42,034 nt of DNA from Acidimicrobiales bacterium (lineage in GTDB: Bacteria > Actinomycetota > Acidimicrobiia > Acidimicrobiales > JAVJTC01). Below the pieces are notes generated by a model. The model was given only the letters and a program-made list of their open reading frames with translations, was not told where the DNA came from and did no database searches. A program made the position numbers and the translations under genes. Below are positions 1 through 42,034 of the stretch, piece by piece (position 1 is the stretch's first letter; each line of letters begins with the position of its first letter). The DNA lies in contig JAVJTC010000045.1 of the NCBI GenBank assembly GCA_040219085.1, positions 1-42,034 of the forward strand, written 5' to 3'.

Positions 1-339
1 GTCACAGAACAGAGCGAAACCGTCACCGGTACCCGGACCGTCCACGGTCACCGAAATACCCGGCGCCACATCCTCCAACAGCTCAGCAACACGAACCGAG
101 ATCGGCTCCACAGTCGACGAACCCGAAATGTTCACCTCGCCGGACACGTCGCCGCCGCCGTCGGAGGCGGCACTGTCGTCTGAAGAGCCACCGTCATCGG
201 AGGAGCCGCCGTCATCGGAGGACGAGCCTCCGTCGTCGCCGCTGGACGTCGTGTCGTCGTCGTCACCGCACGCTGCGGCGATGAGCGCGAACGACAACAA
301 CAGACCCAGCAACAGCATGAGTCGATTTCGCTTGAGCAC
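1..339 (-). CDS. pstS: PstS-type phosphate-binding lipoprotein (N-terminal part, runs off window)
   Basis: Substrate-binding lipoprotein of the high-affinity PstSCAB phosphate ABC importer, anchored outside the membrane. Only the first 113 codons lie in the window. I chose the GTG at 339 because GAGGAGG sits 9 nt upstream and it gives a full signal peptide (MLKRNR, then a leucine-rich core) ending in a lipobox-like LIAAAC with Cys24. Next comes a roughly 40-residue low-complexity linker of Asp, Ser and Gly, then SGSSTVEPISVRVAELL, the classic start of a PstS domain that places phosphate-contacting Ser/Thr residues. The missing part should hold the rest of the two-lobed fold. A PHO box upstream supports phosphate regulation. 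The visible domain uses more T-ending codons (GTT, GCT, ATT, GAT) than its neighbours. A related solute-binding protein is the only realistic alternative. Confidence 0.88.
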   Translation of the reverse strand, partial: MLKRNRLMLLLGLLLSFALIAAACGDDDDTTSSGDDGGSSSDDGGSSDDGGSSDDSAASDGGGDVSGEVNISGSSTVEPISVRVAELLEDVAPGISVTVDGPGTGDGFALFCD

Positions 340-415
340 AGGGGAATGCCTCCTCGAGCTGGTCAGCTCGTCTTCGGGTCACATTTGCCGGACCCATTCC
401 GGGGGTCAGTCGTGC

Positions 416-443
416 AAGCTAGGGAGGGGGTGTGAAGGTCAAC
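416..443 (-). promoter_or_regulatory. Predicted pstS promoter
   Basis: On the minus strand GTTGAC (443-438) and TAGCTT (421-416) are separated by 16 nt. The -35 lies inside the third and fourth PHO-box units, as expected for a PhoP-activated promoter. The predicted transcript would have a leader of about 70 nt before the GTG at 339. Confidence 0.5.
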
Positions 444-470
444 GGACAGAACGGTGAACGAAAGGTGAAC
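427..470 (-). promoter_or_regulatory. PHO box: 11-bp direct repeats upstream of pstS
   Basis: Read on the minus strand from 470, the sequence divides into four 11-nt units: GTTCACCTTTC, GTTCACCGTTC, TGTCCGTTGAC and CTTCACACCCC. The first two share GTTCACC exactly with an 11-bp period. This matches the streptomycete PhoP operator, which is built from 11-nt direct repeats with a GTTCACC core. It implies control of pstS by a PhoR-PhoP two-component system encoded elsewhere. Confidence 0.75.
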
Positions 471-515
471 GGCACCCGAAGCTTGGGGACCGTCCGTCGC
501 TTCGCCGGGCGACTG

Positions 516-1573
516 TCAGGTGCGCGCCGTCGCCGGCTGCACCGGCACGTCGGCGAACCAGGAGCGGGTCCGGTTCGCGAACGCGACGAGCGACAGCATG
601 ACGGGCACCTCTATGAGCACCCCGACGACGGTTGCGAGCGCTGCGCCCGACGAGAGCCCGTAGAGGCTGATCGCAACTGCGACTGCCAGCTCGAAGAAGT
701 TGGACGTGCCGATCATCGCCGCCGGGGCAGCGACGGCGAAGGGGAGTCGCAGCCGTCGCGCCGCGACGTAGGTCATCGCGAAGATGCCGTAGCTCTGGAT
801 GAGCAACGGCACGGCGATCAGGGCGACCCGTCCAGGGCTGTCGGTGATGGTCTCCGCCTGGAACCCGAACAGGAGCACGACCGTCAGCAGCAGCCCGATC
901 ACGGCGGCAGGCTTCAGCCGAACGGCGAACGCCTCGACCGCGTCGAGCCCCCGAGCCCCCGAGCCCGCAGGAGCCGGTTGCGCGTGGCCAGGCCGGCGGC
1001 CAGCGGGATGACCACGAAGATCACAACCGACGCGACGAGCGTCCCCCACGGGACCGTGAGATCCGTGACACCCAGCAACAGGCCCGCGATCGGGGCGAAG
1101 GCCACGACGAGGATTACATCGTTCACCGACACCTGCGCGAGCGTGTAGTTGGGATCGCCGTCGGTGAGTTGGCTCCAGACGAAGACCATGGCGGTGCACG
1201 GGGCGACGCCGAGCAGGATCATCCCCGCGATGTACTGCTCCGCATCGTCGGCCGGGACCAGACCCGCGAAGACGAACCGGAAGAAGACGATCGCGAGGCC
1301 CGCCATCGTGAAGGGCTTGATCAGCCAGTTCACGGTCAGGGTCAGCGCCAGGCCCTTCGGCCGGCGTGCGACATCGCGCACACAGCCCGGGTCGACCTTC
1401 ATCATCATCGGATAGATCATCAGCCAGATGAGAGCTGCGACCGCCAGGTTGACGTTGGAGATCTCGAGGTCGGCGACCTCCTCGAACACGGTGGGTGCGA
1501 CGGTTCCGAGGCCGACGCCGCTGAGGATCGCCGCTCCCACCCAGACCGTCAGGAACCGTTCGAAGACACCCAC
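516..1573 (-). pseudogene. acr3: ACR3-family arsenite efflux permease, frameshifted by an 8-bp tandem duplication
   Basis: ACR3 exports arsenite through the inner membrane using the proton-motive force; the family has ten membrane helices and about 350 residues. Translation from GTG 1573 (GGAGGAG 8 nt upstream) gives [16 protein letters not shown] and then clear ACR3 helices, including the conserved Cys126 in [12 protein letters not shown]. After about residue 206 (LLRARG) the frame goes wrong and stops near 914. The rest of the protein, from [16 protein letters not shown] through [18 protein letters not shown] to the stop at 516, is in another frame. The break coincides with CGAGCCCC repeats at 944-967; removing one 8-bp copy restores an ORF of 349 residues. 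It is last in the ars operon. It could be a recent mutation, a reversible slippage switch or an assembly error; the sequence alone cannot decide. Confidence 0.85.
944..967. repeat. 8-bp tandem repeat (cgagcccc, about three copies) at the acr3 frame break
   Basis: The plus strand reads cgagcccc (944-951), cgagcccc (952-959) and cgagcccg (960-967). Because eight is not a multiple of three, gain or loss of a unit switches the acr3 frame. One copy fewer gives a continuous ACR3 protein. Confidence 0.85.
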
Positions 1574-1717
1574 GTCCGATGCTCCTCCGCGGGCGCGCGA
1601 CTGCCCGACCATCGAACCATACGGCGGTGCGCCTGCCTCCGACGACGGGCGAAGGTCCCCGGCGCCCCCTGAGCACCCGCCAGGCAACCCGCCGTCGGCC
1701 GATGGTTCAGCTCTCGT

Positions 1718-2533
1718 TCAGTCCTCGCGCTGGTGGGGGACGACGACCATGTCGGCGACGTCGGACATGTGCGGGTAGACGAGGCGGATGGCAGCGATCG
1801 CCACACCCGTCGCCAGGACCTGAGCCGCGATGAAACCCGGCGCCGACCCGGGCTCGATGCCCGCGAAGGTGTCCGAGAACATCCGGCCGACCGTCACGGC
1901 CGGGTTGGCGAAGCTCGTCGAACTGGTGAAGTAGTACGCACCGGCGATGTAGCCGCCGACAGTGAACGCGGCGACGTCGGACCGGCCCGACCTGACGACC
2001 CCGAAGATCACGAGCAGCAGGCCGAACGTCGCGACGCCTTCTGCGAAGACGAGGTTCCCACCCGATCGGTCGGTGGTCGACCACTGCACGACCGGGAGGT
2101 CGAACATCACGTTGGCCATCATCACGCCGAGGACGGCGCCGACGCTCTGGGCGGCGATGTACCCGACGGCGGTCAGCGTGTCGATCCCGCCGAAGTAGCG
2201 GTCGGCGAGCGTCACCGCCGGGTTGAAGTGTCCGCCCGACGCGGGGCCGAGAGCGAGGATCAACGCGACGAGGACCCCGGCGGTCGCCACTGCGTTCTGG
2301 AGGAGCTGGAGGCCGACGTCGTCGGTCAGGTTCTCGGCCATGATCCCCGAACCGACGACGGCCGCGAGCAGGAACGCGGTGCCGACGAGCTCGGCGACGA
2401 GCTCCCGGGCGGCGGGGCCGCGCCTGGTGGCCCCCGGGGAGGCGGGCGACGACGGACGGGCGGCGGTGACGTCGGGGGCGGCGGCCTCGGCGCCGTGCCG
2501 TAGCCGGGTCCCGGGGTCACCCGTGGCTGTCAT
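1718..2533 (-). CDS. aqpS: MIP-family aquaporin/glyceroporin-like channel of the ars operon (AqpS-like)
   Basis: Membrane channel of the major intrinsic protein family, 271 residues with a disordered Ala/Pro-rich start of about 40 residues and then six predicted helices. Both half-helix signatures are present: HFNPAVTLADRYFGG after helix 2 and FANPAVTVGRMF after helix 5. The ATG overlaps the upstream arsC stop (ATGA at 2530-2533), so the two are translationally coupled. In ars operons of rhizobia (AqpS) such channels conduct arsenite out of the cell by diffusion after arsenate reduction. The residue after the second NPA is Val rather than the selectivity-filter Arg of water channels. The arsenic role rests on context; the fold assignment is firm. 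Confidence 0.85.
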   Translation of the reverse strand: MTATGDPGTRLRHGAEAAAPDVTAARPSSPASPGATRRGPAARELVAELVGTAFLLAAVVGSGIMAENLTDDVGLQLLQNAVATAGVLVALILALGPASGGHFNPAVTLADRYFGGIDTLTAVGYIAAQSVGAVLGVMMANVMFDLPVVQWSTTDRSGGNLVFAEGVATFGLLLVIFGVVRSGRSDVAAFTVGGYIAGAYYFTSSTSFANPAVTVGRMFSDTFAGIEPGSAPGFIAAQVLATGVAIAAIRLVYPHMSDVADMVVVPHQRED

Positions 2534-3189
2534 GCCGGCGCGAGCTCGAGGCTCGCCATGAGCGCCTCCACCCGGCCCCGGATGTCGTCTCGGACCTCAC
2601 GCACCACCTCGATGGGCTGGCCGGAGGGGTCGGTCAGCTCCCAGTCCTCGTAGCGCTTGCCCGGGTGGACCGGGCACGCGTCACCGCATCCCATCGACAC
2701 GATCACGTCGGCAGCCCGGGCGATCTCGTCGGTCCACGGCTTGGGGTACTCCGTCGAGATGTCGATGCCGACCTCGGCCATCGCCTCGATCGCCGCCTTG
2801 TTCGTCTCCAGACCGGGGTCGGACCCTCCCGAGAAGACCTCGACGCCGTCACCCGCGAGGTGGCGCAACCAACCCGCGGCCATCTGGGACCGGCCGGCGT
2901 TGTGGACGCAGAGGAACAGCACGGCGGGCTTGGCGAGCCCACCGACCTCGAGGCGGGCCAGCGCCTTGAGGCGGTCGCGGGTGAAACGTTCGATCAGTAC
3001 CGGCAACCATGTCGCGAACTTCGCGCGGGATTCCAGCTTGAGCTGCGAGTCGTGGATGTAGCGCTCGATGGTCTCGGTGTTGAAGGTTCCCTCGAACTCC
3101 TCGCCGAGGCGACGGGCCGCCTGTCGCACGAGGAGCTTCTGCTCGGTGGTCAGCTCCGCGCCCAGCGGGTCGTGGGTGTCATCGCTCAT
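2530..3189 (-). CDS. arsC: Arsenate reductase ArsC (low-molecular-weight phosphatase fold) with N-terminal helical domain
   Basis: Reduces arsenate to arsenite in the cytoplasm. The ATG at 3189 has AGGAGA upstream and gives 219 residues. Residues 10-80 form a helical extension (TTEQKLLVRQAARRLGEEF) seen in several actinobacterial ArsC proteins. Residues 88-215 are the phosphatase-like domain with the CX5R loop CVHNAGRS (Cys94, Arg100). A second cysteine pair lies at SMGCGDACP (Cys168, Cys172), a position used by resolving cysteines in thioredoxin- or mycothiol-coupled enzymes. The reductant used here cannot be told. It is second gene of the ars operon, 22 nt after the fusion gene and overlapping the aquaporin by 4 nt. 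Confidence 0.9.
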   Translation of the reverse strand: MSDDTHDPLGAELTTEQKLLVRQAARRLGEEFEGTFNTETIERYIHDSQLKLESRAKFATWLPVLIERFTRDRLKALARLEVGGLAKPAVLFLCVHNAGRSQMAAGWLRHLAGDGVEVFSGGSDPGLETNKAAIEAMAEVGIDISTEYPKPWTDEIARAADVIVSMGCGDACPVHPGKRYEDWELTDPSGQPIEVVREVRDDIRGRVEALMASLELAPA

Positions 3190-3211
3190 TGGCTTCTCCT
3201 GCTGTCGGGGG

Positions 3212-3937
3212 TCATCGGACGAGGGCGTGGACCCGCGCCCCGATGTCGTCGATCGCGTCGTCGAACGCGGCCGGTGTGCCGACTTCGACGGGATCGGGCA
3301 CAGACCAGTGCCACCAGTCGTCGCCCGGGGCGAGCTCCTCGTGGGCGCGGTCACACACCGTCACGGTGAGCTCGGCCGGCTCGTCGGGGTCGAACGCCCT
3401 GGGCTTCGCCGAGCCGAGGTCCAGACCGGCCCGCCGCGCGGCCTCACTTGCACCCGGATGCACCCTGGGTGCGGGATGGGTCCCGGCCGATCCCGATTCC
3501 CCGCCGGTGACGGTGCGCCAGATGGCCGCTGCGAGCTGGGAGCGCGCGGAGTTGTGGGTGCAGACGAAAAGGACACGTCCGGCCGGCAGGGGCAACGCCA
3601 CCCCGAGATCGCACAGCGCCGGGCGCACGAGCCGCACGTAGCGGCGGCGCCTGTCACCACTCGAGGTGAACCTCTCGATCAGGCCGGCCGCGGCGAGCAC
3701 GTCGAGGTGATGGGCGAGCAGGTTGGAGGGCACATCGAGGCGCCCGGCTATCTCGGTGGGTGACCGGTCCGTGGCGGCGAGGTCGTCGACGATCGCCAGG
3801 CGCAGAGGATCACCCAGCGCGGCGTGGCGCTCTGCCCTGAGCAATCGGTGCCGTATCGCCCCGACCGTCCCCTCCGTCGGGGTTCGCTCCTCGTGGCTGT
3901 CGCCATCGGGCCTGCTGTCGGGCCGCTCGTCCCTCAC
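3212..3937 (-). CDS. arsR: ArsR-type repressor fused to an ArsC/LMW-phosphatase domain
   Basis: First gene of the ars operon. Residues 28-105 are a winged helix-turn-helix of the ArsR type (LGDPLRLAIVDDLAA, then SPTEIAGRLDVPSNLLAHHL and a basic wing, GDRRRRYVRLV). Residues 120-241 are a low-molecular-weight phosphatase/arsenate-reductase domain with the loop CTHNSARS (Cys126, Arg132). ArsR-ArsC fusions occur in actinobacteria. The canonical ELCVCD arsenite site is missing from the DNA-binding half, whose only Cys is Cys109. I chose GTG 3937 because TTG 3958, the alternative, would put the start inside the predicted promoter; with GTG the transcript is leaderless. Likely role: arsenic-responsive autorepressor with reductase activity. 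Sensing mechanism is inference. Confidence 0.88.
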   Translation of the reverse strand: MRDERPDSRPDGDSHEERTPTEGTVGAIRHRLLRAERHAALGDPLRLAIVDDLAATDRSPTEIAGRLDVPSNLLAHHLDVLAAAGLIERFTSSGDRRRRYVRLVRPALCDLGVALPLPAGRVLFVCTHNSARSQLAAAIWRTVTGGESGSAGTHPAPRVHPGASEAARRAGLDLGSAKPRAFDPDEPAELTVTVCDRAHEELAPGDDWWHWSVPDPVEVGTPAAFDDAIDDIGARVHALVR

Positions 3938-3944
3938 CGTGCCC

Positions 3945-3973
3945 ACGATACGTCTCAATAGTTAATGAGTCAA
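3945..3973 (-). promoter_or_regulatory. Predicted ars operon promoter (leaderless)
   Basis: On the minus strand TTGACT (3973-3968), a 17-nt spacer and TATCGT (3950-3945) form a good housekeeping promoter. Transcription should begin about 3938, at or next to the GTG at 3937. Confidence 0.7.
3954..3969. promoter_or_regulatory. Candidate ArsR operator
   Basis: Imperfect 16-bp palindrome CTCAATAGTTAATGAG (12 of 16 positions symmetric), lying between the -35 and -10 boxes of the ars promoter and unusually AT-rich for this genome. The placement suits repression by the ArsR half of the first gene product. Confidence 0.55.
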
Positions 3974-3977
3974 TTTG

Positions 3978-4466
3978 TCATGAGTCACCGTCGCCGGTTG
4001 GCGGGAGGTGGGGCCTGGACGCGAGGGCCCGACGCAGGACCGCCCGATCGCGCTCGTAGGACAGAAGCGCATAGGCGGACTCGACCCCGACCCAGGCCAG
4101 CTCGTCGACCTCGTCGTTGGGCACGAAGCCCGTTCCCCCGTCGGTGGCCGTCATGACCCAGTAGCGGACCCGTTTCGAACGGCCGCGGTGATCGGTGTAG
4201 GTGATGTCGCCGATACGGCGGCCGAGCGCGCACACGTGGCCTGTCTCCTCGGCGACCTCACGCAACGCCGCCTGCTCATGGGTCTCGCCGGGATCGAGCT
4301 TGCCCTTGGGCAGCGACCAGTCGTCATAGCGTGGGCGGTGCACGACGAGCACGCGGCCGTCGTCGATCACCACACCCCCGGCGGCCTCGACCTCGAATGA
4401 GGCCGCCGCGGAATCCGGGTCGTTCCCCCTCACGGGGTCAGTGGGCCGATCTCTCGAACTCGTCAT
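3978..4466 (-). CDS. Nudix hydrolase, MutT1-like
   Basis: Hydrolyses nucleoside diphosphates linked to another group; the MutT1 subgroup cleans 8-oxo-(d)GTP or diadenosine polyphosphates. The 162-residue protein has a full Nudix box, GKLDPGETHEQAALREVAEE, with Gly55, Glu61, Arg69, Glu70, Glu73 and Glu74 in the right spacing, preceded by GGVVIDDGRVLVVHRPRYDDWSLPK in two strands. It overlaps the 3' end of ppk by 29 nt and is in its operon. Mycobacterial mutT1 also neighbours ppk, but that protein has an added histidine-phosphatase domain which is absent here. A downstream GTG start (VRGNDPD) would shorten the overlap. Substrate is inferred from context. Confidence 0.85.
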   Translation of the reverse strand: MTSSRDRPTDPVRGNDPDSAAASFEVEAAGGVVIDDGRVLVVHRPRYDDWSLPKGKLDPGETHEQAALREVAEETGHVCALGRRIGDITYTDHRGRSKRVRYWVMTATDGGTGFVPNDEVDELAWVGVESAYALLSYERDRAVLRRALASRPHLPPTGDGDS

Positions 4467-6477
4467 GGGCGTTGAGACCCCCTGCCTCGCTGACCCGCTC
4501 CCAACGACCGTCGGGCTCGAGCGCCCAGGCGAGGGTCTCGTCCGCCAGATTCATCGCGAGCACGGAATCCAGTTCGGCCTGAAGCGACTCGTCCTCGACC
4601 GGCACGAGGCACTCGACCCGCCGATCGAGGTTGCGCGGCATGAGGTCGCCGGACCCGATGAGGTGGACTGGTCGTCCGTCACCGGAGCCGTTCGCGAACC
4701 GGTAGATGCGCGAGTGTTCCAGGTAGCGGCCGACGAGAGACCTTACTCGGATGTTCTCGGACAGGCCCGGCATCCCGGGACGCAGGCAGCAGATGCCCCG
4801 CACGATGAGATCGATGTCCACTCCGGCCTGGGAGGCCTCGTAGAGCAGGTCGATCAACGGCGGGTCGACGAGGCTGTTCATCTTCAAGGTGATCGCACCG
4901 GCGGGGCCACGGGCGATCTCGCCGTTGATCAGCTCGGTCACCCGCGTTCGCATGAACCGGGGTGCCACCACGAGGCGCTGATAGTCGATGTCGTGGCCGT
5001 AGCCGGTCAGGCTGTTGAACAGGTGGGAGAGATCGTCGCCGATCTCCGGGTCGCAGGTGAACAAGCCGAGATCCTCGTAGATCCGGGCCGTCTTCGAGTT
5101 GTAGTTGCCGGTACCGATGTGGCAGTAGCGCCGCAGTCCGTCCGCCTCGTCGCGCACCACCAGACACGTCTTGGCGTGGACCTTCAGGCCGACGAGGCCG
5201 TATGCGACGTGCACGCCCACACGCTCGAGGGCCCGGGCCCATTCGATGTTGGCCGCCTCGTCGAAGCGCGCCTTCAACTCGACGACGACCGCCACCTGCT
5301 TGCCGTGCTCAGCGGCCCGGATCAGAGAATCGACGATCGGGCTGTCGCCGGAGGTCCGGTACAGCGTGCACTTGAGGGCGAGTACGTGGGGGTCCGAAGC
5401 GGCCTGGCGGATGAACTCCGCGACGGTTCCGTCGAAGCTCGTGTACGGGTGATGGACGAGAATGTCCTTGAGCCGTATGGCGTGGAACAGGTCCACGACG
5501 TCCTCGTTGACGTCGCGCAGCGGCTCGGGGACGACGGGCGAAAAACCCGGCGCCTTGAGGTCGTCACGGTCGAGCGCATGGAGTTGCCACAGACCGGCGA
5601 CATCGAGGAGCACCGGCGAGACGTAGACGTCATCGGGACCGAGATCCAGTTCGTCGACGAGCAGGTCCCGCAACTCGACCGAGATCGGCCGTTCGATCTC
5701 GAGGCGGACGACCTTGCCGAACCGCCGCTGGCGCAACTCTGCCTCGATGGCGGTCAACAGGTCGTCGGACTCACGCTCGTCGACGGCGAGGTCGGCGTTG
5801 CGCGTCACCCGGAAGACGACCTTCTCGAGGATCTCCAGCCCGGGGAAAAGCGATTCGAGATGCGCGGCGATGACCCGCTCGATCGGGATGAACCGTTCGC
5901 CGTCGGGCAACGTGAGGAATCGGCCGTAGGAGAGCGGGACCTTGAGCCGGGCGAAGTGCCGATCCCCGGTTTCGGGCTCCCCGAGGAGCACCCCGAGGCT
6001 GATCGAGAGGTTCGACAGGTAGGGGAACGGATGGCCCGGATCCACCGCCAGTGGCGTGAGAATCGGGAAGATCCGATTCTCGAACTCCCCGGTGAGGAAC
6101 TTGCAGTCGTCAGGGCCCAGACTGGCCCAGTCGACGACGGCGACCTGCTCGGCGGTCAGCGCGGGAAGGATCTCACCGGTGAGCACAGCCTCGAGCCGGT
6201 GAACGAGGCGGGTGACCGAATCGGAGATCTCGGCGAGCTGGGTGGAAGGGCTCATGCCGTCCGGCGACGGGCCGGTACGGCCGTGGGAGACCTTGTCCTT
6301 GAGCCCCGCCACGCGCACCTGGAAGAACTCGTCGAGGTTCTGGCCGAAGATGGCACAGAACTTCACCCGCTCGAGGAGCGGCAGTCGCCCGTCCTCGGCC
6401 TGGGCCAGGACCCGCGCGTTGAAATCGAGCCAGCTCAACTCTCGATTGAAGAACCGATCGGGGTCCTCGGGATCCAC
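4438..6477 (-). CDS. ppk1: Polyphosphate kinase 1
   Basis: Makes inorganic polyphosphate reversibly from ATP through a phosphohistidine. The 679 residues match the usual length. It opens with the conserved FFNRELSWLDFNARVL, followed by the helical domain (GQNLDEFFQVRVAGL) and two phospholipase-D-like catalytic domains. The phosphorylated His is in RYCHIGTGNYN (His453) and the second catalytic His is in LEHSRIYRF (His588). The GTG start at 6477 has a modest AGAGG site. It lies 60 nt behind a small gene and overlaps the Nudix gene, so the three probably form one operon. No PHO box is visible near it. Confidence 0.97.
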   Translation of the reverse strand: MDPEDPDRFFNRELSWLDFNARVLAQAEDGRLPLLERVKFCAIFGQNLDEFFQVRVAGLKDKVSHGRTGPSPDGMSPSTQLAEISDSVTRLVHRLEAVLTGEILPALTAEQVAVVDWASLGPDDCKFLTGEFENRIFPILTPLAVDPGHPFPYLSNLSISLGVLLGEPETGDRHFARLKVPLSYGRFLTLPDGERFIPIERVIAAHLESLFPGLEILEKVVFRVTRNADLAVDERESDDLLTAIEAELRQRRFGKVVRLEIERPISVELRDLLVDELDLGPDDVYVSPVLLDVAGLWQLHALDRDDLKAPGFSPVVPEPLRDVNEDVVDLFHAIRLKDILVHHPYTSFDGTVAEFIRQAASDPHVLALKCTLYRTSGDSPIVDSLIRAAEHGKQVAVVVELKARFDEAANIEWARALERVGVHVAYGLVGLKVHAKTCLVVRDEADGLRRYCHIGTGNYNSKTARIYEDLGLFTCDPEIGDDLSHLFNSLTGYGHDIDYQRLVVAPRFMRTRVTELINGEIARGPAGAITLKMNSLVDPPLIDLLYEASQAGVDIDLIVRGICCLRPGMPGLSENIRVRSLVGRYLEHSRIYRFANGSGDGRPVHLIGSGDLMPRNLDRRVECLVPVEDESLQAELDSVLAMNLADETLAWALEPDGRWERVSEAGGLNAHDEFERSAH

Positions 6478-6537
6478 CGTCTGCCTCTCGTGTGACTGCC
6501 GGGTGTCGAGATGGGGGACGACTCGGCTCCGGCTCGA

Positions 6538-6819
6538 CTACGCCGAAGTCTCCTCTTCATACCCGAGATCCCATTCGAGCATGAGATTCTCACGCTCGGC
6601 GTCACGGTTGACCCGCTCCCGGTTGCGACGGAACTGGGGGTCGTGGGGGGGCAGGAGCAGCAGTCGGGCGGTGACCCGGGCCCTGAAGTCGTCGATCAGT
6701 GAGGAGTCGCCGAAGTCCGAGCGGAAGTCCCAGTGGGGCGCGACCGGGCCGAGGTAGATGATCTTGACGTGACCGACCGGTGGTACCGGCTCGGTTTCTT
6801 CTGGCGCGACGTCGACCAT
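6538..6819 (-). CDS. Small conserved-looking protein of unknown function, upstream of ppk
   Basis: A 93-residue protein I do not recognise. The ATG at 6819 has a perfect AGGAGG six nt upstream, which makes the gene credible. It starts with an acidic/proline stretch, has a short hydrophobic strand (HVKIIYLGPVAPHWDF), then a charged helical half (LIDDFRARVTARLLLL and RRNRERVNRDAERENLM) and an acidic end. It has no signal peptide, membrane helix or cysteine, so it is probably cytoplasmic. Being first of the ppk operon it may act in phosphate or polyphosphate metabolism, but that is guesswork. Confidence 0.75.
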   Translation of the reverse strand: MVDVAPEETEPVPPVGHVKIIYLGPVAPHWDFRSDFGDSSLIDDFRARVTARLLLLPPHDPQFRRNRERVNRDAERENLMLEWDLGYEEETSA

Positions 6820-6830
6820 GTGATCCTCCT

Positions 6831-6847
6831 GCCGGGCACGGCCCGGC
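6831..6847. terminator. GC-rich hairpin between htrA and the ppk operon
   Basis: GCCGGGC-ACG-GCCCGGC, a perfect 7-bp stem with a 3-nt loop and no T-tract. It lies 32 nt after the htrA stop and directly before the AGGAGG site at the small ppk-operon gene. It could end htrA transcription, or act as a leader element for the operon. Confidence 0.45.
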
Positions 6848-6862
6848 GACGCTGACGATCGG

Positions 6863-6868
6863 AGTCTA
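6863..6868 (-). promoter_or_regulatory. Candidate -10 box for the ppk operon
   Basis: TAGACT on the minus strand, 43 nt before the ATG at 6819. No convincing -35 is present. A start near 6856 would place the 6831-6847 hairpin in the 5' leader. Confidence 0.35.
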
Positions 6869-6878
6869 GGGCCGCGTC

Positions 6879-8126
6879 TCAGTCCCCGGCATCGGAGCGC
6901 GAGCCCATGACGACGCTGAGGTCGACCGCAACCCCGCCCCGCAGCACGCTCACGATGACGACATCACCGGGATCGAGACCTCTCACAACCCTTGACACGT
7001 CGGGCGCCGAGGCGACCCGTTCGTCGGCGATGGCGATGACCACGTCGCCCTCCTGCAGCCCGCCGGAGGCCGCGGCCGAGCTCGCGAGGACGTCGGTCAC
7101 GAACGCGCCCGAGTCGACGACCACGTCAAACTCGTCGAGCGTCGCGGCATCGACCTCGTCGACGGTGAGCGTCGATATCCCCAGGAACGCCGTGTCCGGT
7201 GTGATGGCGCCGTCGCCGGAGAGCAGGTCGTCCAGCAGTGGCTTCACGGAGTCGATGGCGATCGCGAAGCCGATGTTCTGAGCCTCGTTGATGATCGCCG
7301 TGTTGATCCCCACGACCTCACCGACCACGTTCACCAGGGGGCCGCCCGAATTGCCGGGGTTGATCGCCGCATCCGTTTGGATCAGGTCGTCGAGGCTGAT
7401 GAGCCCGGCATCGATCTGTCGCCCCGTGGCTGAGACGATGCCGCGCGTGACGGTCGGGGTGGCACCGAGGTTGAGGGCGTTGCCGATTGCGACGACCTCG
7501 TCCCCCACGCGCAACTCCGCGGACACGCCGAGGGCGGCCGGCGTCGTGCCCGTTACGCCACGCGCCCGGATGAGGGCGATGTCGTCGTCGGGGAAACTGC
7601 CGACCAGGTCAGCCGTCACGGTCGTCCCGTCGAAGAATCCGACCTCTATCTCGTCGGCGCCGCTGATGACGTGGGCGTTCGTCAGGATGTGGCCCCGGTC
7701 CGAGACCACGACGCCCGAGCCGGCACCCTCGAAGATCCCGCGGAAGGTCTCTGAGTTCGTGACGATGGTGACCACCGACGGCCCCACGCGTGCGAGGACC
7801 TGCTGGACGTCGAGAGGCTCGCCGGCCAGAGCGTCGGCAGGGCCGAGTCCCTCGAAGTCGACCGGCGCCACTGCGACGGGGGCCTCGTCGCCACCGCCGA
7901 GCCACGCGACGGTGACGCCGGCCCCGAATGCCGCGATCACGGCCATGATGACCGCCACGACGACCATCGCCCGCCGTGACGGCCCGGTCACGACCGTCAC
8001 GGGGGCGGGGGTCGGGTCGGGGCGCCGGACGGGTGTGAACAGGCGGTCGCCGTCGACCTCGGGATCGTAGAGCGGAGGACCCGATGGCGCGCGGGGCGCG
8101 AGGACCGGGGCCCGATCAGCTTCCAT
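6879..8126 (-). CDS. htrA: HtrA/DegP-family trypsin-like serine protease with PDZ domain
   Basis: Membrane-anchored quality-control protease of the cell envelope. Of 415 residues, 1-51 are a proline-rich cytoplasmic tail and 53-77 one membrane helix. The protease domain spans about 105-300 with the triad His152 (ILTNAHVI), Asp182 (DDIALIRA) and Ser260 (NPGNSGGPLV); a PDZ domain follows at about 310-405 (ASGGLQEGDVVIAI). ATG 8126 has AGGAA upstream. In mycobacteria htrA follows sigE-rseA and precedes tatB. Here the sigma, anti-sigma and tatA genes lie just beyond a plus-strand whiB, so the association is kept but rearranged. I saw no GGGAAC-type ECF promoter in front of htrA. Confidence 0.95.
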   Translation of the reverse strand: MEADRAPVLAPRAPSGPPLYDPEVDGDRLFTPVRRPDPTPAPVTVVTGPSRRAMVVVAVIMAVIAAFGAGVTVAWLGGGDEAPVAVAPVDFEGLGPADALAGEPLDVQQVLARVGPSVVTIVTNSETFRGIFEGAGSGVVVSDRGHILTNAHVISGADEIEVGFFDGTTVTADLVGSFPDDDIALIRARGVTGTTPAALGVSAELRVGDEVVAIGNALNLGATPTVTRGIVSATGRQIDAGLISLDDLIQTDAAINPGNSGGPLVNVVGEVVGINTAIINEAQNIGFAIAIDSVKPLLDDLLSGDGAITPDTAFLGISTLTVDEVDAATLDEFDVVVDSGAFVTDVLASSAAASGGLQEGDVVIAIADERVASAPDVSRVVRGLDPGDVVIVSVLRGGVAVDLSVVMGSRSDAGD

Positions 8127-8226
8127 CGGGGATTCCTGTCGGTTCGGATCGGGGGTCGCGGCGATGGCCCATCGTCGCTCACGGGGGGCCCCGATGCCAC
8201 GCGGGGCCTGTGGAAAGACCCTTTAC

Positions 8227-8255
8227 GGGAACTTTCGGCCTCGTCTGTGCGTCAT
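8227..8255 (+). promoter_or_regulatory. Predicted ECF-sigma promoter of whiB
   Basis: GGGAAC (8227-8232), 17-nt spacer, CGTCAT (8250-8255). The -35 hexamer and spacing are the same as those in front of the ECF sigma gene at 10061-10089. Predicted leader of roughly 35 nt to the ATG at 8297. Confidence 0.6.
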
Positions 8256-8296
8256 AGTGTCGTGAAAAAGTCCCGCGGGCACGAACGGGAGCAGTG

Positions 8297-8545
8297 ATGG
8301 ACACGAGTTGGATGAGCGTCGGCCGCTGTGCCGAGGAGCCCCCCGAGAAGTTCTTCCCCAGCGATGGTGTCGGCGTGGACCGCGCGCGTCGGATCTGCGA
8401 GACCTGCGCTGTCAAGGAGCCGTGTCTCGAGTACGCGCTGCGCAACCGGATCGAACACGGCGTATGGGGTGGTCATTCGGAGCGTTCCCGCCGACGCATT
8501 CTCAAGAAGCGCCGAGACCTCGGTATCCCCGTCACACAGGCCTGA
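8297..8545 (+). CDS. whiB: WhiB-family iron-sulfur transcriptional regulator
   Basis: WhiB-like proteins hold a [4Fe-4S] cluster, bind region 4 of the principal sigma factor and act as redox- or NO-responsive regulators. The 82-residue product has the four ligands Cys11, Cys34, Cys37 and Cys43 (CETCAVKEPC), the beta-turn motif GVWGG (55-59) and a basic C-terminal segment (RSRRRILKKRR) for DNA contact. ATG 8297 is preceded by GGGAG; a GTG one codon earlier is possible. It sits alone on the plus strand between the HtrA and anti-sigma genes, behind an ECF-type promoter. Its subclass (WhiB1- or WhiB2-like) is not settled. Confidence 0.93.
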   Translation: MDTSWMSVGRCAEEPPEKFFPSDGVGVDRARRICETCAVKEPCLEYALRNRIEHGVWGGHSERSRRRILKKRRDLGIPVTQA

Positions 8546-8587
8546 GCCGGGAGGCCCGACCGGCTCCGCAGCCCATCGCCCCTGGTA

Positions 8588-8609
8588 GCCCCGGACCTCG
8601 GTCCGGGGC
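8588..8609. terminator. Bidirectional hairpin terminator between whiB and the anti-sigma gene
   Basis: GCCCCGGAC-CTCG-GTCCGGGGC: a perfect 9-bp GC stem with a 4-nt loop, in the 84-nt gap between two convergent genes. There is no T-tract, which is common in actinobacterial terminators. Confidence 0.7.
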
Positions 8610-8629
8610 GATCTCGCGAACGCAGCAAC

Positions 8630-9442
8630 TCAGTCCAGACCGAACAGTCCGACGATGTCGGCGGCAGCCCGCCTCAGCCGTTCGCCGATCGACGGTCCGC
8701 CGTCGTCTCCATCGGCCATCGTCATCACCGCATCGGCCATCGGCACCGTCCCCGGGTCGGCCACCACGGTCAGAACCGTGTCGCCGGAGGAGACGACCAT
8801 GACCTCGGTGCCCTCCATGTCCTTGGTCCACGACATCGAGTCGTCGACCATCGGCTTCATCTCGCCACCGTCGGGCATCTTCTTCCAGTCCACGACGCCC
8901 GGTTGCTCGAACACCGACACCGCGTGCTCACCGTCGCTGTAGGACAACAGCACGAGCGGTCCCCGGGCGAAGACCGCAGACAGTTCCATCCCGTCACCGA
9001 GTGTCCCGGGGTGGTCTTCGCCCATCATCGCCATGTCCATCTCGGCGAAACCGTTGGGAGCGCCGGAGGCGGCCGCAGCGTGCGCGTCGACGAGCTCGTC
9101 GACGGCGGGGACGATCCGCGGTAGGGCCGATCCCGCGCCGAACCCGAGCACGAGGAACCACGCAGCGGCGACGGCGGCGATCGCCAGGGCCGGGCGAGCG
9201 GTCCGACGAGTCCTTGCCACACGGCGCCGACGCCGGCCCTCCGCCACGAGATCCACCGGAGACTCGACCTCGGGGAGATCACGCAGAGCCGAGCGCAGGA
9301 ACCCGACCGAGCGGACCTGGGCCACGAGTTCCGGAGACGTCGCCAGCTCCTCTTCGAAGGCGCGCCGCTCTCCGGGCGACAGTTCGTCGTCGAGATAGGC
9401 GGAGATCCGGTCGTCGTCGGGGAGCGACATCGGACCGCTCAC
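8630..9442 (-). CDS. Membrane-spanning anti-sigma factor with Met-rich outer domain
   Basis: Holds the neighbouring ECF sigma factor inactive at the membrane. Residues 1-65 form the sigma-binding helical domain (RISAYLDDELSPGERRAFEE), a basic patch follows (RRRRRVARTRR), and one membrane helix spans about 84-106. The outer domain of about 160 residues is rich in methionine (EMDMAMMGEDHPG, MPDGGEMKPM, ADAVMTMADG; 14 Met by my count). No HxxxCxxC zinc motif is present, so it is not a redox-type zinc anti-sigma. GTG 9442 overlaps the sigma stop (GTGA); ATG 9430 is an alternative start. It is the functional counterpart of RseA by position, though sequence similarity to RseA cannot be judged here. 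Confidence 0.85.
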   Translation of the reverse strand: MSGPMSLPDDDRISAYLDDELSPGERRAFEEELATSPELVAQVRSVGFLRSALRDLPEVESPVDLVAEGRRRRRVARTRRTARPALAIAAVAAAWFLVLGFGAGSALPRIVPAVDELVDAHAAAASGAPNGFAEMDMAMMGEDHPGTLGDGMELSAVFARGPLVLLSYSDGEHAVSVFEQPGVVDWKKMPDGGEMKPMVDDSMSWTKDMEGTEVMVVSSGDTVLTVVADPGTVPMADAVMTMADGDDGGPSIGERLRRAAADIVGLFGLD

Positions 9443-10023
9443 GGGGTGATCCCCCGGGCCGCGAGGTCATCGCGCAGAAGGCGACGACCGCGGTGGATGC
9501 GACTGCGGACCGTGCCGACCGGCACCTCCACGCTCTCGGCGATCTCGTCATAGCTCAAGCCGACCAGGTCACACAGGACGACGGCGACGCGGTAGTCCTC
9601 GGCCAGCCGCGCGAGCGCCTCGTGGAGATGCTCGGGGAGCGACGCCGCCGCGAGCGCGTCATCCGCGCCGGGCGCGCCCTGCAGAACACGTTCCGGATCG
9701 TCGGGCAGCGCCTCCACCGGGCGCCGCTTGCGACGCCTGGTCTCGTCGAGGAAGGCGTTCGTGCAGATCCGCCCCAGCCATCCGCGCAGCGAACCCGGCC
9801 GGTAGGTCCGCAGGCCACGCTCGACGCGCATGAGCACCTCCTGGGTGAGGTCCTGCGCGTCGGCGTCGTCTCCGGTGAGACGTCGGGCAACGGTGTAGAT
9901 GAAGCGGCCGTGGTCACGGGCCACTTCTTCCCACGTCGGTACCCGTGCGGCCTCTCCCGCTGCGTCGGCCTGCGTGACCACGCGCAGCGCCCGCGGCGGA
10001 TCCGCGGTCATGAGCGCCGGCAT
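9439..10023 (-). CDS. sigE: ECF-family RNA polymerase sigma factor (SigE-like)
   Basis: Extracytoplasmic-function sigma factor, 194 residues. Region 2 runs over about 38-105 (HGRFIYTVARRLTGDDADAQ, DLTQEVLMRV, and GWLGRICTNAFLDETRRRKR for -10 recognition). Region 4 runs over about 130-190 (EDYRVAVVLCDLVGLSYDEI, then the recognition helix EVPVGTVRSRIHRGRRLL). ATG 10023 has AGGA nine nt upstream. It overlaps its anti-sigma by 4 nt. A GGGAAC-N17-CGTTGG promoter 38-66 nt upstream implies autoregulation. The HtrA, Tat and anti-sigma neighbours mirror the mycobacterial sigE locus; the name is by that analogy. Confidence 0.9.
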   Translation of the reverse strand: MPALMTADPPRALRVVTQADAAGEAARVPTWEEVARDHGRFIYTVARRLTGDDADAQDLTQEVLMRVERGLRTYRPGSLRGWLGRICTNAFLDETRRRKRRPVEALPDDPERVLQGAPGADDALAAASLPEHLHEALARLAEDYRVAVVLCDLVGLSYDEIAESVEVPVGTVRSRIHRGRRLLRDDLAARGITP

Positions 10024-10060
10024 CGGCGTCGTCCTGGTCCGGTGAACTTCATCACCATGA

Positions 10061-10089
10061 CCAACGACGCGAAGCGGCCGGGAGTTCCC
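10061..10089 (-). promoter_or_regulatory. Predicted autoregulatory ECF promoter of the sigma operon
   Basis: On the minus strand GGGAAC (10089-10084), 17-nt spacer (10083-10067), CGTTGG (10066-10061). This fits the mycobacterial SigE pattern GGAAC-N16/17-CGTT. Confidence 0.7.
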
Positions 10090-10164
10090 ACTCGATCCTG
10101 CCGTGGATCGTGCGGGGTCGCGAGTCGTCGCACGACCCGCGTGACATGTCAGGTGAGACGGGCC

Positions 10165-10338
10165 TCAGGCCCTCTTCTCGTCCTTCTCTTCGTCTTCCGC
10201 GCCCTCAGCCACGCCCTCTTTGAACTCTTTTTGAGCCTGGCCGAGTGACCGTGCGAGTTTCGGCAGCTTCGCACCGCCGAACACGAGGAGAACGATGATC
10301 AAGATGATCAGCAGCTCACCGGTTCCGAGTGATCCCAT
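10165..10338 (-). CDS. tatA: Twin-arginine translocase subunit TatA
   Basis: Pore-forming component of the Tat system, which exports folded proteins. The 57-residue protein has the standard layout: short outer N-terminus (MGSLGTGE), one membrane helix (LLIILIIVLLVF, 9-20), the Phe-Gly hinge at 20-21, an amphipathic helix (AKLPKLARSLGQAQKEFKEG) and an acidic/lysine tail. The Gly at residue 7 before Glu8 fits TatA, where polar residues begin the helix. No Shine-Dalgarno is visible; TACGGT six nt before the ATG suggests a leaderless mRNA. It lies just upstream of the sigma operon on the same strand. TatB is less likely because the protein is short and the helix begins as in TatA. Confidence 0.92.
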   Translation of the reverse strand: MGSLGTGELLIILIIVLLVFGGAKLPKLARSLGQAQKEFKEGVAEGAEDEEKDEKRA

Positions 10339-10344
10339 GGGCTC

Positions 10345-10350
10345 ACCGTA
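10345..10350 (-). promoter_or_regulatory. -10 box of tatA (leaderless)
   Basis: TACGGT on the minus strand, 6 nt before the ATG at 10338. Confidence 0.5.
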
Positions 10351-10460
10351 GCGGGCGCGGCTGGCTCACGACCGCGCGCGGAGCCGAAAAGGTCCGGCGC
10401 GGCCCTCCACACGGTGAACAGTCGACCAACGGCACGCGAACCTGGCCGCGCTGACGGCGC

Positions 10461-10781
10461 TCAGGATGCGGGTGGGCTCGACTGGCCGAGTGCCGCGGCC
10501 TGGCGGGCGAGTGCGCGCTGGCGGCGGATGCGACGACGCTCCCGCTCGCTCATTCCGCCCCAGATGCCGAACTTCTCACCGTTGGTGAGCGCGTACTCGA
10601 GACAGTCGTCGCGCACGACGCACCCGCGACACACCTCTTTGGCCTCACGTGTCGACGCACCCCGCTCGGGGAAGAAGAGATCGGGATCCACACCCATGCA
10701 GTTGGCGTAGGCCTGCCAGGGCTTCGGTTCCATGGTGGGCAGGGAGATCGCCTCCAGGCCCGCTTGTTCGCTGATTGCCAT
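10461..10781 (-). CDS. whiB: WhiB-family iron-sulfur transcriptional regulator (second copy)
   Basis: 106 residues from ATG 10781, chosen for the strong GGAGGAGG six to seven nt upstream; longer frames reach 10865 but lack such a site. Cluster ligands are Cys28, Cys51, Cys54 and Cys60 (CRGCVVRDDC), then the turn motif GIWGG (72-76) and a basic tail (SERERRRIRRQRALAR). The N-terminal region with PWQAYANCMGVDPDLFFPER resembles the WhiB2/WhmD class involved in septation, but that is a family-level guess. It differs from the first WhiB in its longer ends. Tail end faces tatA on the same strand with a 122-nt gap in which I see no clear signal. Confidence 0.93.
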   Translation of the reverse strand: MAISEQAGLEAISLPTMEPKPWQAYANCMGVDPDLFFPERGASTREAKEVCRGCVVRDDCLEYALTNGEKFGIWGGMSERERRRIRRQRALARQAAALGQSSPPAS

Positions 10782-10870
10782 GTCTCCTCCTCCGGGGATG
10801 GCGCCGGGTTCCGTCCCGACGACCCCACCCCGAGACCGCCGCCGTCCGCTACCCGATACAGGCACGGCCG

Positions 10871-10880
10871 TGTAATTACA
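10871..10880. promoter_or_regulatory. AT-rich perfect palindrome upstream of whiB
   Basis: TGTAATTACA, a perfect 10-bp palindrome about 90 nt before the whiB start at 10781, conspicuous in GC-rich surroundings. A possible operator; no regulator can be named. Confidence 0.3.
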
Positions 10881-10989
10881 TCGGTGTGATCATGCCTGCT
10901 CATGACGGGATCCGCAAGCGGATGAGTTCATGTCGACCATCGAGAGGCACCGAGAGTCCTCTACCAATCCACCCGTTGGGCCCGCGAAG

Positions 10990-11067
10990 ATGGCAGTCAT
11001 GCGCATCTCGGCGGTCACCGGCGACATCACGACCCTGCAGGTCGACGCCATCGTCAACACCGCCTGA
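10990..11067 (+). pseudogene. Remnant of a macro-domain (ADP-ribose-binding) gene
   Basis: A 25-codon frame whose second part, MRISAVTGDITTLQVDAIVN (from ATG 10999), is the N-terminal signature of macro-domain proteins, which bind or remove ADP-ribose. In intact proteins it continues as AAN...GGGVDGAIHRAAG. Here the frame stops right after VNTA at 11065-11067, and the sequence runs 7 nt later into the end of the convergent VWA gene. So all but the first strand-helix unit is gone. It is most simply a deletion remnant. A functional micropeptide is unlikely. Confidence 0.7.
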
Positions 11068-11074
11068 GGTGTGC

Positions 11075-13120
11075 CTAGGCGCTTCTGCGCCCGCCGAGGA
11101 GTCGGCGCTTGTGCTCGACGAAGTCCACCAGGACGTAGTCGCCGAGCGTCTCGGGGGTCGTGAAGAAGGCCCTCCCCCCGTTCATCGCCGTGATCTGTTC
11201 GATGAACCGGGTGAGGTGCGCCGTGGCGTCGAGCATGAACACGTTGATGCGGATCCCCTCGCGGGTGCACGCCGCGACCTGTCGCAGCGTGCGATCCACG
11301 GTCTCACGGACCGGCGGATAGCTGAAGAAGGGCTCTCCCCGGTCGTCGATATGTGCCGTCGGCTCACCGTCGGTGATCATGATGATCTGCTTGGTCCCGC
11401 TCTCGCGCGCCAGCATCCTGCGGGCGAGTTGGAACCCGTGCTGCATGTTCGTGCCGTACACGAAGTCCCACGAGACCTCGGGAAGGTCACGTGCCTCGAG
11501 TTCCCGGGCGACCTCGGAGAATCCGACGATGCCGAGGTAGTCACGGGGGTAGTGGCCGGTTATCAGCGCATGGAGCGCCATGGCCACCTTCTTCGCGGGC
11601 AGGAAGTTGTCCCGCATCGGCATCGACAGGGACAGGTCGAGCATGAGCACGGTCGAGGTCCGCACGAGCGACTCGGTCCGCTCGATCTCGAAGTCGTCGG
11701 GCGTCAGCGCGACCGGGGTCCCCCCACCGGTCCGGCGCACGGCGTTGCGCACCGTCACCCCGATGTCGAGGTTGAAGGGATCGCCCCACTCGTAGGGCTT
11801 GGTGGTGTGGTCGCGCTCGTGGCCGGCACCCGTGCGCTCGAGTTCATGGGTACCGATCCGGTCCCGGGACAACTTGGCGAACAGGTCGTCGAGTGCGCTC
11901 TGACCGATGCGACGGATCGCCCGCGCCGTCAGCTCCCAGCGACCCTCGCGGTTCTCGATCAGACCCGCGTCGGCGAGCATGCGGGCCAGCTCAGCGAGCT
12001 TCTCGAGGCTGTCCGCGGCGATGTCACCGACCAGCTCACGGGCCCGATCCACGTCGACCTCGGCGAGAGCGCCCGGGGACGCCGCCCCTCGCAACAGATT
12101 CTCGAGCTGGTCGAGATCGCCGAGCTCGGACATCATCTGCTGCGCCGAGCCGAAGTCCAGCGGGTCCGTCCCCGTGAACTCCTGGGACCGCTCCCAGCCG
12201 GCATCGGGGAAAATCGAGCGCAGGTTCTCGCCGAGCTGGTCGACCTGCCAGCGCAGATCGAGGTCCTCGAGCAGCTGATCGGACAACTCCTGGAGCTGGG
12301 CCCGCTGCTCGGGCGTCATGGAGTTCAGCATCTGCTGGGCGGCCGCCATCCGGCGCGCCAGGGCCTCGAGGAGCTCGTCGAGGTCGCGGGGGTTCTCCGG
12401 GAACATGTCGCCGTAGCGGTCCATGAAGCCCTCGAAGTCGGGCTCCTCCCCCCGCCGGCGCTGGTCGAGCATCGCGTTGAGGTCGGCGAGCATGTCCTTC
12501 ATGCGCGCCAGCTCCTGGGGCGAGGTGTTCGCGATCGACTCCCCCATCTGATCGACCACGTTCTGCATCAGCTGCTCGCGCAGCCGGTCCATGAGTGTCT
12601 CGAACTTCTCGGCGGCCTCAGCCGACGTGAAGTCGTAGTCCGACAGGCTTCGCACCTGGCCGGCCAGGTCCGGTGGCAGCAGGTCCAGTTCCATGCGGCG
12701 CTCGGAAACAGCGGTGTCGGTCTCCTCGCGACGCCGCCGGTCGGCCATCTCGGCGGCCTCCGCGGCAAGCTCGTCGAGCGAGGCCCTCTCGGTGTCGACG
12801 ACCTCGCGCAACTCCGAGGCGATGTCGTCGTAGACCCCACCGAGGTCGTGGTTCTCGAGCCGCTCGCGCCGGGCCTCGCGGATGCGCTCCATGATCTCGC
12901 GGAGCCCCTCGACCCGACCGTCGTCGGTGTCGAAGCCGCCCTGGAGCATGCGACGCAGCGCGGCATCGGGGTCCCCGTGGTACATGAGGTCGTCGGTCAT
13001 CTCCGCGAAGACGTCGGCCGCCCCCACGTCGAACCCGGTCTGTGTCCCGTCCCAGCGCGAATAGCGGATCGCATTGGACGCGGAACGGCGCCGGCGGCGG
13101 GAGAACCGACGCAGGCCCAC
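11075..13120 (-). CDS. VWA-domain protein, partner of a MoxR-type ATPase
   Basis: 681 residues. The first 460 are largely charged, helical and coiled-coil-like (DEVA-type repeats of Glu, Arg and Leu, such as LAEAAEM and DELLEALARRMAAAQQM). The C-terminal 485-670 is a von Willebrand A domain with a complete metal-ion-dependent adhesion site, DLSLS (Asp495, Ser497, Ser499), followed by GTNMQHG and MITDGEPTAH. No signal peptide. The GTG at 13120 comes 4 nt after the MoxR stop, so the pair is cotranscribed and probably coupled. MoxR/VWA pairs act as chaperone-like machines resembling Mg-chelatase I and D, inserting cofactors or remodelling proteins. The target here is unknown. Confidence 0.85.
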   Translation of the reverse strand: MGLRRFSRRRRRSASNAIRYSRWDGTQTGFDVGAADVFAEMTDDLMYHGDPDAALRRMLQGGFDTDDGRVEGLREIMERIREARRERLENHDLGGVYDDIASELREVVDTERASLDELAAEAAEMADRRRREETDTAVSERRMELDLLPPDLAGQVRSLSDYDFTSAEAAEKFETLMDRLREQLMQNVVDQMGESIANTSPQELARMKDMLADLNAMLDQRRRGEEPDFEGFMDRYGDMFPENPRDLDELLEALARRMAAAQQMLNSMTPEQRAQLQELSDQLLEDLDLRWQVDQLGENLRSIFPDAGWERSQEFTGTDPLDFGSAQQMMSELGDLDQLENLLRGAASPGALAEVDVDRARELVGDIAADSLEKLAELARMLADAGLIENREGRWELTARAIRRIGQSALDDLFAKLSRDRIGTHELERTGAGHERDHTTKPYEWGDPFNLDIGVTVRNAVRRTGGGTPVALTPDDFEIERTESLVRTSTVLMLDLSLSMPMRDNFLPAKKVAMALHALITGHYPRDYLGIVGFSEVARELEARDLPEVSWDFVYGTNMQHGFQLARRMLARESGTKQIIMITDGEPTAHIDDRGEPFFSYPPVRETVDRTLRQVAACTREGIRINVFMLDATAHLTRFIEQITAMNGGRAFFTTPETLGDYVLVDFVEHKRRLLGGRRSA

Positions 13121-13124
13121 CGGC

Positions 13125-14543
13125 CTAGCGCCGCCCGCGGAACACCGCCGCCGTGCCGGCGGTGTCCTTGTTCAGGCGCTTCGCGAGGTGCAGACCCTCG
13201 AGGACGAACTCGACACCGCTCGCCACGAGTTCGGGTCGGTCGAGATCGGCGTCCTCGTAGCCGAGCGCGCCGAGGACCGCAATGAGTTCGGGGAGCGACC
13301 TCGCGGTCTCGGCGAGGTCCGCGGCGGCCACATCCGGGCCCGCATGGACCACCACCTCGCCGTCGAACGCGTCGAGCAGGCCCGCGTAGTCGTCGGGGTC
13401 GAGCGAGGCACGGAACACGTCGAGGGTGGCCGCCTTCACGAGGTGCTCGACGATCTCGGCGTCGCGGCCCTCCTCGAGACTCTCGATCTCGATCTTGCCG
13501 AGGGTCGACGAGACGAGCGCATCCAGATCGCAGATGCGGGGGGCCGCGGCGGTGTCGCCGGCACGAAGGGCCCGCCGCGAGGCGGCCGCCGTGAGCGTCT
13601 CCTGGTTGGACACCGACAGGCGCACCGACACACCCGAGCGCTGGTTCACCTGGGGACTCTGGCGGGCGAGGTGGCTGACCGTCACGACGATCTCGGCCAT
13701 GAAATCCGGAATCGTGACCGTGACGCCGTCGGTGGCCTCGTCGAAGGACCGGGCCTCCTGGGCGACGATGTCCATCTCGACGTCGATGTCACGGGGGTAG
13801 TGCGTACGGATCTGCGCGCCGAAGCGGTCCTTGAGCGGCGTGATGATCCGGCCCCGGTTGGTGTAGTCCTCCGGGTTGGCGGAAGCGACCAGAAGAACGT
13901 CGAGCGGCAGCCGGACCCGGTACCCGCGGATCTGGACGTCGCGTTCCTCCAGGACGTTCAGGAGTCCGACCTGGATCCGCTCCGCGAGATCCGGAAGCTC
14001 GTTGATGGCGAAGATGCCCCGGTTGGCGCGGGGTACGAGCCCGTAGTGCAGGGTCAACTCGTCGGAGAGGTAGCGGCCCTCGGCGACCTTGATCGGGTCC
14101 ACCTCTCCGATGAGGTCCGCGATGGACGTGTCGGGGGTGGCGAGCTTCTCGGCGAAACGGTCGTCGCGGTGGACCCATTCGACGGGGGTGTCGTCACCCA
14201 TCTCCGCGACGAGGTCGCGTCCGTGGCGCGAGACCGGTGCATAGGGGTCGTCGTTGACCTCGGAGCCGGCGACGATCGGCATCCACTCGTCGAGCAGCGC
14301 CGTCAGGGACCGGATGATGCGGGTCTTCGCCTGACCACGCTCCCCCAGCAGGATGATGTCGTGCCCGGCGAGGAGGGCGTGCTCGAGTTGGGGCACGACG
14401 GTGTCCTCGTAACCGATGATGCCCGTCGACAGCTGCTCCCCCGCACGGATCCGGCTGATGGTGTTGCGGCGGATCTCCTCCTTGATCGGTATCGAGTCCC
14501 AGCCCGATTCCCTGAGCTCCGCGAGCGTCCCCGGACGTGTCAT
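13125..14543 (-). CDS. MoxR/Mg-chelatase-type AAA+ ATPase
   Basis: 472 residues. Walker A is GERGQAKT (67-74), the Walker B region is GIFAINELPDL with Asn-Glu where Asp-Glu is usual, and there is a sensor-like ASANPEDYTNRGRI followed by LKDRFGAQIRT with a likely arginine finger. The middle 105-165 insert (HRDDRFAEKLATPDTSIADL) is typical of the Mg-chelatase I branch. It makes a two-gene operon with the VWA protein. TATGGT six nt before the ATG suggests a leaderless message, divergent from the GH2 gene. It is not a true BchI, since no other tetrapyrrole gene is near. Confidence 0.88.
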   Translation of the reverse strand: MTRPGTLAELRESGWDSIPIKEEIRRNTISRIRAGEQLSTGIIGYEDTVVPQLEHALLAGHDIILLGERGQAKTRIIRSLTALLDEWMPIVAGSEVNDDPYAPVSRHGRDLVAEMGDDTPVEWVHRDDRFAEKLATPDTSIADLIGEVDPIKVAEGRYLSDELTLHYGLVPRANRGIFAINELPDLAERIQVGLLNVLEERDVQIRGYRVRLPLDVLLVASANPEDYTNRGRIITPLKDRFGAQIRTHYPRDIDVEMDIVAQEARSFDEATDGVTVTIPDFMAEIVVTVSHLARQSPQVNQRSGVSVRLSVSNQETLTAAASRRALRAGDTAAAPRICDLDALVSSTLGKIEIESLEEGRDAEIVEHLVKAATLDVFRASLDPDDYAGLLDAFDGEVVVHAGPDVAAADLAETARSLPELIAVLGALGYEDADLDRPELVASGVEFVLEGLHLAKRLNKDTAGTAAVFRGRR

Positions 14544-14549
14544 GTCCGG

Positions 14550-14555
14550 ACCATA
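14550..14555 (-). promoter_or_regulatory. -10 box of the MoxR-VWA operon (leaderless)
   Basis: TATGGT on the minus strand, 6 nt before the ATG at 14543. Confidence 0.5.
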
Positions 14556-14611
14556 CCTTCAGCCCCGCGTCGGCGAGGGGCCGCCCCGAGGACTTCGAGA
14601 CGGCCCTCCGG

Positions 14612-14617
14612 TAGCGT
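14612..14617 (+). promoter_or_regulatory. -10 box of the GH2 gene (leaderless)
   Basis: TAGCGT, 6 nt before the ATG at 14624; the MoxR -10 box is 57 nt away on the other strand. Confidence 0.5.
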
Positions 14618-14623
14618 CGCGAC

Positions 14624-16789
14624 ATGGGCGTCGTCGACACGATCGATCTGAGCGGCGCATGGCGCGCCGCCGAGGCCGACGAAGCCTCCCGCCGGGCGCT
14701 CGTGGAGTCCGACTTCGACTCCGGCGAGTGGGAGCAGGTCACGATCCCGGGCCATTGGCGTACCCATCGCGCGTTCGCCGACTCCGACGGCCCGGTCGTG
14801 CACCACCGCCGTTTCACGGCCTCGACAGCCCCGGGGCGTCGTGCGTGGCTGATCGCGCGGGGGGTTCACCACAGCTCGGAGATCTGGCTCGACGGCGACG
14901 ACGTCGGCGCGACCACCGGATCGTTCGTCCCGCACCGCTTCGAGGTGACCGACGCCCTCACGGCCCGTTCCGAACACTCCATCGCGATGGAGGTCGTCTC
15001 CACACCTGAGCCCGACCTGGACATGAAGCGGGCCGTCACCGGACTGTGGGGCGACGCCACGGGCATAGCGCGGGACTGGAACCCGGGCGGGATATGGGGC
15101 CCGGTCGAGATCGTCGAGACGGGGCCGATCTCTCTGACACGGACGCGGGTCGTGTGTGCCTCGGCCGACCCCGAACGCGCCCGGCTCGAGATGCGCCTGA
15201 TCCTCGACAGCGACACTCTCCGCGACGCGCGGGTGAGGGTCTCGGTACGTCCCGCCGACTCACCGGGGATGATCGTCGCCGAGTCCACGGAGATCCACCC
15301 CCTCGCGGCCGGCCCCAACGAGATCACCCAGTCCGTGGTCGTTCGACGCCCGAGGCTGTGGTGGCCGACCGCACTGGGCGACCAACCCCTCTACGACCTC
15401 GAGATCGTGGTGTCCACCGCCGACGGGGACACCGAGAGCGACCGCCACGTCGTACGTACCGGCATCCGCACCGTCACCGCCGACGACCTCGTCTTCTCGA
15501 TCAACGGCGAGCGGGTCTTCCTCAAGGGCGTGAACCTCTACCCCACGTCGATCACGCCCGCTTACGTCAGCGACGCAGCGATCGAGGCTGACCTGGATCT
15601 CGCCGTCGAGGCCGGCTTCGACCTCGTACGGGTCTATGCCCACGTCGCACCGACCCACCTCTACCGCGAGGCCGACCGGCGCGGGCTCCTCGTCTGGCAG
15701 GATTTCCCTCTCCAGCACCGCTACGCCCGAACGGTGCGGCCCGCCGCCCTGAGGCTCGCCACCCGGATGGTCGACGAGTTGGCGCACCACCCGTCGATCA
15801 TCGTGTGGTGCGCGCACAACGAGCCGACCGACACCGCCAACCCCCGCCCCGGCGAGGCGGCCGGCCCCCTGGGTCGGGCACGGCGGATCGCGGCGCAGCA
15901 GATGCCGGAGTGGAACAAGTCGGTGCTGGACCGCCGCGTGCGGCGCATGATCACGCGTGCCGACGGCACCCGGCCCGTCATCACCCATTCGGGTGTGTGG
16001 CCCCCGCTCCTCGGAGATCCGAGCCACCTCTGGCTCGGCTGGGGTCGCGGTTCGGGCCGGGACCTCGCGGCGCTCGCCCGGCGCTTCCCGATCTCGGTGC
16101 GTTTCGTCGCCGCCATGGGGGCCCAGTCGGTACCCGCCGACGGCGTCGTACGCGACGGCGACCCCACCCGCGCCCTGGACTGGGATGCGCTGGAGTCCCG
16201 GTTCGGCGCCCAGCGGCACCTCTTCGAGCGTTACGTCCCCCCTGGGGACCACTCCGACATCGGGTCGTGGGCGGCGGCCACCCGCGACTACCAGGCCGCG
16301 CTGCTGCGCCGACACATCGAGGAACTCCGTCGGCTCCGGTTCTCGCCCACCGGTGGATTCTGCGTTCACTACCTGGCGGACGCCCAGCCGGCGGTGTCGT
16401 GTTCGCTGCTCGACGCCGACCGCCGCCCGAAGGCCGCCTACGCCGCGGTGCGCGAGGCGAACCGCCCCGTGATCGTGGTCGCCGACCGGCTCCCCGCCAC
16501 CGCCAACCCCGGTGACACCGTCGCCGTCGACGTGCACGTCGTGAACGACACCCGCGCGCCCCTGACCGAGGGGCGCGTGACGGCCCGCCTCGTCTGGCCC
16601 GGCGGCGCGCACGAGCAACGCTGGACGGGTCCCGTGGAGCCGGACACGGTCGCCCGGGTCGGAACCCTGAGCTGGGTGGTTCCCGCCACCCCGGGCCCCG
16701 CCACCCTCGAGTTGACGCTGCGCGTCGACGGGGCCGACCTCGCGACGAACGGCTACCGCTGCGAGATCGGCCACGCCGCAGCCACCTGA
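14624..16789 (+). CDS. Glycoside hydrolase family 2-like protein (beta-mannosidase type) lacking the nucleophile
   Basis: 721 residues with GH2 architecture: N-terminal jelly-roll (about 10-170, with HHSSEIWLDGDDVG), immunoglobulin-like domain (175-285), TIM barrel (about 290-590; INGERVFLKGVNLYP, DLVRVYAHV and WQDFPLQ) and a C-terminal beta domain. The acid/base Glu400 is in place (IIVWCAHNEP). The nucleophile region, normally of the type FVSEFGFQSLP in mannosidases, reads RFVAAMGAQSVP, so the catalytic Glu is Ala497. It may be a non-hydrolytic sugar-binding protein or use another residue. There is no signal peptide, so it is cytoplasmic. It has no sugar-transport neighbours. Confidence 0.8.
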   Translation: MGVVDTIDLSGAWRAAEADEASRRALVESDFDSGEWEQVTIPGHWRTHRAFADSDGPVVHHRRFTASTAPGRRAWLIARGVHHSSEIWLDGDDVGATTGSFVPHRFEVTDALTARSEHSIAMEVVSTPEPDLDMKRAVTGLWGDATGIARDWNPGGIWGPVEIVETGPISLTRTRVVCASADPERARLEMRLILDSDTLRDARVRVSVRPADSPGMIVAESTEIHPLAAGPNEITQSVVVRRPRLWWPTALGDQPLYDLEIVVSTADGDTESDRHVVRTGIRTVTADDLVFSINGERVFLKGVNLYPTSITPAYVSDAAIEADLDLAVEAGFDLVRVYAHVAPTHLYREADRRGLLVWQDFPLQHRYARTVRPAALRLATRMVDELAHHPSIIVWCAHNEPTDTANPRPGEAAGPLGRARRIAAQQMPEWNKSVLDRRVRRMITRADGTRPVITHSGVWPPLLGDPSHLWLGWGRGSGRDLAALARRFPISVRFVAAMGAQSVPADGVVRDGDPTRALDWDALESRFGAQRHLFERYVPPGDHSDIGSWAAATRDYQAALLRRHIEELRRLRFSPTGGFCVHYLADAQPAVSCSLLDADRRPKAAYAAVREANRPVIVVADRLPATANPGDTVAVDVHVVNDTRAPLTEGRVTARLVWPGGAHEQRWTGPVEPDTVARVGTLSWVVPATPGPATLELTLRVDGADLATNGYRCEIGHAAAT

Positions 16790-16971
16790 GCCCGGACCCC
16801 ACGCCGACAGCACCGAGGGCGCCCCGCCTCCACATCGACGCCCGTGGGGTTTCGCAGTCACGCGCCGGCGGCACTAGCGTTGCCTCCGGAACTAGGCCGC
16901 CCCCTGGATCTCTTCGCACATCGCAGACTCCACGGGCGCGGCGCTGCGCCCATACGGAGGACGAACAGACG

Positions 16972-17802
16972 ATGGCGAGAACGATGTCCCGCCCCGAGGC
17001 TGCGGGACCGGTCAACAAGGGGCCCCGCATCCGGCTCCCGTGGCCACTGAGCTTCTATCAGACCGCGGTCGGCAAGAAGTGGGTCATGGCGCTCACCGGG
17101 ATCGGCCTGCTGGGCTTCATCCTCGTCCACATGATCGGCAACCTCCATCTCTACGAGGGGCCCTTCGAGACCTACGAGTACGGCGAGGCCCTGCGTGACC
17201 TCGGCGGCCACTTCGTCCCCCGCACCTGGCTCCTGTGGGCCATGCGAATCGGCCTGATCGCCATGTTCGCTCTGCACATCCACTCGGCCGCGACGCTGAC
17301 CCGGATGAACCAGCGGGCGAACCCCAAGACGGTGCCCGGCGGGGGCAAGCAGTACGAGGGTGGTCGGGACTACATCGCCGCCGACTACGCATCACGGTCG
17401 ATGCGCTGGACCGGGATCATCATCGGCCTGTTCCTCGTGTACCACCTCGCCGATCTGACATGGGGGCATTTCAACCCCGACTTCGTGCGCGGCGACCCGT
17501 ACCACAACGTGACCGCGAGCCTCGGCAACATCGGCGTCGCGATCATCTACATCGTGGCCAACATCGCCCTGGCGCTGCACATCTACCACGGGGCCTGGAG
17601 CATGTTCCAGACCCTCGGGATCAACAGCCCGAAGTACAACAACGCCCGCCGACGCTTCGCGCAGGGGTTCGCCCTCGTGATCCTCGTCGGCAACCTCAGC
17701 TTCCCGATCATGGTCCAGGCCGACGTCATCGACGAGGACAACGGCTCGGTGGTCCGGCTGATCGAGTCGGGACAGTTCGAGGGAGAGGAGGCCGCGCAAT
17801 GA
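16972..17802 (+). CDS. sdhC: Succinate dehydrogenase cytochrome b subunit (b558 type)
   Basis: Membrane anchor of complex II, passing electrons from succinate to quinone. The 276 residues hold five membrane helices, with candidate haem-ligand histidines in [32 protein letters not shown] and [10 protein letters not shown]. This is the long single-anchor family found in Bacteroidetes, Bacillus and actinobacteria, with no separate sdhD. GGAGG lies 11 nt before ATG 16972; ATG 16984 is possible too. It overlaps sdhA by 4 nt (ATGA). The 182-nt gap upstream holds a possible TAGCGT box near 16876 but nothing I trust. Confidence 0.93.
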
Positions 17803-19721
17803 TCGGTTCACTCGATCCGAGAACCCCCGAGGGACCGTTGGCCGACAAGTGGACGAACCACAAGTTCGACATGAAGCTGGTCAACCCGAACAACAAGCGG
17901 AAGTTCACTGTCATCATCGTCGGATCCGGCCTCGCCGGTGCATCGGCTGCTGCGACCATGGGCGAGCTCGGCTACGACGTGCGGCTGTTCACGTACCACG
18001 ACAGCCCCCGGCGGGCCCACTCGATCGCGGCGCAGGGCGGCATCAACGCGTCGAAGAACTACCAGAACGACGGCGACAGCACGTACCGCCTCTTCTACGA
18101 CACCATCAAGGGCGGCGACTACCGCAGCCGTGAGGCCAACACCTACCGCCTCGCCGAGACGTCGGTCGACATCATCGACCAGTGCGTCGCCCAGGGAGTC
18201 CCGTTCGCCCGCGAGTACGGCGGCCTCCTCGACAACCGCTCCTTCGGCGGCGCACAGGTCTCACGTACCTTCTACGCCCGCGGCCAGACCGGCCAGCAAC
18301 TCCTGTTGGGCGCCTACTCGGCGCTCATGCGCCAGGTCGCGCTCGGAACCGTCCAGATGAACACCCGCACGGAGATGCTCGACCTCGTCACCCACGAGGA
18401 CCGCGCCGTCGGGATCGTCACCCGTGACCTGATCAGCGGCGAGATCGCCTCGCACAGCGCCCACGCGGTGGTGCTGGCCACCGGCGGGTACAGCAACGTC
18501 TACTTCCTGTCGACGAACGCCAAGATGTGCAACGTCACGGCCGCGTGGCGCGCCCACCGGAAGGGGGCGCTGTTCGCCAACCCGTGCTACACGCAGATCC
18601 ACCCGACATGCATCCCGCCGAGCGACGACTTCCAGTCGAAGCTGACGCTCATGTCGGAGTCGCTGCGCAACGACGGCCGCATCTGGGTTCCGAAGAACCT
18701 CGACGAAACCCGCGCAGCCCGTGACATCCCCGAGGCCGAGCGGGACTACTACCTAGAGCGGAAGTACCCGGCCTTCGGCAATCTCGTACCCCGGGACGTC
18801 GCGAGTCGCAACGCGAAGACCGTCGTCGACGAGGGACGCGGCGTGGGTCCACGCAAGAACGGCGTGTATCTCGACTTCGCCGATGCGATCGCGCGCGACG
18901 GGGCGGACACCATCCGCGCCAAGTACGGCAACCTCTTCGACATGTACGAGCGCATCACCGGGGAGAACCCCTACGAGGTGCCGATGCGCATCTACCCCGC
19001 CACCCACTACACGATGGGTGGCCTGTGGGTGGACTACGAGTTGATGAGCAACCTGCCCGGCCTCTTCGTCCTGGGCGAGGCCAACTTCTCGGACCACGGA
19101 GCGAACCGCCTCGGTGCCTCGGCCCTGATGCAGGGTCTCGCCGACGGCTACTTCGTAGCTCCGTACACGATCGGCAACTACCTGGCGCCCCTTCTCGGCG
19201 ACAAGCCCGTGCCGACCGACCACGAGGTCTTCACGACCGCCGTCACCGAGGCGGAGGACCGCACGAAGCAGTGGCTGTCCATCAACGGCACCAAGACCGT
19301 GGACCACTACCACCGCGAACTCGGCCGGATCGTGTGGGACTACATCGGCATGGAACGCAGTCGCGAAGGGCTCGAGAAGGCCCTGTCGGAGATCCCGGCG
19401 CTCGAGGCCGAGTTCCACTCCAACGTCCGTGTGCTGGGCTCCGCCGACACGCTCAACCAGAGCCTCGAGAAGGCCGGCCGGGTCAACGACTTCTTCCAAC
19501 TCGCCAAGGTCATGGCCCGCGATGCTCTCGAACGTGAAGAGAGCTGCGGCGGCCACTTCCGGGTCGAGCACCAGACCCCCGAGGGCGAGGCGAAGCGCGA
19601 CGACGAGAACTTCACCCACGTCGCCGCCTGGGAATGGACAGGTCCCGATTCCGACCCCGTCCGCCACACCGAACAACTCGACTTCGACAACGTCGCGTTG
19701 ACCACGCGGTCCTACAAGTAG
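17799..19721 (+). CDS. sdhA: Succinate dehydrogenase flavoprotein subunit
   Basis: Oxidises succinate to fumarate. 640 residues from the ATG overlapping the sdhC stop. The FAD-binding Rossmann motif is [20 protein letters not shown], and the His that binds FAD covalently is in [15 protein letters not shown]. Substrate-site motifs include HPTCIPP and [19 protein letters not shown]. The long form with a KxxxRK insert region belongs with the b558-type enzyme. It is followed by sdhB after 12 nt. Confidence 0.97.
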
Positions 19722-19733
19722 CCGGAGCATCAG

Positions 19734-20510
19734 ATGTCAACCGAGCTTTCCCTCACCCTCAAGATCTGGCGCCAGAACGGGCCGGACGACCCGGGTCGGT
19801 TCACGACCCACGACATCTCCGGCGTCCCCGACGACGCATCGTTCCTGGAGATGCTCGACCTGTTGAACGAGAACCTCCAGGACGCCGGCGACGAGCCCGT
19901 CGTCTTCGAGTCCGACTGCCGCGAGGGCATCTGTGGCACATGCGGGCTGATGATCAACGGACGCGCGCACGGCCCCCAGAAGGGCACCGCGACGTGCCAG
20001 TTGCACATGCGGAAGTTCTCCGACGGCGACACGATCACGATCGAGCCGTGGCGGGCCGCCGCCTTCCCGGTGATCCGGGACCTCGCGGTGGATCGTTCGC
20101 CCCTCGACGAGATCATCAAGTCCGGCGGCTACATCACGGTCAACACCGGCGGTGCGCCTGACGCGAATCTCATCCCCGTCCCGAAGGAGGCTGCTGACTC
20201 GGCATTCGACGCAGCGGCGTGTATCGGCTGCGGAGCCTGCGTCGCCGCGTGTCCGAACAGCGCCGCCCAGTTGTTCACCGCGGCGAAGGTCGAGCACCTC
20301 AACCTGTTGCCCCAGGGCCAGGCGCAGCGTTGGCAACGGACCCAGGCGATGGTGGACACGATGGAGGAGTTCTTCGGCTCCTGCACGAACCACGGGGAGT
20401 GCGAGGAGGCCTGTCCGAAGGAGATCTCGCTCGACTTCATCGCCTACATGAACCGTGACTACGTGAAGGCGACCTTCAAGAACCGTCGTCTGACCGGTCA
20501 GAAGAACTGA
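19734..20510 (+). CDS. sdhB: Succinate dehydrogenase iron-sulfur subunit
   Basis: Electron-transfer subunit of complex II, 258 residues. The [2Fe-2S] site uses Cys62, Cys67, Cys70 (CREGICGTC) and Cys88. The ferredoxin-type clusters use [12 protein letters not shown] (Cys163, 166, 169, 173) and [13 protein letters not shown] (Cys217, 223, 227), giving the [4Fe-4S] and [3Fe-4S] centres. The last 35 nt overlap the end of the convergent alpha/beta hydrolase gene, so no terminator lies between them. Confidence 0.97.
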
Positions 20511-21393
20511 CACCGGGCTCGGCGCCACCGACCGGCTCGGCATCGGCGAGATGCGCCGTCAACGTCGGTAGAAGGTCCCCGACGAGACCGTCGGGGACCT
20601 CGTGCCCCAGCCCCTCGACGATCTCCAGCGACGCATGGGGGACCGCGTCGACGAACGCCTCGGGGTGGTCGGCCCCGAACAGGGGGTCCTCTGTGCCGTG
20701 GACCACGAGGGCCGGACACGTCAGCCGTCCGAGTCGGTCGAACCACGCCGGCGTCGTGAGCACTGCGTTCAGATGCCCGGACTCGAGTGTCCAGCTCTCG
20801 ACGATCGACGTGACTGCGTCGCGGCGTAGGAAGTCCTCATCGAAGTCGTAGCGCGTACCGGTCAACAGGCGGGCACCCGCCAGGATCCGCTCGACCCGTT
20901 CAGCGTCGTCAACGGGGGGCGGAGCGAAGATCATCTCCCCCGCTGCTTCCATGTACCGGTCCGACGGGGCCGACAGCGCACCGCTGACCGGGTCCGGAGA
21001 GGAGATCAGCACCGTCAACGACACGACCCGCTCACCGTGGTCGATGGCGAGAAGTTGACCGATCATCGCACCCATCGAGGAACCGACCACATGCGCAGCC
21101 GTGATCGAGAGCGCGTCCAGGACCGCGACGGCGTCCGCGGTGAGGCGGTGCAGGTCATAGGGGACTCCCGACGCGCCGCTACGGCCGATGTCGCGGTGGT
21201 CGTAGCGGATCACCGTGTGCCCGGCCGCGCCGAGGCCGTCGACCAGGCGTGGTCGCCAACGACTCGCGGGCGAGTCGGCCCCCGAGACGAGCAGCACCGG
21301 TTGCCGCGACGAGCCCGACCGGTGCGTGACCTCGACATGCAGGTCGACGTCATCGACGGCGACGGTCAGTCGCTGGTGTCCCGGGCCGGTCAT
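20476..21393 (-). CDS. Alpha/beta hydrolase
   Basis: 305-residue alpha/beta-hydrolase-fold enzyme. The nucleophile elbow is GSSMGAMIG (Ser106), the acid probably Asp in [11 protein letters not shown], and the His in [10 protein letters not shown]. The oxyanion region is [14 protein letters not shown], followed by [13 protein letters not shown], a form common in the esterase/peroxidase-like branch. There is a disordered Ser/Asp tail. TATCGT seven nt before ATG 21393 suggests a leaderless message. The substrate is unknown. Confidence 0.85.
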
Positions 21394-21400
21394 GGTGGCG

Positions 21401-21410
21401 ACGATACGCT
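21401..21410. promoter_or_regulatory. Overlapping divergent -10 boxes (hydrolase and DUF368 genes)
   Basis: On the minus strand TATCGT (21406-21401) serves the hydrolase start at 21393. On the plus strand TACGCT (21405-21410) lies 9 nt before GTG 21420. The two boxes share two base pairs. Confidence 0.45.
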
Positions 21411-21419
21411 CCGTCGACA

Positions 21420-22346
21420 GTGAGGCGAGACATCCCTGTGGCGACGTTGGCGGGCAACGCCCTACGTGGGTTCCTCATGGGCGCGGCCGACATCGTCCCT
21501 GGCGTGTCCGGCGGCACCGTGGCGCTGGTCCTGGGCATCTACGAGCGCCTGGTCGAATCCGTCCGGCGGGCAGCCTCTGCTGCGGGGCGCCTTCTCAGAG
21601 GCCGCCCGGCACAGGCGCGCCAGGACCTTTCGGCGGTCGAGTGGAGCCTCGTCGTTCCACTGCTGGTGGGGATCCTCGTCGCGATCGGCGCGCTGTCGGC
21701 GCTCATCGACCACCTCCTCGAGGAGGAGGCGGAGGTCATGGCCGGCCTGTTCCTCGGTCTCGTGGCGGCCTCGGTGGTGGTCGCCGCGCGGATGGTCCGA
21801 CGGTGGACGGGCGTGGAAGCCGCTCTCGCCACGACGGTCGCGCTGGCCACCTTCGCGTTGCTCGGCCTGTCGAACGGCCCGGTCGCCGATCCGAGCGTCA
21901 TCCAGTTCACCGGGGCCGGCGCGATCGCCATCTGCGCCATGATCCTGCCGGGGATCTCCGGGTCGTTCCTGTTGTTGATGCTCGGGATGTACGCGCCGGT
22001 GCTCGCGGCGGTCAACGAGCGCGCGGTGGCCGACCTGATCGTGTTCGCGGCAGGAGCCGCCGTGGGCCTCTCACTGTTCTCCACGGTCCTCGGCAGAGCT
22101 CTCGACCGGTGGCGCAACCCGCTGCTGGCGGCGCTGATCGGACTGATGGCCGGATCACTGCGGGTCCTGTGGCCGTGGCCGAACGGTGTCGGGATCATCG
22201 CCGAAGACGCTGCAGACGTGGTCGACGGCACGGGCCTCGACTGGCCCGCCACCGCAGACCTGCCGGGACCGACGATTGCGGCGATCCTCGGATTCATCGC
22301 GGTCATGGCGGGGACCGCTCTCGGGAACCGGGACAAGGGGAGCTGA
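21420..22346 (+). CDS. popT: DUF368 membrane protein, PopT-type polyprenyl-phosphate transporter
   Basis: 308 residues, about eight membrane helices. The two inverted family signatures are both present: ADIVPGVSGGTVALVLGIYE near the start and MILPGISGSFLLLMLGMY in the middle. DUF368 proteins (PopT) were shown to recycle undecaprenyl phosphate, the lipid carrier of cell-wall synthesis, across the membrane. The start is GTG 21420. It is divergent from the alpha/beta hydrolase, with only 26 nt between starts. Family assignment is strong; the function is transferred from characterised members. Confidence 0.9.
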   Translation: MRRDIPVATLAGNALRGFLMGAADIVPGVSGGTVALVLGIYERLVESVRRAASAAGRLLRGRPAQARQDLSAVEWSLVVPLLVGILVAIGALSALIDHLLEEEAEVMAGLFLGLVAASVVVAARMVRRWTGVEAALATTVALATFALLGLSNGPVADPSVIQFTGAGAIAICAMILPGISGSFLLLMLGMYAPVLAAVNERAVADLIVFAAGAAVGLSLFSTVLGRALDRWRNPLLAALIGLMAGSLRVLWPWPNGVGIIAEDAADVVDGTGLDWPATADLPGPTIAAILGFIAVMAGTALGNRDKGS

Positions 22347-22444
22347 GGTTCAGGAAAGGCCAAGGTGTCACGGTCATCGCGCGGCCTCACCACAGCCGGT
22401 GTGGGTGCGCCGGGTCGAAACGGCGAAGCAACGGAGATGCGTCG

Positions 22445-22564
22445 ATGTCGAGGTTCCTGAAGCTGGCGGTTGCGCTGCTCGTGATGGCGGTGGCATTTCC
22501 CACGGCGGCCGGCGCCGCCCCGGGGTCCAACCACAGCGGCGCCAGCTCGCCCAAGGTCTTCTAG
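22445..22564 (+). CDS. Putative 39-residue secreted peptide
   Basis: A short frame starting MSRFLKLAVALLVMAV with a textbook Sec signal peptide: basic start, hydrophobic core and a small-residue cleavage site after PTAAGA. It would release a mature peptide of about 16 residues (APGSNHSGASSPKVF). GGAG lies about 8 nt upstream. The stop overlaps the end of the convergent gene by 4 nt. I know no family. It might be a degraded exported protein cut short by its stop; conservation would decide. The 98 nt between popT and this frame hold nothing I recognise. Confidence 0.5.
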   Translation: MSRFLKLAVALLVMAVAFPTAAGAAPGSNHSGASSPKVF

Positions 22565-23133
22565 GGCGTCGCAGTTCCGGGCTCCGGCCCGGCGGCGGAC
22601 CCCCACATATGGGACCGGGCCCCCTTGCCGGTCACCTCGACGGCGCCATCGGCGACGAGGACCTCCCCGTGGACCCGACACGGGATCGCGTAGCCGCCGA
22701 CGATGGTTCCGGGCGGCGCCGAGGTCTCCCACTCGAGGTCGAGGCCCAGCGGCGTGCGATCACCCCGCACGTCCGGGCCGACATCGGCACCTTCACCGAC
22801 GGCCACACCGAACGCCTCGAGCCCCAGTGTCACGTGCGCGAGGGGTGTCTCGACCACGAGGTCGACCCACAGCGCCGGGGCCCGAAGCTCGAAACGCCCC
22901 TTCGACGCCGCCGGAAGGTCGTCATCGACGACCACGACGAGCGGGAACCCGGCGCGGGTGAGACGCACGTCGATCGCCCCCCGACCCTGCGCGTCCGCGA
23001 CGATCCAGTCGATGGAGACACCCGTCCGCTCGTCGTCCGACGTCGCCGACAGGGCGATCCGCTCGGACCATCGCGGCGATCCGTCCGCAACGTGGCGATG
23101 TTCGTCGTGCGGAGAGGGTGAGTTTCGTGTCAC
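22561..23133 (-). CDS. Lipocalin-like protein of unknown function
   Basis: 190 residues, mostly beta-rich (FPLVVVVDDDLPAASKGRFE, LWVDLVVETPLAHVTLGLEA). The C-terminal motif VEVTGKGARSHMWG resembles the GxGxRDHSWG signature of hydroxyneurosporene-dehydratase/AttH-like lipocalin folds, so I suggest that fold with caution. There is no signal peptide. The start is GTG 23133, six nt after TACCCT, so the message may be leaderless. It is divergent from sodA. The middle contains RTPLGLDLEWET, also seen in this fold class. Function unknown. Confidence 0.65.
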   Translation of the reverse strand: MTRNSPSPHDEHRHVADGSPRWSERIALSATSDDERTGVSIDWIVADAQGRGAIDVRLTRAGFPLVVVVDDDLPAASKGRFELRAPALWVDLVVETPLAHVTLGLEAFGVAVGEGADVGPDVRGDRTPLGLDLEWETSAPPGTIVGGYAIPCRVHGEVLVADGAVEVTGKGARSHMWGSAAGPEPGTATP

Positions 23134-23138
23134 ATGAC

Positions 23139-23145
23139 TAGGGTA
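23139..23145. promoter_or_regulatory. Symmetric bidirectional -10 element between the lipocalin-like gene and sodA
   Basis: TAGGGTA reads TAGGGT on the plus strand (sodA, with a leader of about 40 nt) and TACCCT on the minus strand (6 nt before GTG 23133). Both fit TANNNT. A small inverted repeat, TCGGT/ACCGA, lies just downstream in the sodA leader. Confidence 0.5.
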
Positions 23146-23186
23146 AGAATCGGTCCAAGGAAGAACCGACCCCGAGGAGTCCCGCT

Positions 23187-23765
23187 GTGGCCATTGAACT
23201 TCCCCCGCTTCCGTTCGCCGAGGACGCTCTTGCGCCCCACATGTCGGCCGAGACGCTCAGCTTCCACTACGGCAAGCACCACGCCGGCTATGTGAACAAG
23301 CTGAACGCCGCCATCGAGGGGACACCCGACGCCGACAAGAGCCTGGAGGACATCGTCACCAGCGCCTCGGGTGGTGTGTTCAACAACGCCGCTCAGATCT
23401 GGAACCACACCTTCTTCTGGAACTCGATGAGCCCGGACGGCGGCGGCGACCCCTCCGGCGCTCTCAAGGACGCCATCGAGGCGTCGTTCGGCTCCGTCGA
23501 CGAGTTCAAGACCAAGTTCGCCTCTGCGGCCGGCACTCTCTTCGGTTCGGGCTGGACCTGGCTCGTGAGCGGTGACAGCGGCCTCGAGATCGTCCAGACC
23601 AAGGACGCCGACACGCCTCTCGCGCACGGCAAGACCGCCCTGCTGACCATCGACGTCTGGGAGCACGCGTACTACCTGGACTTCCAGAACGCCCGCCCGG
23701 CGTACATCGAGACGTGGCTCGAGAACCTCGTCAACTGGGAGCACGCGGCAGCCAACCTCGGCTGA
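23187..23765 (+). CDS. sodA: Superoxide dismutase, Fe (or Fe/Mn) type
   Basis: Cytoplasmic enzyme converting superoxide to peroxide and oxygen; 192 residues. Metal ligands are His27 (FHYGKHHAGYV), His74 (IWNHTFFW), Asp156 and His160 (DVWEHAYYLDFQNARPAYI). AAQIWNHTFFW and LFGSGWTWLV are the Fe-type forms, so iron is the more likely metal. GTG 23187 has GAGGAG seven nt upstream. It is followed after 3 nt by an SCP2-like gene, which should be in the same transcript. Confidence 0.97.
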   Translation: MAIELPPLPFAEDALAPHMSAETLSFHYGKHHAGYVNKLNAAIEGTPDADKSLEDIVTSASGGVFNNAAQIWNHTFFWNSMSPDGGGDPSGALKDAIEASFGSVDEFKTKFASAAGTLFGSGWTWLVSGDSGLEIVQTKDADTPLAHGKTALLTIDVWEHAYYLDFQNARPAYIETWLENLVNWEHAAANLG

Positions 23766-23768
23766 GAC

Positions 23769-24155
23769 GTGCCTGCTCTCGCCAGCCCGGAGTGGGTCGA
23801 CGCGATCGACGGCGCACTCCGGGCTGTTGCGCGTCCACAGGGCGCATCGACCGGGTTCGTCGTCGAGTACAGGATGGTCGACCGCGACGGCTCGGCCGTG
23901 AGCTACCACGTCCGTGCGGACGCGGCCGGATACCGCGCGTCGGCCGGAACAACGACCGCGACGACCGCGACGGTGACGATGGACCGTTCCGTGGCCCTCG
24001 GCCTCATCAGAGGTGAACGCGAGGCCCACCAGGAGATGCTGATGGGCACGATCGCCGTCGACGGAGACACGATCGCACTCGTCGAGGCCCAAGCCGACAT
24101 CGCGGTGATCCAGGCGGCCATCGCGGCGGTGCCGGTCGACGCCGACGAGAACTGA
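23769..24155 (+). CDS. Small SCP2 sterol-carrier-like protein
   Basis: 128 residues from GTG 23769. It begins with SPEWVDAIDGALRAV, then alternating strands (FVVEYRMVDRDGSAVSYHV, TTATVTMDRSVALGLI) and a helix (GEREAHQEMLMGTI), the plan of SCP2-like domains that bind lipids. No membrane helix or signal peptide. It follows sodA by 3 nt and ends before a strong terminator. The assignment rests on pattern rather than a diagnostic motif; it could also be a plain conserved hypothetical protein. Confidence 0.65.
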   Translation: MPALASPEWVDAIDGALRAVARPQGASTGFVVEYRMVDRDGSAVSYHVRADAAGYRASAGTTTATTATVTMDRSVALGLIRGEREAHQEMLMGTIAVDGDTIALVEAQADIAVIQAAIAAVPVDADEN

Positions 24156-24157
24156 AA

Positions 24158-24183
24158 GGGGCCGGGCCACCCGGCCCGGCCCC
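24158..24183. terminator. Strong bidirectional terminator between sodA operon and mdh
   Basis: GGGGCCGGGC-CACCCG-GCCCGGCCCC, a perfect 10-bp stem with a 6-nt loop, preceded by AAA and lying between convergent genes. Confidence 0.85.
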
Positions 24184-24205
24184 TGACGAAATCGGCTCGA
24201 CCGGA

Positions 24206-25195
<990 letters not shown>

Positions 25196-25251
25196 GGGGT
25201 CCTCCTCGTCGAGGATCTTCTAGGGGTCGGAATGGTCGGTGTTCGGGGGAC

Positions 25252-26448
<1,197 letters not shown>

Positions 26449-26456
26449 ATTGGCGG

Positions 26457-26462
26457 ATCCTA
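26457..26462 (-). promoter_or_regulatory. -10 box of icd (near-leaderless)
   Basis: TAGGAT on the minus strand, 8 nt before the ATG at 26448. Confidence 0.45.
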
Positions 26463-26484
26463 GGCGTCGTGGGCCCCCGCCGCC

Positions 26485-27330
26485 TCATGGCCGCAGGCCC
26501 AGGGCCCGCACGAGGGCGACGGCCGTCTCGGGACGGTTCATCGTGTAGACGTGGAGCCCGGGTGCGCCGGCATCGAGGAGATCCTGGCCGAGAACGGCGG
26601 CGGCCTCCACCGCTATCGCCCGGCGGTCACCGGGTTGAGCGGCTTCGAGCCGGGCGAACAGGTCCTCGGGCACGGCCGTGCCGTTCATGGCGGCGAAGCG
26701 ACGCACGGTCTTCGGCGCGGTCACGGGGAACAGACCCGGCACGATCGGCTTGTCACAGCCCAGGTCGGCGAGCTCGTCGACGAGACGGCGGTACAGGGAC
26801 GCGTCGAAGAAGAACTGGGTGATCGCGAAGTCGGCGCGCTCGAGCTTGTCCGCGAGGTGACGCCTGTCGCTCGCCCGGTCCGGCGACCGGGGGTGGACCT
26901 CGGGGTGGGCCGCGACGCAGATCGAGAAGTCGCCCCGGGCGCCGGCCACGTCGACCAGTTCGGACGCGTAGGTGAAATCACCTCGGGGAGGCGTGCCGTC
27001 GGGTGGCGGGTCACCTGCGAGCGCGAGAACGTCGTCCACGCCGTGCTCGGCGTAGTCGGCCAAGAGGTCGTCCACCTCGGCCCGGGTGTGTCCCACACAG
27101 GTGAGGTGGGCCATCGCCGGGAAGGAGCGGCCCGTGGCGATGTCGACGACGATGTCTCGGGTGCGGTCGTGGCCCTGGCCACCGGCACCGCAGGTGACCG
27201 ACACGAACGTCGGCGACAGGTCGGCGAGCTCGTCGATCGTGGCATTGAGGCGTGCCCGGCCCTGCGCGTCGGCCGGTGGGAAGAACTCGAAGGACAGCGA
27301 CGGCTCACCGCCCAGGAGGTCCCGGATCAC
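26485..27330 (-). CDS. metF: 5,10-methylenetetrahydrofolate reductase
   Basis: Reduces methylene-THF to methyl-THF for methionine synthesis; FAD enzyme with TIM barrel, 281 residues. Signatures are LSFEFFPP (catalytic Glu), FVSVTCGAGGQGHDRT, HLTCVGHT, DVLALAGDPP, FAITQFFFDASLY and PIVPGLFPVTAP. The GTG start overlaps the folD stop by 4 nt, so the two folate genes are coupled. Together they route one-carbon units between purines and methionine. Confidence 0.95.
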   Translation of the reverse strand: MIRDLLGGEPSLSFEFFPPADAQGRARLNATIDELADLSPTFVSVTCGAGGQGHDRTRDIVVDIATGRSFPAMAHLTCVGHTRAEVDDLLADYAEHGVDDVLALAGDPPPDGTPPRGDFTYASELVDVAGARGDFSICVAAHPEVHPRSPDRASDRRHLADKLERADFAITQFFFDASLYRRLVDELADLGCDKPIVPGLFPVTAPKTVRRFAAMNGTAVPEDLFARLEAAQPGDRRAIAVEAAAVLGQDLLDAGAPGLHVYTMNRPETAVALVRALGLRP

Positions 27331-28187
27331 CGTCCCGCCCGCCGCTCGGCGGCCGCCACGGCGTTGCGCAGCAGCATGGCCCGCGTCATGGGCCCGACAC
27401 CGCCGACCCGCGGCGAGAGCCAGCCGGCGACCTCGGCGACGTCGGCGGCCACATCGGAGAGCAGCTTCTTGCCCTCGAAGCTGACGCCGGCGGCCACGAC
27501 GGCCGCTCCCGGCTTGATCATGTCGGCGGTGATCAGCCCGGGTGATCCGGCGGCGGCCACGACGATGTCGGCCCGGCGGGTGTGCTCTGCGATGTCGCCC
27601 ACCCCCGTGTGGACGACGGTCACGGCCGCGTTGGCGTGGGGACGCTTGAGGGTGAGCAGGTTGGCGAGCGGCCGTCCGATGGTGAGGCCCCGGCCGACGA
27701 TGACGACGTGGGCGCCGGAGATCGGCACGTCATGGGCGACGAGCAACTCGACGATTCCCGCCGGGGTGCAGGCGACCGGCGCGTCGACGCCCTGCACGAG
27801 CCGCCCGAGGTTCACGGGATGCAGACCGTCGACGTCCCGGGCGGGGTCCACCCGCTCGAGGGCGGCCTCGTAGTCGAGGCCGCCCGGGAACGGGTACTGC
27901 ATCAGGAAGGCGTGAACCCGGTCGTCGCTGTTGAGGCGGTCCACCACGGCGTCCACGTCGGCCTGCGTCGCGGTCGCGTCGAGGCGCTCGTCGAATGACG
28001 CGATGCCGACCTCGGCGCAGTCGGCGTGCTTCATCGCCACGTAGCGGGCCGACGGTCCGTCGTCGCCGACGAGAAGGGTCCCGAGGCCCGGGGTGACCCC
28101 GGCCGCCTTCAGGGCCGCGACCCGGTCGGCGACTTCAGCCCGGACCTTCGCGGCGACGGCCTCACCGTCGAGAGTGATCGCTGTCAC
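27327..28187 (-). CDS. folD: Bifunctional methylene-THF dehydrogenase/cyclohydrolase
   Basis: Interconverts methylene-THF, methenyl-THF and 10-formyl-THF, the donor used by PurH; 286 residues. The catalytic Tyr/Lys pair is in ARYVAMKHADCAEVGI, the folate segment is DVDGLHPVNLGRL, the NADP site is HVVIVGRGLTIGRPL and the closing motif is GGVGPMTRAML. The start is GTG 28187, eight nt after TAGCGT. It overlaps metF and lies 75 nt downstream of the vapC stop. Confidence 0.96.
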   Translation of the reverse strand: MTAITLDGEAVAAKVRAEVADRVAALKAAGVTPGLGTLLVGDDGPSARYVAMKHADCAEVGIASFDERLDATATQADVDAVVDRLNSDDRVHAFLMQYPFPGGLDYEAALERVDPARDVDGLHPVNLGRLVQGVDAPVACTPAGIVELLVAHDVPISGAHVVIVGRGLTIGRPLANLLTLKRPHANAAVTVVHTGVGDIAEHTRRADIVVAAAGSPGLITADMIKPGAAVVAAGVSFEGKKLLSDVAADVAEVAGWLSPRVGGVGPMTRAMLLRNAVAAAERRAGR

Positions 28188-28195
28188 GGCATCCG

Positions 28196-28201
28196 ACGCT
28201 A
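28196..28201 (-). promoter_or_regulatory. -10 box of folD-metF (near-leaderless)
   Basis: TAGCGT on the minus strand, 8 nt before GTG 28187; it gives the folate pair its own promoter, separate from the toxin-antitoxin genes. Confidence 0.45.
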
Positions 28202-28262
28202 GCGAGATCTCAGCCCGTCCGGTGACGCTCAGGCAGCAGGGCCTTCGGATCCGAGAAACGGG

Positions 28263-28658
28263 CTACGGCGACAGAACCTCGATCTCGCAGCGCGTCCCGG
28301 GAGCAGCAGCGAGCCGTCGATCCAACGTGAGTAGTGCCATCCCCAGCCGTTCGGCCAGCGCGACATAGACGGCGTCGTACACAGTCAGGTTGTCGCGCAG
28401 CTCCCAACAGCGCCCGAGGAGCCCACCGTGAGGCACCCGCTCGATGCGCAGGGCATCGAGGTCCTCGAGCGCACGCTCGAATCGGGCCGGAGGGATCTCC
28501 CCGGCCGACACGAGACGCCGCCACGCGGAGACCACCTCCACATCGACGAGATGTGGAGCGACCAGCCTCTCATCGGCGATTCGACGGCGAGCAGCAAGCC
28601 CGTGTCCCCCGTCATCGCAGAGACCGACGACGAGGACGCTCGCATCGATGACGATCAA
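28263..28658 (-). CDS. vapC: PIN-domain ribonuclease toxin (VapC family)
   Basis: Endonuclease toxin that cuts structured RNA such as tRNA. 131 residues with the four acidic metal ligands of a PIN domain: Asp5 (IVIDASVLV), Glu41 ([11 protein letters not shown]), Asp95 ([13 protein letters not shown]) and Asp113 (LLTLDRRLA). The start is TTG 28658, whose TTGA overlaps the antitoxin stop, so toxin is made only behind antitoxin. All catalytic residues are intact, so it should be active. Confidence 0.92.
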
Positions 28659-28885
28659 CGAGAATCGCGTTCGGCCCGCACCGCGGCAACCGCTTCGTCG
28701 AAGCCCACGCTTCCGCCCGTGCGATGGCCGACTCGCTCGAGCAACTCAGCGATGGTCGGTCGGTGCGCCTCATCGGCCAACAGGGCGAGAAGGTACTCCT
28801 GCAGCGACTGTCCGCTCTCACCAGCACGGCGCCGCAGGACGGCGTGCACGTCCTCCGGGACGTTCTTGACCTGGATGCTCGGCAT
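28655..28885 (-). CDS. vapB: Ribbon-helix-helix antitoxin (VapB/FitA type)
   Basis: 76 residues. The N-terminal strand and helices ([20 protein letters not shown], then [16 protein letters not shown]) form an Arc/FitA-type DNA-binding ribbon-helix-helix. The C-terminal half ([20 protein letters not shown]) should thread into the toxin. I chose ATG 28885, since it opens the RHH strand and TATCGT lies 6 nt before it (leaderless); a longer frame from 28909 would start upstream of the promoter. An inverted repeat on the -10 suits autorepression by the VapBC complex. Confidence 0.88.
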
Positions 28886-28903
28886 GGCGCCACGATAGCG
28901 CCA
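28885..28903 (-). promoter_or_regulatory. vapBC promoter with operator inverted repeat
   Basis: TGGCGC (28885-28890) and GCGCCA (28898-28903) are perfect 6-bp arms around a 7-nt spacer that contains the -10 box TATCGT (28897-28892, minus strand). The repeat begins on the first base of the vapB ATG, so a bound complex would block both polymerase and start. Confidence 0.6.
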
Positions 28904-28944
28904 GCACATGTCCCTTGGCGCCGCTGCCCCCGGTTCCGACGGGG

Positions 28945-30447
28945 TCAGTGGCGGAAGTGGCGCTCGCCGGTGAACACCATCGTCATCCCGTGCTCGTCGG
29001 CGGCGGCGATCACCTCATCGTCTCGCACTGACCCGCCGGGTTGCACCACCGCTGTGCAGCCCGCCTCGGCTGCCGCATCGAGGCCGTCCCGGAACGGGAA
29101 GAACGCATCCGACGCACACGCACCGCCTGCGGCGCGGCCGTCCGCCTTGGCCGCCGCGATGCGGCCCGCGTCGCGTCGGTTCTGCTGACCGGCGCCGATC
29201 CCGAAAGCTTGCCGGTCCCTGACCACCACGATCGAGTTGGACGACACCCGGGCCACGACCCGCCAGGCGAACACGAGGTCCACCCATTCCGTGTCGGTGG
29301 GTGCACGCCGAGTGGCCACGGTCCACGCCGTCGGGTCGGTGGTCACGAAATCGGGACCCTGGAGGAGGGCGCCCCCGTCGATCGAGCGGACGAGGAGGTC
29401 ACCCTTGCGCAGCCGTGGACGGTCCGGCGCCTCGATCACGCGCAGGTTCTTCTTCGCACACAGGATCTCCAGCGCCCCGTCCTCGTAGGAAGGAGCGACG
29501 ACGACCTCGGTGAACACCTCGGCCAGGTCCGTGGCGACCTCCGCCGTCAGCGGTCGGTTGAGGGCGACGATGCCACCGAACGCGGACACCGGGTCGCACG
29601 CGTTGGCGCGGCGGTAGGCCTCGGCGATGTCGTCGTGGGAGGCGACACCGCAGGGGTTCGCGTGCTTGACCACGACCACCGTCGGATCGTCGTGCTCTGT
29701 GACCATCGAGTAGGCCGCCTCGGTGTCGGCGACGTTGAGATACGACATCTCCTTGCCGTTGTGCTGGGCGGCGGTGTCCCACCAGGTCTTCGTCCCGCGA
29801 CGCCGGTAGCGGGCACCGGGCTGGTGCGGGTTCTCGCCGTAGCGCAGCACCGCGGTCCGCTCGTAGACGGGGTGCACCGTCTCGGGCAGCGTCTCGCCGT
29901 CGGTCGCGTCGAACCACTCGACGATGGCCGCGTCGTAGGCCGCCGTGTGGGCGAACGCCGCCCGGGCGAGGCGGCGACGCGTGGCTTCCGAAAGGCCGGA
30001 ATCAGCCTCGAGTTCGGCGACGACCACCTCGTAGTCGGCAGGGTTGACGACGATCCCGACGTGCGCGTGGTTCTTCGCCGCGGCGCGCACCATCGCGGGG
30101 CCGCCGATGTCGATCAGCTCGACGGACGGATCGGAGCTGAACGGGTAGAGGTTGGCGACCACGAGGCCGATGGGCTCGATCTCGCGCTCGGCGAGGTCCC
30201 GGCGGTGACTCTCACGGTCGAGGTCAGCCAGGATGCCGCCGTGGATCGCCGGGTGCAGCGTCTTGACGCGCCCGTCGAGCATCTCGGGGGCGCCGGTGAC
30301 ATCTGTCACCTTCGTGACGGCGACTCCGGCATCGGCGATCGCGGCGGCGGTACCGCCCGACGAGACGATCTGGTGACCCAGCGCGACGAGACGCCGGGCG
30401 AGGTCCACCACGCCGGTCTTGTCGGAGACGGAGATGAGTGCGCGCAT
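28945..30447 (-). CDS. purH: Bifunctional AICAR transformylase/IMP cyclohydrolase
   Basis: Carries out the last two steps of IMP synthesis, using 10-formyl-THF. 500 residues. The cyclohydrolase half (1-190) starts [18 protein letters not shown] and has [11 protein letters not shown] and the phosphate-site [16 protein letters not shown]. The transformylase half has [13 protein letters not shown], the catalytic [23 protein letters not shown] and [16 protein letters not shown] chose ATG 30447 because it opens the conserved strand; longer frames upstream are chance. TACGGT lies 8 nt before it. It faces vapB and folD on the same strand. Confidence 0.96.
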
Positions 30448-30455
30448 GGGCGGCG

Positions 30456-30461
30456 ACCGTA
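30456..30461 (-). promoter_or_regulatory. -10 box of purH (near-leaderless)
   Basis: TACGGT on the minus strand, 8 nt before the ATG at 30447. No purine riboswitch fits in so short a leader. Confidence 0.45.
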
Positions 30462-30570
30462 GTCGGCCCCGACGTGGTACGCGACGGTGGCTCGCAGCCG
30501 GCCGTCTTTCTACTAGGTTGAGTGTTGCGGGAATTCGCAGCTGTGACCGACAAACAACGAGGGGGAGTCG

Positions 30571-30981
30571 ATGAACGATCTCAAACCCGGACCGATACTG
30601 ATGCTGGGCGGAGGTGTTCTCCTGCTCCTCAGCAGCTTTCTGGACTGGGGGCCCAGCACGAGTGGCTTCGAGACCGACGCCTTCGGTCTGCTCGGGATCT
30701 TCACGTTGCTCATCGGCATTGCGGCGGCCGGAATCGGCGGTGCCACTGCGTTCGCGCCCCAGGTCAAGCTGCCGTCCAACATCCTGGGATTCACGATCGC
30801 CCAGTTCGTCGGCGCTCTCGCCTTCTCGGCGTTCATCTGGCTCTTCGCGTTCCAGTTCTCCGACTTCAGTGAGATCGGCATCAGCCTCGGCTGGATCGGT
30901 GCCGTGGTCGCCATCGCCGGCGCCGTCGTGACCGACATGCAGGCCAACCCGTCGGGCACCGGCTCGGCGACGACGTTCTGA
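30571..30981 (+). CDS. Small four-helix membrane protein, paralog 1
   Basis: 136 residues, four predicted membrane helices: ILMLGGGVLLLLSSFLDW, LLGIFTLLIGIAAAGIGG, IAQFVGALAFSAFIWLFAF and GWIGAVVAIAGAVV. GGGGGAG precedes ATG 30571. The next gene encodes a clear paralog with the same helix order and the shared features LxxGGGVLLL, FLDW, AFAPQV and TTF end. I do not know a function; such small proteins with a hydrophilic loop after helix 1 occur in many actinobacteria. The divergent purH start lies 123 nt upstream. Confidence 0.8.
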   Translation: MNDLKPGPILMLGGGVLLLLSSFLDWGPSTSGFETDAFGLLGIFTLLIGIAAAGIGGATAFAPQVKLPSNILGFTIAQFVGALAFSAFIWLFAFQFSDFSEIGISLGWIGAVVAIAGAVVTDMQANPSGTGSATTF

Positions 30982-30991
30982 GGAGCCCGGA

Positions 30992-31420
30992 ATGAACAAC
31001 ATCAAACCCACCCAACTCATGGTTCTCGGAGGCGGCGTCCTCCTGCTGATCGGCTCGTTCCTCGACTGGTTCTCCTTCGGTCCGTTCGGAGCCAACGCCT
31101 ACGACAGCGACTTCTTCGGACTGACGGGAATTCTGATCCTGTTGCTCTCGATCGAGTTGATCGCAGTGTCAGCCATCCAGGCGTTCGCGCCTCAGGTGAA
31201 CCTGCCTGAGAAGCTCCTCGGCTACAGCCTCACTCAACTCACGACGGTTGTCGCCCTCGCTGCGTTCCTGACGGCGTTCGGCCAGTGGTTCCGGTCGAAC
31301 TCGGCCTTCGGCGTCTTCCTGGCGGGAATCGGCGCCGGGGTTGCTCTCGCAGGAGCCATCTGGGAACACCAACAGGGCGCCTCCGCCACCGGCGGGACCG
31401 CGAAACCAACTACTTTCTGA
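30992..31420 (+). CDS. Small four-helix membrane protein, paralog 2
   Basis: 142 residues from ATG 30992 with AGGAG just upstream, 10 nt after paralog 1. It matches paralog 1 along its length (LMVLGGGVLLLIGSFLDW, AIQAFAPQVNLPEKLLGY and the C-terminal PTTF), with a longer first loop rich in Phe, Gly and Asp. The pair arose by tandem duplication and then diverged. They may form a hetero-oligomer. A strong terminator follows. Function unknown. Confidence 0.8.
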   Translation: MNNIKPTQLMVLGGGVLLLIGSFLDWFSFGPFGANAYDSDFFGLTGILILLLSIELIAVSAIQAFAPQVNLPEKLLGYSLTQLTTVVALAAFLTAFGQWFRSNSAFGVFLAGIGAGVALAGAIWEHQQGASATGGTAKPTTF

Positions 31421-31444
31421 GTCACCAGGTCACTGGAACGCGTC

Positions 31445-31469
31445 GAGGCCCCGCCGATGGCGGGGCCTC
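31445..31469. terminator. Strong terminator after the membrane-protein pair
   Basis: GAGGCCCCGCC-GAT-GGCGGGGCCTC, a perfect 11-bp stem with a 3-nt loop and TT after it. It lies between genes convergent with sucD; the further 160 nt to sucD hold nothing I recognise. Confidence 0.88.
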
Positions 31470-31630
31470 TTCGCGTCCTCGACCGAGTCCCGCACCCCGA
31501 CCGACGCCGGAACAAGCGCTGAGACGAGCCTCGAACCGCTCCATCAGGGCGGGAGCCGGCGTTTGCGCAGCGAGGCTTGGCGGAGACTACGAGCGGCGTG
31601 AATGCCGGCTTCCGCCCTTCCGCATGCGGA

Positions 31631-32515
31631 TCAGAGCGAGGCGACCACCTCGGCCATGAGCTGGCCGGCCTCGGTCGGGTTGTTGCCGACCTTGGCGCCG
31701 GCTTCACGCAGCGCAGCCATCTTGGCTTCCGCGGTGCCCTTGCCACCCGAGACGATGGCACCGGCGTGACCCATCTTCTTACCCGGAGGGGCTGTGACCC
31801 CGGCGACGTAGGCGACGACCGGCTTGGTCATCTTGTCGGCGATGAATTCGGCAGCCGCTTCTTCGGCCGACCCGCCGATCTCGCCGATCATCATGACGGC
31901 CTTCGTCTCGGGGTCGGCTTCGAAGCCGGCGAGACAGTCGATGAAGGTGGTTCCCGGAACGGGGTCCCCGCCGATTCCCACACACGTCGTGCAGCCGATG
32001 TCGGCCTGCTTGAGCTCGTAGAGCGCCTGGTAGGTGAGGGTGCCGGAGCGACTGACGATGCCGACGGGGCCTCCCTCTTTGGCGATGTGGCCGGCGGTGA
32101 TGCCGATGTTGCACTTGCCCGGCGAGATGATGCCCGGACAGTTCGGCCCGAGGAGCTGGACATCGGGGAAGTCGGCCTGCAACTTGTTGTAGAACCAGGC
32201 CTCGTCGTGGGCAGGGACGCCCTCGGTGATGACGACGATGAACTCGACGCCACCCTCGGCCGCCTCCATCACAGCGTCCTTCACGAAGGGCGCGGGGATG
32301 AAGATGCACGACGCCGTGGCACCGGTTGCGGCGACGGCCTCACCGACGTTTGCGTAGATCGGAATGCCGTCCACGTCGGTGCCGGCCTTGGTCGGATGGG
32401 TACCGGCCACGACCTTCGTGCCGTAGTCACGGTTCAACAGGCCGTAGTAACGGCCCTGTGAGCCGGTGAGGCCCTGGTAGATGACCTTGGTGTTCTCGTC
32501 GACGAAGATGCTCAT
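31631..32515 (-). CDS. sucD: Succinyl-CoA synthetase alpha subunit
   Basis: With SucC, converts succinyl-CoA to succinate with formation of ATP or GTP. 294 residues: CoA-binding Rossmann domain ([15 protein letters not shown]), [18 protein letters not shown], and the phosphorylated His250 in [20 protein letters not shown]. It lies 10 nt after sucC in the same operon. Confidence 0.97.
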
Positions 32516-32525
32516 CAGGGGCTCC

Positions 32526-33668
32526 TCAGCGCTTCGCTAGTTCGACGGCGCGGCGGGCGGCGTCGAGCATCGTGGCTTCCATCTGCAGGGCGTCCGAGAG
32601 TTTCGGTTCGAGGATCGCCCGACCCTCGTCGGCGTTCGTCCCGTCGAGACGGATGACGATCGGTGAGTCGATCTCGACGCGGTTCATCGCCTCGAGGATG
32701 CCGTTGGCGACCTCCTCGCCCCGGGTGATGCCCCCGAAGATGTTGATGAAGATCGAGCGCACCATCGGGTCGTTGTTGATGACCTCGAGTGCACCGGCCA
32801 TGACGTCCGCGTTGGCACCGCCGCCGATGTCGAGGAAGTTGGCGGGCTTGCCGCCCACCTGGTTGACCACGTCCACCGTGCTCATGGCGAGCCCGGCGCC
32901 GTTGGCTATGACTCCGACGCTGCCTTCGAGCCCCACGTACTGGAGGCCCTTCGCGTGGGCGTCAGTCTCGCGCTCGTCGCGGGTCTGCGTCTCGTCGTAG
33001 GCGGCATAGTCCTCGTGGCGGAACACCGAGTTGGCGTCGAGGGTGACCTTCGCGTCGAGCACGTGGACCTTCCCCTCGGGGGTGAGGATCAGCGGGTTGA
33101 TCTCGACGAGGTCGGCGTCACCTTCGGTGTAGGCCGTGTAGAGCTTCTGGAGGATCTCGATCGTGCCTTCGACGGCGTCGGGGTTCAGGTTGGCGCCCTC
33201 CACCCACGAGCGGCACACCTCGGGCGTGAGTCCCTCTACGGGGTCCACCCAGATCTTGGAGATTGCGTCGGGGTTCTCGTCGGCCACGGTCTCGATCTCC
33301 ACGCCGCCTTCGGCCGAGAGCATGCCGAGGTGCTTCTTGGCAGCGCGGTCGAGCGTGAAGCTCGCGTAGTACTCCTCGGCGATGTCAGACGCCTTCTCGA
33401 TCCAGAGCCGGTGCACGATGTGGCCGTTGATGTCGAGTCCCAGGATGTCCGTGGCGTGCGTGCGCACGTCGTCGACACTCCCTGCGAACTTGACGCCGCC
33501 GGCCTTGCCTCGCCCACCGGTGTGGACCTGCGCCTTGACCATGACCGGCGTACCGAGGCGCTCGGCGGCGGCCACGGCCTCGTCGACCGTCATCGCCAAC
33601 TCGCCTGCGGAGATGGGCATCCCGTAGGACGCGAAGAACTGCTTTCCCTGATATTCGAAGAGATCCAC
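32526..33668 (-). CDS. sucC: Succinyl-CoA synthetase beta subunit (ADP/GDP forming)
   Basis: 380 residues. ATP-grasp domain opening with DLFEYQGKQFFASYGMP, nucleotide-binding VMVKAQVHTGGRGKAGGVKF, metal-binding DADLVEINPLILT, and the CoA-ligase domain with NFLDIGGGANADV and INIFGGITRGEEVANGI. I chose GTG 33668 because GGAGG lies 4 nt upstream and it starts at the conserved residues; a longer open frame to 34025 has no such support. It is cotranscribed with sucD. Confidence 0.96.
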   Translation of the reverse strand: MDLFEYQGKQFFASYGMPISAGELAMTVDEAVAAAERLGTPVMVKAQVHTGGRGKAGGVKFAGSVDDVRTHATDILGLDINGHIVHRLWIEKASDIAEEYYASFTLDRAAKKHLGMLSAEGGVEIETVADENPDAISKIWVDPVEGLTPEVCRSWVEGANLNPDAVEGTIEILQKLYTAYTEGDADLVEINPLILTPEGKVHVLDAKVTLDANSVFRHEDYAAYDETQTRDERETDAHAKGLQYVGLEGSVGVIANGAGLAMSTVDVVNQVGGKPANFLDIGGGANADVMAGALEVINNDPMVRSIFINIFGGITRGEEVANGILEAMNRVEIDSPIVIRLDGTNADEGRAILEPKLSDALQMEATMLDAARRAVELAKR

Positions 33669-33735
33669 GTTGCCTCCGAGCCGGGCTCGACGGTCGTTCC
33701 GTCGGGGAGCCGGCTGATTTCGGGTTCGACCGGCG

Positions 33736-33741
33736 ATACTA
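33736..33741 (-). promoter_or_regulatory. Candidate -10 box of sucCD
   Basis: TAGTAT on the minus strand, giving a leader of about 60 nt with the GGAGG site. The -35 is weak. This gene, unlike many here, is not leaderless. Confidence 0.4.
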
Positions 33742-33786
33742 GGACGCGACCCACCGTCGACCACATTCCGTGCCGGACCACCCACC

Positions 33787-34314
33787 ATGCCCGTCGCCAA
33801 GGGAACAGACTTCAACGCCGTCCGCGCCGTCGTGATCGGCCTCCTCGGGATCGGCCTCGGTATCGGTCTGGTCGTGTTGATGGCCCAGCTCGCCAGCACC
33901 GGAAGTGTCGACGTCCAACTCGGCGACGACGTGTTCGAAGCGGGCGACGCCGAGAACCGGGCGGAGTCCATCGAACGGGACGGTCCGGTGCTCTTCCCCG
34001 ACGTCGCCGGCGGTAGCCGCGACATCTACATCAACCACCTCAGCGACGATCCCCTGGAAGGGTGGATCGCCTTCGACGCCCGACGCCCGGGAACCGACCG
34101 GGAGTGCACGCTGCAGTGGCAGGCAGAGGCGCAGGTCTTCACCGACCCCTGCGACGAGACCGTCGTGATCGATGGTGACGGCGACGACCTCCCCCGCTAC
34201 GAGGTGACCGTCACCGACAACGGCGACCTCGAGGTCGAGATCACGCCCCGTGACGACGACACCGGTGTCGACGCCGACGCGGAGTCCGACCCGGCGACGA
34301 CCGCCGGGAACTGA
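33787..34314 (+). CDS. Membrane-anchored protein of unknown function
   Basis: 175 residues: short basic start, one membrane helix at about 13-35 (VVIGLLGIGLGIGLVVLMAQ), then an outer domain. The segment DIYINHLSDDPLEGWIAFDA with two cysteines (RECTLQWQ, TDPCDETVV), strands (YEVTVTDNGDLEVEITPR) and an acidic tail looks like a small beta sandwich, possibly Rieske-like in shape but without the CxH motifs. The paired cysteines may form a disulfide outside the cell. Divergent from sucC. Its end is 9 nt from the end of pcrA. Confidence 0.75.
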   Translation: MPVAKGTDFNAVRAVVIGLLGIGLGIGLVVLMAQLASTGSVDVQLGDDVFEAGDAENRAESIERDGPVLFPDVAGGSRDIYINHLSDDPLEGWIAFDARRPGTDRECTLQWQAEAQVFTDPCDETVVIDGDGDDLPRYEVTVTDNGDLEVEITPRDDDTGVDADAESDPATTAGN

Positions 34315-34323
34315 ATCCGGCGC

Positions 34324-36591
34324 TCAGATCTTCTCGAGCGGGGCCCAGGACAACAGCAGCTGCTTCTCACCTATACCGGCGAAGTTGACCCGCACCTCGG
34401 CCTTGTCGCCCTCACCGCGGATGTCGAGAACGACCCCCTCGCCGAAGGTTCCGTGGCGCACGTCGTCGCCCACCTTGATGCTCTGGCCGTCACCGGTGGC
34501 CACGGACGCGTTCGGGGCCGCCCGCCCGGCCGCCATGGCCTTGTCGACGCGGTCCTCGCGGCTCGGGCTCAGCGACCAGCCGTCGCCGCCCCGACGACTC
34601 GAACCAGGCGTCCAGCCGTCGCTCCCGCCTGAGGATCGACGTTCGCTGCGCGAGCGGCGGGTGGTGCGGCTGCCCTCGGCGTCCACGACGAGTTCGGCCG
34701 GGATCTCCTCGAGGAACCGGCTCGGCGGGTTGTACTGCGTCGAGCCGTAGATGGTGCGTGCCCACGCGTTGGTGAGCGACAGGCGCTCCATCGCCCGCGT
34801 CAGCCCGACGTAGGCCAGGCGGCGCTCCTCTTCGAGCTGATCCGGCTCACCCAGCGAACGGACGTGGGGGAAGATCCCGTCCTCCATACCCATCAGGTAG
34901 ACGACGGGGAACTCGAGGCCCTTGGCCGAGTGCAGGGTCATCAACACGACCGACGAGTCGTCGTCGCCGATCTGGTCGCTGTCGGAGACGAGGGCCACCT
35001 GTTCGAGGAACTCGGCGACCGTCGGATACTTCGACGCGACGCCGATCAGCTCGGCGAGATTCTCGAGGCGACCCTCCGCCTCGATGGAGCCGTCGGCCTC
35101 GAGTTCCTGGCGGTAACCGGACTCGTCGAGAAGTGCACCGATGACCGCGGCCGGTCCGTCGTCGACGAACGCCGCCCCCTCTTCGAGTACCCGCAGGAAT
35201 TCCGCGATGCCGTTGGCCGCACGGCCGGAGGCGCCGGCCTCGTCCGCGTTGCGCAGCGCGTCCACGAACGGCACGCCGTGCGCGGCCGCCCAGGCGTCGA
35301 GACGGGCGACCGAGCCGTCGCCCACACCGCGTTTGGGGGTGTTGAGGACCCGCTTGAGCGACACCTCGTCGATCGGGTTGATGACAGCCCGGAGATACGC
35401 GAGCGCGTCCTTGATCTCGCGACGGTCGTAGAACCGGGTGCCGCCGACGACCCGGTAGGGCACGCCGACCCGGACCATGTACTCCTCGAGCACCCGACTC
35501 TGTGCGTTGGTCCGGTAGAAGACGGCGATGTCGCCGTAGCGGTAACCCTCACCGTCGTGGAGGCTCGCGATCTCGTGGGCGACCCACCGGGCCTCGTCGG
35601 CTTCGTCGTCGGCGAAGTAGCGGGTGATGGGTGACCCGCCCCCCTGCTCTGTCCACAGCGCCTTGGGCTTGCGTCCGACGTTGTTGGAGATGACGGCGTT
35701 GGCCGCGTCCAGGATGGTCTGGGTGGAGCGGTAGTTCTGCTCGAGCAACATGACCGTCGCGTCGGGGAACGCCCGCTCGAAGTCCACGATGTTGCGGATG
35801 TCGGCGCCGCGGAAGGCGTACACGCCCTGGTCCTGGTCACCGACCGCGAAGACGTTGCCGTGCAGCCCGGCCAACTGCTCGACGAGGCGGGCCTGCACGC
35901 GGTTGGTGTCCTGGTACTCGTCCACGAGCAGGTGGCGGAACCGCTGTTGATACTTCTCGCGGACCGTGGGGTCACGCTCGAAGAGCTCGACGGTGCGCAA
36001 CAACAGGTCGTCGAAGTCCATCGCCCCGGCGCGTCGCAGACGTTTCTGGTACTCGGTGTAGACGTCGGAGATACGACGCTCGAAGACCGTGCCGAGGCTC
36101 CCCGAGGCCTTCTCCGAATACGCCCGGTCGTCGAGCATCTCGTTCTTGGCGAGGCTGATGGCTCCGTGTACCGACCGGGGCGGAAAGCGCTTGGTGTCGA
36201 TGTCGAGATCCCGCAGCACGTAGCCGACGAGGCGCACGGCGTCGGCCTGGTCGTAGATCGTGAACTGTGACGGAAAGCCGATGGCCTCGGCGTCACGGCG
36301 CAGGATCCGCACACACGCCGAGTGGAACGTCGACACCCACATCTTCTGGGCGACCTCACCGATGAGTCCCGCGACACGCTCCTTCATCTCGTTCGCGGCG
36401 CGGTTGGTGAAGGTGATGGCCAGGATCTCGAAGGGCGACACACCCTGGTCGATCAGGTGGGCGATGCGGTGCGTGAGCACCCGCGTCTTGCCCGAGCCGG
36501 CGCCCGCGACGACCAGGATCGGCCCGTCGCCGTGCAGCACGGCGTCGTGTTGGGCCGGGTTCAGGCCGGCGAGAAGGTCGTCACGTCGCAC
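34324..36591 (-). CDS. pcrA: UvrD/PcrA-type ATP-dependent DNA helicase
   Basis: 3'-5' superfamily 1 helicase for repair and replication restart; 755 residues. Motif I is GAGSGKT (30-36), Ia ITFTNRAANEMKERV, II VDEYQDTNRVQ, III FAVGDQDQGVYAFRGAD, IV EQNYRSTQ, V VVLMTLHSAKGLEFPVVYL and VI RRLAYVGLTRA. The C-terminal region has a Ser/Arg-rich linker and an SH3-like end (KVGDDVRHGTFGEGVVLDIR) typical of PcrA. The start is GTG 36591, eight nt after TAGGGT. Mycobacteria call this branch UvrD1. Confidence 0.96.
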   Translation of the reverse strand: MRRDDLLAGLNPAQHDAVLHGDGPILVVAGAGSGKTRVLTHRIAHLIDQGVSPFEILAITFTNRAANEMKERVAGLIGEVAQKMWVSTFHSACVRILRRDAEAIGFPSQFTIYDQADAVRLVGYVLRDLDIDTKRFPPRSVHGAISLAKNEMLDDRAYSEKASGSLGTVFERRISDVYTEYQKRLRRAGAMDFDDLLLRTVELFERDPTVREKYQQRFRHLLVDEYQDTNRVQARLVEQLAGLHGNVFAVGDQDQGVYAFRGADIRNIVDFERAFPDATVMLLEQNYRSTQTILDAANAVISNNVGRKPKALWTEQGGGSPITRYFADDEADEARWVAHEIASLHDGEGYRYGDIAVFYRTNAQSRVLEEYMVRVGVPYRVVGGTRFYDRREIKDALAYLRAVINPIDEVSLKRVLNTPKRGVGDGSVARLDAWAAAHGVPFVDALRNADEAGASGRAANGIAEFLRVLEEGAAFVDDGPAAVIGALLDESGYRQELEADGSIEAEGRLENLAELIGVASKYPTVAEFLEQVALVSDSDQIGDDDSSVVLMTLHSAKGLEFPVVYLMGMEDGIFPHVRSLGEPDQLEEERRLAYVGLTRAMERLSLTNAWARTIYGSTQYNPPSRFLEEIPAELVVDAEGSRTTRRSRSERRSSGGSDGWTPGSSRRGGDGWSLSPSREDRVDKAMAAGRAAPNASVATGDGQSIKVGDDVRHGTFGEGVVLDIRGEGDKAEVRVNFAGIGEKQLLLSWAPLEKI

Positions 36592-36599
36592 TGCGGCTC

Positions 36600-36605
36600 A
36601 CCCTA
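36600..36605 (-). promoter_or_regulatory. -10 box of pcrA (near-leaderless)
   Basis: TAGGGT on the minus strand, 8 nt before GTG 36591. No SOS box of the GAACN4GTTC form is seen here. Confidence 0.45.
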
Positions 36606-36659
36606 GCGAGGGCCTGCGACGCCCCGGGTGACGGCGCCGACGACCTGGCCACCGTCGGC

Positions 36660-36665
36660 TACGTT
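36660..36665 (+). promoter_or_regulatory. -10 box of the 36673 hydrolase gene (leaderless)
   Basis: TACGTT, 7 nt before the ATG at 36673. Confidence 0.45.
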
Positions 36666-36672
36666 TCGCCGC

Positions 36673-37398
36673 ATGGCCTTTCTCGACCACGGCGACGCAC
36701 GGATCCACTACGAGGTGTCGGGGAACGACAATGGATTTCCCGTCCTCACGATCGCACCGGGTGGCATGCGCTCAGAGATCGCGATGTGGTCCGGCAAGCC
36801 CTGGAATCCGTTGGAAGCCCTGGTGGACGAGTACCGGCTCGTCGCCATGGACCAGCGCAACGCCGGCTCCTCGACTGCACCGGTGGGCGCAAACGACGGC
36901 TGGGCCACGTACACGGACGACCAGATCGCCGTGCTCGACCACCTCGGTATCGAGTCGTGCCACGTCGTCGGCATGTGCATCGGCGGTCCCTACATAGCGG
37001 GTCTGCTCCAGGAGGCGCCCGAGAGGTTCGTCTCGGCGGTGATGCTCCAACCGGTCGGCGTGGACGGCAACCGGGAGGCCTTCGTCGAGATGTTCGACGG
37101 ATGGGCCGCCGAGAAGGCGCCGGAGCACCCCGAGGCCGACGAGGCCACCTGGGAGTCGTTCCGTTCGAACATGTGGGACGGCGACTTCGTCCTCACCGCC
37201 TCACGCGACGAGATCGCAACCTGGGAGACGCCCCTGCTCGTGCTGATGGGAGACGATCAGTACCACCCGCAGTCGACGTCACGGGAGATCGCCCGGCTCG
37301 CACCGAACGCGACACTCGTCGAACGCTGGAAGGACGACGACGTTCTCGCCGACACGGACGCGACGATCACGTCGTTCCTCGCCCGATACACGCCGTGA
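36673..37398 (+). CDS. Alpha/beta-hydrolase-fold protein with Cys at the nucleophile position
   Basis: 241 residues. Strand 3/oxyanion region LTIAPGGMRSEIAMW, then LVAMDQRNAGSS, and the nucleophile elbow VVGMCIGGPY with Cys102 where Ser is usual, as in dienelactone hydrolases (GxCxGG). The expected acid/His segment is VLMGDDQYHPQSTS, in which Asp and a nearby His follow the strand; the usual late GHxP motif is absent. It is thus a Cys-type hydrolase or a pseudoenzyme. ATG 36673 is favoured by the leaderless -10 box; an earlier GTG is less likely. The stop overlaps the next gene by 4 nt, suggesting joint function. Confidence 0.82.
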   Translation: MAFLDHGDARIHYEVSGNDNGFPVLTIAPGGMRSEIAMWSGKPWNPLEALVDEYRLVAMDQRNAGSSTAPVGANDGWATYTDDQIAVLDHLGIESCHVVGMCIGGPYIAGLLQEAPERFVSAVMLQPVGVDGNREAFVEMFDGWAAEKAPEHPEADEATWESFRSNMWDGDFVLTASRDEIATWETPLLVLMGDDQYHPQSTSREIARLAPNATLVERWKDDDVLADTDATITSFLARYTP

Positions 37399-38327
37399 GC
37401 CGGCCCCTGCGTTTCGGTGTGCAGTGCAACGGGCCCACCGACGCCGCCGAGTGGATGGACATGGCCCGCAAGATCGAGGATCTCGGCTATTCGACGCTGT
37501 CGGTGGCCGACCACTTCGACAACGACCTCTCCCCCGTACCGGCGCTCACCGCCGCTGCCGCAGCCACCACGACCCTGCGCGTCGGTGCGCTCGTCTTCGC
37601 CAACGACTTCCGTCACCCTGTCGTGTTGGCCCGGGACTGCGCGACGCTCGACCTCATGTCGGGCGGACGCCTCGAGCTCGGCCTCGGCGCCGGATGGCAG
37701 CGCAGTGACTACGACACCACCGGCATCCCCTACGACCGTCCCGGTATCCGAATCGACCGTCTCGGCGAGGCGCTGTCGATCCTCAAGAGCTACTTCGGAG
37801 GCGAACCGTTCGACTTCACCGGCGACCACTACCAGATCTCGTCGTTCACGGGCCGGCCGGACGTCGTGCAGAGCCCCCACCCACCGATCCTGATCGGCGG
37901 CGGCGGGCGGCGCATCCTCGACCTCGCCGGTCGTGAGGCGGACATCGTCGGGATCAACCCGTCGTTGCACGCCGGTCGCATCGACGAGGAAGCCGGTCCC
38001 ACCGCGACGGCCGACGCCACTGACGAGAAGATCGGATGGATCCGTGCGGCGGCGGGCGCCCGCTTCTCCCAGATCGAGCTCCAGACGAGAATCCACATCG
38101 CCGCCGTCACCGACGACCCCCGAGCGATGGCCGAGGTCGTCGGTCCGGTTCTCGGCATCAGCGCGCAGGAAGCGCTCGACAGTCCGCACTCGCTCGTGGG
38201 CGAGGTCTCCGAGATCATCGAGAAGGTCCAAGCCGTGCGCGAGCGCTACGGGATCTCGTACTTCACCTGGGGACGCGATTCCCTCGACGCGATGGCCCCC
38301 GTCGTCGCCCGCCTCGCCGGCACCTGA
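37395..38327 (+). CDS. LLM-class F420-dependent oxidoreductase (TIGR03621-like)
   Basis: Luciferase-like TIM-barrel enzyme, 310 residues. Family features: RPLRFGVQCNGPTDAAEW, YSTLSVADHFDNDLSPVPAL, LRVGALVFANDFRHPVVLAR, then DLMSGGRLELGLGAGW and HPPILIGGGGRRIL. These are typical of F420-dependent members in actinobacteria, such as the MSMEG_2516 group. GTG 37395 overlaps the hydrolase stop (GTGA). Substrate unknown; pairing with a hydrolase suggests a small-molecule degradation step. Confidence 0.9.
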   Translation: MSRPLRFGVQCNGPTDAAEWMDMARKIEDLGYSTLSVADHFDNDLSPVPALTAAAAATTTLRVGALVFANDFRHPVVLARDCATLDLMSGGRLELGLGAGWQRSDYDTTGIPYDRPGIRIDRLGEALSILKSYFGGEPFDFTGDHYQISSFTGRPDVVQSPHPPILIGGGGRRILDLAGREADIVGINPSLHAGRIDEEAGPTATADATDEKIGWIRAAAGARFSQIELQTRIHIAAVTDDPRAMAEVVGPVLGISAQEALDSPHSLVGEVSEIIEKVQAVRERYGISYFTWGRDSLDAMAPVVARLAGT

Positions 38328-38398
38328 GCCGGTCGCGCAGGACGGGCCGGGGACCCGTCGCGGTACCCTCGCGGTCCACGCAGGACCCCGGGGAATCC

Positions 38399-39928
38399 AT
38401 GTCGAACACCACGCCATCCGATGACGAGACGGTGAGCACCGACGAACCGGACGCGCCCGAACCCGTATCCACGGCACCCGAACCCGCCGAACCCGAACCC
38501 GTATCCACGGCACCCGAACCCGCCGAACCCGAACCAGCCGCCGCGCCACCCCTACCCGCCGAACCCGAACCAGCCGAACCCGTATCCACGGCACCCGAAC
38601 CCGCCGAACCCGAACCAGCCGCCGCGCCACCCCAACCCGCCGAACCCGAACCAGCCGAACCCGAACCCGCGGACCCGAAACCCACGCCCGCGCCCGTATC
38701 CCCTGAGCCGGCGCCCGAAGCCACCGCCACACCCGCGATCGGCGCGACGAAGCCTGCCGGACCGAACCCACCGCCGGTCGCGGCGCCCGGTGGGACTCCC
38801 CCGGCCCCTGCAACCGCGCCCGGCGGCTACGAGTCCGGTCAGATCCTCTCCGGCCCGGTCACCGCGGTGACCGCCCACGAGGTCGAGGTGGACCTCGGCG
38901 ACGGGCTCGTCGGTGTCGTCGGCAGTCGCCACTGGGCACCCAACCTCCAGATCGACCTGACCGGCGAGGTCACCGTCGGCGACACCGTCGAAGCAGCTGT
39001 GCTCGTACGTGAAGATCAGCGGGGCCGCGTCGTGCTGTCGCGCTCGTGGGGCCGGACACTCACAGCATGGAAGACGCTCACCGACGCCCGTGCCTCAGGT
39101 GCTGTGGTCGAGGCCGTCGTTCTCGACACCGTGAAGGGTGGACTCGCCGTCGATGCCGGGATCCGGGCCTTCGTGCCACAGAGCCTCATCGACGTCGACC
39201 CCGGATTCGACGCCGAACAACTCGTCGGCCAGACGATCGAATGCCGCGTCGTCGACGTGGACCAGCGCAAGGGCCGCTGCGTGCTGTCGCGCAAGGCCGT
39301 CCAGCGCAGCATGCGCAAGTCCGAGTCACGCGAGCGGCTGAAGACCTTGAAGAAGGGCGAGAAGCTGACGGGCAAGGTCGTCCGACTCGCCGAGTTCGGC
39401 GCGTTCGTCGACGTGGGCGACGGCCTACAGGGTCTCGTTCACCGCTCAGAGCTGGGCTGGCGGGGAAGCGCCGACCCGGCCGACGTCGTATCCGTGGGCG
39501 ACGAGGTGACCGTTGCGGTGTTGCGGGCCCAGCCCGACAAGATGCGCCTCGGCCTGACGATGCGTCTCGGTGGTGACCCGCTCCGCGAACTCCAACCGGG
39601 CAGCCGGCACGACGGAACGGTCTCGCGCCTCGTGGACTTCGGGGCCTTCGTGAAGCTCGAGAACGGCGTCGAGGGACTCGTGCACCTCTCGGAGTTGGCC
39701 GAGTACCGGGTCAACACCCCCGAAGAGGTCGTGCTACCCGGCGAGAGGGTGCGGGTCGAGGTGATCGCCGTGGAACGTCGGCGACGACGCGTGGACCTGT
39801 CGATCCGCCTCGCCGTGGCCCCTCAGATCGCTCCCCCGCCGGTCGAAGCCGTGCCCTCCGCCGAGCCGGCCGCAGCCGAGGAGTCAGATCTCGCGGCCGA
39901 GCAGGGCGAGGAGCCGGACGCCGGCTGA
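38399..39928 (+). CDS. S1 RNA-binding domain protein with Pro/Glu/Ala repeat N-terminus
   Basis: 509 residues. Residues 1-145 are disordered, with repeats of PEPAEPEPVSTAP and PAEPEPAAAPP. Four S1-type units follow: about 148-210 (GQILSGPVTAVTAHEVEVDL), 225-290 (VVEAVVLDTVKGGLAVDAG), 308-375 (LTGKVVRLAEFGAFVDVGDG) and 392-460 (HDGTVSRLVDFGAFVKLENG), then an acidic end. The layout of the S1 units resembles ribosomal protein S1, but the tail is unlike it, so I do not call rpsA. It may be a second S1-like RNA-binding factor. The last 45 nt overlap the convergent gene. Confidence 0.85.
   Translation: MSNTTPSDDETVSTDEPDAPEPVSTAPEPAEPEPVSTAPEPAEPEPAAAPPLPAEPEPAEPVSTAPEPAEPEPAAAPPQPAEPEPAEPEPADPKPTPAPVSPEPAPEATATPAIGATKPAGPNPPPVAAPGGTPPAPATAPGGYESGQILSGPVTAVTAHEVEVDLGDGLVGVVGSRHWAPNLQIDLTGEVTVGDTVEAAVLVREDQRGRVVLSRSWGRTLTAWKTLTDARASGAVVEAVVLDTVKGGLAVDAGIRAFVPQSLIDVDPGFDAEQLVGQTIECRVVDVDQRKGRCVLSRKAVQRSMRKSESRERLKTLKKGEKLTGKVVRLAEFGAFVDVGDGLQGLVHRSELGWRGSADPADVVSVGDEVTVAVLRAQPDKMRLGLTMRLGGDPLRELQPGSRHDGTVSRLVDFGAFVKLENGVEGLVHLSELAEYRVNTPEEVVLPGERVRVEVIAVERRRRRVDLSIRLAVAPQIAPPPVEAVPSAEPAAAEESDLAAEQGEEPDAG
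38459..38656 (+). repeat. 81-bp tandem repeat inside the S1-protein gene, with a partial copy
   Basis: Two 81-bp (27-codon) copies, 38495-38575 and 38576-38656, differ at one base (Leu to Gln). A 36-bp partial copy precedes them (38459-38494). Unit protein: PVSTAPEPAEPEPAAAPP, then LPAEPEPAE. The frame is kept, and the unit uses GAA and CCC almost only. Confidence 0.85.
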
Positions 39929-40459
39929 GGCATCCGGCGGCGGCTCCACCGGTTCCCCGTAGTGGGGCGTCCCGGCCAGATCGAGCGCCACGGGGCGCCA
40001 CAGGTCCAGGCACCACTCGGCGGCTTCCTCATCGATCGTGACATCTGCGCCCAGCGCGGTGGCGACGTCCCAGCCGTGAACGAGGTTCTCCGACACGCGC
40101 ACTGCGACGACGGTCTCGACCGTCAGGTCCCCGAGCGGATGATGGACGACCAGCGACATGTCGCCGACGGCACGCACAGCCTCCAAGGCCGCCAGCGCGG
40201 TCCCACGCCAGGCGGCCATCGGGTTGGGTCCGAGCACCCCCGGGTCCGTCGTCGCGACAGCGGAGACACCGTCGCCGGCGAGCAGAGGCGGCACCTGCGA
40301 TTCGCCCAGCACGACGTGGGCGACGACCGACAGGACGTCCCAGTCCCCACTCGGTGTCGGCAGCTCCCACTGGTCGTCACGCACGGCCTGGACCCGACGA
40401 CCGAAGTCGGCGACCGCCCGGCTGTAGTGATCGAACGGGCCGGCGGAACTCACTCCCAT
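39884..40459 (-). CDS. TIGR03086-family DinB/MDMPI-type protein
   Basis: 191-residue four-helix-bundle protein of the DinB-like mycothiol-dependent maleylpyruvate-isomerase superfamily. The metal residues look to be His48 (VVAHVVLGE), Glu124 and His128 ([16 protein letters not shown]). The usual start [20 protein letters not shown] and TPSGDWDV are both present. ATG 40459 overlaps guaA by 10 nt; GTG 40453 gives the more common 4-nt overlap (GTGA). It is cotranscribed with guaA. Reaction unknown. Confidence 0.85.
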
Positions 40460-41988
40460 TCGATGGTGCCCGGCGGCTTCGACGTGATGTCGTACGCCAC
40501 CCGGTTGACGCCCTCGACCTCGTTGATGATGCGGCTCGACATGCGCTCCAGCAGGTCGTAGGGCAGGCGCGCCCAGTCCGCGGTCATCGCGTCCTCGCTG
40601 GTGACGGCCCGGATGATCACGGGATGCGCGTAGGTCCGCTCGTCTCCCATGACACCGACTGTGCGGACGTCGGGGAGGACGGCGAAGGCCTGCCAGATCG
40701 AGCGGTCGAGCCCCACCCGGTGGATCTCCTCGCGGACGATGGCGTCGGCCTCCTGGAGCATCAACACCTTCTCAGCGGTCACGTCACCGATGATGCGGAC
40801 GCCGAGCCCGGGGCCGGGGAAGGGTTGACGCCAGACGATCTCGTCCGGGAGGCCGAGGGCGGAACCGACCGACCGGACCTCGTCCTTGAAGAGGATCCGG
40901 AGTGGTTCGACGAGTTCGAAGTCCATGTCGTCGGGGAGGCCGCCGACGTTGTGGTGGCTCTTGATCTTCGCGGCGTCCTTCGTTCCGGATTCGATGACGT
41001 CGGGGTAGAGCGTTCCCTGCACGAGGAATCGGGCGTCGCTGATGCCGCCGGCCGCCTCCTCGAACACGCGGATGAAGAGTTCCCCGATGGTCTTGCGCTT
41101 GTCCTCCGGGTCGACGACGCCGGCAAGGCGGTCGAGGAACCGGTCACCGGCCCGGACGTGGATCAACTCGATGCCCTGGTTGCGGCGGAAGGTCTCCACG
41201 ACCTGTTCGCCCTCGTCCTTGCGCATCAGCCCCGTGTCGACGAAGACACACGTGAGGTTGTGGCCGATGGCCTTGTGCACGAGCGCGGCCGCCACGGCGG
41301 AGTCCACCCCGCCCGACAGACCGCAGATGGCCCGTCCGTCACCGACCTGCGCCCGGATGGCCTCGACCGCCTCGTCGATGATCTCGGCGGGGGTCCACGA
41401 ACGCGACGAACCGCACGGACCGCTCAGGAACCGCTCGAGCATCTCCTGACCGTGCGGTGTGTGGCCGACCTCGGGATGGAACTGGACGCCGTAGAGGCGC
41501 CTGTCATCGTTCTCGAGGACCGCCGCGGGGGCATCCGGTGTGGACGCGGTCACGGTGAACCCGGCGGGCGCCTCGACGATCGAGTCGAAGTGGCTCATCC
41601 ACACGTCCTGGTGGATCGGAAGATCCGCGAGGAGCGTGCCGCCGGCCGCGACGTCGAGCCGCGTCCGTCCGTACTCGCCGCGACCGGAGTGGTCCACTGT
41701 GCCCCCGAGTTGGCGGGCCAGGAGCTGCGCGCCGTAGCAGATACCCAGTACGGGGACGCCGAGTTCGTACACGGCCGGGTCGAGAGTGGGTGCTCCCTCG
41801 ACGTGCACCGACTTCGGGCCGCCGGACAAGATGATGCCGATCGGCTCCCTGGCGGCCATTTCAGCCGCGCTCATGTCGTGGGGGACGATCTCGCTGTAGA
41901 CGTTGGCCTCACGGACCCGCCGCGCGATCAGCTGGGCGTACTGGGCCCCGAAGTCGACGACGAGGACAAAATATCGGTCATCGCTCAT
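40450..41988 (-). CDS. guaA: GMP synthase (glutamine-hydrolysing)
   Basis: Makes GMP from XMP, ATP and glutamine; 512 residues. The class-I amidotransferase half has [18 protein letters not shown], the nucleophile Cys84 (GICYGAQLL) and His171/Glu173 ([11 protein letters not shown]). The synthetase half has the PP-loop SGGVDS (225-230), the dimer domain motif [18 protein letters not shown]-like [21 protein letters not shown] and the end [16 protein letters not shown]. Together with purH it places two purine enzymes in the window. The upstream gene ends 16 nt before its ATG. Confidence 0.97.
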
Positions 41989-42004
41989 CGCCGCGACAGA
42001 CGAC

Positions 42005-42034
42005 TCAGTTGCCCATGCCGACGCCCTGGGCGCG
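42005..42034 (-). CDS. C-terminal end of the gene upstream of guaA (possibly GuaB3-like)
   Basis: Nine codons and a TGA are visible: RAQGVGMGN. The rest lies beyond the window. Ends of this kind are, from memory, seen in GuaB3-type IMP-dehydrogenase-related proteins, which neighbour guaA in actinobacteria; that is a weak guess. Confidence 0.4.

Follow-up and report, generated by a model that had tools for sequence, protein, structure and literature searches.

The best-supported reading of the 53-nt gap that separates two divergent genes at positions 23134-23186 of the window (the whole 42,034-nt stretch of Acidimicrobiales DNA analysed here) is that its heptamer TAGGGTA, at 23139-23145, acts as a single -10 element working in both orientations, towards a superoxide dismutase gene (sodA) on the plus strand and towards a DUF7065-type gene on the minus strand. 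Judging from sequence analysis, we put the probability of this reading at about two in three. The gap is the exact interval between the GTG start codon at 23133 (minus strand) and that at 23187 (plus strand). Read forward, the heptamer gives TAGGGT (23139..23144, plus strand), 42 nt before the GTG of sodA; read in reverse, it gives TACCCT (23140..23145, minus strand), 6 nt before the GTG of the other gene. That TANNNTA can be read as TANNNT on either strand, as proposed in the preliminary description of this region, is confirmed by the sequence. The accompanying term "self-complementary" is a loose one, since the reverse complement is TACCCTA, in which the T and A positions (T1, A2, T6 and A7) are mirrored and the GGG core is not.

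Leaderless genes and the TANNNT hexamer

Genes in the genome to which the window belongs were called with a simple codon model of our own. When codon usage alone decided the starts, 41 of 355 genes had a TANNNT hexamer 6-8 nt ahead of the start codon (20, 14 and 7 at 6, 7 and 8 nt, respectively), and any other offset between 0 and 54 held at most three. After refinement of the starts, 179 of 1009 genes in 1.166 Mb are classed as leaderless, 81 with a spacing of 6 nt, 60 with 7 nt and 38 with 8 nt; because this refinement rewards the TANNNT motif, the codon-only count is to be taken as the unbiased figure. The hexamer occurs at a rate of 0.00053 per position in the whole genome and of 0.0016 in intergenic DNA (leaderless sites excluded), and by our arithmetic the chance of encountering it at the three leaderless offsets is about 0.2-0.5%. 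The spacing of 6 nt seen in the minus-strand gene is the modal leaderless spacing of the genome (81/179). In the part of the genome that was sampled, no leaderless hexamer is as common as TAGGGT (16/179), and TACCCT is used in 3 of the 179, the sodA-gap site counted.

The minus-strand gene has the further attributes of a leaderless gene in this leaderless-rich genome: no Shine-Dalgarno match precedes the GTG at 23133, and the protein has no other in-frame start ahead of its conserved region, the first invariant residues of which are E11 and H14. A comparable arrangement recurs among its homologues. In 12 of the 48 alignments that reach the N-terminus, drawn from 62 distinct loci (the window's own excluded), TANNNT lies 6-8 nt before the equivalent start, and three of these hexamers are TACCCT. 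The remaining 36 lack a leaderless hexamer at that position, and several carry a Shine-Dalgarno sequence instead; hence, predicted leaderless expression is frequent but not general among the homologues.

On the opposite strand, the start of sodA is preceded by GAGGAG (23174..23179, 7 nt before the start; AGGAG is also recognised), and the position of the forward hexamer predicts transcription to begin near 23149-23152, yielding a leader of about 35-38 nt (23149..23186 at its longest). No other plus-strand TANNNT occurs in the 90 nt that precede sodA, and the location of the forward TAGGGT is a recurrent one: TANNNT is found 30-50 nt upstream of 65 of the 506 Shine-Dalgarno genes of the genome, against about 3.4% expected by chance (our arithmetic, from the intergenic rate), and in 8 of 24 distinct superoxide dismutase homologues, seven of these eight hexamers being TAGNNT and one TAGGGT. 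The other 16 homologues lack TANNNT at this distance, and therefore the forward element is likely, though less certain than the reverse one. Genome statistics and homologues thus lend good support to the earlier notion that one start is (as predicted) leaderless and the other has a leader with GAGGAG, and both TAGGGT and TACCCT look like real -10 elements on sequence grounds.

A scan of positions 22300-24200 with the sigma-70 consensus returned no -35/-10 pair. This is not strong counter-evidence, because the leaderless promoters of the genome show no -35 signal, none being seen when the 81 cases with spacing 6 are aligned. The predicted sodA leader was also considered as an RNA element, a candidate that was dropped when the fold of 23149-23200 proved no more stable than shuffled sequences (z +0.88).

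Symmetry of the element and divergent gene pairs

A separate question is whether the symmetry of the heptamer has been selected. There is about an even chance that it was not, the two genes having simply been juxtaposed head to head and A at 23145 having arisen by a single substitution; such an origin would not preclude a working bidirectional promoter, and its odds are therefore not additive with those of the other readings. The homologous loci speak in its favour. The base following the hexamer is G or C, never A, in all 12 leaderless-type hexamers of the minus-strand family and in all eight of the superoxide dismutase family. Moreover, among 94 loci compared (L001-L094, some of them duplicates, with flanks of at most 3 kb), both genes occur together only at the window's own two (L001 and L031) and at none of the other 92; homologues of the minus-strand gene are present in 162 genomes, pairing having been judged only at the fetched loci. 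A same-family search for relatives returned the window's own genome only, and the shared element is found in one genome. A DNA match of 79% over a short stretch was seen at G000:C29.

The base after the hexamer is informative more generally. Over eight genomes of the order, A follows the leaderless hexamer in 9 of 297 cases, about 22 being expected; this under-use comes mainly from the window's genome (5/179; binomial 0.0045, the reference being how often A follows T in intergenic DNA), with no significance in any of the seven remaining genomes taken singly, and held-out stretches gave 1/59. Most leaderless promoters of the sample are therefore asymmetric at that base, perhaps because divergent transcription is avoided or because the discriminator favours other bases.

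Against an unselected origin stands a mild enrichment of TANNNTA between close divergent genes. In a pooled sample of eight genomes, held-out stretches included, a divergent pair was counted if it had a leaderless member and its starts were separated by 10-150 nt. TANNNTA is present in 6 of 98 such pairs, as against 3 of the 231 leaderless genes that have no partner of this kind (Fisher 0.023). Without the sodA site the figures become 5/97 and 3/231 (p = 0.052), and in the window's genome alone the enrichment is not significant (0.26; 0.48 minus the sodA site). A second geometry, ANNNTANNNT, in which two hexamers share TA, is commoner than TANNNTA at close divergent pairs of the same sample (14/98 versus 8/231; 0.0007). 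Both geometries were selected after the data had been seen, from 53 offsets scanned, and a pre-set test on 20 held-out stretches was too small to confirm either of them (TANNNTA in 0/20 versus 1/39 leaderless genes; ANNNTANNNT in 1/20 versus 0/39). The wider count hints at which overlap geometries are in use in this lineage.

Several individual sites illustrate these arrangements. TANNNTA is rare, with 37 sites in 1.166 Mb of the genome, and one of the other 36, TAGGCTA at L108:12262 (12224-12274, window's genome), has the same anatomy as the sodA site, the leaderless gene lying 6 nt away and the Shine-Dalgarno gene, in the opposite direction, 38 nt away. Within the window, ACGATACGCT, which comprises two -10 hexamers on opposite strands with their central TA in common, is situated at 21401-21410 between the starts of a second close divergent pair, formed by a minus-strand gene at 20476-21393 and a VCA0040-like plus-strand gene starting at 21420 or 21438. 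At L148:8651/8675 (window's genome; start gap 23) and L191:15808/15834 (G006; start gap 25), one ANNNTANNNT lies between two genes that are both predicted to be leaderless.

We advance only tentatively, as rather a doubtful proposition, the broader idea that in this leaderless-rich lineage one element of 7 or 10 bp (TANNNTA or ANNNTANNNT) serves a whole divergent gene pair. If it were true, the two -10 elements and two start codons of the doubly leaderless pairs may be nearly all of their regulatory DNA, one substitution could shift expression from one protein to the other, and the sodA site would represent the half-leaderless version of such a pair.

The two genes flanking the site

The product of sodA (23187..23765, plus strand, GTG start, 192 aa) is an Fe/Mn superoxide dismutase with both Pfam domains above cut-off (Sod_Fe_C, E 2.2e-37; Sod_Fe_N, E 8.3e-30). 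A second gene, at 23769..24155 on the same strand, starts 4 nt after the sodA stop and, judging by this spacing, is probably co-transcribed with it; its product weakly resembles SCP2 and alkyl-sulfatase C-terminal domains (Pfam, below cut-off). Alternative sigma factors can govern the expression of oxidative-stress genes. It is conceivable, though unlikely, that only the minus-strand gene uses the site, the forward hexamer being coincidental and sodA being transcribed from a non-TANNNT promoter, either one read by an alternative sigma factor or one located further upstream within the minus-strand gene. The 16 superoxide dismutase homologues without TANNNT at 30-50 nt would fit such a scheme, but the sequence of the forward hexamer is the one most often used as -10 by the leaderless genes sampled, and its distance recurs in the other eight homologues.

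The minus-strand gene (22561..23133, GTG start, predicted leaderless mRNA from the GTG) encodes a 190-aa single-domain relative of DUF7065-DUF7064 proteins. A contig search with this protein recovered at least 12 loci at 38-48% identity, and at 10 of these 12 the homologues, from Acidimicrobiales and other Actinomycetota MAGs, align over the first domain at 38-44% identity; their lengths of 280-350 aa rest on starts chosen by us. Two homologues were scanned against Pfam: L057 scores above the cut-offs of both DUF7065 and DUF7064, and L061 above that of DUF7064 only. The minus-strand protein itself has a DUF7065 score below cut-off, lacks DUF7064, and thus does not show the two-domain organization, stopping at the domain boundary where DUF7064 would start. 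No convincing C-terminal (DUF7064) piece was found nearby; the best candidate, at 24108-24212 (35 residues, E 6e-4), was discarded since it spans the end of another gene and the adjacent gap. No second copy of the 22561-23133 protein was detected in its own genome at E 0.001. Six other loci likewise end less than 50 residues beyond the aligned domain (L019, L021, L024, L030, L073 and L088), of which L073 runs off its contig by coordinates and L088 has an in-frame stop. A short ORF (22445-22564, 39 aa, signal-peptide-like with a short tail) has 4 nt in common with the end of the minus-strand gene.

It is quite improbable that sodA alone uses the site and that the minus-strand gene is a decaying, unexpressed remnant with a lost second domain and a relic reverse hexamer: all of DUF7064 is indeed missing and the first 55 codons score so poorly in codon usage that the codon-only choice put the start at 22968, but the frame is intact and ends at a domain boundary, the 33 domain columns invariant in 11 aligned proteins are all kept (two further ones, G182 and P183, come from a doubtful tail alignment), and the leaderless start is at the modal position.

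The gene had been called lipocalin-like, with lipid binding as a possible function. Its product matches no Pfam family above cut-off, and a literature search for DUF7065 found no publications. An AlphaFold2 model built from 11 sequences (pLDDT 77.6, pTM 0.73) is nearly all beta, and its best Foldseek matches in the PDB, AttH and 25-phosphosteroid lyase (2ich, 9fzn), have TM-scores by query of 0.51-0.57, none of the matches reaching an E-value below 0.001 (best 2e-3). The likeness to these lipocalin-like folds is one of all-beta architecture, whereas identity is 11-14% and their chains comprise 320-362 residues as opposed to 190. Hence, lipocalin-like is a reasonable label for the fold of this moderate-confidence model, and does not extend beyond the fold level; given that DUF7064 is missing, a lipid-binding role is a guess. 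The affinity with DUF7065-DUF7064 proteins (Pfam PF23213, PF23212) of Acidimicrobiales and other Actinomycetota resides in the common first domain, these proteins carrying in addition the second domain that the minus-strand protein lacks.

Relation to known bidirectional and leaderless promoters

From the positions and geometry of the hexamers, and from the statistics and homologous hexamers described above, we infer start sites, two-way activity and competition at the sodA site along the following lines. RNA polymerase with the housekeeping sigma factor would melt TAGGGTA in either orientation. In the forward direction it would use T23139, A23140 and T23144 and start near 23149-23152, producing a leadered sodA mRNA with a Shine-Dalgarno sequence. 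In reverse it would use the partners of A23145, T23144 and A23140 and start at or beside G23133, producing a leaderless mRNA for the truncated DUF7065-type protein, with a nominal separation of 18 bp between the two starts. The one-base asymmetry between the hexamers implies that A23145 should matter in reverse only, and T23139 in the forward direction only. The two genes would share promoter DNA and possibly regulators, and since only one polymerase orientation could be accommodated at a time, they may compete instead of rising together.

The work of Warman et al. (2021) is reportedly the founding paper on bacterial bidirectional promoters. That such promoters can be based on -10 symmetry, as noted in the preliminary description, is documented in the literature (PMC10268837, PMC12825309). 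In the 18-bp class, the -11A and -7T of both directions are reciprocally placed (PMC10268837), and among start separations 18 bp is described as the commonest, 10 and 23 bp being also common (PMC12825309); by its geometry, we equate ANNNTANNNT with the published 23-bp class. TAGGGTA at 23139-23145 shows the -11A/-7T reciprocity, and its divergent starts are predicted from the hexamer positions to lie about 16-19 bp apart, within a class that spans 7-25 bp and usually measures 18. The T at -18 that is commonest in the class, though not required, is replaced by C at 23133 for a start at 23151. This C, together with the under-use of A, the held-out result and the homologues without hexamers, weighs against a bidirectional reading, and the sodA site is nevertheless probably an instance of a known promoter class, tidy and ordinary.

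The proposal that TAGGGTA serves both genes therefore holds well as regards a usable -10 element in each direction, backed by statistics and homologues, and less so as regards coupled expression of the two products, which does not follow. According to published work, such promoters cannot accommodate both opposing polymerases simultaneously, and one direction can be repressed in E. coli when the other is substantially activated, the basal activity of five tested E. coli promoters being too low for competition (PMC12825309). In view of this exclusion and one-way repression, coupled expression would be just one possibility among several, and competition upon sodA induction seems as plausible.

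Among the matches listed in literature searches, no report was found that deals with bacterial bidirectional promoters in combination with leaderless genes in Actinobacteria, or with a superoxide dismutase gene sharing a bidirectional or leaderless promoter. The site is a clean candidate for studying whether, in an actinobacterial lineage rich in leaderless genes, two coding genes are driven by a bidirectional -10 element, and it also bears on the effect of one product being leaderless. On the leaderless side, it resembles the genes of Mycobacterium tuberculosis (PMC3898074) and Deinococcus (PMC12340547), with TANNNT a few bases before the start and no Shine-Dalgarno sequence. In M. tuberculosis, a TANNNT -10 without a conserved -35 has been described, 26% of the genes that have a primary start give leaderless transcripts, and closely juxtaposed divergent promoters are called common (PMC3898074), while the portions of both accounts that we consulted report no -10 element common to two coding genes. 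On the bidirectional side, the site, both directions of which lead to genes, shares with the promoters of Warman, Grainger and colleagues (PMC10268837, PMC12825309) the reciprocal -11A/-7T arrangement and the nominal 18 bp, and departs from the favoured sequence of that class by lacking -18T in one direction. As opposed to those systems, which are from Salmonella and E. coli, the sodA site has one product that is predicted to be leaderless.
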